This document shows, piece after piece, positions 1 through 64,000 of a stretch of DNA of 64,000 nt. Below the pieces are notes generated by a model that saw only the letters and a list, made by a program, of their open reading frames with translations, did not search any database and had not been told where the DNA came from. This DNA comes from Acidimicrobiia bacterium (GTDB taxonomy: Bacteria > Actinomycetota > Acidimicrobiia > Spongiisociales > UBA11373): positions 62,001 to 126,000 of the forward strand of contig JBBDWO010000011.1 of NCBI GenBank assembly GCA_040902765.1, read 5' to 3'. The position numbers and the translations under genes were made by a program. The number at the start of each line of letters is the position of its first letter. The first letter of the stretch is position 1.

Positions 1-737
1 GACAGGGAAACCGCCTCGGGGGTGTCATCGACGATGATGTTGACCCCGGTAACCGCCTCGAAGGCGCGGATGTTACGGCCGTCGCGCCCGATGATGCGAC
101 CCTTCATGTCGTCACTCGGGAGCGCAACAGTGGCCACGGTCGCCTCGACCACTACTTCGGAGGCAAGGCGCTGGATGGTGGTGGTGAGGATGCGGCGGGC
201 CCGCCGCTCGGCCTCCTCCCGGGCCTTGATCTCCAAGTCGCGAACCAGGACCATCGCCTCGCGATTGGCCTCGTCCTCCACCCGGCGCAGCAGCTCCTCC
301 TTGGCGGTGCGGGCGTCGAAGCCGGCCACCGCCTCGAGCGCCTCGCGGGCCTGGTCGCGCATCGCATCCACGGCCTCTTCGGAGCCCAGGAGCGTGCGCT
401 CCCGGTCGACCAGCGAGCCCTCGCGCTGGGCGAGGTTCGAGGCTCGCTGCTCCAGCGTCGCCTCCCGCTGCATCATCCGCGCCTCTTGCGACTCGACCTC
501 CAGGCGCCGATTGGCGAGACCCGCCTCCTCGTGCTCCCGGTAGGCCTCAGCCCGGGCACGCGCCTCACCCTCCGACCGGTCGAGCACTCGCTGCGCTTCG
601 ACGCGTGCCTCGGCCACGAGCACTTCGGCGTGCCGGCCCGCCTTGGCGATGCCCCGACGCAGGATCCGTCTGCCCAGGACGAAGCCGACCGCGATGGCTG
701 GCAGCGCAGTGAGCGCAACCACCAGAGCCGTCTTCAT
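1..737 (-). CDS. rny: Ribonuclease Y, N-terminal part (cut by window edge)
   Basis: RNase Y is a membrane-anchored endoribonuclease that starts mRNA decay. Translating minus from the ATG at 737 gives an open frame to the window edge. It has a hydrophobic anchor (residues 1-22), a long charged coiled coil rich in E, A and R (about 25-170), and then a KH domain starting near residue 210 with the motif GRIIGRDGRNIR. This order is diagnostic of RNase Y; the HD catalytic domain lies outside the window. AAGGAG sits just upstream of the start. It follows recA on the same strand across a hairpin and may be read separately. No recX lies between recA and rny. Confidence 0.93.
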   Translation of the reverse strand, partial: MKTALVVALTALPAIAVGFVLGRRILRRGIAKAGRHAEVLVAEARVEAQRVLDRSEGEARARAEAYREHEEAGLANRRLEVESQEARMMQREATLEQRASNLAQREGSLVDRERTLLGSEEAVDAMRDQAREALEAVAGFDARTAKEELLRRVEDEANREAMVLVRDLEIKAREEAERRARRILTTTIQRLASEVVVEATVATVALPSDDMKGRIIGRDGRNIRAFEAVTGVNIIVDDTPEAVSL

Positions 738-776
738 GATCTGGCTCCTTCCCGGGGGCAGGTGTTGGGGAGTGTG

Positions 777-810
777 ATGAGGTCCGATCGGAACACCGAC
801 CGGACCTCAT
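777..810 (-). terminator. Hairpin between recA and rny
   Basis: A 10-bp perfect stem (777-786 with 801-810, ATGAGGTCCG) is extended by an inner 4-bp TCGG/CCGA stem with an AACA loop. It lies 27 bp beyond the recA stop codon. No T-run follows on the minus strand, so it is either an intrinsic terminator of the tract-less kind common in high-GC bacteria or an mRNA-stabilising 3' hairpin. Confidence 0.6.
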
Positions 811-837
811 CGTACCGCTAGAGCCTGGATGTGAGTG

Positions 838-1923
838 TCAGTCCTCGTCGGTGGTCCCGTCGACCCGCTCGATCGACCCGGCCATCTCGGCCTCCGGCTC
901 CTCGTCGTCTGCTGACTCTTCCACTGCTTTGGGCCGATCTCCGTTGAGGCCAACGGCAGCGAGTACCCGCGCCTGCAGCTGCATGGCGACCTCCGGATTC
1001 TCCCGCAGGAATCGCTTGGCGTTCTCCCGACCCTGGCCGAGCTGGTCGTCGTCGTAGGTGTACCAGGCGCCGCTCTTGCGCACCACGTCCTGCTCGACCG
1101 CCACGTCGAGGAGGCTGCCCTCCCGGGAGATCCCTTCCCCGAACATGATGTCGAACTCGGCGTTGCGGAAGGGCGCCGCCACCTTGTTCTTGACCACCTT
1201 GGCCACGACCCGGGTCCCGATCGACTCCTGACCCTCCTTGATGGTCTGGATGCGCCGAACCTCGATCCGCACCGACGAGTAGAACTTGAGGGCGCGACCA
1301 CCCGGGGTCGTCTCGGGCGAGCCGAATATGACACCGATCTTCTCCCGGATCTGATTGATGAAGATCGCCGTCGTGTGGGAGCGATTGATGGCCCCGGCGA
1401 GCTTGCGGAGCGCCTGGGACATCAGGCGTGCCTGCAGACCCATGTGGCTGTCTCCCATCTCGCCCTCGATCTCCGCGCGAGGCACCAGGGCGGCGACCGA
1501 GTCGATGACGACCACATCGAGCGCTCCGGAGCGGATCAGCATCTCGGTGATCTCGAGAGCCTGTTCGCCGGTATCCGGCTGCGAGATGAGGAGCTCGTCC
1601 ACGTCGACACCGAGCGCCTGGGCGTATGCCGGGTCGAGGGCGTGCTCGGCGTCGATGAAGGCGGCGATCCCGCCATTGCGCTGCGCCTCGGCGATGATGT
1701 GCAGGGCGAGGGTCGTCTTGCCGCCGCTCTCCACGCCGTAGATCTCCACGATGCGCCCGCGCGGGACACCGCCGATGCCGAGCGCCAGGTCGAGGGCCAG
1801 GGCACCCGTCGGGATCGCCTCGATGTGCTGGGCGTGATCCGAGCCGAGCTTCATGATGGCGCCCTTGCCGAACTGCTTCTCGATCTGCGACATCGCCATG
1901 TCGAGCGACTTGTCCCGTTCCAC
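838..1923 (-). CDS. recA: Recombinase RecA
   Basis: RecA forms ATP-dependent filaments on single-stranded DNA, catalyses strand exchange and triggers LexA self-cleavage. The 361-aa product has the N-terminal oligomerisation helix ([14 protein letters not shown]), Walker [10 protein letters not shown] around residues 63-71, and an acidic C-terminal tail, as in other bacterial RecA proteins. The start is GTG at 1923, preceded by AAAGGAG at suitable spacing. The upstream region carries a LexA box and two candidate -10 hexamers. The next gene downstream is rny rather than recX. No intein or frame break is visible. Confidence 0.98.
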
Positions 1924-1960
1924 TGTGGGCTCCTTTGCCGGGTTTGGTGTCTGTGCGGAG

Positions 1961-2048
1961 AACCTACGACCCGGGTACGACAGGATTCCGGAGAATTACA
2001 TGCATGATATCTGGGTCGAAGACCACATGCTAGGCGAACAGGTGTTCG
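1961..2048 (-). promoter_or_regulatory. recA promoter region with LexA (SOS) box
   Basis: CGAACAGGTGTTCG at 2035-2048 contains GAAC-N4-GTTC, the LexA operator form of Gram-positive bacteria including Actinobacteria. A minus-strand TAGCAT (2032-2027) lies 3 bp on the recA side and could be the -10 of an SOS-controlled promoter. A second hexamer, TAGGTT (1966-1961), sits nearer the gene, 37 bp before the GTG. Two recA promoters, one LexA-controlled, are known from mycobacteria; the same layout here is an inference. Confidence 0.75.
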
Positions 2049-2060
2049 ATACGCAAGAAC

Positions 2061-2115
2061 CAACGCTCAACGCTCAACGCCCAACGCCAGACCGATCCGG
2101 TATTGCGTGTTGGGC
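2061..2115. repeat. Heptad array (CAACGCT/CAACGCC x4) with core and inverted arm
   Basis: Four contiguous heptads fill 2061-2088: CAACGCT twice, then CAACGCC twice. The sequence CCAGACCGATCCGG follows at 2087-2100, then an imperfect inverted copy of GCCCAACGC at about 2105-2115, giving a hairpin. It lies beyond the thpR stop codon and upstream of recA. The heptamer is a rotation of AACGCTC, seen again at 29540 and 43548. Confidence 0.8.
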
Positions 2116-2116
2116 A

Positions 2117-2662
2117 TCATCCCAGCGGGAACTCCTCCACCTCGCGGTACCTGGCCCCGCCCCGTCGCAGCCGGGTCTCGTACAGCACCACCCGGTCGAC
2201 CTCCCATCGGACGTCGATCGCCGCGGCACCACCGATGACCCAACTCACCGACTCGCTGGGACGAAGCCGGGCCACGGTCAGATGCGGTCGATACGGGCGG
2301 TCCTGCGGTTCGAGCCCCGCAGCGACGAGCGCCTCGTCGGCCCTCTCCGCCAGGAGGGTGGCCCGTTCCGCGCCCTCCAGCATGCCCACCCAGAGCACCT
2401 GGGCGGCGCTCGCCTTCGGGAAGGCGCCGAGACCGCCCAACCTGATCGTGAACCGCGGCCCCAGGTCGGTGCCGTCCATCGCGGCCATGACCCTGTCGAC
2501 CGTCGGATCATCGACCTCGCCGAGGAACCGCAACGTGAGGTGCCACTCCTGCGGCCGCACGGGCCGCCCCGGGATGCCGTCGGGGAGGGCCCGGCGGATC
2601 GCCGACGCCAGCGCGTGGCGCGCCTCATCGGCCAGAGGGACCCCCAGGAACACCCGCCTCAC
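2117..2662 (-). CDS. thpR: RNA 2',3'-cyclic phosphodiesterase (2H family, ThpR/LigT-like)
   Basis: This 181-aa protein belongs to the 2H phosphoesterase family. The two signature motifs are present: HLTL with His41 and HLTV with His127. Family members open 2',3'-cyclic phosphates at RNA ends and can ligate tRNA halves in vitro; the physiological role is poorly defined. The start is GTG at 2662, whose TG is shared with the cinA stop (GTGA, 4-nt overlap), so translation is probably coupled to cinA. The family is usually 175-190 aa, which fits this start; longer in-frame starts run back into cinA. Confidence 0.9.
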   Translation of the reverse strand: MRRVFLGVPLADEARHALASAIRRALPDGIPGRPVRPQEWHLTLRFLGEVDDPTVDRVMAAMDGTDLGPRFTIRLGGLGAFPKASAAQVLWVGMLEGAERATLLAERADEALVAAGLEPQDRPYRPHLTVARLRPSESVSWVIGGAAAIDVRWEVDRVVLYETRLRRGGARYREVEEFPLG

Positions 2663-3903
2663 GCATCCCCCTGCGTCAGGGCGAGCCGCACCTGATGCAG
2701 GGCGGCGGTGGTGGCATAAGTCCGGACCCGCTCGCGGTCGCCGGGGAGCACCAGCTCGCGGGTTCGCGATGCCTCCGGGGTGCGCACCGCGATGACCACT
2801 GAGCCCGGTTCGCGGCCGAGCGGGTCCGGACCGGCGACGCCGGTCACCGCCACCGCCACCTCGACACCGAGCCTTTCCACGGCTCCGTCGGCCATCGCCA
2901 GGGCCACTTCGGCACTCACCTGACCGTGCTCGGTAATCAGGCGAGCCGGCACTCCCAGAGCCGACTCCTTGACCGATGGGGTGTAGGCGACGATCGCCCC
3001 GGCGAACACCTCGGACGACCCCGGCACCGCCGTCAGGGCGGCGGCGATCAGCCCCCCGGTCATGGATTCGGCGCTGGCCATGAGCCACCCGCGACGGCGA
3101 CACTCATCGAGCACGATTCTCTCGATGGTCTCCTCGTCCGCGCCGAAGACGAGAGCGCCGAGCCGACCTCTGACCTCCGCCTCCATCGGTTCGATTGCGG
3201 CGCAGGCGGCCGCGGCGTCGGCGGCGCGCGCCGTGAGGCGGAGCTTGATCTCACCGCCACTCGCCAGGAAGGCCAGGGTCGGGTTGGTCGAGCCCGAGTA
3301 GATGTCGGCGAGCAGCTCGGCGACCCGGGACTCGGACTCACCCCAGGTGCGCAGGAGTCGGCTGACGATCACCCCCCGCTCGCCCGGGTCCTCGTCGACC
3401 AGGGTCGGGAGCACGAACTCGTCGAGCATGGGCTCCATCTCCTGCGGAACCCCCGGCAATGCGAAGACCAGGCACGAGCCGATCCGCATCCGCAGCCCCG
3501 GTGCGGTGCCCTTCCGGTTCGGCAGCATCTCGGCGCCGTCGGGGTACTGAGCTTGGCGCAGGTTGCTCGCCGGCATCTGTCTCCCCCGCCGCGCCCACAG
3601 GTCACGTAGCGCGTCCTCCTGCTCCTCCGAGCGACGCATCTCGACCCCGGCGGCGGCACAAAGCGCCTCCCGGGTGAGGTCGTCCTGAGTGGGACCGAGG
3701 CCGCCGGTGACGATGAGGGCGTCGGCTCGTGCGGCCGCCTCGCCGATCGCCTCGATGAGCCGTTCCAGATTGTCGCCGACCACGGCCTGGCGGTAGTGGT
3801 CCAAGCCGAAATCGGCGAGCCGTGCCCCGATGTGGGCACCGTTGGAGTTGATGATCTGCCCGAGGAGCAACTCGGTCCCGACGGCGAGGACTTCGACGTT
3901 CAC
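2659..3903 (-). CDS. cinA: CinA-like protein: MoCF domain plus NMN amidohydrolase domain
   Basis: The 414-aa product has an N-terminal molybdopterin-binding fold (AVGTELLLGQIINSN near the start; TGGLGPTQDD around residue 70) and a C-terminal PncC-type domain (SAESMTGGLIAAALT). The C-terminal domain deamidates nicotinamide mononucleotide to nicotinate mononucleotide in NAD salvage, and the N-terminal domain of some members hydrolyses ADP-ribose. cinA is often next to recA in Gram-positive bacteria. The start is GTG at 3903, overlapping the upstream stop codon as GTGA. The length matches full-length two-domain CinA. Confidence 0.93.
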   Translation of the reverse strand: MNVEVLAVGTELLLGQIINSNGAHIGARLADFGLDHYRQAVVGDNLERLIEAIGEAAARADALIVTGGLGPTQDDLTREALCAAAGVEMRRSEEQEDALRDLWARRGRQMPASNLRQAQYPDGAEMLPNRKGTAPGLRMRIGSCLVFALPGVPQEMEPMLDEFVLPTLVDEDPGERGVIVSRLLRTWGESESRVAELLADIYSGSTNPTLAFLASGGEIKLRLTARAADAAAACAAIEPMEAEVRGRLGALVFGADEETIERIVLDECRRRGWLMASAESMTGGLIAAALTAVPGSSEVFAGAIVAYTPSVKESALGVPARLITEHGQVSAEVALAMADGAVERLGVEVAVAVTGVAGPDPLGREPGSVVIAVRTPEASRTRELVLPGDRERVRTYATTAALHQVRLALTQGDA

Positions 3904-4415
3904 CCGCGGTCTCCGCCGATATAGCGCCCCCGGAAGTACTGGAGCGGATCGGTCAGATCGTGGATCGTGACCTCGTCGATGGCGCCTTCCACCAGGACGA
4001 GGGGCGGGGCGGTTCGGCTGCCGACGAAGCGACACGCCGCACGGGTCGCGATGCCCTCGATCACCGGGCCGTGGTCACCGTCGACCACGGGGACTCCCTT
4101 GAACAGGCCGCCAGGACTGGGGCGATATCCGGTGAACCGGTCGGACAACTCGCGGTGGCTTTGCTCGAGCACGTGCACCACGAAGGTCCCAGTGTCGACC
4201 ATGCGATCCCACAGGTCGGTCAGCTCGCCGAGCAGGAAGAACAGGAGCGGTTCGTCGCCTTCGACGACGACGAGCGACGAGATGGTCAGCCCGGTCCTGG
4301 CCTCGGCGGGCCCCGAGGTGACGATGGTCACCGGCGCGGCGAGCCTCCCGCGGAAACGCCGGATCGGATCGCGCTCCTCCTCGGCGTCGACGAACGGGTT
4401 GTCGTCGTGAATCAC
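3900..4415 (-). CDS. Flavin reductase-like FMN-binding protein
   Basis: The 171-aa protein looks like the flavin reductase-like split-barrel family. It opens with a region such as RFRGRLAAPVTIVTSG, continues with TGLTISSLVVVEGDEPLLFFLLG, and has a late GDHGPVIEGIATRAAC-type segment matching the usual flavin-binding layout. Such proteins reduce FMN with NAD(P)H or serve oxygenase partners; the partner here is unknown. I choose GTG at 4415 because a TACCTT hexamer lies 7 nt before it (leaderless start). A longer GTG start at 4451 would place the heptad repeat inside the coding region. It leads cinA and thpR in one operon. Confidence 0.75.
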   Translation of the reverse strand: MIHDDNPFVDAEEERDPIRRFRGRLAAPVTIVTSGPAEARTGLTISSLVVVEGDEPLLFFLLGELTDLWDRMVDTGTFVVHVLEQSHRELSDRFTGYRPSPGGLFKGVPVVDGDHGPVIEGIATRAACRFVGSRTAPPLVLVEGAIDEVTIHDLTDPLQYFRGRYIGGDRG

Positions 4416-4428
4416 GGCGGTGAAGGTA
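4416..4428 (-). promoter_or_regulatory. Leaderless -10 (TACCTT) for flavin reductase gene
   Basis: Minus-strand TACCTT (4428-4423) is followed by 7 nt and then the GTG at 4415. There is no Shine-Dalgarno sequence. The spacing matches the TAnnnT-6-8-nt-start pattern found at many genes in this window. Confidence 0.6.
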
Positions 4429-4445
4429 CACCACCCGGGAGGACG

Positions 4446-4480
4446 GCTCACAGCTCACAGCTCACAGCCAGAACGTCTTG
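4446..4480. repeat. Heptad array (GCTCACA x3) with core CCAGAACGTCTTG
   Basis: Three perfect GCTCACA heptads (4446-4466) run straight into the core CCAGAACGTCTTG (4468-4480). A weakly matching inverted piece, CCTGTGG, follows at about 4483. The array lies between the divergent flavin reductase and hisN-like genes. Related GCTCAC/GCTCAT pieces with 12-nt spacing lie at 4561-4590. Confidence 0.8.
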
Positions 4481-4577
4481 AGCCTGTGGTCAGGGGTTTC
4501 CCATCGCCAAGCAACCGACGGCCGATGCTCATGCTGGAGACCGGCAGCCGGAAGCGGGAAGCTCACGTAACAGCTCA

Positions 4578-4591
4578 TAACATGGCTCATC
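4578..4591 (+). promoter_or_regulatory. Leaderless -10 (TAACAT) for hisN-like gene
   Basis: TAACAT at 4578-4583 is followed by 8 nt and the ATG at 4592. No Shine-Dalgarno sequence is visible. Confidence 0.5.
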
Positions 4592-5356
4592 ATGGCCACG
4601 AGCCCCGATCTGACCACTGCGCTGCGCGCCGCCGATGCCGCCGATGCCGTCACCCTCCCCCGGTTCCGCACCCCCAACCTCGCCGTCGGCACCAAGGCCG
4701 ACGCGACCGTGGTCACCGAGGCCGACCGTCGCGCCGAACAGGTCATCCGTGAGGTGATCAGTCGTGAGGCCCCTAACGACGCCATCCTGGGCGAGGAGTA
4801 CGGCTCGGCCGGTGGAGGTTGGCGGCGCTGGATCGTCGATCCGATCGACGCCACCGTCAACTTCGTGCGCGGGGTGCCCGTGTGGGGCTCGCTGATCGCC
4901 CTCGAGGTCGACGGGGTGGTGACCTGTGGGGTGGTGTCGGCGCCGGCACTGGGCATGCGGTGGTGGGCGCACCGCGGCGACGGCGCCTGGTGCAACGGCC
5001 GGCGGATCTCGGTGTCGGAGGTCACCGACCTCGGCGAAGCACAGCTGTCGCTGAACTCCCTGGACGGACTCCCTCCCGCTCGCCTCGACGCGGCCCTGGC
5101 GCTGTCGAGACAGTGCTCCCGCACCCGAGGGTTCGGCGACTTCTGGGCGTTCATGCTGCTCGCCGAGGGCGGAGTGGACATCGTCGTCGAACCGGTCGCC
5201 GCGGTATGGGACCTGGCGCCGCTGACGGTGATAGTCGAAGAGGCAGGGGGCCGGTTCACCAGCCTCGACGGCAGACCCGGGATCGACCACGGCCATGCCC
5301 TGGCGACCAACGGGCACCTGCATCCCGCCGCACTGGCAGCCCTCGCATCCTCCTAG
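4592..5356 (+). CDS. Inositol monophosphatase family protein, probable histidinol-phosphatase
   Basis: The 254-aa protein is a Mg-dependent IMPase-superfamily phosphatase. Visible motifs are the acidic GEEYG motif (about residue 69), WIVDPIDATVNF (about residue 85) and WDLAPL near residue 212, which supply the metal ligands. The segment RWWAHRGDGAWCNGRRI is typical of actinobacterial HisN-type histidinol-phosphate phosphatases, so histidine biosynthesis is the best guess; inositol or fructose-1,6-bisphosphate phosphatase remain possible. The usual DPIDGT has Ala instead of Gly. The stop codon overlaps the convergent E2 gene stop in a CTAG palindrome at 5353-5356. Confidence 0.85.
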   Translation: MATSPDLTTALRAADAADAVTLPRFRTPNLAVGTKADATVVTEADRRAEQVIREVISREAPNDAILGEEYGSAGGGWRRWIVDPIDATVNFVRGVPVWGSLIALEVDGVVTCGVVSAPALGMRWWAHRGDGAWCNGRRISVSEVTDLGEAQLSLNSLDGLPPARLDAALALSRQCSRTRGFGDFWAFMLLAEGGVDIVVEPVAAVWDLAPLTVIVEEAGGRFTSLDGRPGIDHGHALATNGHLHPAALAALASS

Positions 5357-6516
5357 CCGCGGGACTCGATCGCCTCGACGATGGACCCGAGGAACCGACG
5401 GCCCAGCGCCCCGTCGATGAGCCGGTGATCGTATGACAGCGACAGCGGCAGCTGCCGGCGCAGGGTGATCGCCCCGTCGCTCTCCACCGGGACGGGTTCG
5501 GCGCGCCCCACCGACAGGATGGCCGTGGTCCCATACGGAATGATCGGCGTGCCATAACCGCCGCCGACGGCCCCGATGTTCGAAACGGTGAACGTGGCGC
5601 CGCGGAGTTCGGCGGGAGTGGCCCGGCGCTGGCGTGCCGCCTCGGCGAGACGCAGTACCTCGTCGGCGATCTCGCCGACCGTTCGGTCATCGGCCTCACG
5701 GACCACGGCCACCATCAGCCCATCCGGGGTGTCCACGGCAAAGCCGATGTCGTAGTGGCGCCGGTACAGCACGTACTCGCCGTCGAGTGAGGCGTTGAAC
5801 TCCGGAAACTCGCGCAACAGCGGCACCAGCGAGGAAATCAAGAGGGCCTCGAGGGGCAACACCCGACCAGCGGCGAGTCGTGAGCGTTCGGCGAGCAATC
5901 CGGTGGCGTTCGCCGCCGCATAGGTGGTGACGTGCGGGATCTCCTGCCACGACCGGGTCAGGTTGCGGGCGATCGCCAGCCGGGTCGCCGACAGGCGCAC
6001 CCGATCGACGAGACCTCCTCCGGCCATCGCCTGCTCGACGTCTTCGCGGGTGATACGGCCGCCCGGTCCGGTCCCCTCCACGGTGTCGAGGTCGACGCCC
6101 AACTCGAAGGCCAGGCGGCGCACCAGCGGCAGGGCGAGGATGCCCTCGGTCCTAGCCTCCCCCACCGTCTCCGACGCCTCCTCGAGCGTCCCGACGATCG
6201 GCGCTGCGGGACGGGGGGTCGCCGATGCTGGCTCGGGTTGGGCCGGAGATGCCTCCTCCGCAGGCGACCACGACTCACCCGGCTCGCCGATGACCACCAG
6301 CAGCGCCTCGACGGCGAGGGTGACCCCCTCGGGTGCCCCGTGGTGGAGGACGACGCCGGCGCGCGGGGATGGGATCTCCACCACCGCCTTGTCGGTCTCC
6401 ACCTCGACGAGTGGCTCGTCGAGGCCGACGGTGCCCCCCACCGGGACCCGCCACGACACGATGGTCGCCTCGGCCAGACCTTCGCCGATGTCGGGGAGGT
6501 GAAACTCGAACGCCAT
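5353..6516 (-). CDS. pdhC: 2-oxoacid dehydrogenase E2, dihydrolipoyl acyltransferase
   Basis: E2 is the core of a pyruvate or branched-chain 2-oxoacid dehydrogenase complex and moves the acyl group from lipoyl-lysine to CoA. The 387-aa chain has one lipoyl domain with the modified lysine in VETDKAVVEI (about residue 43), an acidic Pro/Ala linker (about 85-120), and a peripheral subunit-binding domain (LPLVRRLAFELGVDL, about residue 129). The catalytic domain ends in SYDHRLIDGALG, with the HxxxDG active site near the C terminus. The ATG overlaps the E1beta stop (ATGA). Substrate class cannot be settled from sequence alone, and no E3 gene is present nearby. Confidence 0.92.
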   Translation of the reverse strand: MAFEFHLPDIGEGLAEATIVSWRVPVGGTVGLDEPLVEVETDKAVVEIPSPRAGVVLHHGAPEGVTLAVEALLVVIGEPGESWSPAEEASPAQPEPASATPRPAAPIVGTLEEASETVGEARTEGILALPLVRRLAFELGVDLDTVEGTGPGGRITREDVEQAMAGGGLVDRVRLSATRLAIARNLTRSWQEIPHVTTYAAANATGLLAERSRLAAGRVLPLEALLISSLVPLLREFPEFNASLDGEYVLYRRHYDIGFAVDTPDGLMVAVVREADDRTVGEIADEVLRLAEAARQRRATPAELRGATFTVSNIGAVGGGYGTPIIPYGTTAILSVGRAEPVPVESDGAITLRRQLPLSLSYDHRLIDGALGRRFLGSIVEAIESRG

Positions 6517-7490
6517 CAGGCCTCCAGGGTCTGTCGAGCGGCGGCGGCAATCCGATCCGGGCTCGGGATGTAGTGATGTTCGGTGCGCTTGAGCGGCACC
6601 ACGGTATCGAAGCCGGTGACACGCTCCACCGGCGCCAGCAACGAGTACAGGGCCCGTTCCTGCACCAGGGCGGCCACCTCGGAGGCCACCGACAGCGTGC
6701 GGTGTCCCTCGACGGCGACCACGACCCGGCCGGTCTTGCGGGCGGAGTCGAGCACGGTGTCGGCGTCCAGGGGCGACAGCGTGCGCAGGTCGATCACCTC
6801 GGCAGACACCCCCTCGGCCCCAAGCAACTCAGCGGCGCGTCGGGCGTCGCGCAGCACCGCACCGTACGACACGATGGTCACGTCAGTACCCTCCCGGACG
6901 ACGGCGGCAACCCCGATCGGCACCGTGTAGCGACCCTCGGGAACGTCCTGCTTCAGCGCCCGGTACACCCGGATCGGTTCGAGGAACACCACCGGGTCTG
7001 GATCATCGATCGCGGCCAGGAGCAGACCCTTGGCATCCCGCGGCGTCGCCGGCACCACCACCTTGACCCCCGGGGTGTGCACGAAGATCGCCTCGTTCGA
7101 CTCGCTGTGGTGCTCGGCGGCCCCGATACCGCCGCCGTAGGGGATGCGAATCACCATCGGGGCGCTGAACCGGTGGTTCGACCGGTTGCGGATCCTCCCG
7201 ACGTGGCTGACGATCTGGTCGAAGGCGGGATAGGCAAAGCCGAGGAACTGAATCTCGGCGACCGGCCTGAGCCCGGCTACCGCCATCCCGAAGGCGGCAC
7301 CGACGATTCCCGACTCGGCCACCGGTGTGTCGATCACCCGATCGGATCCGTGCCTGGCGGCGAGTCCGTCGGTGACCCGAAAGACACCGCCGGTGGTCCC
7401 GACGTCCTCGCCGATCACCACCACCCGTTCATCGGCGAGGGCGAGGTCGAGGGCGTCGTTGAGCGCCTGGGCCATGGTCATCTCAGGCAT
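6516..7490 (-). CDS. pdhB: 2-oxoacid dehydrogenase E1, beta subunit
   Basis: The 324-aa beta subunit completes the thiamine-diphosphate site with E1alpha. Recognisable parts are VIGEDVGTTGGVFRVT, DTPVAESGIVGAAFGMA and AEIQFLGFAYPAFDQI, with the transketolase C-terminal domain in the last third (VTIVSYGAVLRDA, VIDLRTLSPLD). I take the ATG at 7490, which overlaps the E1alpha stop by 8 nt; an in-frame ATG at 7481 is an alternative. It is the middle gene of a coupled E1alpha-E1beta-E2 operon. Confidence 0.93.
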   Translation of the reverse strand: MPEMTMAQALNDALDLALADERVVVIGEDVGTTGGVFRVTDGLAARHGSDRVIDTPVAESGIVGAAFGMAVAGLRPVAEIQFLGFAYPAFDQIVSHVGRIRNRSNHRFSAPMVIRIPYGGGIGAAEHHSESNEAIFVHTPGVKVVVPATPRDAKGLLLAAIDDPDPVVFLEPIRVYRALKQDVPEGRYTVPIGVAAVVREGTDVTIVSYGAVLRDARRAAELLGAEGVSAEVIDLRTLSPLDADTVLDSARKTGRVVVAVEGHRTLSVASEVAALVQERALYSLLAPVERVTGFDTVVPLKRTEHHYIPSPDRIAAAARQTLEA

Positions 7491-8520
7491 GGTCGTCCCC
7501 GGGGACGAAGCGCCGCTGATCGGCGAGGGGCCGGGTCGGTTCGGCGAAGGCCCGGCCGAGATGGCCATCGGGCTCGAAGGCGGCGAGATCCTCGGCAGCG
7601 GCCACGGCGGCTTCGATCTCGGCGGAGGCGTCGACCTCGAGATCGCTCTCCCAGGCCTCCGACCACTCGCCGGTCTGCTGGAGGTAGGCCCGCAAGCGGT
7701 CGATCGGATCGCGGGTTCGCCATGCGTCCACCTCGTCATCGGCGCGATACCGGCCGGCATCGTCGGCGGTGGTGTGGGGACCGACTCGGTAGGTCAGTGC
7801 CTCGATGAGGGTCGGGCCGCCACCTGATCGCGCCCGCTCCACCGCCTCGGTGGTGACCGCAAGCATGGCCAGGGCGTCGTTGCCGTCCACCAGCACGCCA
7901 GGCATCCCGTAGGCGACCGCCTTGACCGCGATCGTCTCCGACCGAGTCTGGTCGGCTCGGCTCATCGAGATCGCCCACCCGTTGTTCTGACACAGGAACA
8001 CCGTCGGTGTGGAGAACACGGCGGCGAAGTTCATCGCCTCGTGGAAGTCACCTTCGGAGGTGGCACCATCTCCGAAGTAGGTGAGGGCGATGCGGTCGCT
8101 CCCCATCAGGCGCTCCGCCCACGACAGGCCGACGGCGTGGATCATGTGGGCGCCGACGGTGATCGACGGCGGCAGCACGTTCACCCCCTCGGGCGGCGAT
8201 CCACCGCGCTCGTCGCCCATGCGGCCGAGGAACAGCTGCTCCCACCCGTAGCCCTGATGCCACATGGCGGCGGCGTCGCGGTAGGTGCCCACCATCCAGT
8301 CGTCGGCCCGCAAAGCCGCCGCACTACCGATCTGGGCGGCCTCCTGGCCCTCGAATTGGGCGTAGGTGGCGAGCCGACCCTGACGCTGCAGCGCCGATGC
8401 CTTCCGGTCGTAGGTGCGAGCCACGATCATGGCAGCGAACAAGTCGCGAGCCCGGTCGGTTCCGACAGGAGGGTCGGCGAGCAGCGACCCGTCCTCGGCG
8501 AGATATCGGATGACATCCAT
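7483..8520 (-). CDS. pdhA: 2-oxoacid dehydrogenase E1, alpha subunit
   Basis: The 345-aa alpha subunit decarboxylates the 2-oxoacid with thiamine diphosphate. The cofactor-binding motif is clear: GDGATSEGDFHEAMNFA followed by CQNNGWAIS. It also has the early RTYDRKASALQRQGR and the late phosphorylation-loop-like YRVGPHTTADDAGRYR seen in this family. It is the first gene of the operon; the ATG at 8520 has no good Shine-Dalgarno sequence, and a TACGCT hexamer lies 11 nt before it. The upstream gap carries a heptad-type hairpin that separates it from ftsK. It could be pyruvate- or branched-chain-specific. Confidence 0.93.
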   Translation of the reverse strand: MDVIRYLAEDGSLLADPPVGTDRARDLFAAMIVARTYDRKASALQRQGRLATYAQFEGQEAAQIGSAAALRADDWMVGTYRDAAAMWHQGYGWEQLFLGRMGDERGGSPPEGVNVLPPSITVGAHMIHAVGLSWAERLMGSDRIALTYFGDGATSEGDFHEAMNFAAVFSTPTVFLCQNNGWAISMSRADQTRSETIAVKAVAYGMPGVLVDGNDALAMLAVTTEAVERARSGGGPTLIEALTYRVGPHTTADDAGRYRADDEVDAWRTRDPIDRLRAYLQQTGEWSEAWESDLEVDASAEIEAAVAAAEDLAAFEPDGHLGRAFAEPTRPLADQRRFVPGDDHA

Positions 8521-8544
8521 GAGCGCCCGGAAGCGTACCGGGAA

Positions 8545-8618
8545 GGTTGCCCGTTACCTGTTACCCGTTACCCCGCGCGTGACCGAAGCCCTGATCCGGT
8601 AACGGGAAACCGGCAACC
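8545..8618. repeat. Heptad array (CGTTACC-type) with inverted arm, ftsK 3' side
   Basis: Heptads CGTTACC, TGTTACC and CGTTACC occupy 8552-8572. The other arm has GGTAACGG (8598-8605) and GGCAACC (8612-8618), pairing with CCGTTACC and GGTTGCC (8545-8551). The hairpin lies just beyond the ftsK stop codon and upstream of the E1alpha gene. Confidence 0.75.
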
Positions 8619-8621
8619 CGC

Positions 8622-10886
8622 TTACGCGCCGACCCAGTTGCCGGCGAGGATCTCGTCGAGCTCCTCCGGTGTCACCAGCACGACGCGGGCCTTGGAGCCC
8701 TCGCTCGGGCCGACGACGCCCATCCGTTCCAGGGTGTCCATGACGCGCCCGGCGCGGGCAAACCCGATCCGCAGCTTGCGCTGCAGCATCGACGTCGACC
8801 CCAGCTGGGAGAGCACGACCAGCTCGATCGCCTGGCGCATCAGGTCGCCGTCCTCGCCCTCGAAGTCACCGCGATCCCCCTGGACACCGCCGGCGGGCGA
8901 CTCGAACACCTCGGACTCGTATTCCGCCTCACGCTGACTTCGCACCCACTCGACGATGGCGTGCACCTCTTCCTCCGACACCCAGGCTCCCTGGATACGC
9001 CGAGGATGCGGGTCGCGTGAGGTGACCACGATCATGTCGCCGAGGCCGATGAGCTTCTCGGCGCCGGAGTGGTCGAGGATCACCCGGCTGTCGGCCTGCG
9101 ACGCCACCGAGAAGGCAAACCGCGACGGCACATTGGCCTTGATGACTCCGGTGATCACGTCCACCGACGGCCGCTGGGTGGCAATGACCAGGTGGATGCC
9201 GACGGCGCGGGCCATCTGGGCGATGCGGACCACCGCGTCCTCCACGGCGTGGCCCGCCACCATCATGAGATCGTTGAGCTCGTCGACCACGACCACGATG
9301 TACGGGAAGCGGTCGAAGTCCTCCGGATCGAGGCCGTCGGCGTCCCAGCGATCGTGGTAGCCGAGGATGTCACGCACGCCGGCTGCGGCTAGGAGGTCAT
9401 AGCGCCGGTCCATCTCGCGCACCGCCCATTGCAGGGCGTCGACGGCCTTCTTGGGGTTGGTGATCACCTGGGTCATCAGGTGCGGCACCTCGTTGTACTG
9501 GCCGAGCTCGACCCGCTTCGGGTCCACCAGGATCAGCCGCACCTCTTCGGGGGTGGTCCTCGCCAGGATCGAGGTGACGATGGCGTTGATGCACGAGGAC
9601 TTTCCGGCACCGGTGGACCCGGCGATGAGCACATGGGGCAGCTCCGACAGGTTGATCAGCTGGGGAGCGCCGGAGATGTCCATGCCGAGGGCGACTTCGA
9701 GCGGGTGCGACGCCACCGCCGCCTCTGGGCTCCGCAAGATGTCGCCGAGAGTCACCAGCTGGCGGCGCACGTTCGGGACCTCGACGCCGATGGCGCTCCT
9801 GCCGGGAATCGGAGCGATGATGCGAACGTCCGGGGTGGCGAGGGCGTAGGCGATGTCGTGGGACAGGCTGGTGACCCGCGACACCTTCACGCCGGGGGAG
9901 AGTTCGATCTCGTAGCGGGTGACGGTGGGGCCGGGCACGATCCGGGTGAGCTGGGCGTCGACGCCGTGCTGGATGAGCGTCTCCTCGAGTTCGGCGGCGG
10001 TCTCGTCGAGGGCCCTCTTGCTCTGGCCGGCACCACCCCCGAGGGACAGCAGATCGAGCGGCGGGAGCTGATAGGCGCCGCCCGATGCCCGACGCGGCGC
10101 CGGTGCCGGCCGCTGCTGGGGACCGGGGCGGCTGGGCTCGGGTCGGGCCGCCGAGGCCGGCGCGTCGGCCGCCGGTGCCGCCGGAGCACCGCGGGGCCGG
10201 GGCGGGGCAGTGTGCCGCACCTGGACCACGGGCGCCGGGCGACGACGACGGACCCGCCGCCACAGGACCCTGACCCGTACGGCGGCCTCGCGAGCGGCGT
10301 CGCGCATGGTCGCCCCGACGACCAGGGTGACCCCAAAAGCGAGGAACGACAACAGCACCACGAGCGCCCCCCAGAATCCGATGAAGCGCCACAGGGGGAA
10401 GGCGATTAGTGAACCGACCGCCCCGCCGCGGGCGACCACTGCGTCGATCGGCCCGGACAGGGGCAGAGCGCCGGTCATCAGATGGAACATCCCGAGGGTG
10501 GTGACGAAGGCGACGATGAGGCCAGTGGCCTGGCGCTTGAAACGAGGACGCTCGGCCACCATGACGAGCATGCCGCCGAGGGTGATCAGCGACGGGCCGA
10601 CGGCATGGGTCCATTGGCCGAACAGGAACCGGGTTCCCGATGCCGCGCTGGAGCCGAACGGCCCGGCGAGCCCGATGTGGGCGAGGATGAGCAGAAGCCC
10701 ACTGATCCCGAGGATGATGCCCCAGAGATCGTCGGTGAGCCGACTGAACAGGGTGCGGACCCACCTCCACGTGGCCGCCAGGCGCGAGGGCCGTCGTGGG
10801 GTGCGTGCCGCAGTTTTCTTGTTGGTGGTCTGCCCGGTTGCCCGATTCCGCCCGGTGCCCCGGCGGGCAGGCTTCCGATTGGCCAT
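8622..10886 (-). CDS. ftsK: DNA translocase FtsK/SpoIIIE
   Basis: FtsK pumps chromosome ends through the closing septum. The 754-aa protein has a basic N terminus, about four membrane segments (residues 50-215), and a Pro/Ala/Arg-rich linker (about 225-275). The RecA-like motor has Walker A GSTGAGKSS near residue 425 and Walker B IVVVVDELNDLMM. The C-terminal winged-helix gamma domain (LQRKLRIGFARAGRVMDTLE) normally reads polar DNA motifs. The ATG at 10886 follows AGGAC. A 14-bp palindrome lies 20 bp upstream. The linker is short compared with E. coli FtsK, as usual outside Proteobacteria. Confidence 0.97.
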   Translation of the reverse strand: MANRKPARRGTGRNRATGQTTNKKTAARTPRRPSRLAATWRWVRTLFSRLTDDLWGIILGISGLLLILAHIGLAGPFGSSAASGTRFLFGQWTHAVGPSLITLGGMLVMVAERPRFKRQATGLIVAFVTTLGMFHLMTGALPLSGPIDAVVARGGAVGSLIAFPLWRFIGFWGALVVLLSFLAFGVTLVVGATMRDAAREAAVRVRVLWRRVRRRRPAPVVQVRHTAPPRPRGAPAAPAADAPASAARPEPSRPGPQQRPAPAPRRASGGAYQLPPLDLLSLGGGAGQSKRALDETAAELEETLIQHGVDAQLTRIVPGPTVTRYEIELSPGVKVSRVTSLSHDIAYALATPDVRIIAPIPGRSAIGVEVPNVRRQLVTLGDILRSPEAAVASHPLEVALGMDISGAPQLINLSELPHVLIAGSTGAGKSSCINAIVTSILARTTPEEVRLILVDPKRVELGQYNEVPHLMTQVITNPKKAVDALQWAVREMDRRYDLLAAAGVRDILGYHDRWDADGLDPEDFDRFPYIVVVVDELNDLMMVAGHAVEDAVVRIAQMARAVGIHLVIATQRPSVDVITGVIKANVPSRFAFSVASQADSRVILDHSGAEKLIGLGDMIVVTSRDPHPRRIQGAWVSEEEVHAIVEWVRSQREAEYESEVFESPAGGVQGDRGDFEGEDGDLMRQAIELVVLSQLGSTSMLQRKLRIGFARAGRVMDTLERMGVVGPSEGSKARVVLVTPEELDEILAGNWVGA

Positions 10887-10905
10887 GTCCTATCGAGCAT
10901 AGAAG

Positions 10906-10919
10906 CTACACGCGTGTAG
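10906..10919. promoter_or_regulatory. Perfect 14-bp palindrome upstream of ftsK
   Basis: CTACACGCGTGTAG is a perfect inverted repeat ending 20 bp upstream of the ftsK ATG. A TATGCT hexamer on the minus strand lies between palindrome and start. The position fits an operator for a dimeric repressor or activator; the binding protein is unknown. Confidence 0.55.
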
Positions 10920-10950
10920 GTAAACGACCCTTCGGGCCTCCGGCTCGAAG

Positions 10951-11052
10951 AGCTACCCGCTACCAGCTACCAGCTACCGGCTGCCAACCAGAACCGTCTG
11001 GCTGTGAGCTGTTGGCTGTCAGCTGGTCGCCGGTAGCCGGTAGCCGGTAGCC
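10951..11052. repeat. Large heptad hairpin (GCTACCA x4 / GGTAGCC x3)
   Basis: Four heptads GCTACC(C/A/A/G) fill 10952-10979, and three perfect GGTAGCC heptads fill 11032-11052 in inverted sense. Between them is CCAGAACCGTCTGG (10988-11001), itself a 5-bp stem with an ACCG loop, and an AGCTG-rich stretch. The element separates rnj (upstream on minus) from ftsK. Confidence 0.85.
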
Positions 11053-11075
11053 GGATCTGACCGAAGGTCAGATCC
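11053..11075 (-). terminator. rnj stop-codon hairpin
   Basis: GGATCTGACC and GGTCAGATCC form a perfect 10-bp stem around a GAA loop. The rnj TGA stop codon is inside the stem. No T-run follows; the large heptad hairpin begins immediately after it in the direction of transcription. Confidence 0.65.
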
Positions 11076-12696
11076 CCAGCACCACCGGGATCACCACGGC
11101 GCGTCCCCCTGACTCCGCCTTGGTGATCCGATTGACGGTCGAAATCACCTTGCGTTGCACCTGCTCGAGGTCGACGGGATGCTCGATCGAAGCGACGCTG
11201 TCGCGAATGGATCGAGCGCAGCGTTCGAACACCTCGGTCGGATCGTCCATGAAGCCGTGGCTCTCCAGGTCGGGGCCGCGGACGATCTCACCGGAGCGAG
11301 GATCGACGATGAGGGTGACCACGATCACCCCGTCCTCCGAGAGGTGACGCCGGTCCCGGATGATGCCCTGGGACCCCGCCACTTCGAGGCCGTCCACATA
11401 GACGTAGCCGCTGGGGAATGCCCCGCGGTCCACGCGGGTACGGTCGCCGTCGAGCACGACCACGTCGCCGTCCTCGCACAGGGTGACGGTCGGGACACCC
11501 ATGTCCTCGGCGAGGCTGGCATGCGCCCGAAGGTGGCGGTACTCACCATGCACCGGGACCAGCGCCTGCGGGCGGACCACGTTGATGAAGGTCTTCAACT
11601 CGTCGGCAGCGGCGTGTCCGGAGACATGGACCCGGGCGTTGTTGCCGTGGTAAACCCGGGCGCCCCGCTTGAGTAGCCCGTTGATCACCCGGGACACCTT
11701 GGTCTCGTTGCCCGGGATCGGCTTGGCCGAGATCAGGACGGTGTCGCCCTCCCCGATCGTCACCGAACGGTGCTCCCCGACCGCCATGAGCGACAGGGCA
11801 GCGAACGGCTCGCCCTGGCTGCCGGTGCAGATGATCGCCGTCTGCTCGGCGGGCTTGTTGAACAGCTCGTCGAGAGGCAGCACCGCACCCTTCGGGAGTC
11901 GGATGAGTCCCAGTTCCTCGGCCGTGGGAACGTTGCGCAGCATGGACCGACCCATGAACCCGACGAACCGTCCGGCATCGACGGCGGCGTCGACGATCTG
12001 CTGAACCCGGTGGATGTGCGAGGCGAAGCACGCCGCCACCAGCCGGCCCTTAGTCTCGATGACGATCTCGTACAACGGCTGGGCGAGCGTCGACTCCGAC
12101 GGGACGAATCCGGGGACCTCGGCGTTGGTGCTGTCGGAGAGGAGCAGGCGCACCCCGCGGCGGCCCAACGCGGCGAACTCCGGCAGATCCGTGGGGATAC
12201 CGTCGATCGGCGACGGGTCGAGTTTGAAGTCGCCGCTGTGGACGACGATGCCCTCGGGGGTGTCGAAGGCGATCCCCGCCCCTTGCGGGATCGAGTGCGA
12301 CACCGCCACCAGCTCGAACTTGAACGGGCCATGCTCCACCCACTCCCCCGTCGGAACGGGCCGTAGGTCCGCTTCGATGCCGGCCTCCTCGATACGGGAC
12401 CGGGCGAAGGCGATGGCGAGCGGCGTCCCGTAGACGGGGACGTTGACCTGCGGGAGCAGGTAGGACAGAGCCCCGACGTGGTCCTCATGCCCGTGGGTCA
12501 ATATCACGCACTGGAGGTCGTCGGCCCGGGCGACCACCGACGAGAAGTCAGGGAGGACCAGGTCGACCCCCAGCATGTGCTCCTCCGGGAACATGAGGCC
12601 ACAGTCGATGAGCGCCAGCTTGCCGTCGATCTCGATCGAGGCGCAGTTGCGCCCCACGTCTCCGAGGCCGCCCAGGAATCCGACCTTGACGGTCAT
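11068..12696 (-). CDS. rnj: Ribonuclease J
   Basis: RNase J is a metallo-beta-lactamase/beta-CASP nuclease with 5'-to-3' exo- and endonuclease activity in mRNA decay and rRNA maturation. The 542-aa product has the zinc motif HGHEDH at residues 68-73, SHSIPQGAGI and HSGDFKLD for further ligands, the beta-CASP region (ACFASHIHRVQQI) and the late HVSGHAAADEL motif. The ATG overlaps the dapA stop as ATGA, so rnj is the second gene of a dapA-rnj pair; this gene order is common in Actinobacteria. With rny in the same window, both major Gram-positive decay nucleases are present. Confidence 0.96.
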   Translation of the reverse strand: MTVKVGFLGGLGDVGRNCASIEIDGKLALIDCGLMFPEEHMLGVDLVLPDFSSVVARADDLQCVILTHGHEDHVGALSYLLPQVNVPVYGTPLAIAFARSRIEEAGIEADLRPVPTGEWVEHGPFKFELVAVSHSIPQGAGIAFDTPEGIVVHSGDFKLDPSPIDGIPTDLPEFAALGRRGVRLLLSDSTNAEVPGFVPSESTLAQPLYEIVIETKGRLVAACFASHIHRVQQIVDAAVDAGRFVGFMGRSMLRNVPTAEELGLIRLPKGAVLPLDELFNKPAEQTAIICTGSQGEPFAALSLMAVGEHRSVTIGEGDTVLISAKPIPGNETKVSRVINGLLKRGARVYHGNNARVHVSGHAAADELKTFINVVRPQALVPVHGEYRHLRAHASLAEDMGVPTVTLCEDGDVVVLDGDRTRVDRGAFPSGYVYVDGLEVAGSQGIIRDRRHLSEDGVIVVTLIVDPRSGEIVRGPDLESHGFMDDPTEVFERCARSIRDSVASIEHPVDLEQVQRKVISTVNRITKAESGGRAVVIPVVLGI

Positions 12697-13583
12697 CGAG
12701 TTGCTTCGGCGGCGGCGGCGAGCGCCTGCTCGACCGCCTTCACGGTCTCGGCGGCCGCCGGAACCAGCGGCAGGCGCGGCATGCCGACGGGCCGCCAGAC
12801 GACATCGAGCGCACCCTTCACCGGCTGCGGGTTCGGCTCGAGGAAGATCGCCTCGAACAGCGGCGCCAGCGCGGCGTGCAGCCTACGAGCGTGTTCCCAA
12901 TCCCCATCCACGGCGGCGCCCACCATGGCGGCGATCTGGGGACCCGCCAGGTGCGATGCCACCGAGACGACACCGACGGCACCGACCGCCATCATCGGCA
13001 GGGTCAGAATGTCGTCACCCGAGTAGACGGCGAATCCGGCCGGGCAGGCGCCGATGGTCTTCGTGGTGAAGGCGAGGTCGCCGACGGCGTCCTTGACCGC
13101 CGGGATGTTCCCGTGGGCTGCCAGGCGGACCAGGGTCGCCACCTCGATGAGGCGACCGGTGCGGGACGGGATGTTGTACAGCAGCACGGGCACGGTCGAC
13201 GCATCGGCGATGGCGCTGAAGTGCGCCACCAGACCCTCCTGGGAGGGCCGCGAGTAGTACGGGGTCACCGCCATCACCGCAGCGGCACCGGCGTCGATGG
13301 CCCGCCCGGTGAGGTGGACCGACTCGGCGGTGTCGTAGGTCCCGGTGCCGGCCACCACCACCGCCTTGCCGCCGACGGCCTCGACCACCGTTCGGACCAG
13401 AGCGATCTTTTCGTCAGAGGTGAGCGTCGGGGACTCCCCGGTGGTGCCGGCGACGACGACCCCGTCGGAACCGTTGGCGACCAGGAACTCGGCCAGGTCC
13501 CACGACGTCGAGTGGTCGACCGACCCGTCGCTGCCGAACGGCGTGACCATGGCCGTGAGGATCCGACCGAGAGGGGGCTGCAT
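12693..13583 (-). CDS. dapA: 4-hydroxy-tetrahydrodipicolinate synthase
   Basis: DapA condenses pyruvate with aspartate semialdehyde in lysine and diaminopimelate synthesis. The 296-aa protein has the Schiff-base lysine at Lys164 (PAVKDAVGD), Tyr136 in LLYNIPSRTG, and the paired threonines in GTTGESP near residue 47. The ATG at 13583 has no Shine-Dalgarno sequence but lies 6 nt after TAACCT, which fits a leaderless transcript. dapB, which acts on its product, lies 1.1 kb upstream on the same strand, separated by an opposite-strand thioredoxin gene. Confidence 0.96.
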   Translation of the reverse strand: MQPPLGRILTAMVTPFGSDGSVDHSTSWDLAEFLVANGSDGVVVAGTTGESPTLTSDEKIALVRTVVEAVGGKAVVVAGTGTYDTAESVHLTGRAIDAGAAAVMAVTPYYSRPSQEGLVAHFSAIADASTVPVLLYNIPSRTGRLIEVATLVRLAAHGNIPAVKDAVGDLAFTTKTIGACPAGFAVYSGDDILTLPMMAVGAVGVVSVASHLAGPQIAAMVGAAVDGDWEHARRLHAALAPLFEAIFLEPNPQPVKGALDVVWRPVGMPRLPLVPAAAETVKAVEQALAAAAEATR

Positions 13584-13595
13584 CCCGTCAGGTTA
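13584..13595 (-). promoter_or_regulatory. Leaderless -10 (TAACCT) for dapA
   Basis: Minus-strand TAACCT (13595-13590) is followed by 6 nt and the dapA ATG at 13583. No ribosome binding site is visible. Confidence 0.6.
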
Positions 13596-13609
13596 CCGCT
13601 AACAGCCAA

Positions 13610-13724
13610 CCGTCAACCGTCAACCGTCAACCGTCAACAGCTAACAGACAGCCAACAGCCAGACCGTTCTGGCTGTGAGCTGTCAGCTGTTAGCTCCTCT
13701 GGCCATGAGCCATGAGCCATGAGC
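13610..13724. repeat. Compound heptad element (CCGTCAA x4, core hairpin, CATGAGC x3)
   Basis: Four perfect CCGTCAA heptads (13610-13637) are followed by an outer 9-bp inverted pair, AGCTAACAG (13639-13647) with CTGTTAGCT (13687-13695). Inside it is a 9-bp stem ACAGCCAGA/TCTGGCTGT with a CCGT loop (13655-13676), which contains CCAGACCGTTCTGG. Three perfect CATGAGC heptads follow at 13704-13724. All of this lies in the divergent gap between dapA and the thioredoxin gene. Confidence 0.85.
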
Positions 13725-13759
13725 CACTGGGAAGGGAATGTCGACCGCTGCTGGCTCGT

Positions 13760-13772
13760 TACCCTGAGTACC
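13760..13772 (+). promoter_or_regulatory. Leaderless -10 (TACCCT) for thioredoxin-TPR gene
   Basis: TACCCT at 13760-13765 is followed by 7 nt and the GTG at 13773, which decides the start chosen for this gene. Confidence 0.6.
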
Positions 13773-14606
13773 GTGAGCAATGTCAAGGACATCGATCAAA
13801 CCCAGTTCGGCCAGGCCGTGCTGCAGCGCAGTCATGAGGTCGCGGTGGTCGTGGACTTCTGGGCCGAGTGGTGCCAGCCGTGCAAGGCACTCGGACCGAT
13901 TCTCGAGCGCGTCGCCGCCGATCACGCCGACCGCGTCGACCTGGTCAAGGTTGACATCGATGCCAACCCGGAGCTCGCCTCCCAGTTTGGGGTCCAGTCG
14001 ATCCCGTTCGTTCTCGCTTTCAAGGACGGCCAGCCGGTGGCGAACTTCACCGGTGCCCTCCCGGAGTCGTCGGTCCGTTCCTGGGTCGATCAGCTACTCC
14101 CGACCGAGATGGACCTGCTCGCCGATCAGGCTCGCGACCTCGCATTCGACGGCGACGGGCCCGCTGCCGAGGCCCTGTACCGCGAGGTGCTGGATCAGGT
14201 GCCGGACCATCAGGAGGCGGCGACGTCGCTGGCTTCGATCCTCATCGCCCGCGGCGAGACCGACGAGGCACTGATCGTGCTGGGTCGGCTCCCCCGCACC
14301 GCCGAAGTGGAACGGCTCGAGGCGGCCGCCCGCGTCACCGCAGCCCAGGGGACCGACGTCGGTGACCTCGAGCGACGCCTCGCCGCCACGCCGGACGATC
14401 ACGCGCTCCGCATCGAACTCGGCCAGGCACTCGCGGCGCGGGGCGAGTACGAACCCGCCCTCGACCACCTCCTCGCCGTCGTTCGCGACGCCCCCGATCA
14501 CCGCGACGAGGCCCGACAGGGAATGATCGACGTGTTCGGCCTCCTCGGCCCCGAGCACCCGCTCACCAGCACCTATCGCCGGGCTCTGGCGAACGCGCTC
14601 TACTGA
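13773..14606 (+). CDS. Thioredoxin domain protein with TPR tail (CnoX/YbbN-like)
   Basis: The 277-aa protein starts with a thioredoxin fold carrying a full WCQPC active site (Cys34, Cys37) and a cis-proline in SIPFVLAF. The second half is a helical TPR-like region (PAAEALYREVLDQVPDHQEA, DHALRIELGQALAARGEYEP-type repeats). Proteins of this layout are known as co-chaperedoxins that hold substrates under oxidative stress and hand them to GroEL or DnaK. The start is GTG at 13773; a longer start would read through the CATGAGC heptads. It is convergent with dapB. Confidence 0.9.
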   Translation: MSNVKDIDQTQFGQAVLQRSHEVAVVVDFWAEWCQPCKALGPILERVAADHADRVDLVKVDIDANPELASQFGVQSIPFVLAFKDGQPVANFTGALPESSVRSWVDQLLPTEMDLLADQARDLAFDGDGPAAEALYREVLDQVPDHQEAATSLASILIARGETDEALIVLGRLPRTAEVERLEAAARVTAAQGTDVGDLERRLAATPDDHALRIELGQALAARGEYEPALDHLLAVVRDAPDHRDEARQGMIDVFGLLGPEHPLTSTYRRALANALY

Positions 14607-14608
14607 GG

Positions 14609-14666
14609 CGCGGTTCGCAATTCGCAATTCGCAATTCTTCTGGCGAATTGCGAATTGCGAACCGCG
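14609..14666. repeat. 22-bp perfect inverted repeat built from CGCAATT heptads
   Basis: The arms 14609-14630 and 14645-14666 are perfect reverse complements over 22 bp, with a 14-nt loop. Three CGCAATT heptads (14616-14636) form the left arm and part of the loop. The loop holds TTCTTCTGG, the reverse complement of a CCAGAAGAA core. It sits between the convergent thioredoxin and dapB genes and could terminate both. Confidence 0.9.
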
Positions 14667-14674
14667 AATAGCGC

Positions 14675-15376
14675 TTAAAGCACTGCCTCCAGGCCCACGG
14701 TGACCGGCTCGGGCAGTCCGGCGACGCGGCGTACCGCAAGCAGCACGCCGGGCATGAACGACCGCCTGTCCGTGGTCTCGTGGCTGATGGTGAGGGTCTC
14801 GCCCACCCCACCGAAGATCACGTCCTGGCGGGCCACGATGCCCGGTAGCCGCACCGAGTGGATCTCGGGTGGATCGGCCCCCGCCGACCGCCCCATCCGC
14901 CCGGCGGTGGCGATCGCCGTCCCCGAGGGGGCATCCACCTTGTCCTGGTGATGCATCTCGACGATCTCGGCGTCGGGAAGATGGGCCGACGCTTCCTCGG
15001 CGAACCGCATCATCAGCACCGCCCCGATGGAGAAGTTGGGGACCACGAGGCAGTTCGGCGGCCCGCTCCCCCACCGGCCGCCCAGTTCGGTGAGTCGCGC
15101 CTCGTCGAATCCGGAGGTACCCACGACGGCGTGAACGCCGAGAACCCGCCACCGGGCGAGATTGTCCAGCACGATCGTCGGGACGGTGAATTCGACGACC
15201 ACATCGGCCTCGCCCACCGCGTCGGTGTCGTCGGTGACCGTGATCCCGGCGATGGTCTCGTCGGCGTGCGACGGGTCGAAGGCGACGACCAGGTCGAGGT
15301 CGTCCGCTTCGGCGACCGCCTGGCAAACGAGCACACCCATGCGCCCTGCGGCTCCGGAGACGGCGACGCGGATCAT
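14675..15376 (-). CDS. dapB: 4-hydroxy-tetrahydrodipicolinate reductase
   Basis: DapB reduces the DapA product with NAD(P)H. The 233-aa protein has the nucleotide motif SGAAGRMG (residues 7-14) and the catalytic/substrate motif MHHQDKVDAPSGTA (His142-His143, Lys146, with the SGT at 151-153). The length is slightly below the usual 240-270. The ATG at 15376 overlaps the stop codon of the M16 peptidase gene (ATGA), so the two are co-translated; a peptidase-dapB pair is seen in several Actinobacteria. Confidence 0.96.
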   Translation of the reverse strand: MIRVAVSGAAGRMGVLVCQAVAEADDLDLVVAFDPSHADETIAGITVTDDTDAVGEADVVVEFTVPTIVLDNLARWRVLGVHAVVGTSGFDEARLTELGGRWGSGPPNCLVVPNFSIGAVLMMRFAEEASAHLPDAEIVEMHHQDKVDAPSGTAIATAGRMGRSAGADPPEIHSVRLPGIVARQDVIFGGVGETLTISHETTDRRSFMPGVLLAVRRVAGLPEPVTVGLEAVL

Positions 15377-16623
15377 GCCACGAAGCGTTCCAGGTCGGTG
15401 GCGTCGAACGGTCCGACGCCACCGAGGACGAACGGGCCGGAAAAGACGTCCTTGGCGACGGCATGCACCTCGTCGAGGCTCACCGCCTCGATCCTGGCCA
15501 CCGCCTCGTCGAGCGACAGATGGTCGACGCCGGTGAGTTCGTGCCGGCCGAGGCGCACCATCCGGCTGTTGGTGTCTTCCATCGAGAGCGCTAGGGACCC
15601 CTTGGTGTGGCCCTTGGCCCGCTCGAGCTCCTCAGCGGTGAGACCTTCATCGACCGCCTTGGTCAGCTCATCGCGAGTGATCTCGAGGACCAACGGCGCC
15701 TGGTGGGGCGTGGTGCCCACATACACCCCGAAAGCTCCCGAATCGGCGTAGGGCATCCGGAACGAGTACACCGCATAGGCGAGTCCTCGCTCCTCCCGGA
15801 TCTCGCGGAACAGCCGGCTCGACATGCCTCCACCGAGAACGTGGTTGAGCAGGCCGAAGGCGAACCGGCGATCGTCCCCCCGATCGAGTGCCTCACCGCC
15901 GAGGACCAGGTGTGCCTGTTCCGTGTCTCGCCGCACCACACCGACACGCGGCTCGATGACGGGCGGGGCGAGATCGTGATCGGCGGCGTCACCCACCCAG
16001 GCACCGAAGCGATCCTCCACCATGCGTACGACGTCGTCGTGCTCGGCATGCCCGGCGACCGCCACCACCAGGGTCGACGGGTGATACCGACGTGCCCAGT
16101 AGCCGGCGATGATGTCGCGCCCCATCGCGGTGATCGACTCGCGGGTACCGAGGACCGGACGGGCGAGCACGTGTTCCCCCCAGAGAGCCCTGGCGAATTG
16201 GTCGTGGGCCACGTCGGCCGGATCGTCCTCGTTCATGTTGATCTCTTCGAGCACCACGTGGGCCTCGGAGGCGATCTCCTCGGGACGGAAGGCAGGGCGC
16301 TGCATCATCTCGCCCAGCAGGTGCATGCCCATGTCGAGGTCCTCGTCACGTAGCTGCGCCCAGTAACACGTGTATTCCTTGGAGGTGAAGGCGTTGGACC
16401 GCGCCCCTACCTGGTCGAAGGCCTCCGAGATGGCCCGGGCGCTCAGTCCCTCCGTGCCCTTGAACAGCAAATGCTCGAGAAAATGCGAGCAACCTGCCTC
16501 CGGCTCGGTCTCGTCCCGGCTGCCGGTGTCCACCCAGCACCCGACCGACACCGACCGCACCGAGGGCATGGTCTCGGTGATGACGCGGATGCCGTTGGGC
16601 AGGGTGGTGAGTTGATGATCCAA
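15373..16623 (-). CDS. M16 family zinc peptidase (processing-peptidase-like)
   Basis: The 416-aa protein is an M16 zinc peptidase, related to mitochondrial processing peptidase and PqqL-like proteins. The inverted zinc motif HFLEH (His47, Glu50, His51) is intact, and the C-terminal half has the GGGMSSRLFREIREERGLAY-type substrate-binding region. I place the start at TTG 16623, where GGAG lies 7 nt upstream and the protein begins in the usual way (DHQLTTLPNGIRVIT). An upstream in-frame start near 16755 would put a heptad repeat in the coding region. The physiological substrate is unknown. Confidence 0.88.
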   Translation of the reverse strand: MDHQLTTLPNGIRVITETMPSVRSVSVGCWVDTGSRDETEPEAGCSHFLEHLLFKGTEGLSARAISEAFDQVGARSNAFTSKEYTCYWAQLRDEDLDMGMHLLGEMMQRPAFRPEEIASEAHVVLEEINMNEDDPADVAHDQFARALWGEHVLARPVLGTRESITAMGRDIIAGYWARRYHPSTLVVAVAGHAEHDDVVRMVEDRFGAWVGDAADHDLAPPVIEPRVGVVRRDTEQAHLVLGGEALDRGDDRRFAFGLLNHVLGGGMSSRLFREIREERGLAYAVYSFRMPYADSGAFGVYVGTTPHQAPLVLEITRDELTKAVDEGLTAEELERAKGHTKGSLALSMEDTNSRMVRLGRHELTGVDHLSLDEAVARIEAVSLDEVHAVAKDVFSGPFVLGGVGPFDATDLERFVA

Positions 16624-16713
16624 GAGCAGGCTCCAGTCTCCAGGCCCCAGCCAGTGAGCATCGGGGCAGGCGATGGTACCGGCACTCCGGGGCTCCTCCG
16701 ACGCCACACCGTC

Positions 16714-16768
16714 GACCGGTCTTGCTGGAAGCCGGTAGCTGGAAGCTGGGCGCACGCCAAAGGCGTGC
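16714..16768 (-). repeat. Heptad array (GCTGGAA-type x4) with liv operon terminator hairpin
   Basis: Four heptads, GCTGGAA, GCCGGTA, GCTGGAA and GCTGGGC, run from 16724 to 16751, preceded by GACCGGTCTTG (16714-16724), which resembles the core of other arrays. A separate 7-bp hairpin, GCACGCC-AAA-GGCGTGC (16752-16768), abuts the livF stop codon and is the likely end of the liv transcript. Confidence 0.75.
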
Positions 16769-16769
16769 C

Positions 16770-17498
16770 CTAGTCCACTTCTCCCAGGTACGCCTGACGC
16801 ATCTGGGGGTTGGCGAGCAGACCTTCGGCGGTGTCGGCGAGGACGATCTGGCCGGTTTGGAGGACGTAGCCACGGTCGGCGATCGACAGCGCCATGTTGG
16901 CGTTCTGCTCGACGACGAAAACCGTGGTCCCGGCCTCGTTGATCTGCTGGATGATCTCGAAGTTCTGGGCCACCAGGATCGGCGCCAGCCCCATCGACGG
17001 CTCGTCCATGAGCAGCACCTTGGGACGGGCCATCAGCGCACGACCCACGGCCACCATCTGCTGCTCACCGCCGGACAGGGTGCCGGCCTTCTGGCCGAGG
17101 CGCTCCTTGACCCGGGGGAACAGCTCGAAGATGCGTTCCATGTCGCCATCGAGATTCTCCTTGTCCTTGCGAAGGAAGCCGCCGATCTCCAGGTTCTCCT
17201 TGACGGTCATCCGCTTGAACAGGCGCCGGTTCTCGGGGACCATCGACACCCCGCGTTCCACCCGCTTCGACGTCGACCAGTCGGACACGATCTCGCCGTC
17301 GAGCAGCACGTCGCCCGTCGTCGGGAGCACCATCCCCAGGATGGTCTTGAGGGTCGTCGTCTTGCCCGAGGCGTTGCCCCCGAGCAGACACACGATCTCG
17401 CCGGCATAGACCTCGATGTCGATGTCCTTGAGGATGTGGGCGGGCCCGTAGTGCGTGTTGACCTGACGGAACTCGAGAACCGGGGTTCGCTCGGTCAC
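16770..17498 (-). CDS. livF: Branched-chain amino acid ABC transporter ATPase LivF
   Basis: The 242-aa ATPase is one of two motor subunits of an amino acid importer. It shows Walker A GGNASGKTTT (about residue 40), signature LSGGEQQMVAVGRAL, and Walker B VLLMDEPSMGLAP. The GTG at 17498 overlaps the livG stop as GTGA. It is the last gene of livK-H-M-G-F. Homologous systems also carry amides and urea, so substrate specificity is not certain. Confidence 0.95.
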   Translation of the reverse strand: MTERTPVLEFRQVNTHYGPAHILKDIDIEVYAGEIVCLLGGNASGKTTTLKTILGMVLPTTGDVLLDGEIVSDWSTSKRVERGVSMVPENRRLFKRMTVKENLEIGGFLRKDKENLDGDMERIFELFPRVKERLGQKAGTLSGGEQQMVAVGRALMARPKVLLMDEPSMGLAPILVAQNFEIIQQINEAGTTVFVVEQNANMALSIADRGYVLQTGQIVLADTAEGLLANPQMRQAYLGEVD

Positions 17499-18295
17499 GA
17501 CGCCGCCTCCCCGGTGGCCGCCGGACGACCGAGATAGGCCTCGATGACCCCGTCGTCGCTCGACACCTCGTCGTATGACCCCTCGGCGATCTTGACGCCG
17601 TGGTCGAGTACCGCCACCCGGTCGGACACGTCGCGCACCACCTTCATGTCGTGTTCGATCACGACGATGGTGAACCCTCGCTCGTCACGCAGCTTGCCGA
17701 TGAGCTCGGTGAGCTCTCGCGTCTCGCGGGGGTTCATACCGGCCGTCGGTTCGTCGAGGAGGAGCAGCTCGGGCTGGGTCGCCATGGCGCGAGCGATCTC
17801 CAGCCGTCGGCGATTGGCGTAGGAGAGGACGAAGGCGGGTTGGTCGTGGCGGTACCCCGCCAGTCGGGTACCGAAGAAGGACAAGACCTCACGCGCCCGT
17901 GCCTCGATCTCAGCCTCCTCCCGGAGGAACCCGGGGCTCCTGAGCAGTGCGCTCAGCACGCCCTGTCTGGTCCGGCAGTGCTGGGCGACCATGATGTTCT
18001 CGAGGACCGTCATGTTGGGGAACAGGCGCACGTTCTGGAAGGTGCGGGCGATGCCCAGCTTGGTCACCTGATCCGGGGTAAGGCCCGCGATGTCCTCGCC
18101 GCGAAAGAAGATCTCACCCTGGTCGGGGTGGAACATGCCGCTGATGATGTTGAAGAAGGTGGTCTTGCCGGCACCATTGGGTCCGATCACGGACAAGATC
18201 TCGCCGGAGTTCACGATCAGGTCGACGCCGGAGAGCGCGTTGAGGCCACCGAATCGCTTGGTCAGCGCACGCACGTCGAGGAGCGCGGAGGTCAT
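17495..18295 (-). CDS. livG: Branched-chain amino acid ABC transporter ATPase LivG
   Basis: The 266-aa ATPase has Walker A GPNGAGKTTFFN (about residue 38), the LivG-specific stretch ARTFQNVRLFPNMTVLENI, and Walker B LLLLDEPTAGMNP. The signature region reads LSYANRRRLEIARAM, where the second and third signature positions (usually GQ) are AN; LivG signatures are often non-canonical here. The ATG overlaps the livM stop (ATGA). Confidence 0.95.
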   Translation of the reverse strand: MTSALLDVRALTKRFGGLNALSGVDLIVNSGEILSVIGPNGAGKTTFFNIISGMFHPDQGEIFFRGEDIAGLTPDQVTKLGIARTFQNVRLFPNMTVLENIMVAQHCRTRQGVLSALLRSPGFLREEAEIEARAREVLSFFGTRLAGYRHDQPAFVLSYANRRRLEIARAMATQPELLLLDEPTAGMNPRETRELTELIGKLRDERGFTIVVIEHDMKVVRDVSDRVAVLDHGVKIAEGSYDEVSSDDGVIEAYLGRPAATGEAAS

Positions 18296-20295
18296 GGCTT
18301 CGCCTCCTCCGCCTCACCGTCGGCGTCCTTGAGCCAGACATCCTGCATCATCTCCTCGGCGTGCAGCTCCCGGGCCCGCCGGGCGCTCGGCCACAAGCCC
18401 TCGGGTCGCTGCAGCATCATCCAGATGAGGATCACGCCGTAGAGCAGCAGTTTGAACTCGGCGAACTCACGGAGAAGGCCGGGCTGCGTCGGTCCGCCGA
18501 GGACGCCGATGAGCACGACGGCGCCGATGGCGACGCCACGCAGGCTTCCCATGCCCCCGACGATCACGATCACCAGGATGATGATCGATTGGACGATCTG
18601 GAACGAGTGCGGGAAGATCGTCCCCAGCTTGACGGCGAACAACGCGCCGCCTAACGAGGCGAGCATCGCCCCGATGACGAAGGCCAGGAGCTTGGTGGTG
18701 ACGATGTTGATCCCCATCGTCTGGGCGACCTGCTCGTCCTCCCGCACCGCCACCCAGGCACGGCCGAGCCGCGACTCCTGGAGGCGCCAGGTGACGAATC
18801 CGGCGAGGACGGCGAACACGAGCACGATCCGGAACATGGCGGGCGGGTTGATGCCATTGATCGTCCAGGTGAGGAACGTCGGGAAGAGCATCCCCAACAC
18901 GGCGGCGAGCGCACCCGCGACCATGAGCAGCACGCTGCTGCGCGAGGTATACGACGGGACTCCGTCGAGGGGGGCGACGTCTCGCTGGGCGTCACGCCAC
19001 CGTAGGAACCCGATCACCAGCAGAACGATGCCGACGGCGGCGAGGACGTAGCCGTAGGAGACCCGGATCCCGGCCCCCTGCCCGGGTCCGAGCGGCGAGA
19101 TGCGAATGATCCCCTGGGCGGCCCCGAACAGGTTGGCCAGCCAGTCGGACTGGAGGGCGATCCGGGCGATCTCACCGAACCCGAGGGTGACGATGGCGAG
19201 ATAGTCGCCGCGCATGCGGATCACCGGTGTGCCGATGACGAGGCCGGCGACCGCCGCCATCCCCAGCACCCACGGGAGGGCCTCGAAGAACGCCATTTCG
19301 GGGGTGAAGGACGGTGACAACGGCGAGGTCACCACCGCGGTGGTGTAGGCGCCCACGGCGAAGAAGGCCACATAGCCGAGGTCGAGGAGGCCGGCGTAGC
19401 CGACCACCACGTTGAGACCGAGACCGAGGAGGATGAATAGGCCCACGTTCGAGAGGAGCTCGTTGAGGTAGGTGCCGAACAGTGACGGCATGAAGGCACC
19501 GATCGCCACCAACAGGACACCGCCGATGAGCGCCGTCCTCCGCTTGGCCGACTGCGACTGGCCGACCACCTTCTCTCGTACCGCCCGAACTCGCCCTGCC
19601 AGGACGATCTTTGCCAGGACGGCCCCGACGGCCACGATCACGGCGGCCGGAATGCTCAGGCCGCGCGACGGGCGGTAGATGAACCGGTCGACCCCAACGG
19701 CGCCGAGCTCCCGCAGGATGTTGCCGATCACCAGCTCGGCGAAGTTGAACAGCACCAGGGCGATGAGAGCCGTCCGAAGCGGACCCCGCAACCGGTCCGG
19801 CAACAGATGGAGAGCGCCGCCGAGCGCCGCCAGCGCCGCCCCGGCGAGCACGAGGAGCATCGCCCCCATGAGCGGCTCCTGGCCGAAGCCGAGGGTTTCG
19901 CGCATGTTCGGCGAGATGTTGAGGAAGATGTCGCGCAGATGGACCGCGTCGGCGACGAGCAGGAAGAGACCGACGACGAAGCCGACGATGGCCCCGACGG
20001 CGCCGCCGGACACGATGTTGTAGGCACCCGGAGGGGGCACCTCGACACCTTCGAGCTCCTGGCGCTTCGAAACCAGGTAGCCGAACAGGATCGGTACCCA
20101 GACGATGGCCGCATACCCGAGGCTGAGAATGGGATCGATCACCTTGCGGGAGTCGAACGTCTCGAACATGCCGATGGCGGCGATGAACACCACGATGAGG
20201 CCACCGATCGCTCCGCGGCGCAGCACGCTGCGGGCCGTCACATCGCCGAGAAAGCCGCGGCGTGCGCTGCCGACCTGCGTGGTGACGGCGGTCAC
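18292..20295 (-). CDS. livM: Branched-chain amino acid ABC transporter permease LivM, enlarged
   Basis: The C-terminal two thirds form a standard LivM permease with the family motifs LGLNVVVGYAGLLDLGYVAFFAVGAY, LAIVTLGFGEIARI and SRLGRAWVAVREDE. At 667 aa it is far longer than the usual 300-420. About 250 extra N-terminal residues hold several predicted membrane segments, and a further loop with one membrane segment (about 400-480) lies inside the permease domain. The start at 20295 overlaps the livH stop. The extra segments could be a fused small membrane subunit; this is inference. Confidence 0.93.
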   Translation of the reverse strand: MTAVTTQVGSARRGFLGDVTARSVLRRGAIGGLIVVFIAAIGMFETFDSRKVIDPILSLGYAAIVWVPILFGYLVSKRQELEGVEVPPPGAYNIVSGGAVGAIVGFVVGLFLLVADAVHLRDIFLNISPNMRETLGFGQEPLMGAMLLVLAGAALAALGGALHLLPDRLRGPLRTALIALVLFNFAELVIGNILRELGAVGVDRFIYRPSRGLSIPAAVIVAVGAVLAKIVLAGRVRAVREKVVGQSQSAKRRTALIGGVLLVAIGAFMPSLFGTYLNELLSNVGLFILLGLGLNVVVGYAGLLDLGYVAFFAVGAYTTAVVTSPLSPSFTPEMAFFEALPWVLGMAAVAGLVIGTPVIRMRGDYLAIVTLGFGEIARIALQSDWLANLFGAAQGIIRISPLGPGQGAGIRVSYGYVLAAVGIVLLVIGFLRWRDAQRDVAPLDGVPSYTSRSSVLLMVAGALAAVLGMLFPTFLTWTINGINPPAMFRIVLVFAVLAGFVTWRLQESRLGRAWVAVREDEQVAQTMGINIVTTKLLAFVIGAMLASLGGALFAVKLGTIFPHSFQIVQSIIILVIVIVGGMGSLRGVAIGAVVLIGVLGGPTQPGLLREFAEFKLLLYGVILIWMMLQRPEGLWPSARRARELHAEEMMQDVWLKDADGEAEEAKP

Positions 20296-21632
20296 CCTCG
20301 CTCCTCCAGCGCCAGGCGTTCACCGAGAAGACCGGCCGGCCGGGCCATCAGCACCCCGATGAGCACGAGAAAGGCGATCATGTCTTTGAGCTGAGAGGTG
20401 CCGGGTATGACGACCTGGAAGCCCGGGAGTTGGGTGAAGGCGAGGAGGGCAAAGAGGCTTCCGACCAGCATCCATCCGACGGCGGACCCCGTGTCCCGAA
20501 CGTGTCCCTGGCGGAACCTTAAGAAACCACGCACCGCCCCGGCGAGTGCGGCGGCACCGATCGTGTGGGCGACCCAGGTAGGAATCGCCCAACGCAGGCT
20601 CGCCATCATGGTCGGCCCGGCGGCCTCGAACATGCCCAGGGTGAGACCACCGAGCATGGCACCGGGCAGATTCCCGATGCCGCCGAGTACGGCTGCGGTG
20701 AACGCCTTGATCCCGGGGAGGAACCCGGTGTGGAAGAAGATGTTGCGGAAGAGCAGCGCCCACATGATGCCGGCGACACCTGCCATGGCTCCGCCGACGG
20801 CGAAGGTCTTGACGATCGTCCGGTTGACGTCGATGCCCATGAGTCCGGCGATCTCCCTGTCCTCGGCGACCGCCCGGATGGCCCGGCCGCTCTTGGACTT
20901 GCTGACGAACCACCAGAGAGCGACCACGGAGACGGCGGCGACGAAGATCACCACCAGCTTCGACCCCTCGACCTGGAATCCGAGCACGTTGACCCGTTCC
21001 CGCAGGCCGACCGGGAGTTGTGGGTAGCTCTTGATGTTCCCGCCGAACAGCCCCAGGACGGCGTACTGCAGGAAGAAGGACACGCCGATCGACGTGATGA
21101 GCGGGATCAGCCGCGGTGCGCCCCGGAGCCGTCGGTAGGCGACCTTCTCGATGGTGATGGCCACGATCATCGAGGTGAGCGCGGCCCCGATGAGAACGAT
21201 GACGAAGGCGAGCGGGAAGTTCGCCTCCCACATGCCCGAAGCGAACAGCGCGCCGGCCATGAGGTACCCACTGAAGGCGCCCGTCATGAACACCTCGCCG
21301 TGGGCGAAGTTGATGAACCCGAGGATGCCGTAGACCATCGAGTAGCCGAGGGCGATGAGCCCGTATATGGATCCGGTGGCGAGACCGCCGACCACCACGT
21401 CACGCCAGGAGTCGGCGCCCAGACCCTCCCCCTGGACCTGCAGGACGATGGTCCCCACGACGGCCCAGAGGGCGAAGAAGGCGAGGAAAACCTTCATGGC
21501 GAACACGAAGACATCCACGGCGACCGTCGCCGGGTCGGCGCGCAAAGCGCGACGCTGGGCTCGAACCCCCGTCACCATGCGGTTGTCCGACCCATCACCG
21601 GTCTCCCCTTCGTCCAATGGTCGGGGGAGCAT
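20292..21632 (-). CDS. livH: Branched-chain amino acid ABC transporter permease LivH
   Basis: The 446-aa permease has LivH hallmarks: GLATGSIYGLIALGYSMVYGI, FINFAHGEVFMTGAF and MGIDVNRTIVKTFAVG. It is longer than typical LivH (about 290-310), with an N-terminal cytoplasmic stretch plus one extra membrane segment and about 70 extra residues before the C-terminal helix. The ATG at 21632 has no Shine-Dalgarno sequence; an in-frame ATG at 21578 is a possible alternative. It is separated from livK by a strong hairpin. Confidence 0.93.
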   Translation of the reverse strand: MLPRPLDEGETGDGSDNRMVTGVRAQRRALRADPATVAVDVFVFAMKVFLAFFALWAVVGTIVLQVQGEGLGADSWRDVVVGGLATGSIYGLIALGYSMVYGILGFINFAHGEVFMTGAFSGYLMAGALFASGMWEANFPLAFVIVLIGAALTSMIVAITIEKVAYRRLRGAPRLIPLITSIGVSFFLQYAVLGLFGGNIKSYPQLPVGLRERVNVLGFQVEGSKLVVIFVAAVSVVALWWFVSKSKSGRAIRAVAEDREIAGLMGIDVNRTIVKTFAVGGAMAGVAGIMWALLFRNIFFHTGFLPGIKAFTAAVLGGIGNLPGAMLGGLTLGMFEAAGPTMMASLRWAIPTWVAHTIGAAALAGAVRGFLRFRQGHVRDTGSAVGWMLVGSLFALLAFTQLPGFQVVIPGTSQLKDMIAFLVLIGVLMARPAGLLGERLALEERG

Positions 21633-21673
21633 AGCGAGGCAGGGCGCGAGACGGACCGGGGGGACACAACGCG

Positions 21674-21703
21674 AAGGGACCCGGCCTTTCGGCCGGGTCC
21701 CTT
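21674..21703 (-). terminator. Hairpin between livK and livH
   Basis: AAGGGACCCGGCC and GGCCGGGTCCCTT form a perfect 13-bp stem. On the transcribed minus strand the loop is GAAA, a GNRA tetraloop. No T-run follows. It probably reduces read-through or protects the livK mRNA, making the binding protein more abundant than the membrane subunits, as in other ABC importers. Confidence 0.8.
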
Positions 21704-21724
21704 CATCGCATCGATCTGGGGCGG

Positions 21725-23047
21725 TCAGCCGCCGGTGATGATGCCGATCAGGTCAGCACGGGTGTACGACGCCGACACCGGGGTGAGCGAAATGTCAGTG
21801 ACGCTCGAGTCGGTGTGGTAGGCGATCTGCACGCGCTGGCTACCGCAGTCACCGAACTCGTCACAGGTGATCTTGCCGATCAGCCCGTCGAAGTCCGCAA
21901 CGGTCTCCAGATAGTCGCGCAGTGCCTGGCGGCCGATCCGCAACACGCCGTCGTCACCGACCACTCCGACCTCACGGATGGCCGTGAGGACGAGCACGGT
22001 GGCGTCGTAGGTGTGCGCGTGGAACGGTGCCGGGGGAACAACGCCGTTCGCAGCCTCGTAGGCGGCGCGCATCTCGGCATAGTTCTTGCCGGTTGCGCTC
22101 ACGTTGCCGCCGAAGTCGAGGTCCGGACCGGAGAAGTACATACCCTCGGTCTCGGGGATCGAGATGTAGTCACCGACGAACAGGCCGTCAGCACCAAACC
22201 ACACCACGTCCTCGAGGCCGGCTATGCCGTCCTTCTGCTGGATGATCTCAGGACCACCCGTCCCCGGGAAGATCGGGAAGAACACGACTTCCACGTCTGC
22301 CCCGGCGATCTCGGTCAACAGCGCCGTCTGATCGGCACCAGCGGTGCCGGACGTCGCCGTGAACACGGGAACCTCGCCACCGAGCGTCTCGAAGGCGCTC
22401 CGGAACGCATTGGCCAGCCCCTGGGTGTACGGGTCACCGTCATGGACGGCGGCCGCACGCGTCAGTCCGAGCTCGTCGAAGACGAACTTGGCGACTGCGG
22501 CACCCTGGAACAGGTCGTTGTGTGCGGTCCGGTAGTAGCCCGGCTGGAAGCTCTCACCGGCAGTGCCCTGCAGGTCCGAGGTCAGGTCGGGGGCCGTGTT
22601 GGAACCCGAGAACAGCACCATGCCCGCGGCGGAGTACACCGGCATTGCAGCGCGCTGCGCTCCCGAGCAGGTGGTGCCGATCACGGCGACCACATTGCCC
22701 TGGGCGACGATCGCCTGAGCACCGGCCTGTCCACCCTCTGCGCTGCAGAGGTCGTCCTCAGCAACGCCCATGTCCACGGGGAATCCGTGAATGTCGCCAA
22801 AGTCGGCGATGGCGAGCTCGACGCCACGCACCTGGTCGATACCGAGCGACTCGGCCGGGCCGGAGATCGCCTGGTGGGCGCGGATCTGGATTGCTTCACC
22901 GGGCTGAACCTCGACGACACCGAGCGGATCTTCAGAACCGCCAGCAGTCGTCGTGGTGGTATCACCATCGCCACAGGCGGCGGCGACGAGCGCCAGCGCC
23001 AGGACCATGACGGCCAGGTGTCGCAATCTCATTGAAATGCGACTCAT
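21725..23047 (-). CDS. livK: Branched-chain amino acid ABC transporter, substrate-binding lipoprotein LivK
   Basis: The 440-aa product is a type I periplasmic-binding fold protein. The signal peptide ends in a lipobox, LVAAAC, with Cys25 as the lipidation site, then a Thr-rich linker. The Leu/Ile/Val-binding region includes ISGPAESLGIDQVRGVELAI, a match to LivK/AmiC-type receptors. The start is ATG 23047 with GGAGG 9-10 nt upstream; an in-frame extension to 23356 would lack a signal peptide at its N terminus. It heads the liv operon and is divergent from the VWA gene. Confidence 0.94.
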   Translation of the reverse strand: MSRISMRLRHLAVMVLALALVAAACGDGDTTTTTAGGSEDPLGVVEVQPGEAIQIRAHQAISGPAESLGIDQVRGVELAIADFGDIHGFPVDMGVAEDDLCSAEGGQAGAQAIVAQGNVVAVIGTTCSGAQRAAMPVYSAAGMVLFSGSNTAPDLTSDLQGTAGESFQPGYYRTAHNDLFQGAAVAKFVFDELGLTRAAAVHDGDPYTQGLANAFRSAFETLGGEVPVFTATSGTAGADQTALLTEIAGADVEVVFFPIFPGTGGPEIIQQKDGIAGLEDVVWFGADGLFVGDYISIPETEGMYFSGPDLDFGGNVSATGKNYAEMRAAYEAANGVVPPAPFHAHTYDATVLVLTAIREVGVVGDDGVLRIGRQALRDYLETVADFDGLIGKITCDEFGDCGSQRVQIAYHTDSSVTDISLTPVSASYTRADLIGIITGG

Positions 23048-23178
23048 AACTTGTTTCCCTCCATAGTGAATGCGGGACCGAGTGCTCACGCCTCCGGTCC
23101 AGCAGGAGGATTGTAGCGGGCCGTATCCCTCTCGGAGACACCCGGGGCACATTCGCGTCGCATACCCGTCGCGCATAC

Positions 23179-25272
23179 ATGGGACAATCGTGGGCTGTGC
23201 TGAGCCGCGACGGCGCATTCCTGAGCGAGATCCTGCCCCCCGAAGAGCGGGCGGTGGAGGCCGTGGTCGCCCGATATCAGCGGGTAGCGGCGGCGGTGAC
23301 CCGCTTCGCCCGGTCGCTCGCCGACGATGAGGGCCTGCGGGTTCGGCTGGGGTCACGGACCAGTGCCGAGCCCGGCGAGATCGTCATGGACCCTGGCGTC
23401 TTCCAGGCGGCCTACGCCCGCCGGGCACCGGTCACCCCTGCGGAAGTGGCCCTCGCCTCCGCACTCCACGAAGCGATCCATCTGGTCACCACCGATTTCG
23501 ACGAGGCGCGGCCGGTGCCCCCCGAGTGGCTGCCGGACGACGGGGAGCCACCGCCCGACACCCCGGTGGCGCTACTCGAGGCACTCGACCACGCCGGCGG
23601 CCCGGCCGCCGAGGCGATGTTCCTCGCCATCGAGGACGCCCGTCAGGAGATCCAGCACCTCACCGCCTACCCCGGCGCCCGGTCGGTGCTCGCCGACCTG
23701 TACCGCGCCTCTATCCCATCAGCGATGGAAGCTGCCCGCCCCATGGGGCAGTTCGCCCTCGCCTGCTTCCTCGCCGTCGGCGGCTATCAGACCGTCAAGG
23801 ACCTGCAGCGGCGATCCGAGCCGGTGGTCGCCGCCGCCCTCGAGGACGCACGGCGACTCCTCGGCGATGCCGCCGACGTCGATGGCCCGTGGGAGGCGGC
23901 CGGCGTCGCCCTCAACCTGTTGGCCGTGGCCCGGGCGCACGGGCTGGTCACCGAGGCATCGCCGTCCGAAACCCCGCAGGCACGCGACAACCGCGAAGAG
24001 GCGGAGAAACGCCAGATCGAGGAGGCGGTGGACGCGGTACGGCTGGTCACCCCGATCCTGCGCGACGCCGAGTCGTACGACTCGGCCCGGCAGGCCGCCC
24101 AGATGTCGGGCGACCAGGCCAAGCGCGGTGACACGACCGAGGCCGGCGACCCGGCCACCGACCAGATCCTGCGCGTCGCCGAAGGGGCCGACGTCTATCT
24201 GCCCACCGGCCAGGGCGGCAAGCTGATCGTCTCGCCGGTGCCCGACCGCTTCGGGTCACTCGCCGATCGCGGGCGCGAGGCGCTCGAGGAAGCGGCGCTG
24301 CGGTGGGGGGTGGCGCAGCGGCACATCTCCGGCGAGCTGTACCCCCTGTTCATCGCCAACCAGCGGCGAGGCCTGCGCTCCGGCTACGACGCCGGCGACC
24401 TGTCCCCCCATGCCGCACTGCTCCTGGGAGGCGGCTTGTACCAACGCATGTTCGAGCGACGCTCCCTGCCGAGTCGGCGTGCCTATGCGGTGAGCCTCCT
24501 CGTCGACGGATCGGCGAGCATGCTCCAACCGCGCCCGCTACCCACCGGCTCCAAGGCGCCGTGGGCGATGGCGGCGGCGACACTCGGTGCCTGGAGCCTG
24601 GCCAGGCTGTGCGACGAGCTCCAGGTGGAGTTCGAGGTGGCCCTGTTCAACCGCGCCTTCGCCGCCCGGGTCGAGGACACCGAGCGCAGCTACACCGAGC
24701 GTCTCAACGGAACTCGCGGAGCGCTACGGCGGAGCCAGGGAGGAGCCGCCGACCGGCTCACCAGGACCGTCAATCACTACCTGGTCAAGTCGTTCGACGA
24801 TCGGTGGGTGGCAACCGAACCGACGCTCGCCGGGCTGTTCTGGACGGCGGCGAAGCCGGCCGAGGCCGGGATGGCGGCGCGCCGGTCGCCCACCGACTTC
24901 CCCCCGGTGTCGATGTTCGAAAAGGCGGCCAACGTCGACGAGTTGAACGTGAGCCACGCCGCCGAACGGCTCGCCGCCCGGCACGCTCAGGTGCGGATCC
25001 TCATCGTCCTCGCCGACGGGATGACGCGAGGGTCGGTCGAGACGCTGGCCGCCTCGGTGGCGGCGGTGGAGCAGACGGGCACCATGGTGCTGGGCGTCGG
25101 GATCGGCGACGCCACCGTAGAAGCCGCCTACGGACGAAGCGAGGTGGTCAGCCGCCCCGAGTCGCTCACCCGGGCCATGGTCGAAGGGGTTCGTGGCGCC
25201 CTGCGCCGCAGCATCGCCGAGCAGGGCGGAGACACCTGGTGGGGCCACGGAGCCGGCGAGAGGTACAAGTGA
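23179..25272 (+). CDS. VWA-domain protein with N-terminal HExxH metallopeptidase-like domain
   Basis: The 697-aa protein has two recognisable parts. Near the N terminus, ALHEAIHL (residues 96-102, HEAIH at 97-101) matches HExxH, and about 50 residues on comes AIEDARQE (150-157), an EDxR motif that could give the third metal ligand, as in CobT/NorD-like proteins. The C-terminal third is a von Willebrand A domain with a MIDAS motif DGSASM (Asp443-Ser447) and LADG downstream. The middle has a charged helical region. It is followed by an AAA+ MoxR-like gene, the usual partner. Function is unknown; no cobaltochelatase genes are nearby. GTG 23197 is an alternative start. Confidence 0.82.
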   Translation: MGQSWAVLSRDGAFLSEILPPEERAVEAVVARYQRVAAAVTRFARSLADDEGLRVRLGSRTSAEPGEIVMDPGVFQAAYARRAPVTPAEVALASALHEAIHLVTTDFDEARPVPPEWLPDDGEPPPDTPVALLEALDHAGGPAAEAMFLAIEDARQEIQHLTAYPGARSVLADLYRASIPSAMEAARPMGQFALACFLAVGGYQTVKDLQRRSEPVVAAALEDARRLLGDAADVDGPWEAAGVALNLLAVARAHGLVTEASPSETPQARDNREEAEKRQIEEAVDAVRLVTPILRDAESYDSARQAAQMSGDQAKRGDTTEAGDPATDQILRVAEGADVYLPTGQGGKLIVSPVPDRFGSLADRGREALEEAALRWGVAQRHISGELYPLFIANQRRGLRSGYDAGDLSPHAALLLGGGLYQRMFERRSLPSRRAYAVSLLVDGSASMLQPRPLPTGSKAPWAMAAATLGAWSLARLCDELQVEFEVALFNRAFAARVEDTERSYTERLNGTRGALRRSQGGAADRLTRTVNHYLVKSFDDRWVATEPTLAGLFWTAAKPAEAGMAARRSPTDFPPVSMFEKAANVDELNVSHAAERLAARHAQVRILIVLADGMTRGSVETLAASVAAVEQTGTMVLGVGIGDATVEAAYGRSEVVSRPESLTRAMVEGVRGALRRSIAEQGGDTWWGHGAGERYK

Positions 25273-25285
25273 TCGTGTACCGCTT

Positions 25286-25320
25286 GCGAATCGCGAATCG
25301 CGAATCGCGAATCGCGAATC
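25286..25320. repeat. Heptad array (GCGAATC x5)
   Basis: Five perfect, contiguous copies of GCGAATC fill 25286-25320. A related inverted piece, GCGAACCGCG, lies at about 25336-25345 without long pairing. The array sits in the gap between the co-directional VWA and MoxR-like genes, where a terminator would be unexpected. Confidence 0.9.
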
Positions 25321-25372
25321 GCGGTCTCCCAATTGCGAACCGCGCCTCTCGCCCTGCGAACATGGAGCGTTC

Positions 25373-26362
25373 ATGACCACCACCGTCACCTTCGAGGACC
25401 CCACCGGCGCCGGCGCGCCGATCGGGCTCGCCTTGCACGAGCTCGGCGACGACATCACCGACGGCACCCAGCGACTGGCCAAGATCCCCGAGCCCGACCC
25501 GCACTACGTCGATCTCGGCATGCTCTACCGGCTCGCCGCCTTCGAGCGGGTGCGCCGGGAGTCGATGGCCGACACCCCGCTACACCTCGCCCTGCGCGGT
25601 CACATGGGGACGGGTAAGGACCACGATCTCGAGCAGTTCGCCGCCATCCTTCGCATGCCCTACTACCGGATCCCGCTCACCGGCGAGGTCCGCGACATCA
25701 CGCTCATCGGATCGGTAAAGCTCTATGGCGATGGCAAGGGCGGAACCGAATCGCGCTGGGAGGACGGCGACATCACGCGTGCGCTGCGGGGCCCGGCCCT
25801 CATCAACCTCTCCGAGCTCAATGCCGCAGGAGCCGAGACGCTGTTCGCCCTCCACGGTCTGCTCGATCGGTACCAGGCCCTCGACCTCCCGACCGGAGAA
25901 ACGGTGCGGTTGCGCCGGGACACCCGCATCTTCGGCACCCTCAACCCCACCGACCTCCGCGACTACGCCGGCACCCAGACCCTCAACAAGGCCTTCGCCG
26001 ACCGCTGGGTGATCTGGGAGAAAAGCTTTCCCGACGGGGACCAGCTGGAGATGATGCTCACCCGGCGCTACCCCGGCATGGCGGCCCCCTACGTCACCGT
26101 CATCACCCGACTCGCCGTCGAGGTGAACGAGTCGTTCCTGTCCGCCGACGCCCGGACCCGTGTCGGCACCCCGATGAGCCTGCGCACCGTGCTCGACCGA
26201 CTCCCCGCCGGGCTCTACATGCACGCCGCCGACGACGATCCCCTCCGGCGCGCCTGGGAGGGCTTCGTGCTCAGCCACATAGACCCGTTCGACCGCGACC
26301 ACTACGAGACGGTGTGGGCTGCGGTCGCCCGCCGGGGACCCGACGTCAAGCCCTTCCGGTAG
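25373..26362 (+). CDS. MoxR/CobS-like AAA+ ATPase with altered Walker motifs
   Basis: The 329-aa protein follows the AAA+ plan of the MoxR/CobS group. A Walker A-like GHMGTGKDHD (residues 76-85) has Asp where Ser or Thr normally binds Mg. The Walker B position reads LINLSELNAA (143-152) with Ser in place of the usual Asp before Glu. Sensor 1 is in IFGTLNPTD (about 176-184), then KAFADRW with a candidate Arg finger. The start at ATG 25373 has GGAG 7 nt upstream. MoxR ATPases act with VWA proteins as chaperone-like pairs; the neighbour fits this role. ATPase activity is uncertain. Confidence 0.82.
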   Translation: MTTTVTFEDPTGAGAPIGLALHELGDDITDGTQRLAKIPEPDPHYVDLGMLYRLAAFERVRRESMADTPLHLALRGHMGTGKDHDLEQFAAILRMPYYRIPLTGEVRDITLIGSVKLYGDGKGGTESRWEDGDITRALRGPALINLSELNAAGAETLFALHGLLDRYQALDLPTGETVRLRRDTRIFGTLNPTDLRDYAGTQTLNKAFADRWVIWEKSFPDGDQLEMMLTRRYPGMAAPYVTVITRLAVEVNESFLSADARTRVGTPMSLRTVLDRLPAGLYMHAADDDPLRRAWEGFVLSHIDPFDRDHYETVWAAVARRGPDVKPFR

Positions 26363-26371
26363 GGGACTCTC

Positions 26372-27442
26372 ATGGAACCGACCCCGGGCACCAGACATCC
26401 CCGGCTCGACGAGGCGATACAAGCTCTGATCGCAGAGGCCATTGACCTCAACGGCAGCCGACGCGACACGGATCTCCTGGAGGAGATGCTCACGACGGTG
26501 GTGCAGCTCAACGCCGATGCCGCCGACCGCGGCGACCTCAAACTGATCAACACCTCACTGCGAGAGATGCGCAACGCCTTCCTGCTGTTCGGCAAGTACC
26601 GGGCCGAACGCAAGGTCTCGGTGTTCGGATCGGCCCGCCTCCCCGAGGACGATCCGAACTACCGAATGGCGGTCTCCTTCGCCGAGGAGATGGCCCAGCG
26701 CCGCGACTGGATGGTGGTGACCGGCGCCGGACCGGGCATCATGGAAGCCGCCAACCGGGGCGCCGGTCCCGGCCGATCGTTCGGCGTCAACATCCGACTC
26801 CCCTTCGAGGACGCCGCCAACCCGTTCGTGGAACCCGACCGCCTCATCGACTTCCACTACTTCTTCACCCGCAAGCTCATATTCGTCAAGGAGTCGGATG
26901 CCTTTGCGCTGTTTCCGGGCGGCTTCGGGACCCTCGACGAGACCTTCGAACTGCTCACCCTGACCCAGACCGGCAAGACGAGCGTTCACCCCATCGTCCT
27001 GCTGGAAGCGCCGGGCACCGGATACTGGCAGCCGTGGCTCGACTTCGTGGAGACCAGCCTGGTTCGGAAGGGCACCATCTCGGCACACGACCTCAACCTG
27101 TTCACCTACACCACCGACCCAATGGCCGCCGCCGACGAAATCACCCGCTTCTACACCAACTACCACTCGCAGCGGTTCGTCGGGGATCGCCTGGTGCTGC
27201 GCCTGGTGCGGCCCCTCGGTGACGAAGACCTGGCCTGGTTGAACGACGAGTTCGGCGACATGCTCGCCTCGGGTCGCATCGAGGCGATCGAGGCGACCGA
27301 AACGGAGATCGCCGACGACGACCACGTCGAGCTCCCCCGGCTCAGACTCCACTTCGACCGGCGCAGCCTGGGACGCCTCCGCTACATGGTGGACGCCATC
27401 AACGACCTGTCGCCCGGAGAGCCAGCGCCCGCGGGCGATTAG
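26372..27442 (+). CDS. LOG-family Rossmann protein (nucleoside-monophosphate phosphoribohydrolase-like)
   Basis: The 356-aa protein has the LOG/TIGR00730 core: SVFGSARLPEDD, GAGPGIMEAANRGA (about residue 119) and the catalytic-site motif PGGFGTLDETFE (about 187-198). LOG proteins release the base from nucleoside 5'-monophosphates; plant members make active cytokinins and many bacterial ones are nucleotide nucleosidases. The protein is longer than simple LOG (about 190 aa), with about 75 extra N-terminal and 90 extra C-terminal residues. It starts 9 bp after the MoxR gene and is probably co-transcribed. Confidence 0.88.
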   Translation: MEPTPGTRHPRLDEAIQALIAEAIDLNGSRRDTDLLEEMLTTVVQLNADAADRGDLKLINTSLREMRNAFLLFGKYRAERKVSVFGSARLPEDDPNYRMAVSFAEEMAQRRDWMVVTGAGPGIMEAANRGAGPGRSFGVNIRLPFEDAANPFVEPDRLIDFHYFFTRKLIFVKESDAFALFPGGFGTLDETFELLTLTQTGKTSVHPIVLLEAPGTGYWQPWLDFVETSLVRKGTISAHDLNLFTYTTDPMAAADEITRFYTNYHSQRFVGDRLVLRLVRPLGDEDLAWLNDEFGDMLASGRIEAIEATETEIADDDHVELPRLRLHFDRRSLGRLRYMVDAINDLSPGEPAPAGD

Positions 27443-27475
27443 CCTTACGGCATCCAGAGCGGATGCTCGAAGGAG
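27440..27475 (+). promoter_or_regulatory. TAGCCT hexamer and AAGGAG ribosome binding site
   Basis: TAGCCT (27440-27445) overlaps the LOG-gene stop codon, and AAGGAG (27470-27475) lies 10 nt before the ATG of a 29-codon ORF. Unlike most TAGCCT sites in the window, this one is followed by a leader with a ribosome binding site. Confidence 0.5.
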
Positions 27476-27485
27476 TGTGAGACGG

Positions 27486-27575
27486 ATGGCGGTATCACCG
27501 ACCCATCACCGGCGTGGCGCGGCTCCGGCCTGGCGCGCCGTCCTCGACCAGTGGGGATCCGACGATCATGCGTGA
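27486..27575 (+). CDS. Short leader ORF (29 aa) overlapping the DinB-like gene start
   Basis: An ATG at 27486, with AAGGAG upstream, opens a 29-codon frame rich in His, Arg and Trp. It ends in a TGA at 27573-27575 that overlaps the ATG at 27568 of the next gene (ATGCGTGA, 8-nt overlap). The arrangement would let ribosomes from the small ORF re-start at the DinB-like gene. It could be a regulatory leader peptide or simply a chance frame; I do not recognise the peptide. Confidence 0.4.
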   Translation: MAVSPTHHRRGAAPAWRAVLDQWGSDDHA

Positions 27576-28302
27576 GATCCTGGCCGACCTGGTCGCCGAA
27601 CAGCAGGGACTCGACCAGTCGCTGCAACGGGCACCCGACCGCGACTGGAAGAAGCGCATCGCCGCCGGCGGACCCACCGTGGTCCAGACCATCGCCCGGC
27701 TCTCCTGGGGTGAGCAGCATGCGGCACGCCTGCTCCAGGGAGACAAGAAGGTCATCAAGGAGGTCGAGGGATACGACGACTGCGACGCCTTCCATCAGGC
27801 GGGCATGGACCTGGCCAAGGGAAAGCGTCCGCAAGAGGTGATCGAGGCCTGGCGCTTCGCCCGCGCCGACGTGGTCGATGCGCTGAGTCGGCTGAAGTCC
27901 GAGGACATGGTCCCGTGGTTCGGCGGGAAGATCAAGGCCCGCACCTTCGCCACCATTCGCCTGGCGGAGACCTGGGCCCAGGGGCTCGGCATCCTCACCA
28001 CCCTCGACAAGGAGATCGTCGAGCATCCTCGACTGGTGCACGTCGCCTGGCTCGGGTGGGCCACCCTCCCCCACGCCTTCGCCGACAAGGGCTTGGCCTA
28101 CCCCAAGCCGGTGCGCGTCGAACTCGTCGGACCGGGTTACGCCCGCTGGGTGTTCGGCCCGGACGGAGCCCCCGATGTAATCCGCGGGCAGGGCGTCGAC
28201 TGGTGTCGCCTCGCCGCTGGTCATACCACCAAGCCCGGATCCCTCATCGCCACCGGTGACGTCGCCCAGCAGGCGCTCAAGAGCGTTCAGATCTTCTCGT
28301 GA
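27568..28302 (+). CDS. DinB-like / TIGR03084-type mycothiol-family protein
   Basis: The 244-aa protein resembles the TIGR03084 branch of the DinB/maleylpyruvate isomerase-like superfamily, four-helix bundles often metal-dependent and linked to mycothiol. Matching parts are WGEQHAARLLQG in the first helix region, RLAETWAQGLGI at the second, and a C-terminal domain with PVRVELVGPGYARWVFGP. The usual metal-binding HxxxD position at the second motif reads QGLGI, so metal binding may be lost. ATG 27568 is chosen for its coupling to the leader ORF; GTG 27514 in frame is possible. Function unknown. Confidence 0.72.
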   Translation: MREILADLVAEQQGLDQSLQRAPDRDWKKRIAAGGPTVVQTIARLSWGEQHAARLLQGDKKVIKEVEGYDDCDAFHQAGMDLAKGKRPQEVIEAWRFARADVVDALSRLKSEDMVPWFGGKIKARTFATIRLAETWAQGLGILTTLDKEIVEHPRLVHVAWLGWATLPHAFADKGLAYPKPVRVELVGPGYARWVFGPDGAPDVIRGQGVDWCRLAAGHTTKPGSLIATGDVAQQALKSVQIFS

Positions 28303-29066
28303 CTCCCCGGCTCATCGGGATGGTGCACCTGGGAGCCCTCCCCGGGTCTCCGGCGTTCGACGGCGATCTGACCGGCGTCATCGACAGAGGGCGACGCGAC
28401 GCCGCGACCCTCGCAGACGCCGGCTTCGACGCCGTCATGGTGGAGAACTTCGGTGATGCTCCCTTCTTCGCCGACACCGTGCCTCCGGCCACCATCGCCG
28501 CCATGACCGTGGCCGCCGCCGCCATCGCCGATGCCGTCGACGTCCCCATCGGCATCAACGTGCTGCGCAACGATGCCCTGGCCGCGCTCGCCATCGCCTC
28601 GGCCGTGGGCGCTGGCTTCATCCGGGTCAACGTCCTGTCGGGGACCATGTTCACCGACCAGGGTCCGATCGTGGGACGCGCCGCCGAGGTGGCCAGGGCG
28701 CGACGCACCCTGGCCCCGAATACCCGGGTGTTCGCCGACGTGTTCGTCAAACACGCCACGCCGCCGCCGGGTTCGTCGCTGCGTCTCGCCGCCGCCGACC
28801 TGTGGGAGCGCGGTGGAGCGGACGCCCTGATCGTCAGCGGTGACGGCACCGGCGACCCGGTCGACCCCGGAACACTCTCCGAAGTCACTGCCGCCGTGCC
28901 GGGTGCCCCCGTCCTCGTGGGATCGGGAGCCACCGCGCAGACCGTCGGCTCGCTGCTGGCAAAGGCGAGCGGCGTGATCGTCGGCACCGCGGTCAAGGTC
29001 GGCGGGGTGACGACCGCTCCGGTCGACGCCACCCTGGCGCGGCAGTTCGTGGCCGCGGCCGGCTGA
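28299..29066 (+). CDS. BtpA/SgcQ family protein
   Basis: The 255-aa protein is a BtpA-family TIM-barrel-like protein: GMVHLGALPGSP at the start, FDAVMVENFGDAPF near residue 43, GINVLRNDALAALAIA, and GADALIVSGDGTG late. BtpA stabilises photosystem I in cyanobacteria, but homologues are common in non-photosynthetic bacteria, where the role is unclear (SgcQ is near sugar-uptake genes). The GTG at 28299 overlaps the DinB-like stop as GTGA. Confidence 0.9.
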   Translation: MTPRLIGMVHLGALPGSPAFDGDLTGVIDRGRRDAATLADAGFDAVMVENFGDAPFFADTVPPATIAAMTVAAAAIADAVDVPIGINVLRNDALAALAIASAVGAGFIRVNVLSGTMFTDQGPIVGRAAEVARARRTLAPNTRVFADVFVKHATPPPGSSLRLAAADLWERGGADALIVSGDGTGDPVDPGTLSEVTAAVPGAPVLVGSGATAQTVGSLLAKASGVIVGTAVKVGGVTTAPVDATLARQFVAAAG

Positions 29067-29087
29067 GCGATCCGCTACCTGCCCCGG

Positions 29088-29101
29088 TAGCCTCGGCGCC
29101 G
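29088..29101 (+). promoter_or_regulatory. Leaderless -10 (TAGCCT) for PPC-domain gene
   Basis: TAGCCT at 29088-29093, 8 nt before the ATG at 29102; no Shine-Dalgarno sequence. Confidence 0.6.
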
Positions 29102-29524
29102 ATGCACTACACCTTCACCCCGGGACCCACCCACCTGTTCCGGCTCGCCGCCGGTGCCGACATCGCCAAGGGACTCCTCGACTTCGCCACCGCCAACGGG
29201 ATCGAGGCGGCCTGGGTCTCCTACCTCGGAGCGGTGCGTCGCGCCGCGTTTCGGTACTACGACCAGGAGGCGCTCGAGTACCGGGACCTGGTCATGGATC
29301 AGCACCTCGAGGTGCTGATCGGCACCGGGAACATCTCGATGCTCGACGGGGCTCCCTTCCTCCACAGCCACGCCGTGTTCGGCGACGACCGGGGGGCGGC
29401 CTTCGGCGGCCACATCGCCCCGGGATGCGAGGTGTTCTCCCTCGAAGTGCGCATGGAGGTACTCGAGGGCGACCCACCGGTGCGCCGGTTCGACGGGGCC
29501 ACGGGGCTGGGGTTGTGGGGCTGA
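29102..29524 (+). CDS. PPC (DUF296) domain protein
   Basis: The 140-aa protein is a single PPC/DUF296 domain, found alone in bacteria and with AT-hooks in plant DNA-binding proteins. Typical features are the opening FRLAAGADIAKGLLDFA, the middle HLEVLIGTGNIS, and the conserved histidines of FLHSHAVFGDD and FGGHIAPGCEV that bind zinc in solved structures. It forms trimers in related proteins. The bacterial function is not established. Confidence 0.88.
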   Translation: MHYTFTPGPTHLFRLAAGADIAKGLLDFATANGIEAAWVSYLGAVRRAAFRYYDQEALEYRDLVMDQHLEVLIGTGNISMLDGAPFLHSHAVFGDDRGAAFGGHIAPGCEVFSLEVRMEVLEGDPPVRRFDGATGLGLWG

Positions 29525-29539
29525 GGGGCCAGGAGGCCA

Positions 29540-29602
29540 AACGCTCAACGCTCAACGCTTAACGCAAGAGCTTCTGGCGTTGAGCGTTAAGCGTTAAGCG
29601 TT
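29540..29602. repeat. Heptad hairpin (AACGCTC/AACGCTT, inverted copy downstream)
   Basis: Heptads AACGCTC, AACGCTC and AACGCTT (29540-29560) continue as AACGC, and the arm 29540-29565 pairs with 29577-29602 over 26 nt with three transitions. The loop has CAAGAGCTTCTGG, which on minus is the core CCAGAAGCTCTTG, one base from the 43573 core. It lies between convergent PPC and methyltransferase-like genes, and the stop codon of the latter is inside the arm. Confidence 0.9.
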
Positions 29603-30080
29603 ATCTCGGGATCCACTTCCCGACGCGATCGCGGTACTCCCTGAAGTCGTCACCAAACGCCTCGAGCAATCGTCTGTCCTCGTAGAAGCCGGCTCCGACC
29701 ACTCCGTTGACCACGGCAGCCACCGGGATGATCCAGACCCGAGGTAGGTCGAGGGCGACTGCCGCCCCGAGACCCAGCAACACGACCCCGGCGTCGATCG
29801 GGTTCCTCAGCCGTCCGTACCAGCGATCGGTGACCAGAACGGGCCCCGGGGCGACGCTGAACACCCCGACCCCGCTGCTGGCCAACTGGGTGGCAGCCCG
29901 GTTCACCACGCATGCGCCTCCGACGACGAGGGCCACGCCGAACCCGACCAGCACCGGCCCCCGCCACGCTACGACGAACCCCCCGGATGGCTGGCGAGCG
30001 AGGATGGCGGGGAGTCCGACCGCCCACAACCCCACGGCGAACACCGTGTAACCGCCGGCACGGATCGATGCCGGGATCAC
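29601..30080 (-). CDS. Isoprenylcysteine methyltransferase-like (ICMT/PEMT) membrane protein
   Basis: The 159-aa protein has about four hydrophobic segments and the ICMT/PEMT signature near the C terminus: RLRNPIDAGVVLLGLG followed by YEDRRLLEAFGDDFREYRDRVGKWIP. Family members methylate lipids or small molecules with S-adenosylmethionine at the membrane; the substrate is unknown. The GTG at 30080 overlaps the DUF971-gene stop as GTGA. Confidence 0.85.
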   Translation of the reverse strand: MIPASIRAGGYTVFAVGLWAVGLPAILARQPSGGFVVAWRGPVLVGFGVALVVGGACVVNRAATQLASSGVGVFSVAPGPVLVTDRWYGRLRNPIDAGVVLLGLGAAVALDLPRVWIIPVAAVVNGVVGAGFYEDRRLLEAFGDDFREYRDRVGKWIPR

Positions 30081-30361
30081 GCCGACTCACCCAGATCGCG
30101 CAGCAAGGTAAACGGATAGATGCCGGTGGCGTGACCGTCGGGACCGAAGGTCAGGTTGAGGGCGTACCCGCCTACGAGCCGGGCACCGGTGACCGACACC
30201 GACCCGACGGCGGCCACTTTGCCCGTCGAGCCCGGTTCGCGGCATCCGGCGCACGGACATGCCAGGCGCAGCGCGGTCGCGTCGAAGGCATCGACCCGGC
30301 CGTCGTCCCACTCGATGGTCACTATGGGACCGTCGACTTCGATGCGGACCGGATCAGCCAC
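30077..30361 (-). CDS. DUF971 domain protein
   Basis: The 94-aa protein matches the DUF971/GBBH-like N-terminal fold: VTIEWDDGRVDAFDA, then RLACPCAGCREP with a CPCAGC cysteine cluster, and ALNLTFGPDGHATGIYPFTLLRDL. The fold occurs in gamma-butyrobetaine hydroxylase and near iron-sulfur proteins; a role as an iron-sulfur carrier accessory is plausible but not proven. The start is GTG 30361, 3 bp after the upstream gene's stop. Confidence 0.88.
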   Translation of the reverse strand: MADPVRIEVDGPIVTIEWDDGRVDAFDATALRLACPCAGCREPGSTGKVAAVGSVSVTGARLVGGYALNLTFGPDGHATGIYPFTLLRDLGESA

Positions 30362-30364
30362 CGG

Positions 30365-32080
30365 TCAACCGAGACGGCGAGCCGACATGCCGGTGACCAC
30401 CCCGTCGGGGCCGACCACCACGACGCCCTCGGTGCCGTCGATACCGTCCAGGCTGGCGACGAGGGCCTCGATGGACGCCTCGCCGTCGCCGGTGCGCCAC
30501 ACCTCGACGCGGGCTCCGGTGCGCGCGGCGAGCGCTCGGCCCAGAGCCGCCGCCTCTCCGGGGGCGACCAGCAGCAGCCGTTCGAGCGAGGTGGTCCCAG
30601 CAGGCTGCGCCTGCCGGTCGGCGCGGAAGACCCTCCAGTGATAGGCGGCCATCGCCCCGACGGCGAGGACGAGAGAGACCGACCACCTCACGTCGTAGAT
30701 GGTCGCTGAGGAGAAGCTCCCCTCGAACAGGTCCTCGAAGAACCGGGAGGCGACGGTGATGAGGGCCACGAGTGCGAGGAGTCCACCGATGCCGAACGAG
30801 GCCGACAGGTACAGGCGGCGAGCGAGCGAAGTCCGTTCGTCGACACCGTCCAACCCCTCGCCCTGCACCGACGACCACGCACGCCACCACAGCGGTGTGC
30901 CCACGATGACGAGCGTGAGACCCCATAGCGCGAGGTGACCGCCATCGAAGATGGACAGGACGGCGCCGCCGATGGCGGCCCCGATCGTGGCTGCGATCAG
31001 GAAGGTGAGCCCGAGCACCAAGGCGGAGAGGCCGACCGCCGACAACAGGTAGGTGTACGTCCGTCGCACCTCGCCGGCACGCGCCGAAGGTGCGCTGTCG
31101 AGCACGCGACGGTGGTAGGCCCACGACAGCCAGCCCACGGCGGCAAGCGCCAGCGCGCTCGGCACCGGGGCGAACGCATCAAGAGCAGTGTCGCGGGAAT
31201 CGAGGAGGAACCAGCCGAGCACAGAAAACAGGATGACCCCGCCAGCGACGATGACCGAGAGCAGGCCGACGAGCACGCCGCCGAGCAGCACATGTGCCTG
31301 CCAACCGGTCGAGTCGCTCTCAGTGCGCGTGTGGCGGTGCCAGTACCACCACCAGACGGCTCCGGAGACGACGAGCGGGCCGACAAATCTGCGGAGGTCG
31401 TCGAGGGGCGACGACAGCAGGCCTCTTCCGAACAGCTCGTAGTAGGCCGTGTCGAGAAAGATCACGCCGATCGCGATGACCGACACCAGGGTCCCCCAGA
31501 GCCCGAACAGCGAACCGAGGAGTCGGTGGCTCCGTCCGGCATCCGGAGGCGGGTAACGGCGGGCTGCCCACCAATGGGCCCACCAGACGGCACCCCACAC
31601 CGCTGCCTTGATCCACAGAGTGGCCGACCACGCTGCATCCCCGAGCACACTCGAGATGAAGCCGGTGAGGGCGAACATCGCCGTCACCAGAGCGCTGAGG
31701 ATGGCGGCAGTCAGGTAGAGAAGCCACCCGATCGACAGTCGCTCACCTTCGTCGTCGGCCAGTCGCCGACGGGTCCACGACGCCAGGACGAGGAACACCG
31801 GCGCCGCCACCACGACGAGCGACAGCGCCCCGGCCACCTGGCTGCGTCCACGGAGAAGGTCTCCCCCTTCGACCGCCGCCTCGATGAGACCGGTAAGGCC
31901 CCAACCCGACAACACCAGGGCCAGGTACATGAGGCCGTATTGGAAGAAGCGTCTAAGCGGTGCACCAGGCACCTGCGCGCCTGTCGCCCCCCGCTTGCCC
32001 GCCCTCACGATCAGTACCACGACGAGGACGGGTAGGCCGAGCGCGGCCAACCCGATCAGTACACCGAACACTGCCCACAT
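30365..32080 (-). CDS. DUF5671-type multi-pass membrane protein
   Basis: The 571-aa protein has about a dozen hydrophobic segments and internal similarity: blocks like RRRFFQYGLMYLALVLSGWG, RLYLSASFGIGGLLALVALI and RRTYTYLLSAVGLSALVLG recur, each beginning with an Arg-Arg-Tyr/Phe-Leu pattern typical of DUF5671 repeats. The last 80 residues are cytoplasmic-like, with TSLERLLLVAPGEAAALGRAL. Function unknown. Its ATG shares one base with the upstream stop (TGATG). Confidence 0.75.
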   Translation of the reverse strand: MWAVFGVLIGLAALGLPVLVVVLIVRAGKRGATGAQVPGAPLRRFFQYGLMYLALVLSGWGLTGLIEAAVEGGDLLRGRSQVAGALSLVVVAAPVFLVLASWTRRRLADDEGERLSIGWLLYLTAAILSALVTAMFALTGFISSVLGDAAWSATLWIKAAVWGAVWWAHWWAARRYPPPDAGRSHRLLGSLFGLWGTLVSVIAIGVIFLDTAYYELFGRGLLSSPLDDLRRFVGPLVVSGAVWWWYWHRHTRTESDSTGWQAHVLLGGVLVGLLSVIVAGGVILFSVLGWFLLDSRDTALDAFAPVPSALALAAVGWLSWAYHRRVLDSAPSARAGEVRRTYTYLLSAVGLSALVLGLTFLIAATIGAAIGGAVLSIFDGGHLALWGLTLVIVGTPLWWRAWSSVQGEGLDGVDERTSLARRLYLSASFGIGGLLALVALITVASRFFEDLFEGSFSSATIYDVRWSVSLVLAVGAMAAYHWRVFRADRQAQPAGTTSLERLLLVAPGEAAALGRALAARTGARVEVWRTGDGEASIEALVASLDGIDGTEGVVVVGPDGVVTGMSARRLG

Positions 32081-32535
32081 CAGCCGTCGCCCTGCCTTTC
32101 ACACGAGTAGAGCGGCCACGGGACTTCCGTGAGCAGCCATCGGTCTCCGTGTCGCGCCATCACGAGATACTCCCTCATGCCGACACCGGGGGCGGCGGGA
32201 GGCGGCATCTGGTAGTCCTGGATGGTGATCTCGACCACGGTCCTGGAGGTATCGCCCGACATCGACTCGATGCGCACCGCTGCGGAGGGGCTCCACCAGA
32301 CGTATCGGAAGTCGCGCAGCGTGCACCCCAGCGCCGGGTCGAGATAGGTGAGAGCAGCCTCATGGTCGCCGGCGGTGACCGCTCGCACCCAGCCCTGTGC
32401 GGCGCCCTCGGGCGTCGACGGGTCGTAGTCCCGCCCGCTGAGGGCGACCACGGTGAGCGCGACCACGGCGGCGACACCGACGAGTGCCGCGGGCACCCAC
32501 CTCGTGCCTCGCCGCCGTTCGGGGGTGTCGCTCAC
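32080..32535 (-). CDS. Small membrane-anchored protein with extracellular domain
   Basis: The 151-aa protein has one N-terminal membrane segment (about residues 13-32, no lipobox) and a small exported domain with an NTF2/DUF4878-like opening: STPEGAAQGWVRAVTAGDHEAALTYLDPAL, two cysteines, and a WLLTEVPWPLY end. NTF2-like domains of this kind are frequent in exported proteins of unknown role. It is co-transcribed with the DUF5671 gene. The GTG is 6 nt after TAGACT. Confidence 0.65.
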   Translation of the reverse strand: MSDTPERRRGTRWVPAALVGVAAVVALTVVALSGRDYDPSTPEGAAQGWVRAVTAGDHEAALTYLDPALGCTLRDFRYVWWSPSAAVRIESMSGDTSRTVVEITIQDYQMPPPAAPGVGMREYLVMARHGDRWLLTEVPWPLYSCERQGDG

Positions 32536-32547
32536 GAGATCAGTCTA
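32536..32547 (-). promoter_or_regulatory. Leaderless -10 (TAGACT), minus strand
   Basis: Minus-strand TAGACT (32547-32542) is 6 nt before the GTG at 32535. It is divergent from the TAGCCT at 32601. Confidence 0.6.
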
Positions 32548-32600
32548 TGACCTCGGACACTCGGCTGACCCGCAGACAAGCACCCAACTGTCGAGCGGTA

Positions 32601-32612
32601 TAGCCTGACCGC
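32601..32612 (+). promoter_or_regulatory. Leaderless -10 (TAGCCT) for UspA gene
   Basis: TAGCCT at 32601-32606, 6 nt before the GTG at 32613. No Shine-Dalgarno sequence. Confidence 0.6.
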
Positions 32613-33107
32613 GTGCGTATCGTCATCGCCACCACCGGCGCCCTCAGCGCCGACCCTGTGGCGAAGTTCGCCGAGCGCCTCACCGGGCCCGACGGGGTGG
32701 TCTACGTCACCACCGTCATCGAGGTGCCGCGCACCTTCCTCGACGAGATCCGGTCTGAGGAGTCGATGCCGGAACCCGACGGGAATGCACCGTGGGCGAG
32801 TCAGGAGGACGCCGTGATAGCCCGGTACGTGGAGGAACGCGGCGCCCGACTCACCGACCCGCTCGTCGCCGCCCTCCGCGAGCGCGGCGTGGATGCCAAG
32901 GTGATGTTCCTCGAGGGTGAGGACCCGACCGCCACCATCCTCGAAGCCGTCGACGAGATCGGCGCCGAGCTCATCGTCATGGGGGCGACCCGAGCTCTGT
33001 TCGACGAGTCTCAGTGGCAGAGCATCTCCGCCAGGGTCGCCCGCGAGGCCCGCTGCCCGGTTCTGGTCATCCCGGCCGGACCGGTCGAGGGGGACGAGGA
33101 GTCCTAG
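32613..33107 (+). CDS. Universal stress protein (UspA family)
   Basis: The 164-aa protein is a UspA-fold nucleotide-binding protein: an N-terminal RIVIATTG strand and a C-terminal ELIVMGATRALFDESQWQSI...CPVLVIP-type region matching the ATP-binding loop (GxxG-like GATR) and the usual end. UspA proteins accumulate in stress or starvation; the partner process is unknown. It is a single gene closed by a convergent hairpin. Confidence 0.85.
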   Translation: MRIVIATTGALSADPVAKFAERLTGPDGVVYVTTVIEVPRTFLDEIRSEESMPEPDGNAPWASQEDAVIARYVEERGARLTDPLVAALRERGVDAKVMFLEGEDPTATILEAVDEIGAELIVMGATRALFDESQWQSISARVAREARCPVLVIPAGPVEGDEES

Positions 33108-33108
33108 T

Positions 33109-33128
33109 GGGCTGTCGGGCGACAGCCC
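33109..33128. terminator. Bidirectional terminator between UspA and gatD
   Basis: GGGCTGTC-GGGC-GACAGCCC is a perfect 8-bp stem with a 4-nt loop, placed 1 bp beyond the UspA stop and 1 bp from the gatD stop on the other strand. No long T-run follows on either side. Confidence 0.75.
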
Positions 33129-33129
33129 T

Positions 33130-33846
33130 CTAGGCGCGACCGGCGGCGACCTCGGCGGCGGTCAGCTCCAGATGGTCGTCGAGCGGATCCAGGGTCACGT
33201 CGTCGCCGTGGCGCCTGAACAGGGCCCTCCGGATGAGCTCGTCGGCGAAGTGGGGGTTCTTCGGTAGGACAGAGCCGTGGAGGTACGTCCCGAAGCAGTT
33301 GACCGTCACCGCCCCTTCTTCTCCGCTGTCCCCGTCGTTGCCGTGACCCCTGACTACCGACCCCAGGCTCTCCTGGCCAGTATCGAGCACGGTGCGACCA
33401 CTGTGGTTCTCGAAGCCGACGAGCCGACCCCACGGTGCCTCCACCACGACGTTGCCGATCATGCGACGCGTACCCCCGAGCGTCTCGGCGGCGAACACCC
33501 CGATCCCGGGGAGCTCCTGACCCCCGACCGTGACGAATCGGCGACCGAACAACTGATAGGTGCCACAGACGGTCAGGAACACGACGCCGTCGCCCACTGC
33601 CTCGTGGATCGCCGCAGAGCGCCTGACCAGGTCGGCGGCGACTTCCACCTGGGCTCGGTCCTCGCCACCACCGGCCACCACGATGTCGACGCTGGCGAAG
33701 TCGAGCGGTTCGCCAACCTCGACGCGCCACACCTCGACCCCGATGCCGCGCCATTCCAGACGCCGTCGCAGGCAGATCACGTTGCCGGCGTCGCCGTAGA
33801 TGTTCATGTGAGCGGCGTACAGATGGACGATGCGCAGGTCGCTCAT
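33130..33846 (-). CDS. gatD: Lipid II isoglutaminyl synthase, glutaminase subunit GatD
   Basis: GatD frees ammonia from glutamine for MurT, which amidates D-glutamate of lipid II. The 238-aa protein is a class I glutamine amidotransferase with nucleophile Cys94 (FLTVCGTYQLFG) and His190 (FGTYLHGSVLPKNPHFAD), the same positions used by the characterised S. aureus enzyme. The start is ATG 33846, overlapping the murT stop (ATGA). A longer in-frame extension toward 34110 reads back into murT and is not supported. Confidence 0.94.
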   Translation of the reverse strand: MSDLRIVHLYAAHMNIYGDAGNVICLRRRLEWRGIGVEVWRVEVGEPLDFASVDIVVAGGGEDRAQVEVAADLVRRSAAIHEAVGDGVVFLTVCGTYQLFGRRFVTVGGQELPGIGVFAAETLGGTRRMIGNVVVEAPWGRLVGFENHSGRTVLDTGQESLGSVVRGHGNDGDSGEEGAVTVNCFGTYLHGSVLPKNPHFADELIRRALFRRHGDDVTLDPLDDHLELTAAEVAAGRA

Positions 33847-35123
33847 GCCCACACCTCGTGACGGGGCACGCCGGGCAGCAGAGTGCCCAGCAGCCTGAGC
33901 ATGGCGGTGTAGGTGGGCACGACGTAGACGGTGTCTCCCGCCTCGGCGCCCGCCACCGCCCGCTCGACGGCCCGCTCCAGGTCGGCGTCGTGCCAGGCGT
34001 CGATGCCGGCGTACTTGAGGCGCAGCGCCATGTCGGCCGCCCGGGTCCCCGAAGCGCCAAACCGGTGCCCGGTTCCCGCTAGTTCTTCGACGCGGGCGTC
34101 CCACAGCCACGAGACGTCGCGCCCGTCGGCGTGCTCGTCGTTGATGGCGATGAGCACCTGACTCGGTCCGTCGACCGCCCCCAACAGTCGGACCGCCTGG
34201 TTGAGACCCGACGGGTTCTTGACCAGGAGAACGACGACCCTTCGCCCCTGGTACTCGATCACCTGACCCCTGCCGAACGGCGGGGTCATCTGCTCGAACG
34301 CCGCCGCCGCCGCCTCGGCGCCAACCCCGAGCGCCATGGCCGCACCGAGAGCCGCTGCCGCGTTGTAGGCGTTGTAGACGCCGGGTACGGCGAGGCGGAC
34401 GGTGACCGAACCCGTTCGGGTCGCCAGACCAACCACCTGCCCTCCGTCGCCGAGGGGCTCGACGGTGGTTACCTCTACGACCGGCGAGATCGACGGGTCG
34501 CGGATGGCGGCGTTTGAGTACAGGGCGTCGTCGGGTGGCATCAGGTGCCGGATCTCGGCCACGGCGCCGAAGAACGACGACGACCCGTCGGCGAGCGCCG
34601 CCACCTTGGGATCGTCCGCGTTGAGGAGCGACGACCCGGCGTACACCAGCGCCGAGGAGATGTGCCCGGCCGTCGTGTCGAGTTCCCCGTAGCGATCGAG
34701 TTGGTCCCGGGCCAGGTTGGTGACCACCACCAGACGCAGCCGGACCCGCGGAGCCAGGGTCCTCAGGGCAGCCTCGTCGACCTCGAACACGGCCAGGTCG
34801 CCGCGCGGCCGCCCCCGCATCGTGGCCCGTTCGATCAGCACGGTGGCGACGCCGCGCTCCAGGTTGGAACCGGTCGGATTGGTGATGACGCGCGTGCCGG
34901 CGGCCTCCAGGGCGGTGACGAGCAGCTTCGTGGTGGTCGTCTTGCCGTTGGTCCCGGTTACCACGACGACCCCGCCGGGCAGGTTGGCGACCAGTCGGTC
35001 GATGACGGTCGGGCAGATCTTTGCCGCCACCAGCCCGGGGATCGCAGAGCCGCCACGGCCGAGAAGGCGACTGAGACGCCCGGCCAACCTCCCGATGGCG
35101 ATGGCGAGGATGAGGCGTATCAC
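33843..35123 (-). CDS. murT: Lipid II isoglutaminyl synthase, Mur ligase-like subunit MurT
   Basis: The 426-aa protein has the Mur ligase P-loop GTNGKTTTTK (Lys61), the nucleotide motif DEAAL, NLARDQLDRYGE, and the MurT-specific C-terminal INDEHADGRDVSWLWD, whose aspartates belong to the proposed catalytic triad. In S. aureus and S. pneumoniae MurT carries a four-cysteine zinc ribbon in the middle domain. Here the matching stretch (about residues 195-225, MPPDDALYSNAAIRDP) has no cysteines. The start is GTG 35123, 7 nt after TAACGT; the gene precedes gatD. Confidence 0.93.
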   Translation of the reverse strand: MIRLILAIAIGRLAGRLSRLLGRGGSAIPGLVAAKICPTVIDRLVANLPGGVVVVTGTNGKTTTTKLLVTALEAAGTRVITNPTGSNLERGVATVLIERATMRGRPRGDLAVFEVDEAALRTLAPRVRLRLVVVTNLARDQLDRYGELDTTAGHISSALVYAGSSLLNADDPKVAALADGSSSFFGAVAEIRHLMPPDDALYSNAAIRDPSISPVVEVTTVEPLGDGGQVVGLATRTGSVTVRLAVPGVYNAYNAAAALGAAMALGVGAEAAAAAFEQMTPPFGRGQVIEYQGRRVVVLLVKNPSGLNQAVRLLGAVDGPSQVLIAINDEHADGRDVSWLWDARVEELAGTGHRFGASGTRAADMALRLKYAGIDAWHDADLERAVERAVAGAEAGDTVYVVPTYTAMLRLLGTLLPGVPRHEVWA

Positions 35124-35136
35124 CTGAAGGACGTTA
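35124..35136 (-). promoter_or_regulatory. Possible leaderless -10 (TAACGT) for murT
   Basis: Minus-strand TAACGT (35136-35131) is 7 nt before the murT GTG and overlaps the stop of the upstream ABC gene. It may be an internal promoter or a chance match inside an operon. Confidence 0.35.
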
Positions 35137-37026
35137 CCGGCGGCTGCCGGCGAACTGGGTGTGGAACAGCTCGGCGTACAGGCCGCCGATGGCGAGCAGC
35201 TCGTCGTGCGTGCCCTGCTCGACCAACCGGCCCTCGTCGAGGACCAGGATCAGGTCGGCGGCGAGCACCGTCGACAGTCGGTGCGCCACCACGAAAGCGG
35301 TCCGGTCGTGCAGCACCCGGTCCAACGCTGCCTGGATGAGTGCCTCGGACCGTGCGTCGAGGTGGGACGTCGCCTCGTCGAGGATCAGGATCCGCGGGTC
35401 CTTGAGAATGACCCGGGCAATGGCGATCCGCTGCTTCTCTCCCCCCGAGAGCCGGTAGCCCCGCTCCCCCACCACCGTGTCGTAGCCCTCCGGGAGCCCG
35501 GCGATGAAGTCGTGGATGTGAGCGGCGAGCGCCGCCGCCACCAGCTCGTCGTCGGTGGCATCCGGCTTGGCATACCGCAGGTTGGTGCCGATCGAGTCGT
35601 GGAACAGGTGTGTCTCCTGGGTGACGACACCGACGGCTCCGGCGAGCGTGGCCAGCGACATACCCCGCACATCTCGCCCGTCGATGAGCACCCGGCCCCC
35701 CGTGGCCTCGTAGAGCCGCGGGATGAGATAGGTGACCGTCGTCTTCCCCGCTCCACTGGGTCCGACCAGCGCCACCAGACTCCCCGCAGAGACGTCGATC
35801 GAGAGTCCGTCGATCGCCTTCGCCCGGCTGGGCAGCAGCGGTGCAACCTCCCCTTCATCCGCCTCGGAGCCTCGCCCCGGAAGCCGGTCGACGTTCTCGA
35901 GACCCTCGGGCAGTGCCTGGCGGTAGTCGAACGACACCTCGTCGAAGGTGACCCGACCCTCGATGGGTTCCGGCTGCGAGGCGGCGCCGGCGTCGTCGAT
36001 GTCGTGATCCAGATCGAGGACCTCGAACACCCGCTCGAACGACACCAGGGAGGTGGCGAGTTCAACCCGGGCATTCGACAGCGCCGACAGGGGCCCGTAG
36101 AGCTGGCCCAGGTACGCCGACAGGGCCACCACGGTGCCGATGGTGAGGCTCCCCCTGATCACGAGCACGGCACCGAACCAGAACACGATGGCGGTGCCGA
36201 TGGCGCCGACGACCCCTAGCGCCATCTGGAACCACCGTCCGACGAGCGCCCTGCGGACGCCCAGGTCTCGAACTCTGCTGGCATGCCCGGCGAAGCGCCG
36301 GTCCTCGTCGTCGGTTCGCCCGAACAGCTTGACCAGCAGCGCCCCGCTCACGTTGAGGGTCTCACTCATCGCCGTGTTGAGGCGCGCATTCGCCTCCATC
36401 TGCTCTCGGGTGATGGTCCGCAGCACCCTCCCCACCCGTCGGCCGGGGACGATGAACAGCGGCAGGACGAGCACGGCGGCGATGGTGAGCCGCCACTCCA
36501 GCTGCAGCATCACCAGGATCGTCGCCACGGCCGACAGCCCGTTCGAGATGACCGAGATCAGGGTCCCGGTGACGGCCGACTGGGCGCCGACCACGTCGTT
36601 GTTGAGTCGCGACATGAGCTCGCCCGGCTTGGACATCGTGAAGAAGGCAAGCGACATCCGCTGCAGGTGGCCATACAACCCGGTGCGGAGGTCGAAGATG
36701 ATGCCCTCGCCGGCCCGCGAGCTCGCCCACCGCTGTACCACCCCCAGCACGCCGGTCAGGACCGGCACCGCGATCATGGCCACACCGAGCACCGTCACCC
36801 GATCGATATCCTTGTCGGGAATGGCGCGGTCCAGCAGGTCACGCATCAGCAGAGGCGGCGCCAGCGAGATCACGGTGATCAACGCGATGGTCGCCAGCAC
36901 GATGACCAGGAGTCCCCGGTAGGGCCGGGCGTAGGACAGGACGCGCCGGAGCAGGGCGCGGTCCACCCTAGGACGATCCCGCTCCTCGTCGTAGCGGATG
37001 TAGGACCGCCAGCCTCCGTGGTACAT
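35134..37026 (-). CDS. ABC transporter, fused permease-ATPase (MsbA/MDR type)
   Basis: The 630-aa half-transporter has six predicted membrane segments (about 45-310) and a C-terminal ATPase with Walker A GPSGAGKTT, signature LSGGEKQRIAIARV, Walker B ILILDEATSHLD and the H-loop AHRLST. It resembles lipid or multidrug exporters. Just before the Walker A part there is a charged insert of about 30 residues. ATG 37026 follows a GGCGG stretch; a longer start at 37095 would overlap the lipoprotein gene upstream. It precedes murT, so a role in cell envelope export is possible. Confidence 0.88.
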   Translation of the reverse strand: MYHGGWRSYIRYDEERDRPRVDRALLRRVLSYARPYRGLLVIVLATIALITVISLAPPLLMRDLLDRAIPDKDIDRVTVLGVAMIAVPVLTGVLGVVQRWASSRAGEGIIFDLRTGLYGHLQRMSLAFFTMSKPGELMSRLNNDVVGAQSAVTGTLISVISNGLSAVATILVMLQLEWRLTIAAVLVLPLFIVPGRRVGRVLRTITREQMEANARLNTAMSETLNVSGALLVKLFGRTDDEDRRFAGHASRVRDLGVRRALVGRWFQMALGVVGAIGTAIVFWFGAVLVIRGSLTIGTVVALSAYLGQLYGPLSALSNARVELATSLVSFERVFEVLDLDHDIDDAGAASQPEPIEGRVTFDEVSFDYRQALPEGLENVDRLPGRGSEADEGEVAPLLPSRAKAIDGLSIDVSAGSLVALVGPSGAGKTTVTYLIPRLYEATGGRVLIDGRDVRGMSLATLAGAVGVVTQETHLFHDSIGTNLRYAKPDATDDELVAAALAAHIHDFIAGLPEGYDTVVGERGYRLSGGEKQRIAIARVILKDPRILILDEATSHLDARSEALIQAALDRVLHDRTAFVVAHRLSTVLAADLILVLDEGRLVEQGTHDELLAIGGLYAELFHTQFAGSRR

Positions 37027-37040
37027 GGGACCGCCCGCGC

Positions 37041-37718
37041 TCAGGTGCTCAGCATCGACTGCAGGGTGAACAGCGACTCGGCGATGGCGGAGCACGCTGG
37101 TTCGCCGACACCCGTCCTGCAGAAGAGCTGATAGACGTAGTCGTGCTCAGTCCAGGTGATCTCGCGCCCCTCACTGACCTGGAACTCAAAGAGTTCACCC
37201 GGTTCCGGGTCTCCGGCAGCACGCAGTCCGACCCGCAGCACGGCCAGCTGAGCCTCGGTTCTGGGGCGCTCGTACGGCTCACCGACCCACATACCGAAGG
37301 CGGCAGCCGTCGACGGGTCGAGTACCACCGACTGCACGTCGAAGACGAGCTGGCTGGAGATGTGGGTGACCCGCCCGGGGACCAGCTGCGGGAACTCGAT
37401 GCCGGGAAGGGCGGCGGCGATCTCGCGACGCGACGCCTGGATGAACGGTGTGATGCCATCACCTCGGGTCCATACCGCGGAGAGCAGTTCGACGCCGTCC
37501 AGCCCACCGGTGTCGGCACCGAGGCCGTCGTTGGCCCACGCGACCTCGGTGACGGCGGTCAGGCGCAGCGCAGGACCCTCCGTAGCCGCCGTGGTCGTGG
37601 TGGCGATGCGGGGCTCGTCGCCGTACACCACGCCGCGCGAGAAGTCGCCGACGCCGCCGAGGAGGTCGGAACAGCCCGTGAGCAGCACGAGGGCGATGGT
37701 GGTGGCGGCTCTGCGCAT
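37041..37718 (-). CDS. Lipoprotein of unknown function
   Basis: The 225-aa protein has a short signal peptide with a lipobox, LLTGC (Cys16), then a Thr-rich linker and a globular domain with no match I recognise (WTRGDGITPFIQASRREIAA, GMWVGEPYERPRTEAQ). A C-terminal pair of cysteines could form a disulfide. ATG 37718 lies 6 nt after GATAAT, a likely leaderless start, and is divergent from the ligase gene. It may be co-transcribed with the ABC exporter. Confidence 0.65.
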   Translation of the reverse strand: MRRAATTIALVLLTGCSDLLGGVGDFSRGVVYGDEPRIATTTTAATEGPALRLTAVTEVAWANDGLGADTGGLDGVELLSAVWTRGDGITPFIQASRREIAAALPGIEFPQLVPGRVTHISSQLVFDVQSVVLDPSTAAAFGMWVGEPYERPRTEAQLAVLRVGLRAAGDPEPGELFEFQVSEGREITWTEHDYVYQLFCRTGVGEPACSAIAESLFTLQSMLST

Positions 37719-37758
37719 CGGGTGATTATCCCCGCTCGGAACGCCTATCTGGGGGAGG

Positions 37759-37770
37759 TAGCCTCGAACC
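37759..37770 (+). promoter_or_regulatory. Leaderless -10 (TAGCCT) for ligase gene
   Basis: TAGCCT at 37759-37764 is 6 nt before the GTG at 37771. Only 52 bp separate this start from the divergent lipoprotein start. Confidence 0.6.
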
Positions 37771-38514
37771 GTGGCGCTCCTCTCACACGAAACCTGGACC
37801 CCGCCCGCCCTCGACACCGCCATCTCGGCGACGCTGCTCACCAGGGCGGACCGCGAGGGGCTGGCGACGGTCCGCCTGTTCGTCCCGGAACGAGCGGTCG
37901 TCTTCGGACGGCAGGACTCGGTGCGGCCCGGTTTCTCCCGCGCCGTCGTCGCCACCCGGGCGGCCGGATTCGCACCGGTGCTGCGCCTGGCCGGCGGCCG
38001 TGCCGCGGTGTTCCACGAGGGCACGGTGGCGGTCTCCATCGCCGAACCGACCGCCTACCCCCGTGAAGAGATCCGTGGGCGCTTCGTCGCCGTGGCGGGC
38101 GTGATCGCCGCCGCGCTGCGATCACTCGGTGCGGATGCCCGCGTCGGCGAGGTCCCGGGTGAATACTGCCCCGGGGAGTATTCGGTGAATCTGGGAGGTA
38201 CCCGAAAGGTCGCCGGCCTCGGCCAACGCCTCCGTCGGGGAGGCGCCCACGTCGGGGGCGTCGTGGTCGTCGACGATGCCGAGACCATCAACGCGGTACT
38301 GGTGCCCGTGTACGACGCCCTGGGGTACGACTGGGATCCCGGGGCGACGGGCGCCCTCGGCTCCGGCGTGACCCCCGCGGTGGTGATCGAGGCGGTGGTC
38401 ACCGCTCTCGGTGAGGCGGGCTGGCGTCTCACCCCGGGGCCGATCGCCGACGAGGTCATCGAGGACGCCCGGACCCGCCTCGGTGACCACGAGCTCACCG
38501 ATAGGGTGGCGTGA
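37771..38514 (+). CDS. LplA-type lipoate/biotin-protein ligase
   Basis: The 247-aa protein belongs to the BPL/LplA/LipB fold. It has the ligand-binding motif RLAGGRAAVFHEGTVAVSI, a TRKVAGLGQRL stretch with the invariant lysine, and a C-terminal helical part of about 70 residues. Ligases of this kind attach lipoate or octanoate to E2 and GcvH proteins. The E2 gene at 5353 in the same window would be a natural substrate. GTG 37771 follows a leaderless hexamer. Whether it is lipoate- or octanoate-specific cannot be read here. Confidence 0.82.
   Translation: MALLSHETWTPPALDTAISATLLTRADREGLATVRLFVPERAVVFGRQDSVRPGFSRAVVATRAAGFAPVLRLAGGRAAVFHEGTVAVSIAEPTAYPREEIRGRFVAVAGVIAAALRSLGADARVGEVPGEYCPGEYSVNLGGTRKVAGLGQRLRRGGAHVGGVVVVDDAETINAVLVPVYDALGYDWDPGATGALGSGVTPAVVIEAVVTALGEAGWRLTPGPIADEVIEDARTRLGDHELTDRVA
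38502..38513 (+). promoter_or_regulatory. Possible leaderless -10 (TAGGGT) for aroQ
   Basis: TAGGGT at 38502-38507 is 6 nt before the ATG at 38514, inside the end of the ligase gene. It may give aroQ its own transcript. Confidence 0.35.
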
Positions 38515-38942
38515 TGCGCGTCGTCGTCATCAACGGCCCGAATCTCAATCTGCTCGGAACCCGACGCCCCGACGTGTACGGGACCACCACCCTCGCCGAG
38601 CTCGAGCACCTGTGTCGCACCTGGGGTGAGGAACTGGGGATGCGCATTCACACCTTCCAGTCGAACCACGAGGGGGCGATCCTGGACCGACTCCACGAGT
38701 GCCCGGGGAACGCCGACGGGGTGGTGATCAACCCGGGTGCCCTCACCCACTACTCCTACAGCCTGCACGACGCGATCGAGGCGATCGCCCTTCCCGTGGT
38801 GGAGGTCCACATCTCGGACATCACGGCGCGGGAGGAGTGGCGACGGGTGAGCGTCGTCACCACGGCGTGCGTGGCCACGATCAACGGCCTCGGGATCGAC
38901 GGCTATCGCGAGGCGCTGCGCCTCCTCGCAGACCGCCGCTAA
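38514..38942 (+). CDS. aroQ: Type II 3-dehydroquinate dehydratase
   Basis: AroQ dehydrates 3-dehydroquinate in the shikimate pathway. The 142-aa protein has all type II motifs: NGPNLNLLGTRRPDVYG, FQSNHEGAILDRLHE, NPGALTHYSYSLHDAI and VEVHISDITAREEWRR. ATG 38514 shares one base with the ligase TGA (TGATG); a GTG at 38511 is possible. Dodecameric enzymes of this size are standard. Confidence 0.96.
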   Translation: MRVVVINGPNLNLLGTRRPDVYGTTTLAELEHLCRTWGEELGMRIHTFQSNHEGAILDRLHECPGNADGVVINPGALTHYSYSLHDAIEAIALPVVEVHISDITAREEWRRVSVVTTACVATINGLGIDGYREALRLLADRR

Positions 38943-39054
38943 CCCTATCTGGCGAGACGCCGACACCGAGCGGCCGAGTCGGGCAGGTCACGCAGACGCC
39001 GTGCGAGACGATCGTTCATCGGCGGTGAGGTAGGGGGACGTTTCGACTGCCCGA

Positions 39055-40854
39055 TCAGGGGATCGGAGTGAACGGCCACACCGCTGGCACCACCAGCATG
39101 GCGACGCCGAACAGGAGCACGTTGAGCGGGCCACCGACCCGCGGAAAGTCGGTGAACCGATAGTTGCCGACACCGTAGATGAGCAGGTTGGACTGGTGTC
39201 CGATGGGCGTGAGGAACGTGGTCGACGCGCCGATGGCGATACCCATGAGGAACGGGTAGGGCTCGAACCCCATGCCGACGGCGATGGCGATGCCGATCGG
39301 CGCCAGCAGCACGGCGGCGGCGGCGTTCGACATCACCTCGGTGAGCAGCGTGGTGAAGATGATCAGCCCGGCCAGGACTACGTAGGGACCGAAGTCGCCG
39401 ACCAGGTCGACCAGGTTGTCGGCGAGCCACCGCGCCGTACCCGAGTGATCGTCGTCCATGGCTATCCCCAGCGGCATCATGAAGGCGATCAGGAAGATGA
39501 CCCACCACTCGATGTCTTGATACATCTCCTCGGGGCGGATGCAGCCGGTGAGGAGCATCAACAGGACGCCGACCATCCCGGCCACCGAAATGTGCAACAA
39601 GCCGGTGGCGGCAGTGATGATGGTCAGGGCCATGCTGGCCAGTGCCAGGGGAGCCTTCTTCGGGAGGCGACGCTTCGACTCGATGCGATTGACCATGAGG
39701 AAGTCACGGCTCGCCGCCATGTCGCTCAATGCATTCTCGGGTCCCTGCACCAGCAACACGTCGCCGACCTCCAGAGGCACCGTGATGAACCGGTCTCGCA
39801 GCGTCTCGCCGCGGCGTCGCAGGGCGAGGACGAGCACTCCGTACCGCCGGCGGAGCCAGCCGCGGGCGATGGTGGTGCCCACGAGGCGAGACCCGGGGGC
39901 GATCGCCGCCTCGCCCAGGCGAGTGTCCTCGCTGGTGAGGGCCTCGGCGGTCAGTTTGGTTTCGGCATAGATGTCGAGCGGCCGCGACGACTCCCCCACC
40001 AGGTCGGTGATGCTGCCCTCCACGACCAGCCGATCCCCGACCCGCAGGACCATGTCGGGGCTCGGCGTCAGGACGGTCAGGGCGTCGTCGACGGACCGCT
40101 GCACGCGCAGCACGGTGAGTCCCAACGACGAGTGGATGTCGCTCTCGGCCAGCGTCTTGTCGGCGAAGGGGGACCCCTCCGGGACGATGAGTTCGGTCAG
40201 GTAGTCCTGGAGGGCGTAGGTCTCGGTCAGGTCGCCACCGGACCCTTCACGCTCGGGGATGAGGAACCGGCCCACCAGCGCCATGTAGGCGGCGCCGACG
40301 GCGAGGACTGCCAATCCGGTGGGGAGAAAGTCGAACATCTCGAAGGCGTCCCACCGGCTCTCCTCCAGGGCGATCGACACCAGCAGGTTGGGGGGCGTGC
40401 CGATGACGGTGGTGAGGCCGCCGAGGAGCGATCCAAAGGACAGGGGCATGAGGAGCTTGGCGACGGGATAGCCGGTCTGACGGGAGATGACGAACATCGC
40501 CGGCATGAGCACCGCCACCGCGGCGATGTTGTTCATGAACGCCGACATGACGCCGGAGGTCAGCATGACGATCAGGGTGAGCCGTACCGGACTACTCCCG
40601 CCCGCCCTGGCCACGAAACCGGCGATCCAGTCGGCCACCCCGGTGCGCACCAGCCCTGCGCTGAGGATGAACATGGCCACCACGGTGATCACCGCGGGAT
40701 TGGAGAAGCCGGAGAAGCCGTCGGCGACGTCGACGGTGCCGCTGAGCAACAGGGCCAGGGTCACACCGAGGGCCACCACATCGGGCCGGGTGACCTCGAG
40801 CGCAAACAGCACGAGGGCGACGAGGATGAGACCGAGGACGAATGCATGCTCCAT
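39055..40854 (-). CDS. SLC13-family permease with TrkA-C domains
   Basis: The 599-aa protein is a divalent-anion/Na symporter-like permease. It has an N-terminal set of membrane segments with MSAFMNNIAAVAVLMP, a pair of TrkA-C (RCK_C) domains (about 215-290 and 305-385, e.g. GDRLVVEGSITDL and GDVLLVQGPENAL), and a second membrane block with the matching LTEVMSNAAAAVLLAPI. The layout is common in bacterial SLC13 proteins of unproven substrate (sulfate, dicarboxylates or phosphate). The 112 bp between it and convergent aroQ show no further gene. Confidence 0.9.
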   Translation of the reverse strand: MEHAFVLGLILVALVLFALEVTRPDVVALGVTLALLLSGTVDVADGFSGFSNPAVITVVAMFILSAGLVRTGVADWIAGFVARAGGSSPVRLTLIVMLTSGVMSAFMNNIAAVAVLMPAMFVISRQTGYPVAKLLMPLSFGSLLGGLTTVIGTPPNLLVSIALEESRWDAFEMFDFLPTGLAVLAVGAAYMALVGRFLIPEREGSGGDLTETYALQDYLTELIVPEGSPFADKTLAESDIHSSLGLTVLRVQRSVDDALTVLTPSPDMVLRVGDRLVVEGSITDLVGESSRPLDIYAETKLTAEALTSEDTRLGEAAIAPGSRLVGTTIARGWLRRRYGVLVLALRRRGETLRDRFITVPLEVGDVLLVQGPENALSDMAASRDFLMVNRIESKRRLPKKAPLALASMALTIITAATGLLHISVAGMVGVLLMLLTGCIRPEEMYQDIEWWVIFLIAFMMPLGIAMDDDHSGTARWLADNLVDLVGDFGPYVVLAGLIIFTTLLTEVMSNAAAAVLLAPIGIAIAVGMGFEPYPFLMGIAIGASTTFLTPIGHQSNLLIYGVGNYRFTDFPRVGGPLNVLLFGVAMLVVPAVWPFTPIP

Positions 40855-40912
40855 GGGGTGGGGCGAGTGTAGGGAGCGGGTCAGAGGCAGCCGGGGCCAG
40901 ACGCCGCGCGCC

Positions 40913-40925
40913 TAGCCTCCTGGCG
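40913..40925 (+). promoter_or_regulatory. Leaderless -10 (TAGCCT) for sixA-like gene
   Basis: TAGCCT at 40913-40918 is 7 nt before the ATG at 40926. Confidence 0.6.
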
Positions 40926-41393
40926 ATGCGCCTCCTCCTGGTACGCCACGCCAAGTCGGACCGCCCGGACGGCGTGGACGACCACGATCGGCCGCTCGCC
41001 CGACGAGGCGTCACCGATGCCGAGGCGATCGGCGCCCATCTAGCCCGGCTCGACCTGGTGCCCTCCCGGATCGTCTCGTCGACCGCGGCGCGCGCCGCCT
41101 CCACCGCCGGGATCATCGCCGCCGCCGCCGGATGGGATTACGTCACGGATCCCCACATCTACGGAGGCGGGGTCGCCGCGCTCCTCTCGGCCGCATCCGG
41201 GCGGGGGGACGTGATGCTGGTGGGCCACGAGCCGACCCTCTCCATGGCCGTCGAGGCCCTGAGTGGTGCCCTCGTCACAATGGTGACCTCAGCCGTCGTC
41301 TGCATCGACACCACCAGCGACGCCGCCGGGACCTGGAGGGGCACGGTCCGATGGATGCTCACCCCGGAAGCAGTACGCGGACTCCGGCGGTGA
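40926..41393 (+). CDS. SixA-like histidine phosphatase
   Basis: The 155-aa protein is a small histidine phosphatase with the catalytic RHG-like RHAKSD (His8), HDRPLARRGV, a second-half GHEPTLSMAVEAL and typical SixA length. SixA removes phosphate from a histidine phosphotransfer protein in E. coli; in Actinobacteria the substrate is unknown. The MFS gene follows with a GTGA overlap. Confidence 0.88.
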   Translation: MRLLLVRHAKSDRPDGVDDHDRPLARRGVTDAEAIGAHLARLDLVPSRIVSSTAARAASTAGIIAAAAGWDYVTDPHIYGGGVAALLSAASGRGDVMLVGHEPTLSMAVEALSGALVTMVTSAVVCIDTTSDAAGTWRGTVRWMLTPEAVRGLRR

Positions 41394-42523
41394 GACGGCT
41401 CGGGGCGTCGATCGCCTACCTGGCGGGCGTTCGGTTCGTCTTCAACACGATCCTCCGAATGATGTCCGTGTTCCTCCCGGCGATCGCGCGGGGGCTGGGC
41501 GTCTCACTGGAGAGCGCCGGGCTCCTGGTATCGGCGCGGTCGCTCGCCGGCGCGGCCATCCCCGCCGTGGTCGCCACCGCGGGACGCGGCGAGCGGCGTC
41601 TCCGCCTCGCCACCTGGGGCATGGTGCTGTTCACCGCCGGGGCGCTGCTCACCGCTGCCACCAGCGTCTATGCGGGGGCGCTCGCCGGATTCGTACTGCT
41701 CGGTCTCGCCAAGCCGGCGTTCGACACCGCCGCCATCGCCTACGTGGCCGACCGGACGCCGTACGACCGCCGGGCGCGTTACCTGTCCATCATCGAGCTG
41801 ACCTGGGCCGGTGGACTCCTCATCGGTGCCCCGGCGTGTGGATGGCTCATCTCCCGCTTCGACTGGACCGCCCCCTTCTGGGTAGCAGCGGCCCTCGGAG
41901 CCGGTGCGATCGCATCGGCTCCGTTCTTTCTCGATGCCGATGTCGGGGACGGCGAGCTGCGGCGAGCACCACTGGCTCTCAACCGATCCGCCATCGCCCT
42001 GCTCGGCGTCCTGGTGGCGATCTCGGTGGGTTCCGAGATCGCCTTCGTGGTGTTCGGCGCCTGGATGGAGGACGTGTTCGACCTCTCGCTCGTCGCGCTC
42101 GGGGCGGCAGGGCTGGCCATCGGCGCGGCCGAACTCATTGGCGAGGGAGGCGTGTTCGCTTTCGCCGACCGGGTGGGTAAGCGCCGCATGGTCATGTTCG
42201 GCAGTGGGGCCTCGGCGATCGGCTACGCCGCGCTCGCCGGCGTGGCGGACGACCTCACCCTCAGCCTCGTGGTCCTCGGCACCGTCTTCATCGCCTTCGA
42301 GATCACCGTGGTGTCGGCCCTGCCCCTGGCCACCGAAGTGGTCCCCCACGCCCGGGCGAGGTTCCTGGCCCTGATCATCGTCGCCGTCAGCATCGGCCGG
42401 GCGATCGGAGCCGCCATCGGCCCGCTCGTCTACCGATCGGGAGGCATGCCGGCGAACGCCCTCGTCGCGGCCGGGACGATGGCCGTCGCCTTCGTCCTCA
42501 TCATCCGCTGGGTCAGGGAGTAG
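41390..42523 (+). CDS. MFS transporter
   Basis: The 377-aa protein has about 12 hydrophobic segments and an MFS-like layout, with VADRTPYDRRARYLSIIELTWAGG in the first half and FADRVGKRRMVMFG, an MFS motif A-like loop (RxGRR), in the second. The GTG at 41390 overlaps the sixA-like stop. The substrate is unknown; drug or metabolite efflux is plausible. Confidence 0.85.
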   Translation: MRRLGASIAYLAGVRFVFNTILRMMSVFLPAIARGLGVSLESAGLLVSARSLAGAAIPAVVATAGRGERRLRLATWGMVLFTAGALLTAATSVYAGALAGFVLLGLAKPAFDTAAIAYVADRTPYDRRARYLSIIELTWAGGLLIGAPACGWLISRFDWTAPFWVAAALGAGAIASAPFFLDADVGDGELRRAPLALNRSAIALLGVLVAISVGSEIAFVVFGAWMEDVFDLSLVALGAAGLAIGAAELIGEGGVFAFADRVGKRRMVMFGSGASAIGYAALAGVADDLTLSLVVLGTVFIAFEITVVSALPLATEVVPHARARFLALIIVAVSIGRAIGAAIGPLVYRSGGMPANALVAAGTMAVAFVLIIRWVRE

Positions 42524-42540
42524 CCCGTAGCACCGCTCTC

Positions 42541-42561
42541 GCTACTCGCTACTCGCTACTC
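42541..42561. repeat. Heptad array (GCTACTC x3)
   Basis: Three perfect GCTACTC heptads follow a partial CGCTCTC. The array lies between the convergent MFS and nucleoside hydrolase genes and overlaps the hydrolase stop codon. The same heptamer is found at 45084. Confidence 0.85.
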
Positions 42562-43501
42562 AGAGCCTCGCGATGCGCTCCACAAGGAGGTCGAAGAAGC
42601 CGTCGGCGTCGACCCGGCGCATCCAGGTGGCATTGGGCTCGGCGGTGGTCATGCCCCACCAGTCGACCACGGTCATCCCCATGGTGAGTTCCGACGACGT
42701 CTCGACGGCGACGGCAACATGGCGGCCGGTGAAGAGGTCGGGGCGGATGAGGTGGGCGATGACGCACGGATCGTGGAGCGGGCCCCCGACCATCCCGTAC
42801 TTCTCCACGTCGTAGCGCTCGTAGAACTCGAGCATGCCGTGGACCGCCCGGCCGGCCGGAGTGTCGATGGCGGCGAACCGCTCCATGTGGCGGGGCTCCA
42901 TGAGCGCGCGGTGGGTCACGTCCAACGACATGACCGTGATCGGGACCCCGCTGCGGAACACGATGTCGGCGGCGTGGGGATCCACGTAGATGTTGAACTC
43001 GGCGGTGGCGGTGGTGTTGCCGCCCTCGAAGAAGCCCCCGCCCATGAGCACGATCTCTGCGAGCCGCCCGGCGATCTGCGGCTCGCGGGCCAGTGCCATG
43101 CCGACGTTGGTCAGCGGTCCGAGGGGACACAGCGTGATCGTGCCGGGGTCGGCAGCCATCACGATGTCGATGATGGCGTCTACGGCGTGTCCCTCGGCGA
43201 GGGGTGTGGTCGGGTCGGGCAGATCCGCCCCGTCGATGCCGGTCTCGCCGTGCACGTATTCGGCCGTGATCAGGTCGCGCACCATCGGCTTGACCGATCC
43301 CGAGTAGACCGGCACGTCGGGTCGACCAGCCAGCTCGACCATCTTGAGCGAGTTGACCGTGGTGAGCGTGAGCGGGACGTTGCCGGCGACCGCCGTGATG
43401 GCGACCACGTCGAGTTCCTCGGGGGAAGCGAGGGCGAGCAGGATGGCGACGGCATCGTCCTGCCCCGGATCAGTGTCGATGATGATCTTGCGAGGAGCCA
43501 T
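42560..43501 (-). CDS. Inosine-uridine-preferring nucleoside hydrolase family
   Basis: The 313-aa protein has the calcium-binding signature DTDPGQDDAVAILLAL at the N terminus, GPLTNVGMALAREP, the family EFNIYVDPHAADIVF, and a C-terminal DWWGMT. Such enzymes cleave ribonucleosides to base and ribose in salvage. The ATG at 43501 is 8 nt after TAGCCT. An in-frame upstream start at 43546 would add 15 residues without homology. The gene is divergent from the hydroxyproline dehydratase gene. Confidence 0.92.
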   Translation of the reverse strand: MAPRKIIIDTDPGQDDAVAILLALASPEELDVVAITAVAGNVPLTLTTVNSLKMVELAGRPDVPVYSGSVKPMVRDLITAEYVHGETGIDGADLPDPTTPLAEGHAVDAIIDIVMAADPGTITLCPLGPLTNVGMALAREPQIAGRLAEIVLMGGGFFEGGNTTATAEFNIYVDPHAADIVFRSGVPITVMSLDVTHRALMEPRHMERFAAIDTPAGRAVHGMLEFYERYDVEKYGMVGGPLHDPCVIAHLIRPDLFTGRHVAVAVETSSELTMGMTVVDWWGMTTAEPNATWMRRVDADGFFDLLVERIARL

Positions 43502-43515
43502 GGCAGAGCAGGCTA
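43502..43515 (-). promoter_or_regulatory. Leaderless -10 (TAGCCT) for nucleoside hydrolase
   Basis: Minus-strand TAGCCT (43515-43510), 8 nt before the ATG at 43501. Confidence 0.6.
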
Positions 43516-43547
43516 GAGCCTCGCGAGCGCGCACGATTGCGACCACG

Positions 43548-43609
43548 AACGCTCAACGCTCAACGCTCAACGCCAGACGCTCTTGCGTTGAGCGTGAAGC
43601 GTTGAGCGT
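43548..43609. repeat. Heptad hairpin (AACGCTC x3, core CCAGACGCTCTTG, inverted arm)
   Basis: Three perfect AACGCTC heptads (43548-43568) and AACGCCA precede the core CCAGACGCTCTTG (43573-43585). The arm 43549-43573 pairs with 43585-43609 over 25 nt with two mismatches. The element lies between two divergent genes, where no terminator is needed. The same heptamer is at 29540 and, as CAACGCT, at 2061. Confidence 0.9.
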
Positions 43610-43620
43610 CTTCGCCGCGA

Positions 43621-43632
43621 TAGCCTCCCCCC
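43621..43632 (+). promoter_or_regulatory. Leaderless -10 (TAGCCT) for hydroxyproline dehydratase gene
   Basis: TAGCCT at 43621-43626 is 6 nt before the ATG at 43633. Confidence 0.6.
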
Positions 43633-44640
43633 ATGTCCGTGGCCATTCGCACCGTGGAGATGCACACCGGGGGCGAACCGGTTCGGATCGTCGTCGACGG
43701 GTTCCCGCCGATCCCCGGCGACACCATCCTCGACAAGCGGCGGTACGCCCGGGATCACCTCGACCATCTGCGTCGACTGCTCATGTTCGAGCCGAGGGGC
43801 CATGCCGACATGTACGGAGTGATCCCCGTCGAGCCGGACCACCCCGACGCCGACCTGGCGGTCCTGTTCATCCACAACGAGGGGTACTCGACCATGTGCG
43901 GGCACGCCACCATCGCCCTCGGCCGATGGGCGGTCGACTCCGGGCTCGTGCCTGCCGCCGGGGCCGAGACCCCGGTGGCGATCCAGGTGCCGTCGGGCCT
44001 CGTGAAGGCGGTCGTCGACACCGGAGGGCCTGAGCCGGGCCGCGTTCGATTCGAGAGCGTCCCCTCCTTTGTGGCTCACGCCGACCTCCCGGTCGTCGTC
44101 CCCGGCCACGGCGAGGTGACCGTCGACATCGCCTTCGGTGGCGCGTTCTATGCCTTCGCCGATGCTGGCGCCTACGGGCTCGACCTGGAGACGAGCAGGC
44201 TGCGCAACCTGGTCGACGCCGCCTGGGCCACCACCCTGGCCGTTCAGGAGGCCGGGGTCCCGCTCCCCCACCCCGACCACCCGGACCTCCAGTTCCTCTA
44301 CGGCACGATCCTCACCGACGGCAACGACGCCTGGTCCGACGAGCCCACCCGCAATCTGTGCGTCTTCGCCGAGCGCCAGGTGGATCGCTCTCCGACCGGC
44401 TCGGGAGTGTCGGCGCGCATCGCCATCCAGCGGTCCCGGGATCAGATCGCACCCGGCCAGACCCGCCTTTTCGAGAGCATCGTCGGCTCCCGGTTCACCG
44501 GCCGCCCCGTCGCCGACACCGAGGTGGGCGGGATCCCTGCGGTCGTCGTGGTAGTGGGCGGCCGCTCCCACTACACGGGCGAGTCGACGTTCACCCTCGA
44601 GGACGACGACGACCTCCCCGCATTCCTGGTGCGGGAGTAG
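43633..44640 (+). CDS. Probable trans-3-hydroxy-L-proline dehydratase (proline racemase family)
   Basis: The 335-aa protein is in the proline racemase family. The first catalytic site is intact, TMCGHATIA with Cys89. At the second site the racemase Cys is replaced: DRSPTGSGVSAR has Thr255. The Cys/Thr combination is what distinguishes trans-3-hydroxy-L-proline dehydratases from proline racemases and 4-hydroxyproline epimerases (Cys/Cys). The enzyme would convert trans-3-hydroxy-L-proline to pyrroline-2-carboxylate. No other hydroxyproline gene is adjacent. Start ATG 43633. Confidence 0.85.
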   Translation: MSVAIRTVEMHTGGEPVRIVVDGFPPIPGDTILDKRRYARDHLDHLRRLLMFEPRGHADMYGVIPVEPDHPDADLAVLFIHNEGYSTMCGHATIALGRWAVDSGLVPAAGAETPVAIQVPSGLVKAVVDTGGPEPGRVRFESVPSFVAHADLPVVVPGHGEVTVDIAFGGAFYAFADAGAYGLDLETSRLRNLVDAAWATTLAVQEAGVPLPHPDHPDLQFLYGTILTDGNDAWSDEPTRNLCVFAERQVDRSPTGSGVSARIAIQRSRDQIAPGQTRLFESIVGSRFTGRPVADTEVGGIPAVVVVVGGRSHYTGESTFTLEDDDDLPAFLVRE

Positions 44641-44699
44641 CGAGGAGCGAGGAGCCTGGGGCCTGACACCGGCGTAGGCTTTGGTGAGGAGGTCCACCG

Positions 44700-45074
44700 A
44701 TGGTCGGTCACTCTGGGAGGCTGCTTGGCGTCGGACTTGCGGTCGTCCTGGCTTCGTGTGCGGGAACTCCCTCCGCCGACCTACCTGCCGACGTCTCGAC
44801 GATCACGGCCATCGCCACCGCGATGCCGACAACCGTCAGCAACCACTTCGACAACCCCGCCGACGCGGCCACAGCGGCGGCTCGGGCCGAGAACCCCGAT
44901 CTCGTCGATCCGCGCCTCACCCGGATGGTCGGTGTTTACGCCGACGCCACAACCGTCGACCTGCGGGTACAGATACAGGCTGAGGGTTTCTGCCACTGGT
45001 ACGGGGTCAGCGGTCACGTCCAGGGCGGGGCGCTGCAGTGGAGCGCACAACCGGCCAGCCCCTGCACCGAGTAG
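44700..45074 (+). CDS. Small lipoprotein, unknown
   Basis: The 124-aa protein has a signal peptide ending in the lipobox LASC (Cys20) and a soluble domain with GVYADATTVDLRVQIQAEG and two further cysteines. No family recognised. The ATG has GAGGAGG upstream and TAGGCT (44675-44680) as a likely -10, so this gene has a leader, unlike its neighbour. Confidence 0.65.
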   Translation: MVGHSGRLLGVGLAVVLASCAGTPSADLPADVSTITAIATAMPTTVSNHFDNPADAATAAARAENPDLVDPRLTRMVGVYADATTVDLRVQIQAEGFCHWYGVSGHVQGGALQWSAQPASPCTE

Positions 45075-45083
45075 CACCCACTC

Positions 45084-45104
45084 GCTACTCGCTACTCGCT
45101 ACTC
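45084..45104. repeat. Heptad array (GCTACTC x3)
   Basis: Three perfect GCTACTC copies, then GCTAGCGTCTCGGG, whose GTCT resembles the core of other arrays. The array sits between two co-directional genes, lipoprotein and mscS. Confidence 0.85.
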
Positions 45105-45142
45105 GCTAGCGTCTCGGGTGTTCGCTGAGGAGAGGTTCGAGC

Positions 45143-46195
45143 ATGGGTCCGATGATCATCGCTGGCACGAACGGTGGCCTCGAGGGGGCGTGCGGCGCCG
45201 ATCCAGGTCTGGTCTGCGATTGGGTGTTCCAACTCACGTCGAACCCTGCGGCGGCCCGATTCGCCGACTGGTTCGTCGCCAAGCCGCTCAAGATCGTCCT
45301 CATCCTCCTCGTTGCCTATGTGGTCAGCCGGCTGCTCAACCGGTCGATCAGGCGCCTGGTGACCCGCGTCGCCGAGCGACCGGATCCGCCGGCTCTCGAC
45401 GCCGAAGCCGGCCCGGCCGACCGCGGGGGGCGGCTCGCCGCTCTCAGATCCCGGGCCCTGGCCACCACCGATGCCTTCACCCTCAGCGAACGCCGCCGCC
45501 AACGCGCCCAGGCCCTCGGGATGGTCCTCAGGAGCATCGCCTCGCTCGTGATCTTCGCCCTGGCGATCATGATCATCCTCGCCGAGTTCGGGATCAGCCT
45601 GGGCCCGCTCGTCGCCGGCGCGGGTGTGATCGGCATCGCCCTCGGTTTCGGCGCCCAGTCGCTGGTCCGGGACTTCCTGAGCGGCATCTTCATGCTCATC
45701 GAAGACCAGTACGGGGTGGGTGACGTCGTCGATCTCGGAGACGCCACCGGTGTCGTCGAGGAGGTCAGCCTCCGGACCACCCGACTGCGCGACGTCGAAG
45801 GCACCGTGTGGTTCGTGCCCAACGGCGAGATCCGCCGGGTCGGCAACAAGTCGCAGGGCTGGGCCCGGGCCGTCCTCGACGTCGAAGTCGCTTACGACAC
45901 CAACCTGGACCACGCCTCGGAGGTCATCAAACGGGTGGCCGACGAGCTGTGGCAGGGTGACTTCGAGCGCTTCACCGTCCTCGAGGAACCCGAGGTGGTG
46001 GGCGTTCAGGCCCTGGGCGACTCGGCGATCGCCATCCGGGTCATGCTCAAGGTCGGGCCGAGTCAGCAGTTCGCCACCGCCCGCGAGATGCGGCGGCGGA
46101 TCAAAGACGCCTTCGAAGCGGAGCACATCGACATCCCGTTCCCCCAGCAGGTCATCTGGAACCGGACCGACGGCGCCGGCGGCGAGAACGCGTGA
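45143..46195 (+). CDS. mscS: Small-conductance mechanosensitive channel (MscS family)
   Basis: The 350-aa protein has about three membrane segments, with the pore helix region GVIGIALGFGAQSLVRDFLSG and the beta domain DVVDLGDATGVVEEVSLRTT typical of MscS. It opens under membrane tension to release solutes in osmotic downshock. An AGGAGA site precedes the ATG. The HAD gene follows with a GTGA overlap. An extra loop with a charged segment (about residues 75-125) lies between the first and second membrane regions. Confidence 0.93.
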   Translation: MGPMIIAGTNGGLEGACGADPGLVCDWVFQLTSNPAAARFADWFVAKPLKIVLILLVAYVVSRLLNRSIRRLVTRVAERPDPPALDAEAGPADRGGRLAALRSRALATTDAFTLSERRRQRAQALGMVLRSIASLVIFALAIMIILAEFGISLGPLVAGAGVIGIALGFGAQSLVRDFLSGIFMLIEDQYGVGDVVDLGDATGVVEEVSLRTTRLRDVEGTVWFVPNGEIRRVGNKSQGWARAVLDVEVAYDTNLDHASEVIKRVADELWQGDFERFTVLEEPEVVGVQALGDSAIAIRVMLKVGPSQQFATAREMRRRIKDAFEAEHIDIPFPQQVIWNRTDGAGGENA

Positions 46196-47646
46196 CCGAC
46201 CGACCCGCTCCCACCGACCGCGAGCCGATGACGACGCGCCGGCCCCCTGCCCCGCGACGCATTCACGGCAATCGCACGCTCAACCTGCGCTCGATCCGGG
46301 CCATCGGCTACGACATGGACTACACCCTTATCCACTACCGGGTCGAAGAGTGGGAACGCAGCGCCTTCGAGCACACGAAGGAGCGCCTCAAGGCGACAGG
46401 CTGGCCGGTCGAGGACATCGTGTTCGACCCGGAGTCGGTGATCCGTGGACTCACCATCGACCTTGAGCTGGGCAACCTGGTCAAGCCCACTCGCTTCGGC
46501 TACGTGATCAGGGCGGCGCACGGCACCCAGTTTTTCGAGTTCGATCGTCTCCGCTCCGAGTACGAGGGGGTGACCGTCGACCTCGCCGAGGACCGCTGGG
46601 TATTCCTCAACACGCTGTTCTCGCTGTCGGAGGCGTCCTTGTACGCCCAGCTGGTCGACCGGTACGACGCCGGCGTCCTGCCGAAGATCAACGGATACGC
46701 CGACCTGTACAAACGGATTCGCTCGGCCCTCGACGCCGCCCACATGGAAGGGCAGCTCAAAGAGGAGATCCTCGCCGACCCCAACCGCTTCGTGGTCCCG
46801 GACCCGGACATCGTGCTCACCCTCCTCGACCAGAAGCACGCCGGAAAACGGCTGCTCCTCATCACCAACTCGGACTGGAACTACACCAGGCCGATCATGA
46901 CCTACGCCTTCGACCCGCACCTTCCGAAGGGCACCACCTGGCGGGACCTGTTCGACGCGGTCGTCGTGTCGGCCGAGAAACCCAACTACTTCATGGAGCG
47001 TCGACCGATGTACCGCGTCGTCGATGAAGAGCGAGGACTTCTCGAGCCACACCGTGGCACGGTCGACCCGGGAACCGTCCTGGTGGGTGGTGACGCCATC
47101 CAGATGGAGACGTATCTCGGACTGCACGGTGCCGAGATCCTCTACGTCGGCGATCACCTGTACGCAGACGTGTCGGTGACCAAGGCGACCCTGCGGTGGC
47201 GCACCGCCCTGATCCTGCGCGAGCTGGAGAGCGAGATCGAAGCCGCCCAGGCGTTCCGTGCCCGCGAGGCCCGGCTGCAGGCACTGATGGGGACCAAGGG
47301 ACGGCTGGAACGCGAGCTCGCCCACGCCCGACTCGACCTGCTGCGGGCCCGCGCCGGTCACGCCACGCCGGACGGCGATGCGGGCACCGCCGACGCCCGG
47401 GCCGAGGAGATCCGGGGACGGCTCTCCGCACTCGACGACGAGATCGCCCCGCTCGCCATCGCCGCCGGGGAGCTGCGCAACCCAGCCTGGGGGCCGCTGA
47501 TGAGGTCGGGCAACGACAAGAGCTTGTTCGCCCGACAGGTGGAGCGCTACGCCGACGTCTACACCTCGCGGGTCTCCAACTTCCTCAGAGCCACGCCGTA
47601 CGGGTTCCTGCGGGCGGCGCGGGTCAACCTCCCGCACGACGGCTGA
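46192..47646 (+). CDS. HAD-IG family 5'-nucleotidase (cN-II-like)
   Basis: The 484-aa protein is a purine-type HAD-IG nucleotidase: YDMDYTLIHY (catalytic Asp pair near residue 41), ITNSDWNYTRPIMTYAF, VSAEKPNYFME and GDHLYADVSVTKA. Enzymes of this family dephosphorylate IMP and GMP and can shift phosphate between nucleosides. A coiled-coil-like region (about 350-400) lies near the C terminus. The GTG at 46192 overlaps the mscS stop. Confidence 0.9.
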   Translation: MTDRPAPTDREPMTTRRPPAPRRIHGNRTLNLRSIRAIGYDMDYTLIHYRVEEWERSAFEHTKERLKATGWPVEDIVFDPESVIRGLTIDLELGNLVKPTRFGYVIRAAHGTQFFEFDRLRSEYEGVTVDLAEDRWVFLNTLFSLSEASLYAQLVDRYDAGVLPKINGYADLYKRIRSALDAAHMEGQLKEEILADPNRFVVPDPDIVLTLLDQKHAGKRLLLITNSDWNYTRPIMTYAFDPHLPKGTTWRDLFDAVVVSAEKPNYFMERRPMYRVVDEERGLLEPHRGTVDPGTVLVGGDAIQMETYLGLHGAEILYVGDHLYADVSVTKATLRWRTALILRELESEIEAAQAFRAREARLQALMGTKGRLERELAHARLDLLRARAGHATPDGDAGTADARAEEIRGRLSALDDEIAPLAIAAGELRNPAWGPLMRSGNDKSLFARQVERYADVYTSRVSNFLRATPYGFLRAARVNLPHDG

Positions 47647-47649
47647 CGA

Positions 47650-47835
47650 TCAGCCGCCGGAGGGCCGGGCCAGCACCACTGTCACCGCCACTTCGGGCAG
47701 GGTGTCTCCGGGTTCGACGTGCACTTCGACCCGGAAGTCCTCGAGGCCGACCTCGATGCCGGCCCGGCGCAGCGCCCCGGCACCTTCACCGGCGGCGAAA
47801 GCGACGCCTGCGATGAGTTCTCGAATGTCGTCCAC
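47650..47835 (-). CDS. Small protein (61 aa), possibly trypsin-co-occurring-like
   Basis: A GTG at 47835 with a strong GGGGAGG site upstream opens a 61-aa frame: a helical start (DDIRELIAGVAFAAGEGA) and an alternating beta-like part (EVGLEDFRVEVHVEPGD, EVAVTVVLARP). The layout resembles trypsin-co-occurring (Trypco2) domains, but the match is weak. It is convergent with the HAD gene, 3 bp apart. The stretch 47836-48014 upstream shows no further gene. Confidence 0.6.
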   Translation of the reverse strand: MDDIRELIAGVAFAAGEGAGALRRAGIEVGLEDFRVEVHVEPGDTLPEVAVTVVLARPSGG

Positions 47836-48014
47836 GATCCCTCCCCTTGGCCGCGACGGCGTCGGCGGCTCAGACCACAGGGTGCTCGAATGGTGTCTCC
47901 GCGGCGTCCCAGCCCGGCGTGACCGGAATCCCCCGCTTGCGCTCATGATGGTGCCTGCGCCGGGCAAACCCCGGCCACAATCTGGTGAACCGGCAGCTCT
48001 CCAGCGATCCGTGA

Positions 48015-48035
48015 CCGCCGGAGGTCCTCCGGCGG
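48015..48035 (-). terminator. Hairpin after the HemL-like aminotransferase gene
   Basis: CCGCCGGA and TCCGGCGG pair around GGTCC, just beyond the aminotransferase stop at 48050. A GC-rich stretch of GGCG repeats adjoins it. Confidence 0.5.
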
Positions 48036-48049
48036 CGGCGGCGGGCGGT

Positions 48050-49363
48050 TCAGCCCTTCGCTTCGGTGAGGGCTTCCTCGAAGGCCTGGAGGGAGTCGGC
48101 GACGTCCTCGTCGCTGTGGGCGCTGCTGACGAACCACGGTTCCTTGGCGTCGTCGACGGGGAGCACCCCCCTGCGGATGAGGCCCATCACGACCTCGCCG
48201 TACAGCTCGTCGTCGTGACCCTCGAGGTCGCGAAACTCGCTGGGCGGCTCGTCACCGAAGAACAGCCCGAACATGGAGGGGTGGCCGATCGGCTGAACGG
48301 GGACACCGGCGTCGGCGGCGATCGATCCGATGCCGTCCATGAGATCGCGGCCTGCGGCCTCGACCCGCTTGAGCGGCTCGCCGGTCAGGATCTCGTCGAG
48401 CGTCGCCAGGGTCGCCGCCGCAGCGATGCCATTGCCGCTGTATGTGCCGGCCTGCATGATGCCGCCCTTCTCCCAGGCGCCGATGAAGTCGTCGGTGCCG
48501 GCGACGGCGGCCACCGGGAACCCGTTCCCCATGCACTTGGCGAAGGTCGCCAGGTCCGGTGTGACCCCGAACGCCTCGACGGCACCGCCGATGGCGATAC
48601 GGAACCCGGTCTTGACCTCGTCGAAAATGAGCACCACGCCGTACTCGTCGCAGAGCTTTCGGATGCCCTCGAGGTAGCCCTCCTTGGGCAGGATCCCGAA
48701 GGCGTTGCCCAGGACCGGCTCGACGATCACCGCGGCGAGGCGATGTCCATCGGACCGGAACAGCCGCTCCAGATACTCCAGATCATTGAACGGGGCAACC
48801 CTCACCAGCGAGCGGATCGCCTCGGGGATACCCGACGACGCCTGGACCGGGATCGGACTGAGCCGCGAACCGAGCGCAGAGCGATCGGCGCCGGCGGTCG
48901 AGAAGGCGAGATAGTCGTGGGCGCCGTGATACGTCCCCTCGAACTTGAGGATCAGCTCACGCCCGGTGATTGCCCGGGCGAGGCGGATGGCGTGCATCGT
49001 CGCCTCGGTGCCGGTGTTGGTGAAGCGAAGCCGATCGACCCACGGCACCGCCTCTTTGAAGCGCTCTGCCGCCTGGATCTCGCGTGCACTGGTCATGGCG
49101 AACGTGGTGCCGGCTGCGGCAGCTTCGGCAACGGCGGCGGACACCGCCGGATGACCGTGGCCCAGGATCACCGGGCCGAACCCGAGGTGGTAGTCGATGT
49201 AGCGCTTCCCGTCCATGTCGTAGACGTGGGAGCCCTCGCCACGGTCGATCACCAGCGTGTCGTCGTCACCCCAGTAGCGGAACCAGCTGGACACACCGGC
49301 CACCAGTGAGCGCTTCCCCCGCTCGAACCAGGCCGCTGTCTCCTGACCCTGGATACCCATCAT
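48050..49363 (-). CDS. Class III aminotransferase (HemL-like)
   Basis: The 437-aa PLP enzyme resembles glutamate-1-semialdehyde aminomutase in overall pattern (FTNTGTEATMHAIRLARA, VIVEPVLGNAFGILP, FDEVKTGFR, Lys at about 273 in FAKCMGNGFP). It is longer at the start than HemL, and its place beside an aldehyde dehydrogenase, a second class III aminotransferase and polyamine transporters suggests an omega-amino or polyamine aminotransferase. It is divergent from the dehydrogenase gene. The start is ATG 49363 or 49360, after AAAGGG. Confidence 0.85.
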   Translation of the reverse strand: MMGIQGQETAAWFERGKRSLVAGVSSWFRYWGDDDTLVIDRGEGSHVYDMDGKRYIDYHLGFGPVILGHGHPAVSAAVAEAAAAGTTFAMTSAREIQAAERFKEAVPWVDRLRFTNTGTEATMHAIRLARAITGRELILKFEGTYHGAHDYLAFSTAGADRSALGSRLSPIPVQASSGIPEAIRSLVRVAPFNDLEYLERLFRSDGHRLAAVIVEPVLGNAFGILPKEGYLEGIRKLCDEYGVVLIFDEVKTGFRIAIGGAVEAFGVTPDLATFAKCMGNGFPVAAVAGTDDFIGAWEKGGIMQAGTYSGNGIAAAATLATLDEILTGEPLKRVEAAGRDLMDGIGSIAADAGVPVQPIGHPSMFGLFFGDEPPSEFRDLEGHDDELYGEVVMGLIRRGVLPVDDAKEPWFVSSAHSDEDVADSLQAFEEALTEAKG

Positions 49364-49445
49364 CGCCCTTTCGCTTCGGTGTGGATCGGCGGTCAGCGTA
49401 CTCGGTCGGTATCGTGCCGGAAATGCCGTTTCTCGGAGGACCCCC

Positions 49446-50876
49446 ATGCCTCAGGACCTGAAGCTGTACCTCGCCGGCGAGTGGACCGAAGGCACCGGAG
49501 ACCGTCACCACGAGCTCCGCAGCCCGGTCACCGGCGAGCACATCGCCAACGTTCCGCTCGCCTCACAGGCCGACATCGACCGTGCGGTGGCCGCCGCCCG
49601 GACCGCTCAGGACGACTACCGCCACTGGTCGGCCTTCGAACGCGCCGACCTGTGTGCCCGCATCGCGGCCGCCATCGAGCCGATGGTCGAGGAGATCGCC
49701 CGCATCCAGACCCTCGAACAGGGCAAGCCGTATCACGCCGAGTCGCTGGAAGACATCAAGGAGGCCAACCAGTACTTCCTCAACGCCTCGGAAGACATCA
49801 AACGGCTCAGGGGTGAGGTGATCCCCACCACCGACCGCAACAAGCGCATGTTCACCGTCCGACGCCCCGTTGGCGTCTGGGCGGCCATCACGCCGTGGAA
49901 CTTCCCGGTCACCATCCCGCTCGAGTACGTCGGGCCGGGCCTCGCCGCCGGCAACGCCGTCATCGTCAAGCCGCCGGAGTTCACCTCGTGGGGACTGCTC
50001 GAGCTGGCCAGGGCGTTCGACGAGGCCGGCGTGCCGAAGGGACTGGTCTCGATCATCCCCGGCGGACGGGAGATCGGCGAGTGGCTGGTGGCCCACGACG
50101 GCATCGACGCCATCGGCTTCACCGGGTCCTCCGAGACCGGCCGCAAGATCATCTCGCAGATGGGCATCAAGCGCTCGATCATGGAGATGTCGGGCAACGG
50201 GCCGATGATCGTGGCCGAAGACGCAGACGTCCAGGCAGCGGCCTCGGCTGCCGTCTACGGCGCCTATTACAACGCCGGCCAGGTGTGCTGCGCCACCGAG
50301 CGGGTGATCGTCCTCGACGCCGTCCACGAGGAGTTCGTCGGTCACGCCCTGGCGGCGGCCAAGGACGTGCGGCTCGGCGACCCGTTCGACGAGAGCACGA
50401 CGATGGGACCGCTCAACAACGAGATGACGGCCTCCAAGATGGACCGACACCTCGCCGATGCCATCGAGCGCGGGGCGACGGTGCTGCTCGGTGGCGGGCG
50501 CGCCGCCGGCTTCCCCACCGACCTGTACTACGACTTCACCGTCGTCGACGGCGTCGGCGAAGACACCCTGCTGTCGCGCGAGGAGTCGTTCGGACCCGTT
50601 CTACCGATCCTGCGGGCCGCCGACGACGACGAGGCGGTGGCGATGGCCAACCGCACCCGGTTGGGCCTTCAGGCGGCGGTGTTCACCAAGAGCCTGAGCA
50701 AGGCGTTCTGGTACGCCGACCGGATCCGCAGCGGCACGGTCGTCATCAACGACTCGACGGACTTCTGGGAGACATTCCAGCCGTTCGGCGGCGCCGCCGG
50801 CACCGACACCGGCTGGGGCCGCGGCTCGATCGAAGAGTTCACCGACCTCCAGACCATCGTCCTGGACGTCTCGTGA
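49446..50876 (+). CDS. NAD(P)-dependent aldehyde dehydrogenase
   Basis: The 476-aa enzyme has the ALDH plan: WNFPVTIPLEYVGPGLAAGNAVIVKP, GFTGSSETGRKI, the general-base Glu in MEMSGNGP (about 248) and the catalytic Cys in GQVCCATERV (about 283, followed by an extra Cys). Together with the neighbouring aminotransferases it could oxidise amino-aldehydes such as succinate semialdehyde or 4-aminobutanal. A GGAGG site precedes the ATG at 49446. Confidence 0.92.
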   Translation: MPQDLKLYLAGEWTEGTGDRHHELRSPVTGEHIANVPLASQADIDRAVAAARTAQDDYRHWSAFERADLCARIAAAIEPMVEEIARIQTLEQGKPYHAESLEDIKEANQYFLNASEDIKRLRGEVIPTTDRNKRMFTVRRPVGVWAAITPWNFPVTIPLEYVGPGLAAGNAVIVKPPEFTSWGLLELARAFDEAGVPKGLVSIIPGGREIGEWLVAHDGIDAIGFTGSSETGRKIISQMGIKRSIMEMSGNGPMIVAEDADVQAAASAAVYGAYYNAGQVCCATERVIVLDAVHEEFVGHALAAAKDVRLGDPFDESTTMGPLNNEMTASKMDRHLADAIERGATVLLGGGRAAGFPTDLYYDFTVVDGVGEDTLLSREESFGPVLPILRAADDDEAVAMANRTRLGLQAAVFTKSLSKAFWYADRIRSGTVVINDSTDFWETFQPFGGAAGTDTGWGRGSIEEFTDLQTIVLDVS

Positions 50877-50904
50877 GCCATGAGCTGGGAGGAGGTAACG
50901 CCTC

Positions 50905-52155
50905 GTGACCTCCTCCCACTGGCACCCCTTCTCATTCATGGCGGCGGTGGACCGGTCCGAGCTGGTCATCGATCGCGGCGAGGGCTCCGTCGTCTGGGAC
51001 ACCGCCGGCAACCGGTACCTCGACGGCACGGCCTCGCTCTGGTACTGCCAGGTGGGCCACGGCCGGACGGCGATCGTCGACGCCATGGCCGAACAGGCCC
51101 GACGCCTCGAGGCGTATCACACGTTCGGCGACTTCTCCAACGGGCCCGTCGGTGCCCTGGCGGATCGCCTCGCCGCCATCGCCCCGGTGCCCCGCAGCCG
51201 GGTGTTCTTCACCAGCGGCGGGTCCGACGCCGTCGACACGGCAGCGAAGATGGCCCGCCGTTACTTCCACCTGACGGGAGAGCCCGAACGCCGGGTGCTG
51301 ATCACCCGCTCGTGGGCGTACCACGGCATGCACGGCTTCGGCACCAGCCTCGCCGGGATCCCGGGCAACGCCGACGGCTACGGACCACTCATGCCCGACA
51401 TCGTCTCTGTCCCGTACGACTCGACGGAGGCGCTGGCCGATGCGGTCGTTGAAGTCGGTGCCAACCGTGTCGCCGGCTTCTATTGCGAGCCGGTGGTGGG
51501 CGCTGGCGGCGTCCGCCCGGCTCCGGAGGGGTATCTGAAGGACGCCCGGCGCATCGTCGACGAGGCCGGAGCACTCTTCATCGCCGACGAGGTGATCACC
51601 GGCTTCTGCCGAACCGGTGACTGGTTCGCCTCCAATCGGTTCTCGCTGGAACCCGACCTGATCACCTTCGCCAAAGGCGTCACCTCCGGGTACCTGCCGA
51701 TGGGCGGCGTGATCGCCGCCCCGCGGGTGTGGGAGCCGTTCGCCGCCGAGGGAGCACCGATGTTCAAGCACGGCTACACCTACTCGGGGCATCCGACGGT
51801 CGCCGCAGCCGCCCTCGCCAACCTGGACATCCTGGAGGACGAGAACCTGGCGGGACGCGCCCTGACCCTCGAGTCGCGACTGGTGGAGGCCCTGGACACT
51901 CTCACCGACCATCCCCTGGTCGCCGGGCACCGCTCCGGCGTGGGGTTCCTCGGCGCCGTCGTCCTCGACCCCGAGCGGATCGCCGCCGATCCGGACTTCC
52001 CGGTGAAGGCGTACCTCGCCTGCAGGGAACGCGGCCTCATCTCCCGGGCGATCGGTGGCGACGCCCTTCAGGTGTCCCCGCCGCTGGTGCTCACCGATGC
52101 CGAGCTCGACGAACTGGTCACCACGATGCGAGCGGGGCTGGATTCTCTGCACTGA
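50905..52155 (+). CDS. Class III omega-aminotransferase
   Basis: The 416-aa PLP enzyme has the omega-aminotransferase pattern: HWHPFSFMAAVD, GSDAVDTAAKMARRYF, ADEVITGFCRTGDWFA and Lys257 in FAKGVTSGYLPMGG. Enzymes of this group use putrescine, beta-alanine or GABA as amino donor with pyruvate. GGAGG 8 nt upstream supports the GTG start. It lies 28 bp after the dehydrogenase gene, so it is probably co-transcribed, and the resulting aldehyde could feed that enzyme. Confidence 0.88.
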   Translation: MTSSHWHPFSFMAAVDRSELVIDRGEGSVVWDTAGNRYLDGTASLWYCQVGHGRTAIVDAMAEQARRLEAYHTFGDFSNGPVGALADRLAAIAPVPRSRVFFTSGGSDAVDTAAKMARRYFHLTGEPERRVLITRSWAYHGMHGFGTSLAGIPGNADGYGPLMPDIVSVPYDSTEALADAVVEVGANRVAGFYCEPVVGAGGVRPAPEGYLKDARRIVDEAGALFIADEVITGFCRTGDWFASNRFSLEPDLITFAKGVTSGYLPMGGVIAAPRVWEPFAAEGAPMFKHGYTYSGHPTVAAAALANLDILEDENLAGRALTLESRLVEALDTLTDHPLVAGHRSGVGFLGAVVLDPERIAADPDFPVKAYLACRERGLISRAIGGDALQVSPPLVLTDAELDELVTTMRAGLDSLH

Positions 52156-52169
52156 TGCGCAGAGAATCC
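52140..52169 (+). terminator. Terminator hairpin at the aminotransferase stop
   Basis: GGATTCTCTGC and GCAGAGAATCC form a perfect 11-bp stem with an 8-nt loop that contains the aminotransferase TGA. Confidence 0.7.
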
Positions 52170-52175
52170 AGCTCC

Positions 52176-52247
52176 GCAGCCTGCAGCATGCAGTCCGTCT
52201 TGGCTGCCTGCTGCCTGCTGCCCGCTGAAGCCGGCGCAGCCGGCTTC
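52176..52247. repeat. Heptad element (GCAGCNN / GCTGCCT) and potD terminator
   Basis: Left heptads GCAGCCT, GCAGCAT and GCAGTCC (52176-52196) and right heptads GCTGCCT, GCTGCCT, GCTGCCC (52203-52223) are inverted to each other, with CAGTCCGTCTTGG (52191-52203) between them resembling the core. A 9-bp hairpin GAAGCCGGC-GCA-GCCGGCTTC (52227-52247) abuts the potD stop codon on minus. The gap is convergent. Confidence 0.8.
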
Positions 52248-53332
52248 TAGTTCCTCGCCTGGCTGAAGTAGTCGGTGAAGTTGATCTCGAAGTCGCCGGT
52301 GTCCACGATGAACTCCAGGCGCTCGAACGACTCTTCGCTCGGGTAGATCGACTCGTCCTCGAGGATCTCGGGATCGATGAACTCCTCCGCCGCCTCGTTC
52401 GGGCTGGCGTAGTAGTTCCAGTTGGTCAGGGCCGCACCGTTCTCCGCATCCAGGAGGAAGTTGATGAACGTGTGCGCCGTGCACGGATGCTCGGCATTCG
52501 TCGGAATGGACATGTTGTCCACCCACACGGTGCCGCCCTCTTCGGGCACGAAGTAGGTGTAACGGTCCCACCCGTCCACCTCGTCGATGGCGAAGAAGAA
52601 CGTCCCCGAGAACCCGTGAGACACCGCCACTTCACCGGCGAGCAGGTCGTCGGTGTACTGCAGCGAGTCGAACTTGGTGATGTTGGCCGCAGCCACCAGG
52701 TCGGCGGCCTCCTGCAACTCATCGAGGCTCGTGCTGTTGAGCGAGTAGCCGAGGTACTTCAGCGCCGCACCCATCGTCTCGCGCGGGTCGTTGAGCATCG
52801 AGACGCCTGCCTGACCGGCGAGCTCCGGGTCGAACACCAGACCCCACGACGGCTCGAAGTCCTCACCGACGATGTCCATGTCTACGGCCAGACCGGTCGT
52901 GCCCCACTGATACGCCGCCGAGTAGCGGCCGCCCGGGTCGTACGCCGGATCGGCGAACGTGGGATCCAGGTTCGCCAGGTTGGGGATGGCGTCGCGCTGG
53001 AGTTCCACGATGAGGTCGTCTTCGATCATGATCGTGACCATGTAGTCGGACGGCACGATCACGTCGTACGCCTGACCCATCTGGATCTGGGCGAGCATCG
53101 TCTCGTTGGAGTCGTAGACGGTCTCGGTGACGGTGACGCCGTGCTGGTCGGCGAAGGCCGTCAGCAGGTCCGGATCGATGTATTCGCTCCAGTTGTAGAG
53201 GAGCAGGTCTCCGTCGGTCTGGTCGACCCCACAGGTGACATCACCGCCTCCGGCGTCGTCATCGCCACCGCAGGCGGCCGCCACGAGGGCGACGACGCCG
53301 ATGATGGCGATGAGTCGCAGTTTGCTTGCCAT
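52247..53332 (-). CDS. potD: Spermidine/putrescine-binding lipoprotein PotD-like
   Basis: The 361-aa protein is a type II binding-protein-fold polyamine receptor: lipobox VAAAC with Cys21, LLLYNWSEYIDPDLLTAF, DVIVPSDYM, YQWGTTGLAVD and a late NYYASPNEAA, all typical of PotD/PotF. The start is ATG 53332, with AAGGG upstream. It is the last gene of potABCD. Confidence 0.93.
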   Translation of the reverse strand: MASKLRLIAIIGVVALVAAACGGDDDAGGGDVTCGVDQTDGDLLLYNWSEYIDPDLLTAFADQHGVTVTETVYDSNETMLAQIQMGQAYDVIVPSDYMVTIMIEDDLIVELQRDAIPNLANLDPTFADPAYDPGGRYSAAYQWGTTGLAVDMDIVGEDFEPSWGLVFDPELAGQAGVSMLNDPRETMGAALKYLGYSLNSTSLDELQEAADLVAAANITKFDSLQYTDDLLAGEVAVSHGFSGTFFFAIDEVDGWDRYTYFVPEEGGTVWVDNMSIPTNAEHPCTAHTFINFLLDAENGAALTNWNYYASPNEAAEEFIDPEILEDESIYPSEESFERLEFIVDTGDFEINFTDYFSQARN

Positions 53333-53355
53333 GGGTTTGTATCCCTTCCTTGTGC

Positions 53356-54189
53356 TCAGGATCGTGAGCGGGCTCGCTGTACCACGAGCGACGCTCCGAC
53401 GAGGACCATTGAGGCTACCAACATCAACACCGACACTGCGTTGATGAGCGGGCTCACCCCGCGCCGGACCAGGCCGAAGACGTACACCGGCAGCGTGGTC
53501 GAGCCGGGTCCGGTGACGAAGCTGGTGATCACCACGTCGTCGAGTGACAGGGTGAGGGCGAGCAGGGCGCCCCCGAGGACGCCGGGGAGGATCATGGGCA
53601 GCGTCACCTTGCGGAAGGTGGCCCAGCGACCGGCGTACAGGTCGGCGGCGGCCTCCTCGATCGACGGGTCCATCTGCCCGAGGCGGGCTCGGACGACGAT
53701 GGCGACGAAGGAGATGTTGAAGGCGATGTGGCTGAGGGCGATCGTCCCCAGCCCGAAGGTGAACCGCACCCCGAAGAGCCCGTGGATCATCGCAAAACCC
53801 TGAGCGAAGAAGAGCAGCATCATCACGGCCATGGTGACGTCGGGGATGATCACCGGCATGTACAGCAGTCCGTCGTAACCGCGCTGCCCCCGATACCGGA
53901 ACCGTTCCAGCGAGATGGCGGCGGCAGTACCGATCACCGTGGAAACCAGAGTCGCCATGAAGGCGACCACCAGGGAGTTGCGGATGGCGCCGGTCACGTT
54001 CGGGTTCTGGAACACCTCGCCGTACCACTTGAGGGTGCCTCCGGTCCATACCGACACGTTGCGCTCGTTGGCATTGAACGAGAAGGCGATGAGCACCAGG
54101 ATCGGCAGGTAGAGGAAGGCGTACACCAGCCAGGCGTTCGCCGCCAGCAGGCGCTGCACCGGGCCGCGTCGACGCCTCCCGACGTTCAC
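53356..54189 (-). CDS. potC: Polyamine ABC transporter permease PotC
   Basis: The 277-aa permease has about six membrane segments and the EAA loop (SIEEAAADLYAGRWATFRKVTLPMILPG). The GTG at 54189 overlaps the potB stop (GTGA). An in-frame open region upstream to 55134 runs through potB and is not part of it. Confidence 0.92.
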   Translation of the reverse strand: MNVGRRRRGPVQRLLAANAWLVYAFLYLPILVLIAFSFNANERNVSVWTGGTLKWYGEVFQNPNVTGAIRNSLVVAFMATLVSTVIGTAAAISLERFRYRGQRGYDGLLYMPVIIPDVTMAVMMLLFFAQGFAMIHGLFGVRFTFGLGTIALSHIAFNISFVAIVVRARLGQMDPSIEEAAADLYAGRWATFRKVTLPMILPGVLGGALLALTLSLDDVVITSFVTGPGSTTLPVYVFGLVRRGVSPLINAVSVLMLVASMVLVGASLVVQRARSRS

Positions 54190-55073
54190 AGGTTCCTCCC
54201 CCCCACCCGGAAGTACACGACGGTGGCCAGGAGCATCACCGACATGATGGCGAAGGAGAGCGCCGACCCGAACGGCCAGTTGCGAGCGGCGAGGAACTGG
54301 TCGACGACGTACTGGCCGAGCAGGGTCGAGGTGGAGCCGCCGAGGATGGCCGGCGTCACGTAGGCGCCGATGGCAGGGATGAACACCAGGATCGACCCGG
54401 CCACCACGCCGGGCCGGCTCAGCGGCCAGGTGATCTTGCGGAAGGCGGTCCAACCAGATGCATAGAGGTCCCGCCCCGCCTCCACGAGGCTCCAGTCCAT
54501 GCGTTCGATGGCAGCGTAGAGGGGCAGGATCATGAAGGGCAGGAAGCCGTACACCAGGCCGATGAGGACCGCGGACGGGGTGAACAGCAGCCGCGTCTCC
54601 CCCAGGCCGAGCAGTTGGGTGATCTGCGAGACGAGCCCGTCCGAGCCGAGCAGCACCCGCCAGGCGTAGGTGCGCACCAGGAAGTTGGACCAGAACGGGA
54701 TCATGATGAGCACCAGGAGCACGTTGCGCATCGCCCGCGACCTGGTCGCCACGAAATAGGCGAACGGGTACCCGACGAGCAGGCACAGCACCGTGGTGAT
54801 CACCGCCAGGGTCAACGACCGCCAGGCGATCTGGCGCACCAGGGGCTCGGCGAGCCGGGCGTAGGAGTCGAAGTTGAGGTCCTCGAGACGGGTTGCGCCC
54901 GTCGAGGTGCGGGTTCCCAGCGAGTACACGAAGACGATGCCGAGCGGGATGGCGAAGAAGATCGTCAGGTAGATCCACGCCGGGAGGCCGATCAGGAAGC
55001 CACGGCGCGACTCGGCCCGACGGGCACCGCTCTCCAGGCTGGCCCGCTCGACCGGCTCGGCCGTCTGCACCAT
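54186..55073 (-). CDS. potB: Polyamine ABC transporter permease PotB
   Basis: The 295-aa permease has about six membrane segments and the EAA loop (LVEAGRDLYASGWTAFRKITWPLSRPG), with PFWSNFLVRTYAW early. The ATG at 55073 shares one base with the potA stop (TGATG). Confidence 0.92.
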   Translation of the reverse strand: MVQTAEPVERASLESGARRAESRRGFLIGLPAWIYLTIFFAIPLGIVFVYSLGTRTSTGATRLEDLNFDSYARLAEPLVRQIAWRSLTLAVITTVLCLLVGYPFAYFVATRSRAMRNVLLVLIMIPFWSNFLVRTYAWRVLLGSDGLVSQITQLLGLGETRLLFTPSAVLIGLVYGFLPFMILPLYAAIERMDWSLVEAGRDLYASGWTAFRKITWPLSRPGVVAGSILVFIPAIGAYVTPAILGGSTSTLLGQYVVDQFLAARNWPFGSALSFAIMSVMLLATVVYFRVGGRNL

Positions 55074-56146
55074 CAGGCCTCCAGCACCTGGGTGGCCGCA
55101 ACCGGCCACGACACCACGACGTCGGCACCCTCACCGTGCGTGGACACGCCCGGCAGGTTGGGATGACGCACCCGCAGGTGGACCCCGGAGTCGCAATCCA
55201 CCTCGTAAGTGATGGCGTCGCCCTGATAGACGCGTCGACGCACCCGGCCCGGCAGCGCGTTGAACCCCGTCTCCGGCTCCTCTCCGGCCGTGTGCAGCCC
55301 GATCTTTTCCGGCCGAATGGCGACCGTCACGGTGCGCCCCGCACCCGCCGGGGCGCCGACCACCGCGATCGCCGTACCACCCTCGAGGATCACCCGCTCG
55401 CTCCCGTCACTGGTGGCGCCGAGGAAGTTGGTCTCCCCGATGAAGTCGGCGACGAACCGGGTCGACGGGTGCTCGTAGATCTCCTCGGGAGTGCCGACCT
55501 GGAGCAGCCGGCCGTCGTGCATCACTCCGATGCGGTCCGACATGGTGAGCGCTTCTTCCTGGTCGTGGGTCACGTAGATGAAGGTGATCCCGACGCGCTC
55601 CTGCAACTCCTTGAGTTCGAATTGCATCGCCTGGCGCAATTTGAGATCGAGGGCTCCCAACGGCTCGTCGAGGAGCAGCACCTTGGGCTCGTTGACCAGG
55701 GCTCGGGCGAGGGCCACCCGCTGCTGCTGCCCACCGGAGAGTTGATCCGGTCGCCGCCCCTCCATGCCGTCGAGCCTGACCAGTTCGATCGCCCTGGCCA
55801 CCCGCTCGTCGACCTCCGACCGGGGAACCTTCTGCATCTCCAGCCCGAAGGCGATGTTGCGGGCCACGGTGCGATGGGGAAACAGGGCATACGACTGGAA
55901 CACGGTGTTCACCGGTCGTTTGTTGGGCGGGCGCAGCCCCATGTCCTCACCGAAGATCTCCAGCGCCCCGGCGGTGGGAAACTCGAGGCCGGCGATCATC
56001 CTCAGGGTCGTGGTCTTGCCGCAACCCGACGGACCCAGCAACGAGAAGAACTCCCCGTCCTCGATGACCAGGTCGACGCGATCGACGGCGATCACGTCGC
56101 CGAACCGCTTCTCGACCCCGTCCAGTCGAACCGCTGGCGTGCTCAC
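55073..56146 (-). CDS. potA: Polyamine ABC transporter ATPase PotA
   Basis: The 357-aa ATPase has Walker A GPSGCGKTTTL (Lys44), signature LSGGQQQRVALARAL, Walker B VLLLDEPLGALD, the H-loop THDQEEA, and a C-terminal TOBE regulatory domain (FNALPGRVRRRVYQGD). GTG 56146 overlaps the amidohydrolase stop as GTGA, putting transporter and hydrolase in one operon. Confidence 0.94.
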   Translation of the reverse strand: MSTPAVRLDGVEKRFGDVIAVDRVDLVIEDGEFFSLLGPSGCGKTTTLRMIAGLEFPTAGALEIFGEDMGLRPPNKRPVNTVFQSYALFPHRTVARNIAFGLEMQKVPRSEVDERVARAIELVRLDGMEGRRPDQLSGGQQQRVALARALVNEPKVLLLDEPLGALDLKLRQAMQFELKELQERVGITFIYVTHDQEEALTMSDRIGVMHDGRLLQVGTPEEIYEHPSTRFVADFIGETNFLGATSDGSERVILEGGTAIAVVGAPAGAGRTVTVAIRPEKIGLHTAGEEPETGFNALPGRVRRRVYQGDAITYEVDCDSGVHLRVRHPNLPGVSTHGEGADVVVSWPVAATQVLEA

Positions 56147-57765
56147 CCTGATGCCTCCCGTGCGTGGACGATTGCCCCCCCGATCATGGTCATGTCGACC
56201 ACCGCCTCGCCCGCCGGACCGGCATCGGCCTCGAACGGGTTCCGGTCGAGCACCACCAGGTCGGCGGCGAAGCCTACGGCGATCGAGCCACTCGAGTCGT
56301 CCCGGTGGTTGACGAACGCGGAGCCGGCGGTGAACCCGAGCATGGCGTCGTCGAGCCCGATGCACTCCTCCGGGTAAAACGGCTCCGCCAAACGATCCTG
56401 AGGCTCGCGGCGGGTCACCGCCACTTCCATCTCGAGCATCGGGTTCGGGGTGGAGACCGACCAGTCGCTCCCCATGGCGAGCCGGGCACCGGCCCGAAGC
56501 AGGCTGCGGAACGGGTACTGCCATGCGGCGCGCTCGGAACCGAGGAATGGGATGGTGAGGTCGGTCTGATACCCGTCGGAGCACGCCCAGAAGGGCTGGG
56601 CGTTGGCGACCGCGCCGAGGGCGGCGAACCGTGGCAGGTCGTCGGGATGGATCACCTGGATGTGTGCGATGTGGTGCCGACGGTCACCGGCTCCATTGGC
56701 CAGGCGAGCAGCCTCGATGGCGTCGAGTGCGTGGCGCACGGCGCGGTCACCGATGGCGTGGAAGTGGACCTGGAACCCGTGCCCGTCGAGGGCGGTGACC
56801 GCGGCCACCAACTCGTCGGGCTCGACGAAGTCGATGCCACGGCGCTCGCTCGGGGTGCCGGACGCGTCCAGGTACGGCTCGAGCATCGCGGCGGTGAAGT
56901 TCTCCGCCACGCCGTCCAACATGATCTTGACGCTCGTCGCCCGGTACCCGGGCACGGCATCGCGGCGCCGCTCCACCAGCTCGTCGATCTGTTCCAGGCC
57001 CCGGTCGCGCTCCCACCACAGTGCGCCGACGACGTCGACGGGGAGGCGACCCTGGGAGGCCAGCTCGAGGTAGGCGGCGTGGATCGAGGGGTCCACCGCG
57101 GCGTCCTGCCATGCGGTGATCCCGAGCGGGAGCAGATAGGCCAGCGCCGCCTCCAGGCCGACCAGATAGTCGGCGACTCCCACCGGTGGCATCACCGGGC
57201 CGACGAGGTCCATGGCCCCCTCCTGGAGGGTGCCCTGGGGACTCCCGTCGGGGGCGCGTTCGATCCGCCCGTCGACGGGATCAGGGGTGGTTGCGGTGAT
57301 GCCGGCGGCGGCGAGGGCGGCCGAGTTGACCCAGGCACCATGACCGTCCCGATTGCGTAGGTAGGCGGGTCGATCGGGCACCAGCCGATCGAGCTCTTCG
57401 ATCGTGGGCGTTCCCCCCGGGTACCAGTCCATGGCCCATCCCCCGCCGAGCACCCACGGCACATCGGGGTTGCGCCGGGCGTGGTCGTCGATCACCGCCG
57501 CAGCCTCGGCGGCGTCACGGCAGTCGTAGAGGGCGCACCGGGTGAGTTCGAGACCCGCCGTGGCCGGATGGATGTGGGCGTCCTGGAAGCCGGGCGTGAT
57601 CAGCCTGCCCCGCAGGTCGATCACCTCGGTGTCTGCGCCGACGCGATCCTCGAGCTGGCGATCGGCGCCGACGGCCGTAATGGTCCGCCCCGAGGTCGCC
57701 ACCGCGGTCGCCCCGGGCACGCCGAAGACGGCACCGTTGACGAACAGATACCGGTCGCCGCCCAC
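56143..57765 (-). CDS. YtcJ-like metal-dependent amidohydrolase
   Basis: The 540-aa protein belongs to the amidohydrolase superfamily, YtcJ subgroup: GFQDAHIHPATAG (metal His pair), QVHFHAIGDRAVRHALDA, HIAHIQVIHPDDL and the final GSDWSVSTPNPM with a metal-binding Asp. Substrates in this subgroup are mostly unproven (amides, formamides). Adjacent to potA it might hydrolyse an imported N-acyl amine; this is inference. GTG 57765 has GGAGGA upstream. Confidence 0.87.
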   Translation of the reverse strand: MGGDRYLFVNGAVFGVPGATAVATSGRTITAVGADRQLEDRVGADTEVIDLRGRLITPGFQDAHIHPATAGLELTRCALYDCRDAAEAAAVIDDHARRNPDVPWVLGGGWAMDWYPGGTPTIEELDRLVPDRPAYLRNRDGHGAWVNSAALAAAGITATTPDPVDGRIERAPDGSPQGTLQEGAMDLVGPVMPPVGVADYLVGLEAALAYLLPLGITAWQDAAVDPSIHAAYLELASQGRLPVDVVGALWWERDRGLEQIDELVERRRDAVPGYRATSVKIMLDGVAENFTAAMLEPYLDASGTPSERRGIDFVEPDELVAAVTALDGHGFQVHFHAIGDRAVRHALDAIEAARLANGAGDRRHHIAHIQVIHPDDLPRFAALGAVANAQPFWACSDGYQTDLTIPFLGSERAAWQYPFRSLLRAGARLAMGSDWSVSTPNPMLEMEVAVTRREPQDRLAEPFYPEECIGLDDAMLGFTAGSAFVNHRDDSSGSIAVGFAADLVVLDRNPFEADAGPAGEAVVDMTMIGGAIVHAREASG

Positions 57766-57834
57766 TCGTCCTCCGTCCGGTTGCGCGTGGCGACGGGCAG
57801 TCTGGCACCGAGCGGCTGACCCTGCTCGACCGGA

Positions 57835-58056
57835 TCAGAAGTCGGCGATATCTCCGGAGATGGCGGCGATCAACGACACCGGGTCGACCGCATCACGCAC
57901 GATCCGCTCCAGCAGATCGGAGACGGCAATCCCTTCCGACCCCGCCCTAGCCCGCAGCTGTCGGACCAGATCGGCGGAGAGCCTCGCCTCGATGCGCTCC
58001 TTGCGCTCGACCCAATCGGGGGGCGCCGGGTTTCCCCAGCCGGCCAGCTCGTACAT
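57835..58056 (-). CDS. Ribbon-helix-helix-like small protein
   Basis: The 73-aa protein carries a central segment RIEARLSADLVRQLRARAGSEG plus a following amphipathic helix, the strand-helix-helix pattern of RHH/CopG DNA-binding proteins. A perfect palindrome lies 15 bp upstream of its start, fitting autoregulation. The start is ATG 58056 (GAGGTGA upstream); an in-frame GTG at 58077 would overlap the palindrome. It precedes the amidohydrolase-potABCD operon by 69 bp. Confidence 0.6.
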   Translation of the reverse strand: MYELAGWGNPAPPDWVERKERIEARLSADLVRQLRARAGSEGIAVSDLLERIVRDAVDPVSLIAAISGDIADF

Positions 58057-58071
58057 GGGCTCACCTCGTGA

Positions 58072-58089
58072 AATCACATGGATGTGATT
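58072..58089. promoter_or_regulatory. 18-bp palindromic operator candidate
   Basis: AATCACAT-GG-ATGTGATT is perfectly symmetric over 8-bp arms. It ends 15 bp upstream of the RHH-like gene. RHH proteins bind short palindromes of this kind in their own promoters. Confidence 0.65.
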
Positions 58090-58164
58090 ACCCGCAGACG
58101 ATACCCATGGCCGCGCGCCGCGACAAGGATTTTCGGCACCACTACCCGATCAACCGCTACCCGG

Positions 58165-58752
58165 TCAACTGCGCGGCATGGTCATGGTGCCGTTGGCGAA
58201 CTCAGTGCCGTCGCCCTGGACGATGCGGTAGACGACGTCGAACCCTTCGGCCGTCACCGTCCCCTCGACCAGCAGCGACATCCCACCGAGGGAGGTGATG
58301 CTCGCCGCCTCGAAGTCGAGCACTCCCGCCTCGTCGATGTCGATCGTCGCCTCCCCGAACAGCTCCGACTCGGTCGTGTAAGGAGGGGGCTCCGACAGGT
58401 CGAACTCCAGCACCACCGGGTCGGGACTCCCCACGCCGAAGACGTTGCCTCCGAGCATGAGCGTGACGGTCACCAGAGTCCCGTCCACGGCGACGACCCC
58501 CTCGGCGGCACCGGTCGAGTCGAACGTCAGGTTGTTCCACTCGCCCGCGTACTCGCCCTCCAGGGCCTCCGCCATCGCCACCCGGCCAGCGGCTTCGTCC
58601 ATGGTCGTAGCGGGGGCCTCACCCTCCGTGGTGGTAGCACCCGCAACCGTCGTCGTAGGCGCGGCCCCGGTAGTGGTGGTTTCCTCCGCATCCGAGCCGC
58701 CGCACGCAGCGATCAGGCCCATACACGCGATCAACACAATGATCCGTCGCAT
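58165..58752 (-). CDS. Thr-rich-linker lipoprotein, unknown
   Basis: The 195-aa protein has a lipobox, LIAAC (Cys17), a Thr/Ala linker (about 25-50) and a small beta-rich domain (EYAGEWNNLTFDSTG, GTVTAEGFDVVYRI). No family recognised. The start has AGAGAGG about 10 nt upstream. Confidence 0.65.
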   Translation of the reverse strand: MRRIIVLIACMGLIAACGGSDAEETTTTGAAPTTTVAGATTTEGEAPATTMDEAAGRVAMAEALEGEYAGEWNNLTFDSTGAAEGVVAVDGTLVTVTLMLGGNVFGVGSPDPVVLEFDLSEPPPYTTESELFGEATIDIDEAGVLDFEAASITSLGGMSLLVEGTVTAEGFDVVYRIVQGDGTEFANGTMTMPRS

Positions 58753-58804
58753 CAGGTATGTCCTCTCTGGGATTGAGCCCCGAAGCTACTCCTGTCGAGT
58801 TCCG

Positions 58805-58825
58805 GGCAACAGGCAACAGGCAACC
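58805..58825. repeat. Heptad array (GGCAACA x2, GGCAACC)
   Basis: Three heptads run 58805-58825, ending just before the thiolase stop codon at 58829. No inverted arm is visible. Confidence 0.65.
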
Positions 58826-58828
58826 GCC

Positions 58829-60007
58829 TTAGGCCACCTCGAACAGCCCCGCCGCCCCCATGCCTCCGCCGACGCACATGGTGCTCACCACGTAGCGGGC
58901 GCCCCGCCGCTTGCCTTCGATGAGGGCGTGACCGACCAGCCGGCTCCCCGACATCCCGTACGGGTGACCGATGGAGATCGCCCCTCCGTCGACGTTGAGC
59001 AGTTCGTCGGGGATCCCCAGTCGATCCCGGCAGTAGACCACCTGGACGGCGAAGGCCTCGTTGAGCTCCCAGAGGCCTATGTCGTCGACGGTCAGGTCGA
59101 ACCGCTCCAGCAGCCTGGGTACGGCGAACACCGGCCCGATGCCCATCTCGTCGGGAGCACACCCCGCCACCGCCACCCCGCGGTAGTACCCGAGCGGCTC
59201 CAGGCCCCGCTTGCCGGCAACGGCGGCGTCCATGACGACACACGCGGAGGCACCGTCGGACAGCTGGCTGGCGTTGCCGGCGGTGATGGTCCCGCCGAGC
59301 ACCGGCGGCAGCCCGGCGAGCCCCTCGGCCGTGGTGTCGGGGCGGTTCCCCTCGTCGCGGTCGAGCGTCACCTCGACGCGTCGTTCCTCGCCGGTCGCCT
59401 TGTCCCGCTCCACCTTGGTGGTGGTGACGGCGACGATCTCGTCGTCGAACCGGCCCGCCTCCTGGCCGGCAGCGGTTCGTTGCTGGCTGGAGAGGGCGTA
59501 TTCGTCCTGGATGTCGCGGCTCACCGAGTACCGCTCGGCCACTACTTCGGCGGTCTGGAGCATCGGCATGTACATGTTCGGCTCGATGTCGAGTAGAGCC
59601 GGATCCATCATCCGGTACTGGTTCATGTTCTCGTTCTGAACCAGGCTGATCGACTCGACGCCGCCGGCGATGACGATCGGCATCCCGTCGACCATGACCT
59701 GCTTGGCGGCGATGGCGATCGCCATCATCCCCGAGGAGCACTGCCGGTCCACGGTCATACCGGCTACCCGTTCGCTCAGCCCGGCGCGGAGTGCCGTCTG
59801 GCGGGCCACGTTGAGCCCGGTCGTCCCCTGCTGCATGGCGCATCCCAGGATGAGGTCGTCGGCCTCGTCGGGTTCCAATCCGGCGCGCGACACGGCTGCG
59901 GTGACGGCGTGGGCCGCCAACGAGGGACCCTCGAGGTCGTTGAACGCCCCGCGATACGCCTTGCCGATCGGCGTTCGTGCCGTCGAGACGATCACCGCTT
60001 CGCGCAT
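58829..60007 (-). CDS. Acetyl-CoA acetyltransferase (thiolase)
   Basis: The 392-aa enzyme has the thiolase active-site residues: Cys90 in DRQCSSGMM, His348 in [12 protein letters not shown] and Cys378 in TMCVGGGMG. It could condense acetyl-CoA or cleave 3-ketoacyl-CoA; context does not decide. The ATG at 60007 has GGAGG 8-9 nt upstream. The stretch upstream to 60256 is in frame but not coding-like. It is divergent from the peptidoglycan-binding lipoprotein gene. Confidence 0.93.
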
Positions 60008-60088
60008 TCCCGTGTCCTCCATGGTCGGCGAGCCACCACGGTACCCGAACCGCGCCGTGGTTCTCCCGCGCCGGCGCCCTACTCCGCT

Positions 60089-60101
60089 TAGAGTGGCACC
60101 C
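60089..60101 (+). promoter_or_regulatory. Leaderless -10 (TAGAGT)
   Basis: TAGAGT at 60089-60094, 7 nt before the GTG at 60102. Confidence 0.6.
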
Positions 60102-61319
60102 GTGAGGCGGACTCTCAGCGTCACGGCCGCCCTGGCCCTCTTCGCCGTGTCCTGTGACGTGGCGATAGAAACAACGACGACCACCGCCGACACCACCACG
60201 ACCACCGCAGCACCGTCGGTAGGCCGTGTCCCGCTTGAACCGAACGGTCCGCCCATCGCCAGCCCCGGCGAACGCGGGGCCTACGTGGAGGCGATCCAGT
60301 TCTACCTGGTGTGCGTCGGACTGGCCCAACCCGACCCGGAGCGTCCCGAGGTCTCGATCGACGGCTCGTTCGGCCCGATCACCGCCTTCGCCGCCGCCTA
60401 CTACCAGGCCCAGTTGCAGCGGGTCCCCTCGGGAGCCCCGGACGACGAGACCTTCGCTTCGATGGCACGGGAGTGCTCCGACGACCGCACCCTCGCCTTC
60501 CCGGTCGGGGAGTCGTCGGTGGAGATCGCCGGGAACGCGGCACCCGGAGACGACGAGACCTACGCTTTCGCCGGCCTCAACGGACAGGTGCTGCGCCTGA
60601 CCGCCGTGGACGGCACCGTGTCGATCGTGGTGCTCGACGGCGAAGGCGAGCAGGTGGGCTCGGGTACCGGGACCGTCGACGCCGAACTCCCTGCTACGGG
60701 CGCTTACGCCATCCACATCTCCGCCGACACCGCCACCACCTACCGGCTGATCGCTGAGGTCCGGTCGCCGAACCTCCTCGTCACAGAGTTCGGGCAGATG
60801 GCGCTCCAGGCCGACGGCACCGCTCTGGAACTGGCCTCATTCGGGAGCGAGGCCGAGAACGCCATCGCCGTGATGGGCCTGATCCTGGGCGTTCCGTTCG
60901 AGGACTCCGACTGGCGCGACGACGTGGCCGCCTGCCCTGGCACCCACCGCGTCGTCACCTGGCTCATCCAGGCCGGGTTGGGGACCGATCAGCACCCCGC
61001 CGTGTTCACCGCCTACTTCGCCGAGGTGAGCGGCCTGCCGTCGTTCCTCGAGTACGCCTACTTCACACTCGACATGCAGGCGCTCGATCCGCTCGCTCAG
61101 GACCTCGGCACCGCCGGGGGCGCCAGCATCGGAACCACCCTCGAGCAGTTCCTCGGGTTGGAGGATTACGAGGACGTCACCCTCGGCTCCGGCGGCACGG
61201 CGACGGTGGACGATGGGGTCCTGATCACCTTCACCGTCTCCGGCGGTGACACGCCCGATCCACAGCTCACACGGGTTCGCAGGATCGAGGCCGGCGCCGG
61301 CGGCTGCGACTCGCTCTGA
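60102..61319 (+). CDS. Lipoprotein with peptidoglycan-binding-like domain
   Basis: The 405-aa protein has a lipobox, FAVSC (Cys18), a Thr-rich linker, and a peptidoglycan_binding_1-like domain (about 55-115, [32 protein letters not shown]). A beta-rich middle ([20 protein letters not shown], a PPC-like sandwich) is followed by a C-terminal region of unknown fold. It is likely surface-anchored and binds cell wall. Confidence 0.75.
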
Positions 61320-61329
61320 CCGCTCCCGA

Positions 61330-61342
61330 TAGCCTGGGGCGG
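61330..61342 (+). promoter_or_regulatory. Leaderless -10 (TAGCCT) for PAC2 gene
   Basis: TAGCCT at 61330-61335, 7 nt before the GTG at 61343, which supports that start over the ATG at 61346. Confidence 0.6.
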
Positions 61343-62179
61343 GTGATGTACGAGGGCCGTCTCGACGAACCGCTGCGCGCTCCCGCCCTGCTGGTCGCCT
61401 TCGACGGCTGGGTGAGTGCCGGTGCCGCCGGTACCACCACACTCGACCACATCGCCGGCGACGCCGAACCGGCGATCCTGTTCGACTCCGATCGGCTGTA
61501 CGACTACCGGGTCAACCGCCCCATCCTCGACTTCGTCGACGGGATCATGCGGCATCTCGTCTGGCCCGGAGCGGCAATTCGGATCGTCCGCACCGACGAG
61601 CGCGACCTCCTGCTGCTGTCGGGCGCCGAGCCGAACTGGGGATGGAAGGCGTTCTCTGAAGCCGTCGCCGAGATCGCCGTCGAGGCGGGTGTGGTTCAGC
61701 ACGTGAGCCTGGGGGGTATCCCGTGGGCGGCCCCTCACACCCGCCCCACCGTCGTGGTCACCACCGCCTCTCGTCCCGACCTGGTCTCGCATGGCCCCAA
61801 TTTCCCCGAGGGGCTGCTCCGGGTGCCGGCCTCGGCGGTGTCGGTGGTGGAGCGAGCCGTGTCCGAGCGCGGCATTCCGACGGTGGCCTTCTGGGCGCGG
61901 GTCCCCCACTACGTCGCCGGCATCTACTACCCGGCCGTGGTCGACCTGGTCGAACGCGTGACTCGCCACCTCGGCGTCGGCGTGGCCCTGGGGCCTCTGG
62001 TCGACGCTGCCGCCGAGCAGCGACGACAGCTGGATACCGCGGTGAGTGAGCAGCCGACCGTGGCGACGATGATCGAACAGCTGGAGGAGATGTTCGACGC
62101 CTCGGACTCGGCGCCGTCCGGTGAGGAGCTGGCCGCAGAGATCGAGCGTTACCTGCGGGAACGCTCCGGGGACGACTGA
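61343..62179 (+). CDS. PAC2 family protein
   Basis: The 278-aa protein is a PAC2-family (proteasome assembly chaperone 2-like) protein: LLVAFDGWVSAGAAGTTTLDHI, a middle VSLGGIPWAAPHTRP, and HYVAGIYYPAVVDLVERV. Bacterial PAC2 proteins often lie near proteasome or Pup genes in Actinobacteria, but none is seen here. Start GTG 61343. Confidence 0.88.
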   Translation: MMYEGRLDEPLRAPALLVAFDGWVSAGAAGTTTLDHIAGDAEPAILFDSDRLYDYRVNRPILDFVDGIMRHLVWPGAAIRIVRTDERDLLLLSGAEPNWGWKAFSEAVAEIAVEAGVVQHVSLGGIPWAAPHTRPTVVVTTASRPDLVSHGPNFPEGLLRVPASAVSVVERAVSERGIPTVAFWARVPHYVAGIYYPAVVDLVERVTRHLGVGVALGPLVDAAAEQRRQLDTAVSEQPTVATMIEQLEEMFDASDSAPSGEELAAEIERYLRERSGDD

Positions 62180-62183
62180 CGCG

Positions 62184-63587
62184 GTGACCGGCGCCCGCCG
62201 CGCCGTCACCATCGTGCTGGCGGCGATGCTCCTGCCGCCATCCCCCGCCGGCGCGGGCGGGGACGAACCCCGTTCGTTCACCATCGTCGCTTCCGGCGAC
62301 GTCCTGGTAAGCCGACGGCTCGAGGAGCGCGCCCGCCTCCCCCACGGCGGTCACGACTTCACTCCGATGTTCTCGTCCATCGAACCGTGGATCTCTGGTG
62401 CCGACCTCGCCATCTGTCACTTCGAGGGGACTATCGCCCGCCACCGCGGAGAGGTGCAGCACTACCCCCACGTCCTCTCGCCCCCCGAGATCGTCACCGC
62501 CATCGCCGGCGCCGGCTACGACACCTGCTCGGTGGCCGGCAACCACACCCTCGACCGCGGGTGGGAGGGGGTCACCACCACCCTCGATGCCTTCGCCGCC
62601 GCCGGGCTGGGTCACGCCGGCGTCGGTCGGACCTTCACGGAGCGCCTGCCCGACCTCCACGATGTCGGGCCAGCGGTCGTGGGCCACCTCGCCTACACCT
62701 ACGGCGTCAACGTCACCGCGCCGGACCGCCCGGGTCATGCAGTCAATGTGATCGACCCCAACGCGATCCTCGCCGACGCCGCCGCGGCGCGCTCCCGCGG
62801 TGCCGACTTCGTGGTGGTGTCGCTGCATTGGGGCGACGAGTACACGACCGGCCCGAGCGAGGCGCAGCGGAGCCTCGCCCGAACGCTGCTCGCCTCCGAC
62901 GACGTCGACCTGATCCTCGGCCATCACGCCCATGCGGTGCAGCCGATCGAAGTGGTGCACGGCAAGTTCGTCGTTTACGGGATGGGCAACCACCTGTCCA
63001 GCCTCAACTCGTTCGTCGATCCGCCGTTCGTCGGTGCCCAGCACGGGCTCCTGGTGCAAGTGGTGGTCACCGAACAGCCGTCAGGAGGCTTCGCCGCCGG
63101 GCGGATCGACGTCGTCCCCACCTGGGTGCGAGACGGCGACTTCCGTATCCTTGCGGTGCAGCAGGCACTCGCTCTCGACCTGGCCCCCGAATACTTGCTC
63201 GCCGCGTCGCTCGCCGACACGGTGCGCCGCGTCTGGGCCCTCGACCCGGAGGGTGTGACGCTGGCCCCGGCCCCATGGCCGGCCGTCTCCTGCGCCGGAC
63301 GGTGGGCCACGATCGTCGGCACCGACGGCAACGACCTCCTCGTCGGCACGCCCGGCTCCGACGTGATCGCCGGACGGGGAGGGGACGACACGATCGACGG
63401 GAACGGTGGCGACGACGTGATCTGCGGTGGTGCTGGCGACGACCTCCTCCGTGCCGGGCGGGGACGATCCCGCCTCTTCGGTGGCGACGGCGACGACACG
63501 CTCATCGCCGGCTCGTTTCGCGACCACCTCGTCGGCGGCGACGGCGCCGACCTCTGCCTGGGTCCGGCGGCGCTCACCGAGTGCTGA
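62184..63587 (+). CDS. CapA-family phosphoesterase-like protein with RTX-type C-terminal repeats
   Basis: The 467-aa protein has a signal peptide, a CapA/PgsA-type metallophosphatase-like domain (GDVLVSRR, VAGNHTLDRG, LHWGDEYT, LGHHAHAVQPIE, GNHLSSL), and a C-terminal series of nonapeptide-like repeats from about residue 373 ([32 protein letters not shown]). The CapA domain acts in polyglutamate capsule synthesis in Bacillus; in most genomes its substrate is unknown. Calcium-binding RTX repeats on a CapA domain are unusual. GTG 62184, 4 bp after the PAC2 stop, fits a co-transcribed pair. Confidence 0.8.
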   Translation: MTGARRAVTIVLAAMLLPPSPAGAGGDEPRSFTIVASGDVLVSRRLEERARLPHGGHDFTPMFSSIEPWISGADLAICHFEGTIARHRGEVQHYPHVLSPPEIVTAIAGAGYDTCSVAGNHTLDRGWEGVTTTLDAFAAAGLGHAGVGRTFTERLPDLHDVGPAVVGHLAYTYGVNVTAPDRPGHAVNVIDPNAILADAAAARSRGADFVVVSLHWGDEYTTGPSEAQRSLARTLLASDDVDLILGHHAHAVQPIEVVHGKFVVYGMGNHLSSLNSFVDPPFVGAQHGLLVQVVVTEQPSGGFAAGRIDVVPTWVRDGDFRILAVQQALALDLAPEYLLAASLADTVRRVWALDPEGVTLAPAPWPAVSCAGRWATIVGTDGNDLLVGTPGSDVIAGRGGDDTIDGNGGDDVICGGAGDDLLRAGRGRSRLFGGDGDDTLIAGSFRDHLVGGDGADLCLGPAALTEC

Positions 63588-63656
63588 TCGCGCCCACCGC
63601 GACCTCACCGCGGCCACCAGGGCGAGTCGCCGGGTCTCTTGCCTTCCTCCCTATTC

Positions 63657-63785
63657 GGCATCACCACCTACCCTCGGCCCACGATGACTGTCGGCGCCGA
63701 CGGCGGCCCCACCAGCCTCCAGAACCTCCGGATGCTGTGCCGGCGCCACCACCGAGAAGCTCACCAAGGGCGGACTACCCCCAGC
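63657..63785 (+). pseudogene. HNH endonuclease C-terminal remnant
   Basis: Plus frame 63657-63785 holds GGPTSLQNLRMLCRRHHREAHQG, split here as GGPTSLQNLRML and CRRHHREAHQG, which matches the end of HNH nucleases of the DUF222/13E12 type. The first His of the motif is lost (YPRPTMTVGAD), and no start, upstream domain or stop-free context of full length is present. It is probably a decayed fragment. Confidence 0.55.
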
Positions 63786-63808
63786 GGGAGTGAGATGGGG
63801 CTGTCCCC

Positions 63809-64000
63809 TCACCGCCACGAATCTGCCCAGTTTCTCGTCTTCACGCCTTCGACCGGCCATGCCGAGAACCGCTTGGCGAGCAGGTTGGTGACCCCGTCGC
63901 GGTGTTCCAGGGTCCCGTCGATCACCAGTCCCACCTGACGGCGGGCCACCTCTCGTTGTGCCTGCCACACGTCGGGCATCACCACGACGTTGAGCAGGCC
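63809..64000 (-). CDS. dnaE2: Error-prone DNA polymerase DnaE2/ImuC-like, C-terminal end (cut by window edge)
   Basis: The last 63 codons of a minus-strand gene run off the window end. Sequence such as GLLNVVVMPDVWQAQR, IDGTLEHRDGVTNLLA and a C-terminal KRFSAW segment matches the C-terminal OB-like domain of DnaE2-type polymerase III alpha subunits, usually SOS-induced with ImuA/ImuB. Only the tail is visible, so the DnaE2 call rests on this domain. Confidence 0.65.
   Translation of the reverse strand, partial: GLLNVVVMPDVWQAQREVARRQVGLVIDGTLEHRDGVTNLLAKRFSAWPVEGVKTRNWADSWR

Follow-up and report, generated by a model that had tools for sequence, protein, structure and literature searches.

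A CobT-like VWA protein and an AAA+ protein are encoded side by side in a 64,000-nucleotide stretch of an Acidimicrobiia genome (hereafter the window), and in the AAA+ protein the Mg-binding Ser/Thr and the Walker B Asp appear to have changed places. As judged by alignment, the Walker change is a reciprocal swap of this Ser/Thr-Asp pair and not a loss. The reading that we favour, and hold to be somewhat probable, is that the two proteins form a CobST/NorQD-type remodelling machine whose Mg site is mirrored and would still bind and hydrolyse ATP. The wider proposal that this is an active AAA+ ATPase with the Lys+1 Ser/Thr and the Walker B Asp swapped, fixed once and present in two lineages, we regard as evenly balanced.

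The gene pair, its distribution and its neighbours

The AAA+ gene lies at positions 25373-26362 on the plus strand, as do all features of both proteins given below. It encodes a CobS/NorQ/midasin-like protein of 329 aa when translated from the first ATG that agrees with its homologues. A longer ORF, from a GTG at 25193 inside the VWA gene, was rejected as an artefact of mechanical ORF calling. The protein contains an AAA_5-type domain (PF07728, 44.5 bits against a cutoff of 22). Alignment placed the Walker A motif, GHMGTGKDHD, from G76 at 25598-25627, with the P-loop Lys, K82, at 25616-25618 and D83, at the Lys+1 position that is normally Thr or Ser, at 25619-25621. The Walker B motif ends in L-I-N-L-S-E, of which N145-L-S147-E148 is encoded at 25805-25816. 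S147 (25811-25813) occupies the position that is normally Asp, and the catalytic Glu, E148, is retained. The sensor 1 residue N191 (25943-25945), the predicted arginine finger R211 in an ADRW motif (26003-26005) and the predicted sensor 2 residue R271 (26183-26185) were also assigned by alignment. The predicted model of the AAA+ protein has low confidence at residues 104-130 and 192-216.

The VWA protein (697 aa) is encoded by an ORF at 23179-25272, and comparison with homologues suggests the GTG at 23197 as a possible true start. The HEAIH, EDAR and MIDAS elements reported in the first-pass annotation of the window are all present in this ORF. The HExxH motif, H97-E-A-I-H101, is encoded at 23467-23481 in the N-terminal CobT-like domain and lies inside one predicted long helix (residues 87-104). 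A check for loss of the motif in relatives found HExxH in all 17 aligned VWA proteins of the family, with H97, E98 and H101 invariant; the few rows without it in family loci are ORFs of 191-595 aa, which were taken as truncated. The next predicted helix (residues 132-161) contains E152-D-A-R-Q-E157 (23632-23649), the counterpart of EQARVE in CobT and of EDxRIE in phage proteins. E157 is invariant among the aligned VWA proteins and is a candidate third metal ligand. The equivalent Glu is also retained in CobT, though CobT has no HExxH. In the VWA domain, the MIDAS residues D443-x-S445-x-S447 (D443-G-S-A-S447, 24505-24519) are invariant in the same 17 proteins, and N585-V-D587-E588 (24931-24942) aligns with ENIDGE of CobT. 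The predicted model of the VWA protein has a mean pLDDT of 78.

Of the 99 genomes of the order (MAGs of Acidimicrobiia), 94 have the AAA+ gene, at ~69-81% identity; among the 73 whose completeness is at least 90%, 72 have it. It is also present, with 54-61% identity, in a different family of the class, where at least 31 genomes carry it. This second lineage, which is probably Candidatus Actinomarina, has genomes of 0.7-1.1 Mb with a GC content of 33-35% (three loci read). In the rest of the class and of the phylum, just weak similarity to other MoxR-like proteins was seen. When one genome was scanned for each GTDB species, 156 AAA+ relatives were returned, and the best 80 of these 156 are from MAGs labelled mostly as Acidimicrobiia or Actinomycetota. 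A scan of viral contigs with the AAA+ protein detected distant relatives only, and scans of viral contigs with the VWA proteins yielded nothing useful. The VWA gene adjoins the AAA+ gene in 98/98 family loci which, together with the PF07728 match, bears out the earlier assignment to the MoxR-like type of VWA/AAA+ pair. The pair is retained even in genomes of ~1 Mb.

Between the two genes are 5.4 copies of the heptamer GCGAATC (25286-25323), a dispersed genomic repeat that is not part of the conserved system. A LOG-family protein is encoded at 26372-27442 on the plus strand. In most loci of the order the LOG gene is encoded downstream of the pair in the same orientation, at a variable distance of up to ~5.5 kb, and it was not found near the pair in three second-lineage loci. 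For these reasons we did not retain the suggestion that the LOG protein is a client, and judge it to be a neighbour outside the machine. In both lineages dapB is located upstream of the pair on the opposite strand, and a DinB/MDMPI-like gene and a BtpA-family gene are located downstream. Since the downstream stretch in the second lineage is broken by genes on the other strand, this represents a shared gene order and not a shared operon.

Two other identities were rejected. The pair and the LOG protein had no PADLOC match that would indicate a defence system. VMAP-type MoxR-VWA conflict systems require a third component (PMC7159879), and no VMAP, iSTAND, FtsH or beta-propeller third gene was recognised among the conserved neighbours. 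A DUF2201 metallopeptidase-VWA protein was also discarded, as PF13203 had no match in the window VWA protein or in its own genome.

The exchanged Mg-site residues

The altered Walker motifs described in the first-pass annotation (GHMGTGK-D and NL-S-E) are characteristic of the whole family. Asp83 and Ser147 were each found in 109/109 distinct AAA+ family sequences, and a search for orthologues with normal Walker motifs found none among them. K82, E148, N191, R211 and R271 were also present in 109/109. In 46 distinct homologues from outside the family, Lys+1 is occupied by Thr or Ser and the Walker B position by Asp, Glu or Asn (one is unaligned), and Lys+1 is canonical in all of the CobS, NorQ, phage CobS-like and plasmid MoxR proteins used as comparators. 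No intermediate, with either Asp/Asp or Thr/Ser, was detected in 222 matched ORFs.

The codons for Ser147 are TCC, TCG, TCA and TCT, and AGC in two sequences. No single base change connects the TCN and AGY serine codons. Retention of serine through both codon types suggests that selection acts on the side chain and, with both Walker changes occurring in 109/109 sequences, indicates that they are due to neither chance nor error. Sequencing error or decay was ruled out on this basis. The tree, with long deep branches and an unsettled bootstrap, placed all exchanged sequences in one group (support 100/99); the grouping is consistent with the exchange having arisen once. H84 and D85 are invariant beside the exchanged residues and N145 is present in 107/109, while most homologues are hydrophobic at positions 85 and 145. 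These family-specific polar residues suggest that the site was rebuilt rather than ruined. At the level of sequence, the comparisons establish that the two genes are paired, how they are related to known families, that the exchange is invariant and that the other catalytic residues are intact, and they support a single origin.

Kozlova and colleagues call the Lys+1 Ser/Thr and the Walker B Asp strictly or almost strictly conserved in P-loop NTPases, and from a survey of 3136 structures they proposed the short Ser/Thr-Asp hydrogen bond to be a universal catalytic proton trap (PMC9599734). As exceptions, the main text of that paper names the nucleotide monophosphate kinases, which have Gly at Lys+1, and the replacement of the Asp by Glu. 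As read from the alignment, the Asp/Ser exchange preserves the chemical make-up of the pair with its sides swapped. We found no prior report of the exchange in the open-access literature and, with that scope, this is weak evidence.

The main rival to an active machine is a pseudo-ATPase, in which a ring with weak or Mg-free nucleotide binding serves the VWA/HExxH protein as a static scaffold or regulator. Both Mg-site residues are replaced in the family, and activity is reported to be abolished in other P-loop NTPases when either is replaced (PMC9599734). ATP binding could also be weakened by a carboxylate at Lys+1, given its closeness to the phosphates. Against this, Glu148, the sensor 1 Asn, the arginine finger and the sensor 2 Arg are invariant across the 109 sequences of two divergent lineages. 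Pseudoenzymes usually lose several catalytic residues, and here each of the two Mg-site positions holds the other's usual residue type. We therefore consider a pseudo-ATPase unlikely. The term 'degenerate chaperone', used in the first-pass annotation, is also at odds with a reciprocal Thr-to-Asp and Asp-to-Ser change that has become fixed.

A ring mixed with an active paralogue was rejected for Actinomarina-like genomes, where the second MoxR-like ATPase is canonical and adjoins its own VWA gene; it looks like part of a separate CoxD/CoxE-like pair. The larger genomes have 13-19 AAA_5 matches, and a mixed ring with a close active paralogue is conceivable there.

Relationship to CobST, NorQD and midasin

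The VWA protein is CobT-like. Its VWA and CobT_C signals in Pfam are weak, with the window protein at 12.8 bits against the CobT_C cutoff of 21 and weak CobT_C matches in 9/17 family members (best E 5.8e-6). A PDB search with the family profile recovered the VWA region of CobT (E 9e-5) and gave a weak match to its EQARVE region at the N terminus. The N-domain was compared by hhalign with those of phage, plasmid and haloarchaeal CobT-like proteins (13 CobT-like N-domains) and aligned over 243 columns with a probability of 95.8 and an E value of 3.3e-9. In this register HEAIH falls on HExxH, and AIEDARQE...YPG falls on LEDxRIE...YPG. The whole VWA protein alignment matched two Aeromonas proteins weakly and in the VWA region only (hhalign). 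Foldseek searches with the predicted model of the VWA protein returned full-length matches to phage CobT-like proteins, and matches of the VWA domain to NorD and midasin.

HExxH is present in 10 of the 13 CobT-like comparators and is missing in CobT and in the Stenotrophomonas phage and Acinetobacter plasmid proteins, which suggests that it is a widespread feature of the domain that is sometimes lost and not an invention of this family. Nor is the combination of HExxH and VWA unusual: it recurs in many CobT-like VWA proteins of phages and plasmids whose ATPase partners are canonical. The motif could point to an ATP-gated metallopeptidase, in which the HExxH domain would cleave a client delivered by the ring and the MIDAS, and the ATPase would regulate cleavage. 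The invariance of HExxH and E157, their location in a predicted long helix and the helix that follows it, and the frequent peptidase annotation of related phage proteins are in keeping with this. However, the three comparators named above retain the domain without HExxH, so peptidase activity would not be its general role. Furthermore, the peptidase annotation of phage CobT is called mistaken by the authors of PMC8651126, and the conserved HExxH may have given rise to it. The top PDB fold matches include no peptidase. We rate an ATP-gated metallopeptidase as improbable.

The nearest named families are CobS, CobT and phage CobST. Like CobS and CobT, the pair consists of an AAA_5 ATPase beside a VWA protein; the CobS profile matches the AAA+ protein (E 6.3e-18), and the VWA protein shares with CobT an N-domain, an acidic or variable linker and a C-terminal VWA domain with an aligned N-x-D motif. 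In contrast, CobS has GKS and DE, and CobT lacks HExxH. These likenesses raise the possibility that the pair forms subunits of a cobaltochelatase (CobST) or of another tetrapyrrole metal-insertion enzyme. This was disfavoured because CobN/BchH (PF02514) was absent from 29/29 tested pair-bearing genomes (15 of the order and 14 of the second lineage), and scores were far under the equivalog cutoffs, with the CobS equivalog TIGR01650 at 43.6 bits against 558.55. A role in tetrapyrrole metal insertion is consequently very improbable.

The CobST-like pairs of phages and plasmids (Gordonia phages, cyanophages and Aeromonas plasmids) have the same two-gene layout and full-length fold matches to the VWA protein, and many of their VWA partners have HExxH and EDxRxE in register. 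All of their AAA+ partners that we examined have K[T/S] and [D/N]E, however; identity is 25-30%, and these pairs are mobile, whereas the family pair seems to be core chromosomal. NorQ-NorD, CbbQ-CbbO and other MoxR-VWA pairs combine a ring ATPase with a MIDAS-bearing VWA partner, an arrangement in which the ring is predicted for our family, and they provide the best PDB fold matches for both proteins. They differ in that NorQ and CbbQ have canonical Walker motifs and the compared NorD lacks HExxH. Midasin (Rea1/MDN1) is the top PDB sequence match of the AAA+ profile (E 5e-33), and its MIDAS domain matches the fold of the family VWA domain, but it is a single giant eukaryotic polypeptide of six AAA modules with canonical ATP sites. 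By homology, the pair belongs to the CobT-like/MoxR-VWA superfamily, from which its aligned Walker motifs depart.

A proposed remodelling machine and its implications

In NorQD, a finger of the VWA partner sits in the pore of the ATPase and movements of the ring rotate the VWA domain relative to the N-domain; the client is likely to be contacted through the MIDAS (PMC13036017). We propose by homology that the exchanged pair works in the same finger-in-pore manner. The AAA+ protein would form a ring onto which the VWA protein docks, offering its MIDAS to a client protein, and the N-terminal CobT-like domain would carry a putative metal site at HExxH. In the ring, Asp83 would coordinate Mg2+ directly, and Ser147, perhaps with Asn145, would be its hydrogen-bond partner. 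ATP binding and hydrolysis at this Asp83-Mg/Ser147 site would then bring about remodelling of the client.

The client may be a metalloprotein. A chaperone that inserts metal into, or assembles, a conserved metalloprotein whose gene lies elsewhere, in the way that NorQD serves NO reductase, would be a narrower form of the remodelling machine that we favour and does not contradict it. The architecture is common to NorQD, and the near-universal presence of the pair in two lineages of mostly uncultured bacteria implies a core client. We put this narrower form forward tentatively, as a possible but rather unlikely one.

The system seems to belong to the core genome of streamlined marine bacteria, so its client is probably important. 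The in-register HExxH in CobT-like N-domains raises the possibility that the whole class descended from a metal-binding domain. A stable natural exchange of the two Mg-site residues offers a direct test case for the proton-trap proposal and for how such motors work. If the exchanged site is active, the Ser/Thr-Asp pair would work as a unit whose two sides are interchangeable.

Gene order around the VWA/AAA+ pair

Gene order was compared between three loci of the second lineage (L074, L075 and L076) and window positions 15002-29066. The relative order dapB, VWA/AAA+ pair, DinB/MDMPI-like gene and BtpA-family gene was common to both lineages, and the presence of LOG, transporters and other genes around the pair varied between them.

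Related ATPases

Among the AAA+ matches from the phylum, ten carried Glu in place of the Walker B Asp, with the combinations KT/EE or KS/EE (L048, L049, L077, L078, L059, L061, L062, L067, L068 and L072). L077 and L078, the nearest relatives by score, have the Walker B sequence LLLEELN. Separately, the ~1 Mb genomes (L263, L254) encode an additional MoxR-like ATPase with canonical motifs, which is preceded by a proA-like gene and followed by a VWA gene.

Heptamer tandem arrays

Eight tandem arrays were observed in the window, at 10951-10986, 11021-11054, 13607-13638, 13702-13726, 14643-14670 (a degenerate copy), 25286-25323, 43548-43582 and 45080-45108, with seven-base units that differ between arrays. 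A genome search with the GCGAATC-type repeat returned 86 matches, compared to 0 for the reversed control. These arrays resemble the heptamer tandem repeats of cyanobacteria.

HExxH and EDxRxE in CobT-like proteins

Phage and plasmid CobT-like VWA proteins carry HExxH and EDxRxE in register (L222, 7234-9084; L228, 7236-9173; L229, 5865-8582; L234-L239). CobT itself has lost this combination of motifs. Since it resembles a metal site, this N-domain feature of CobT may merit separate study.
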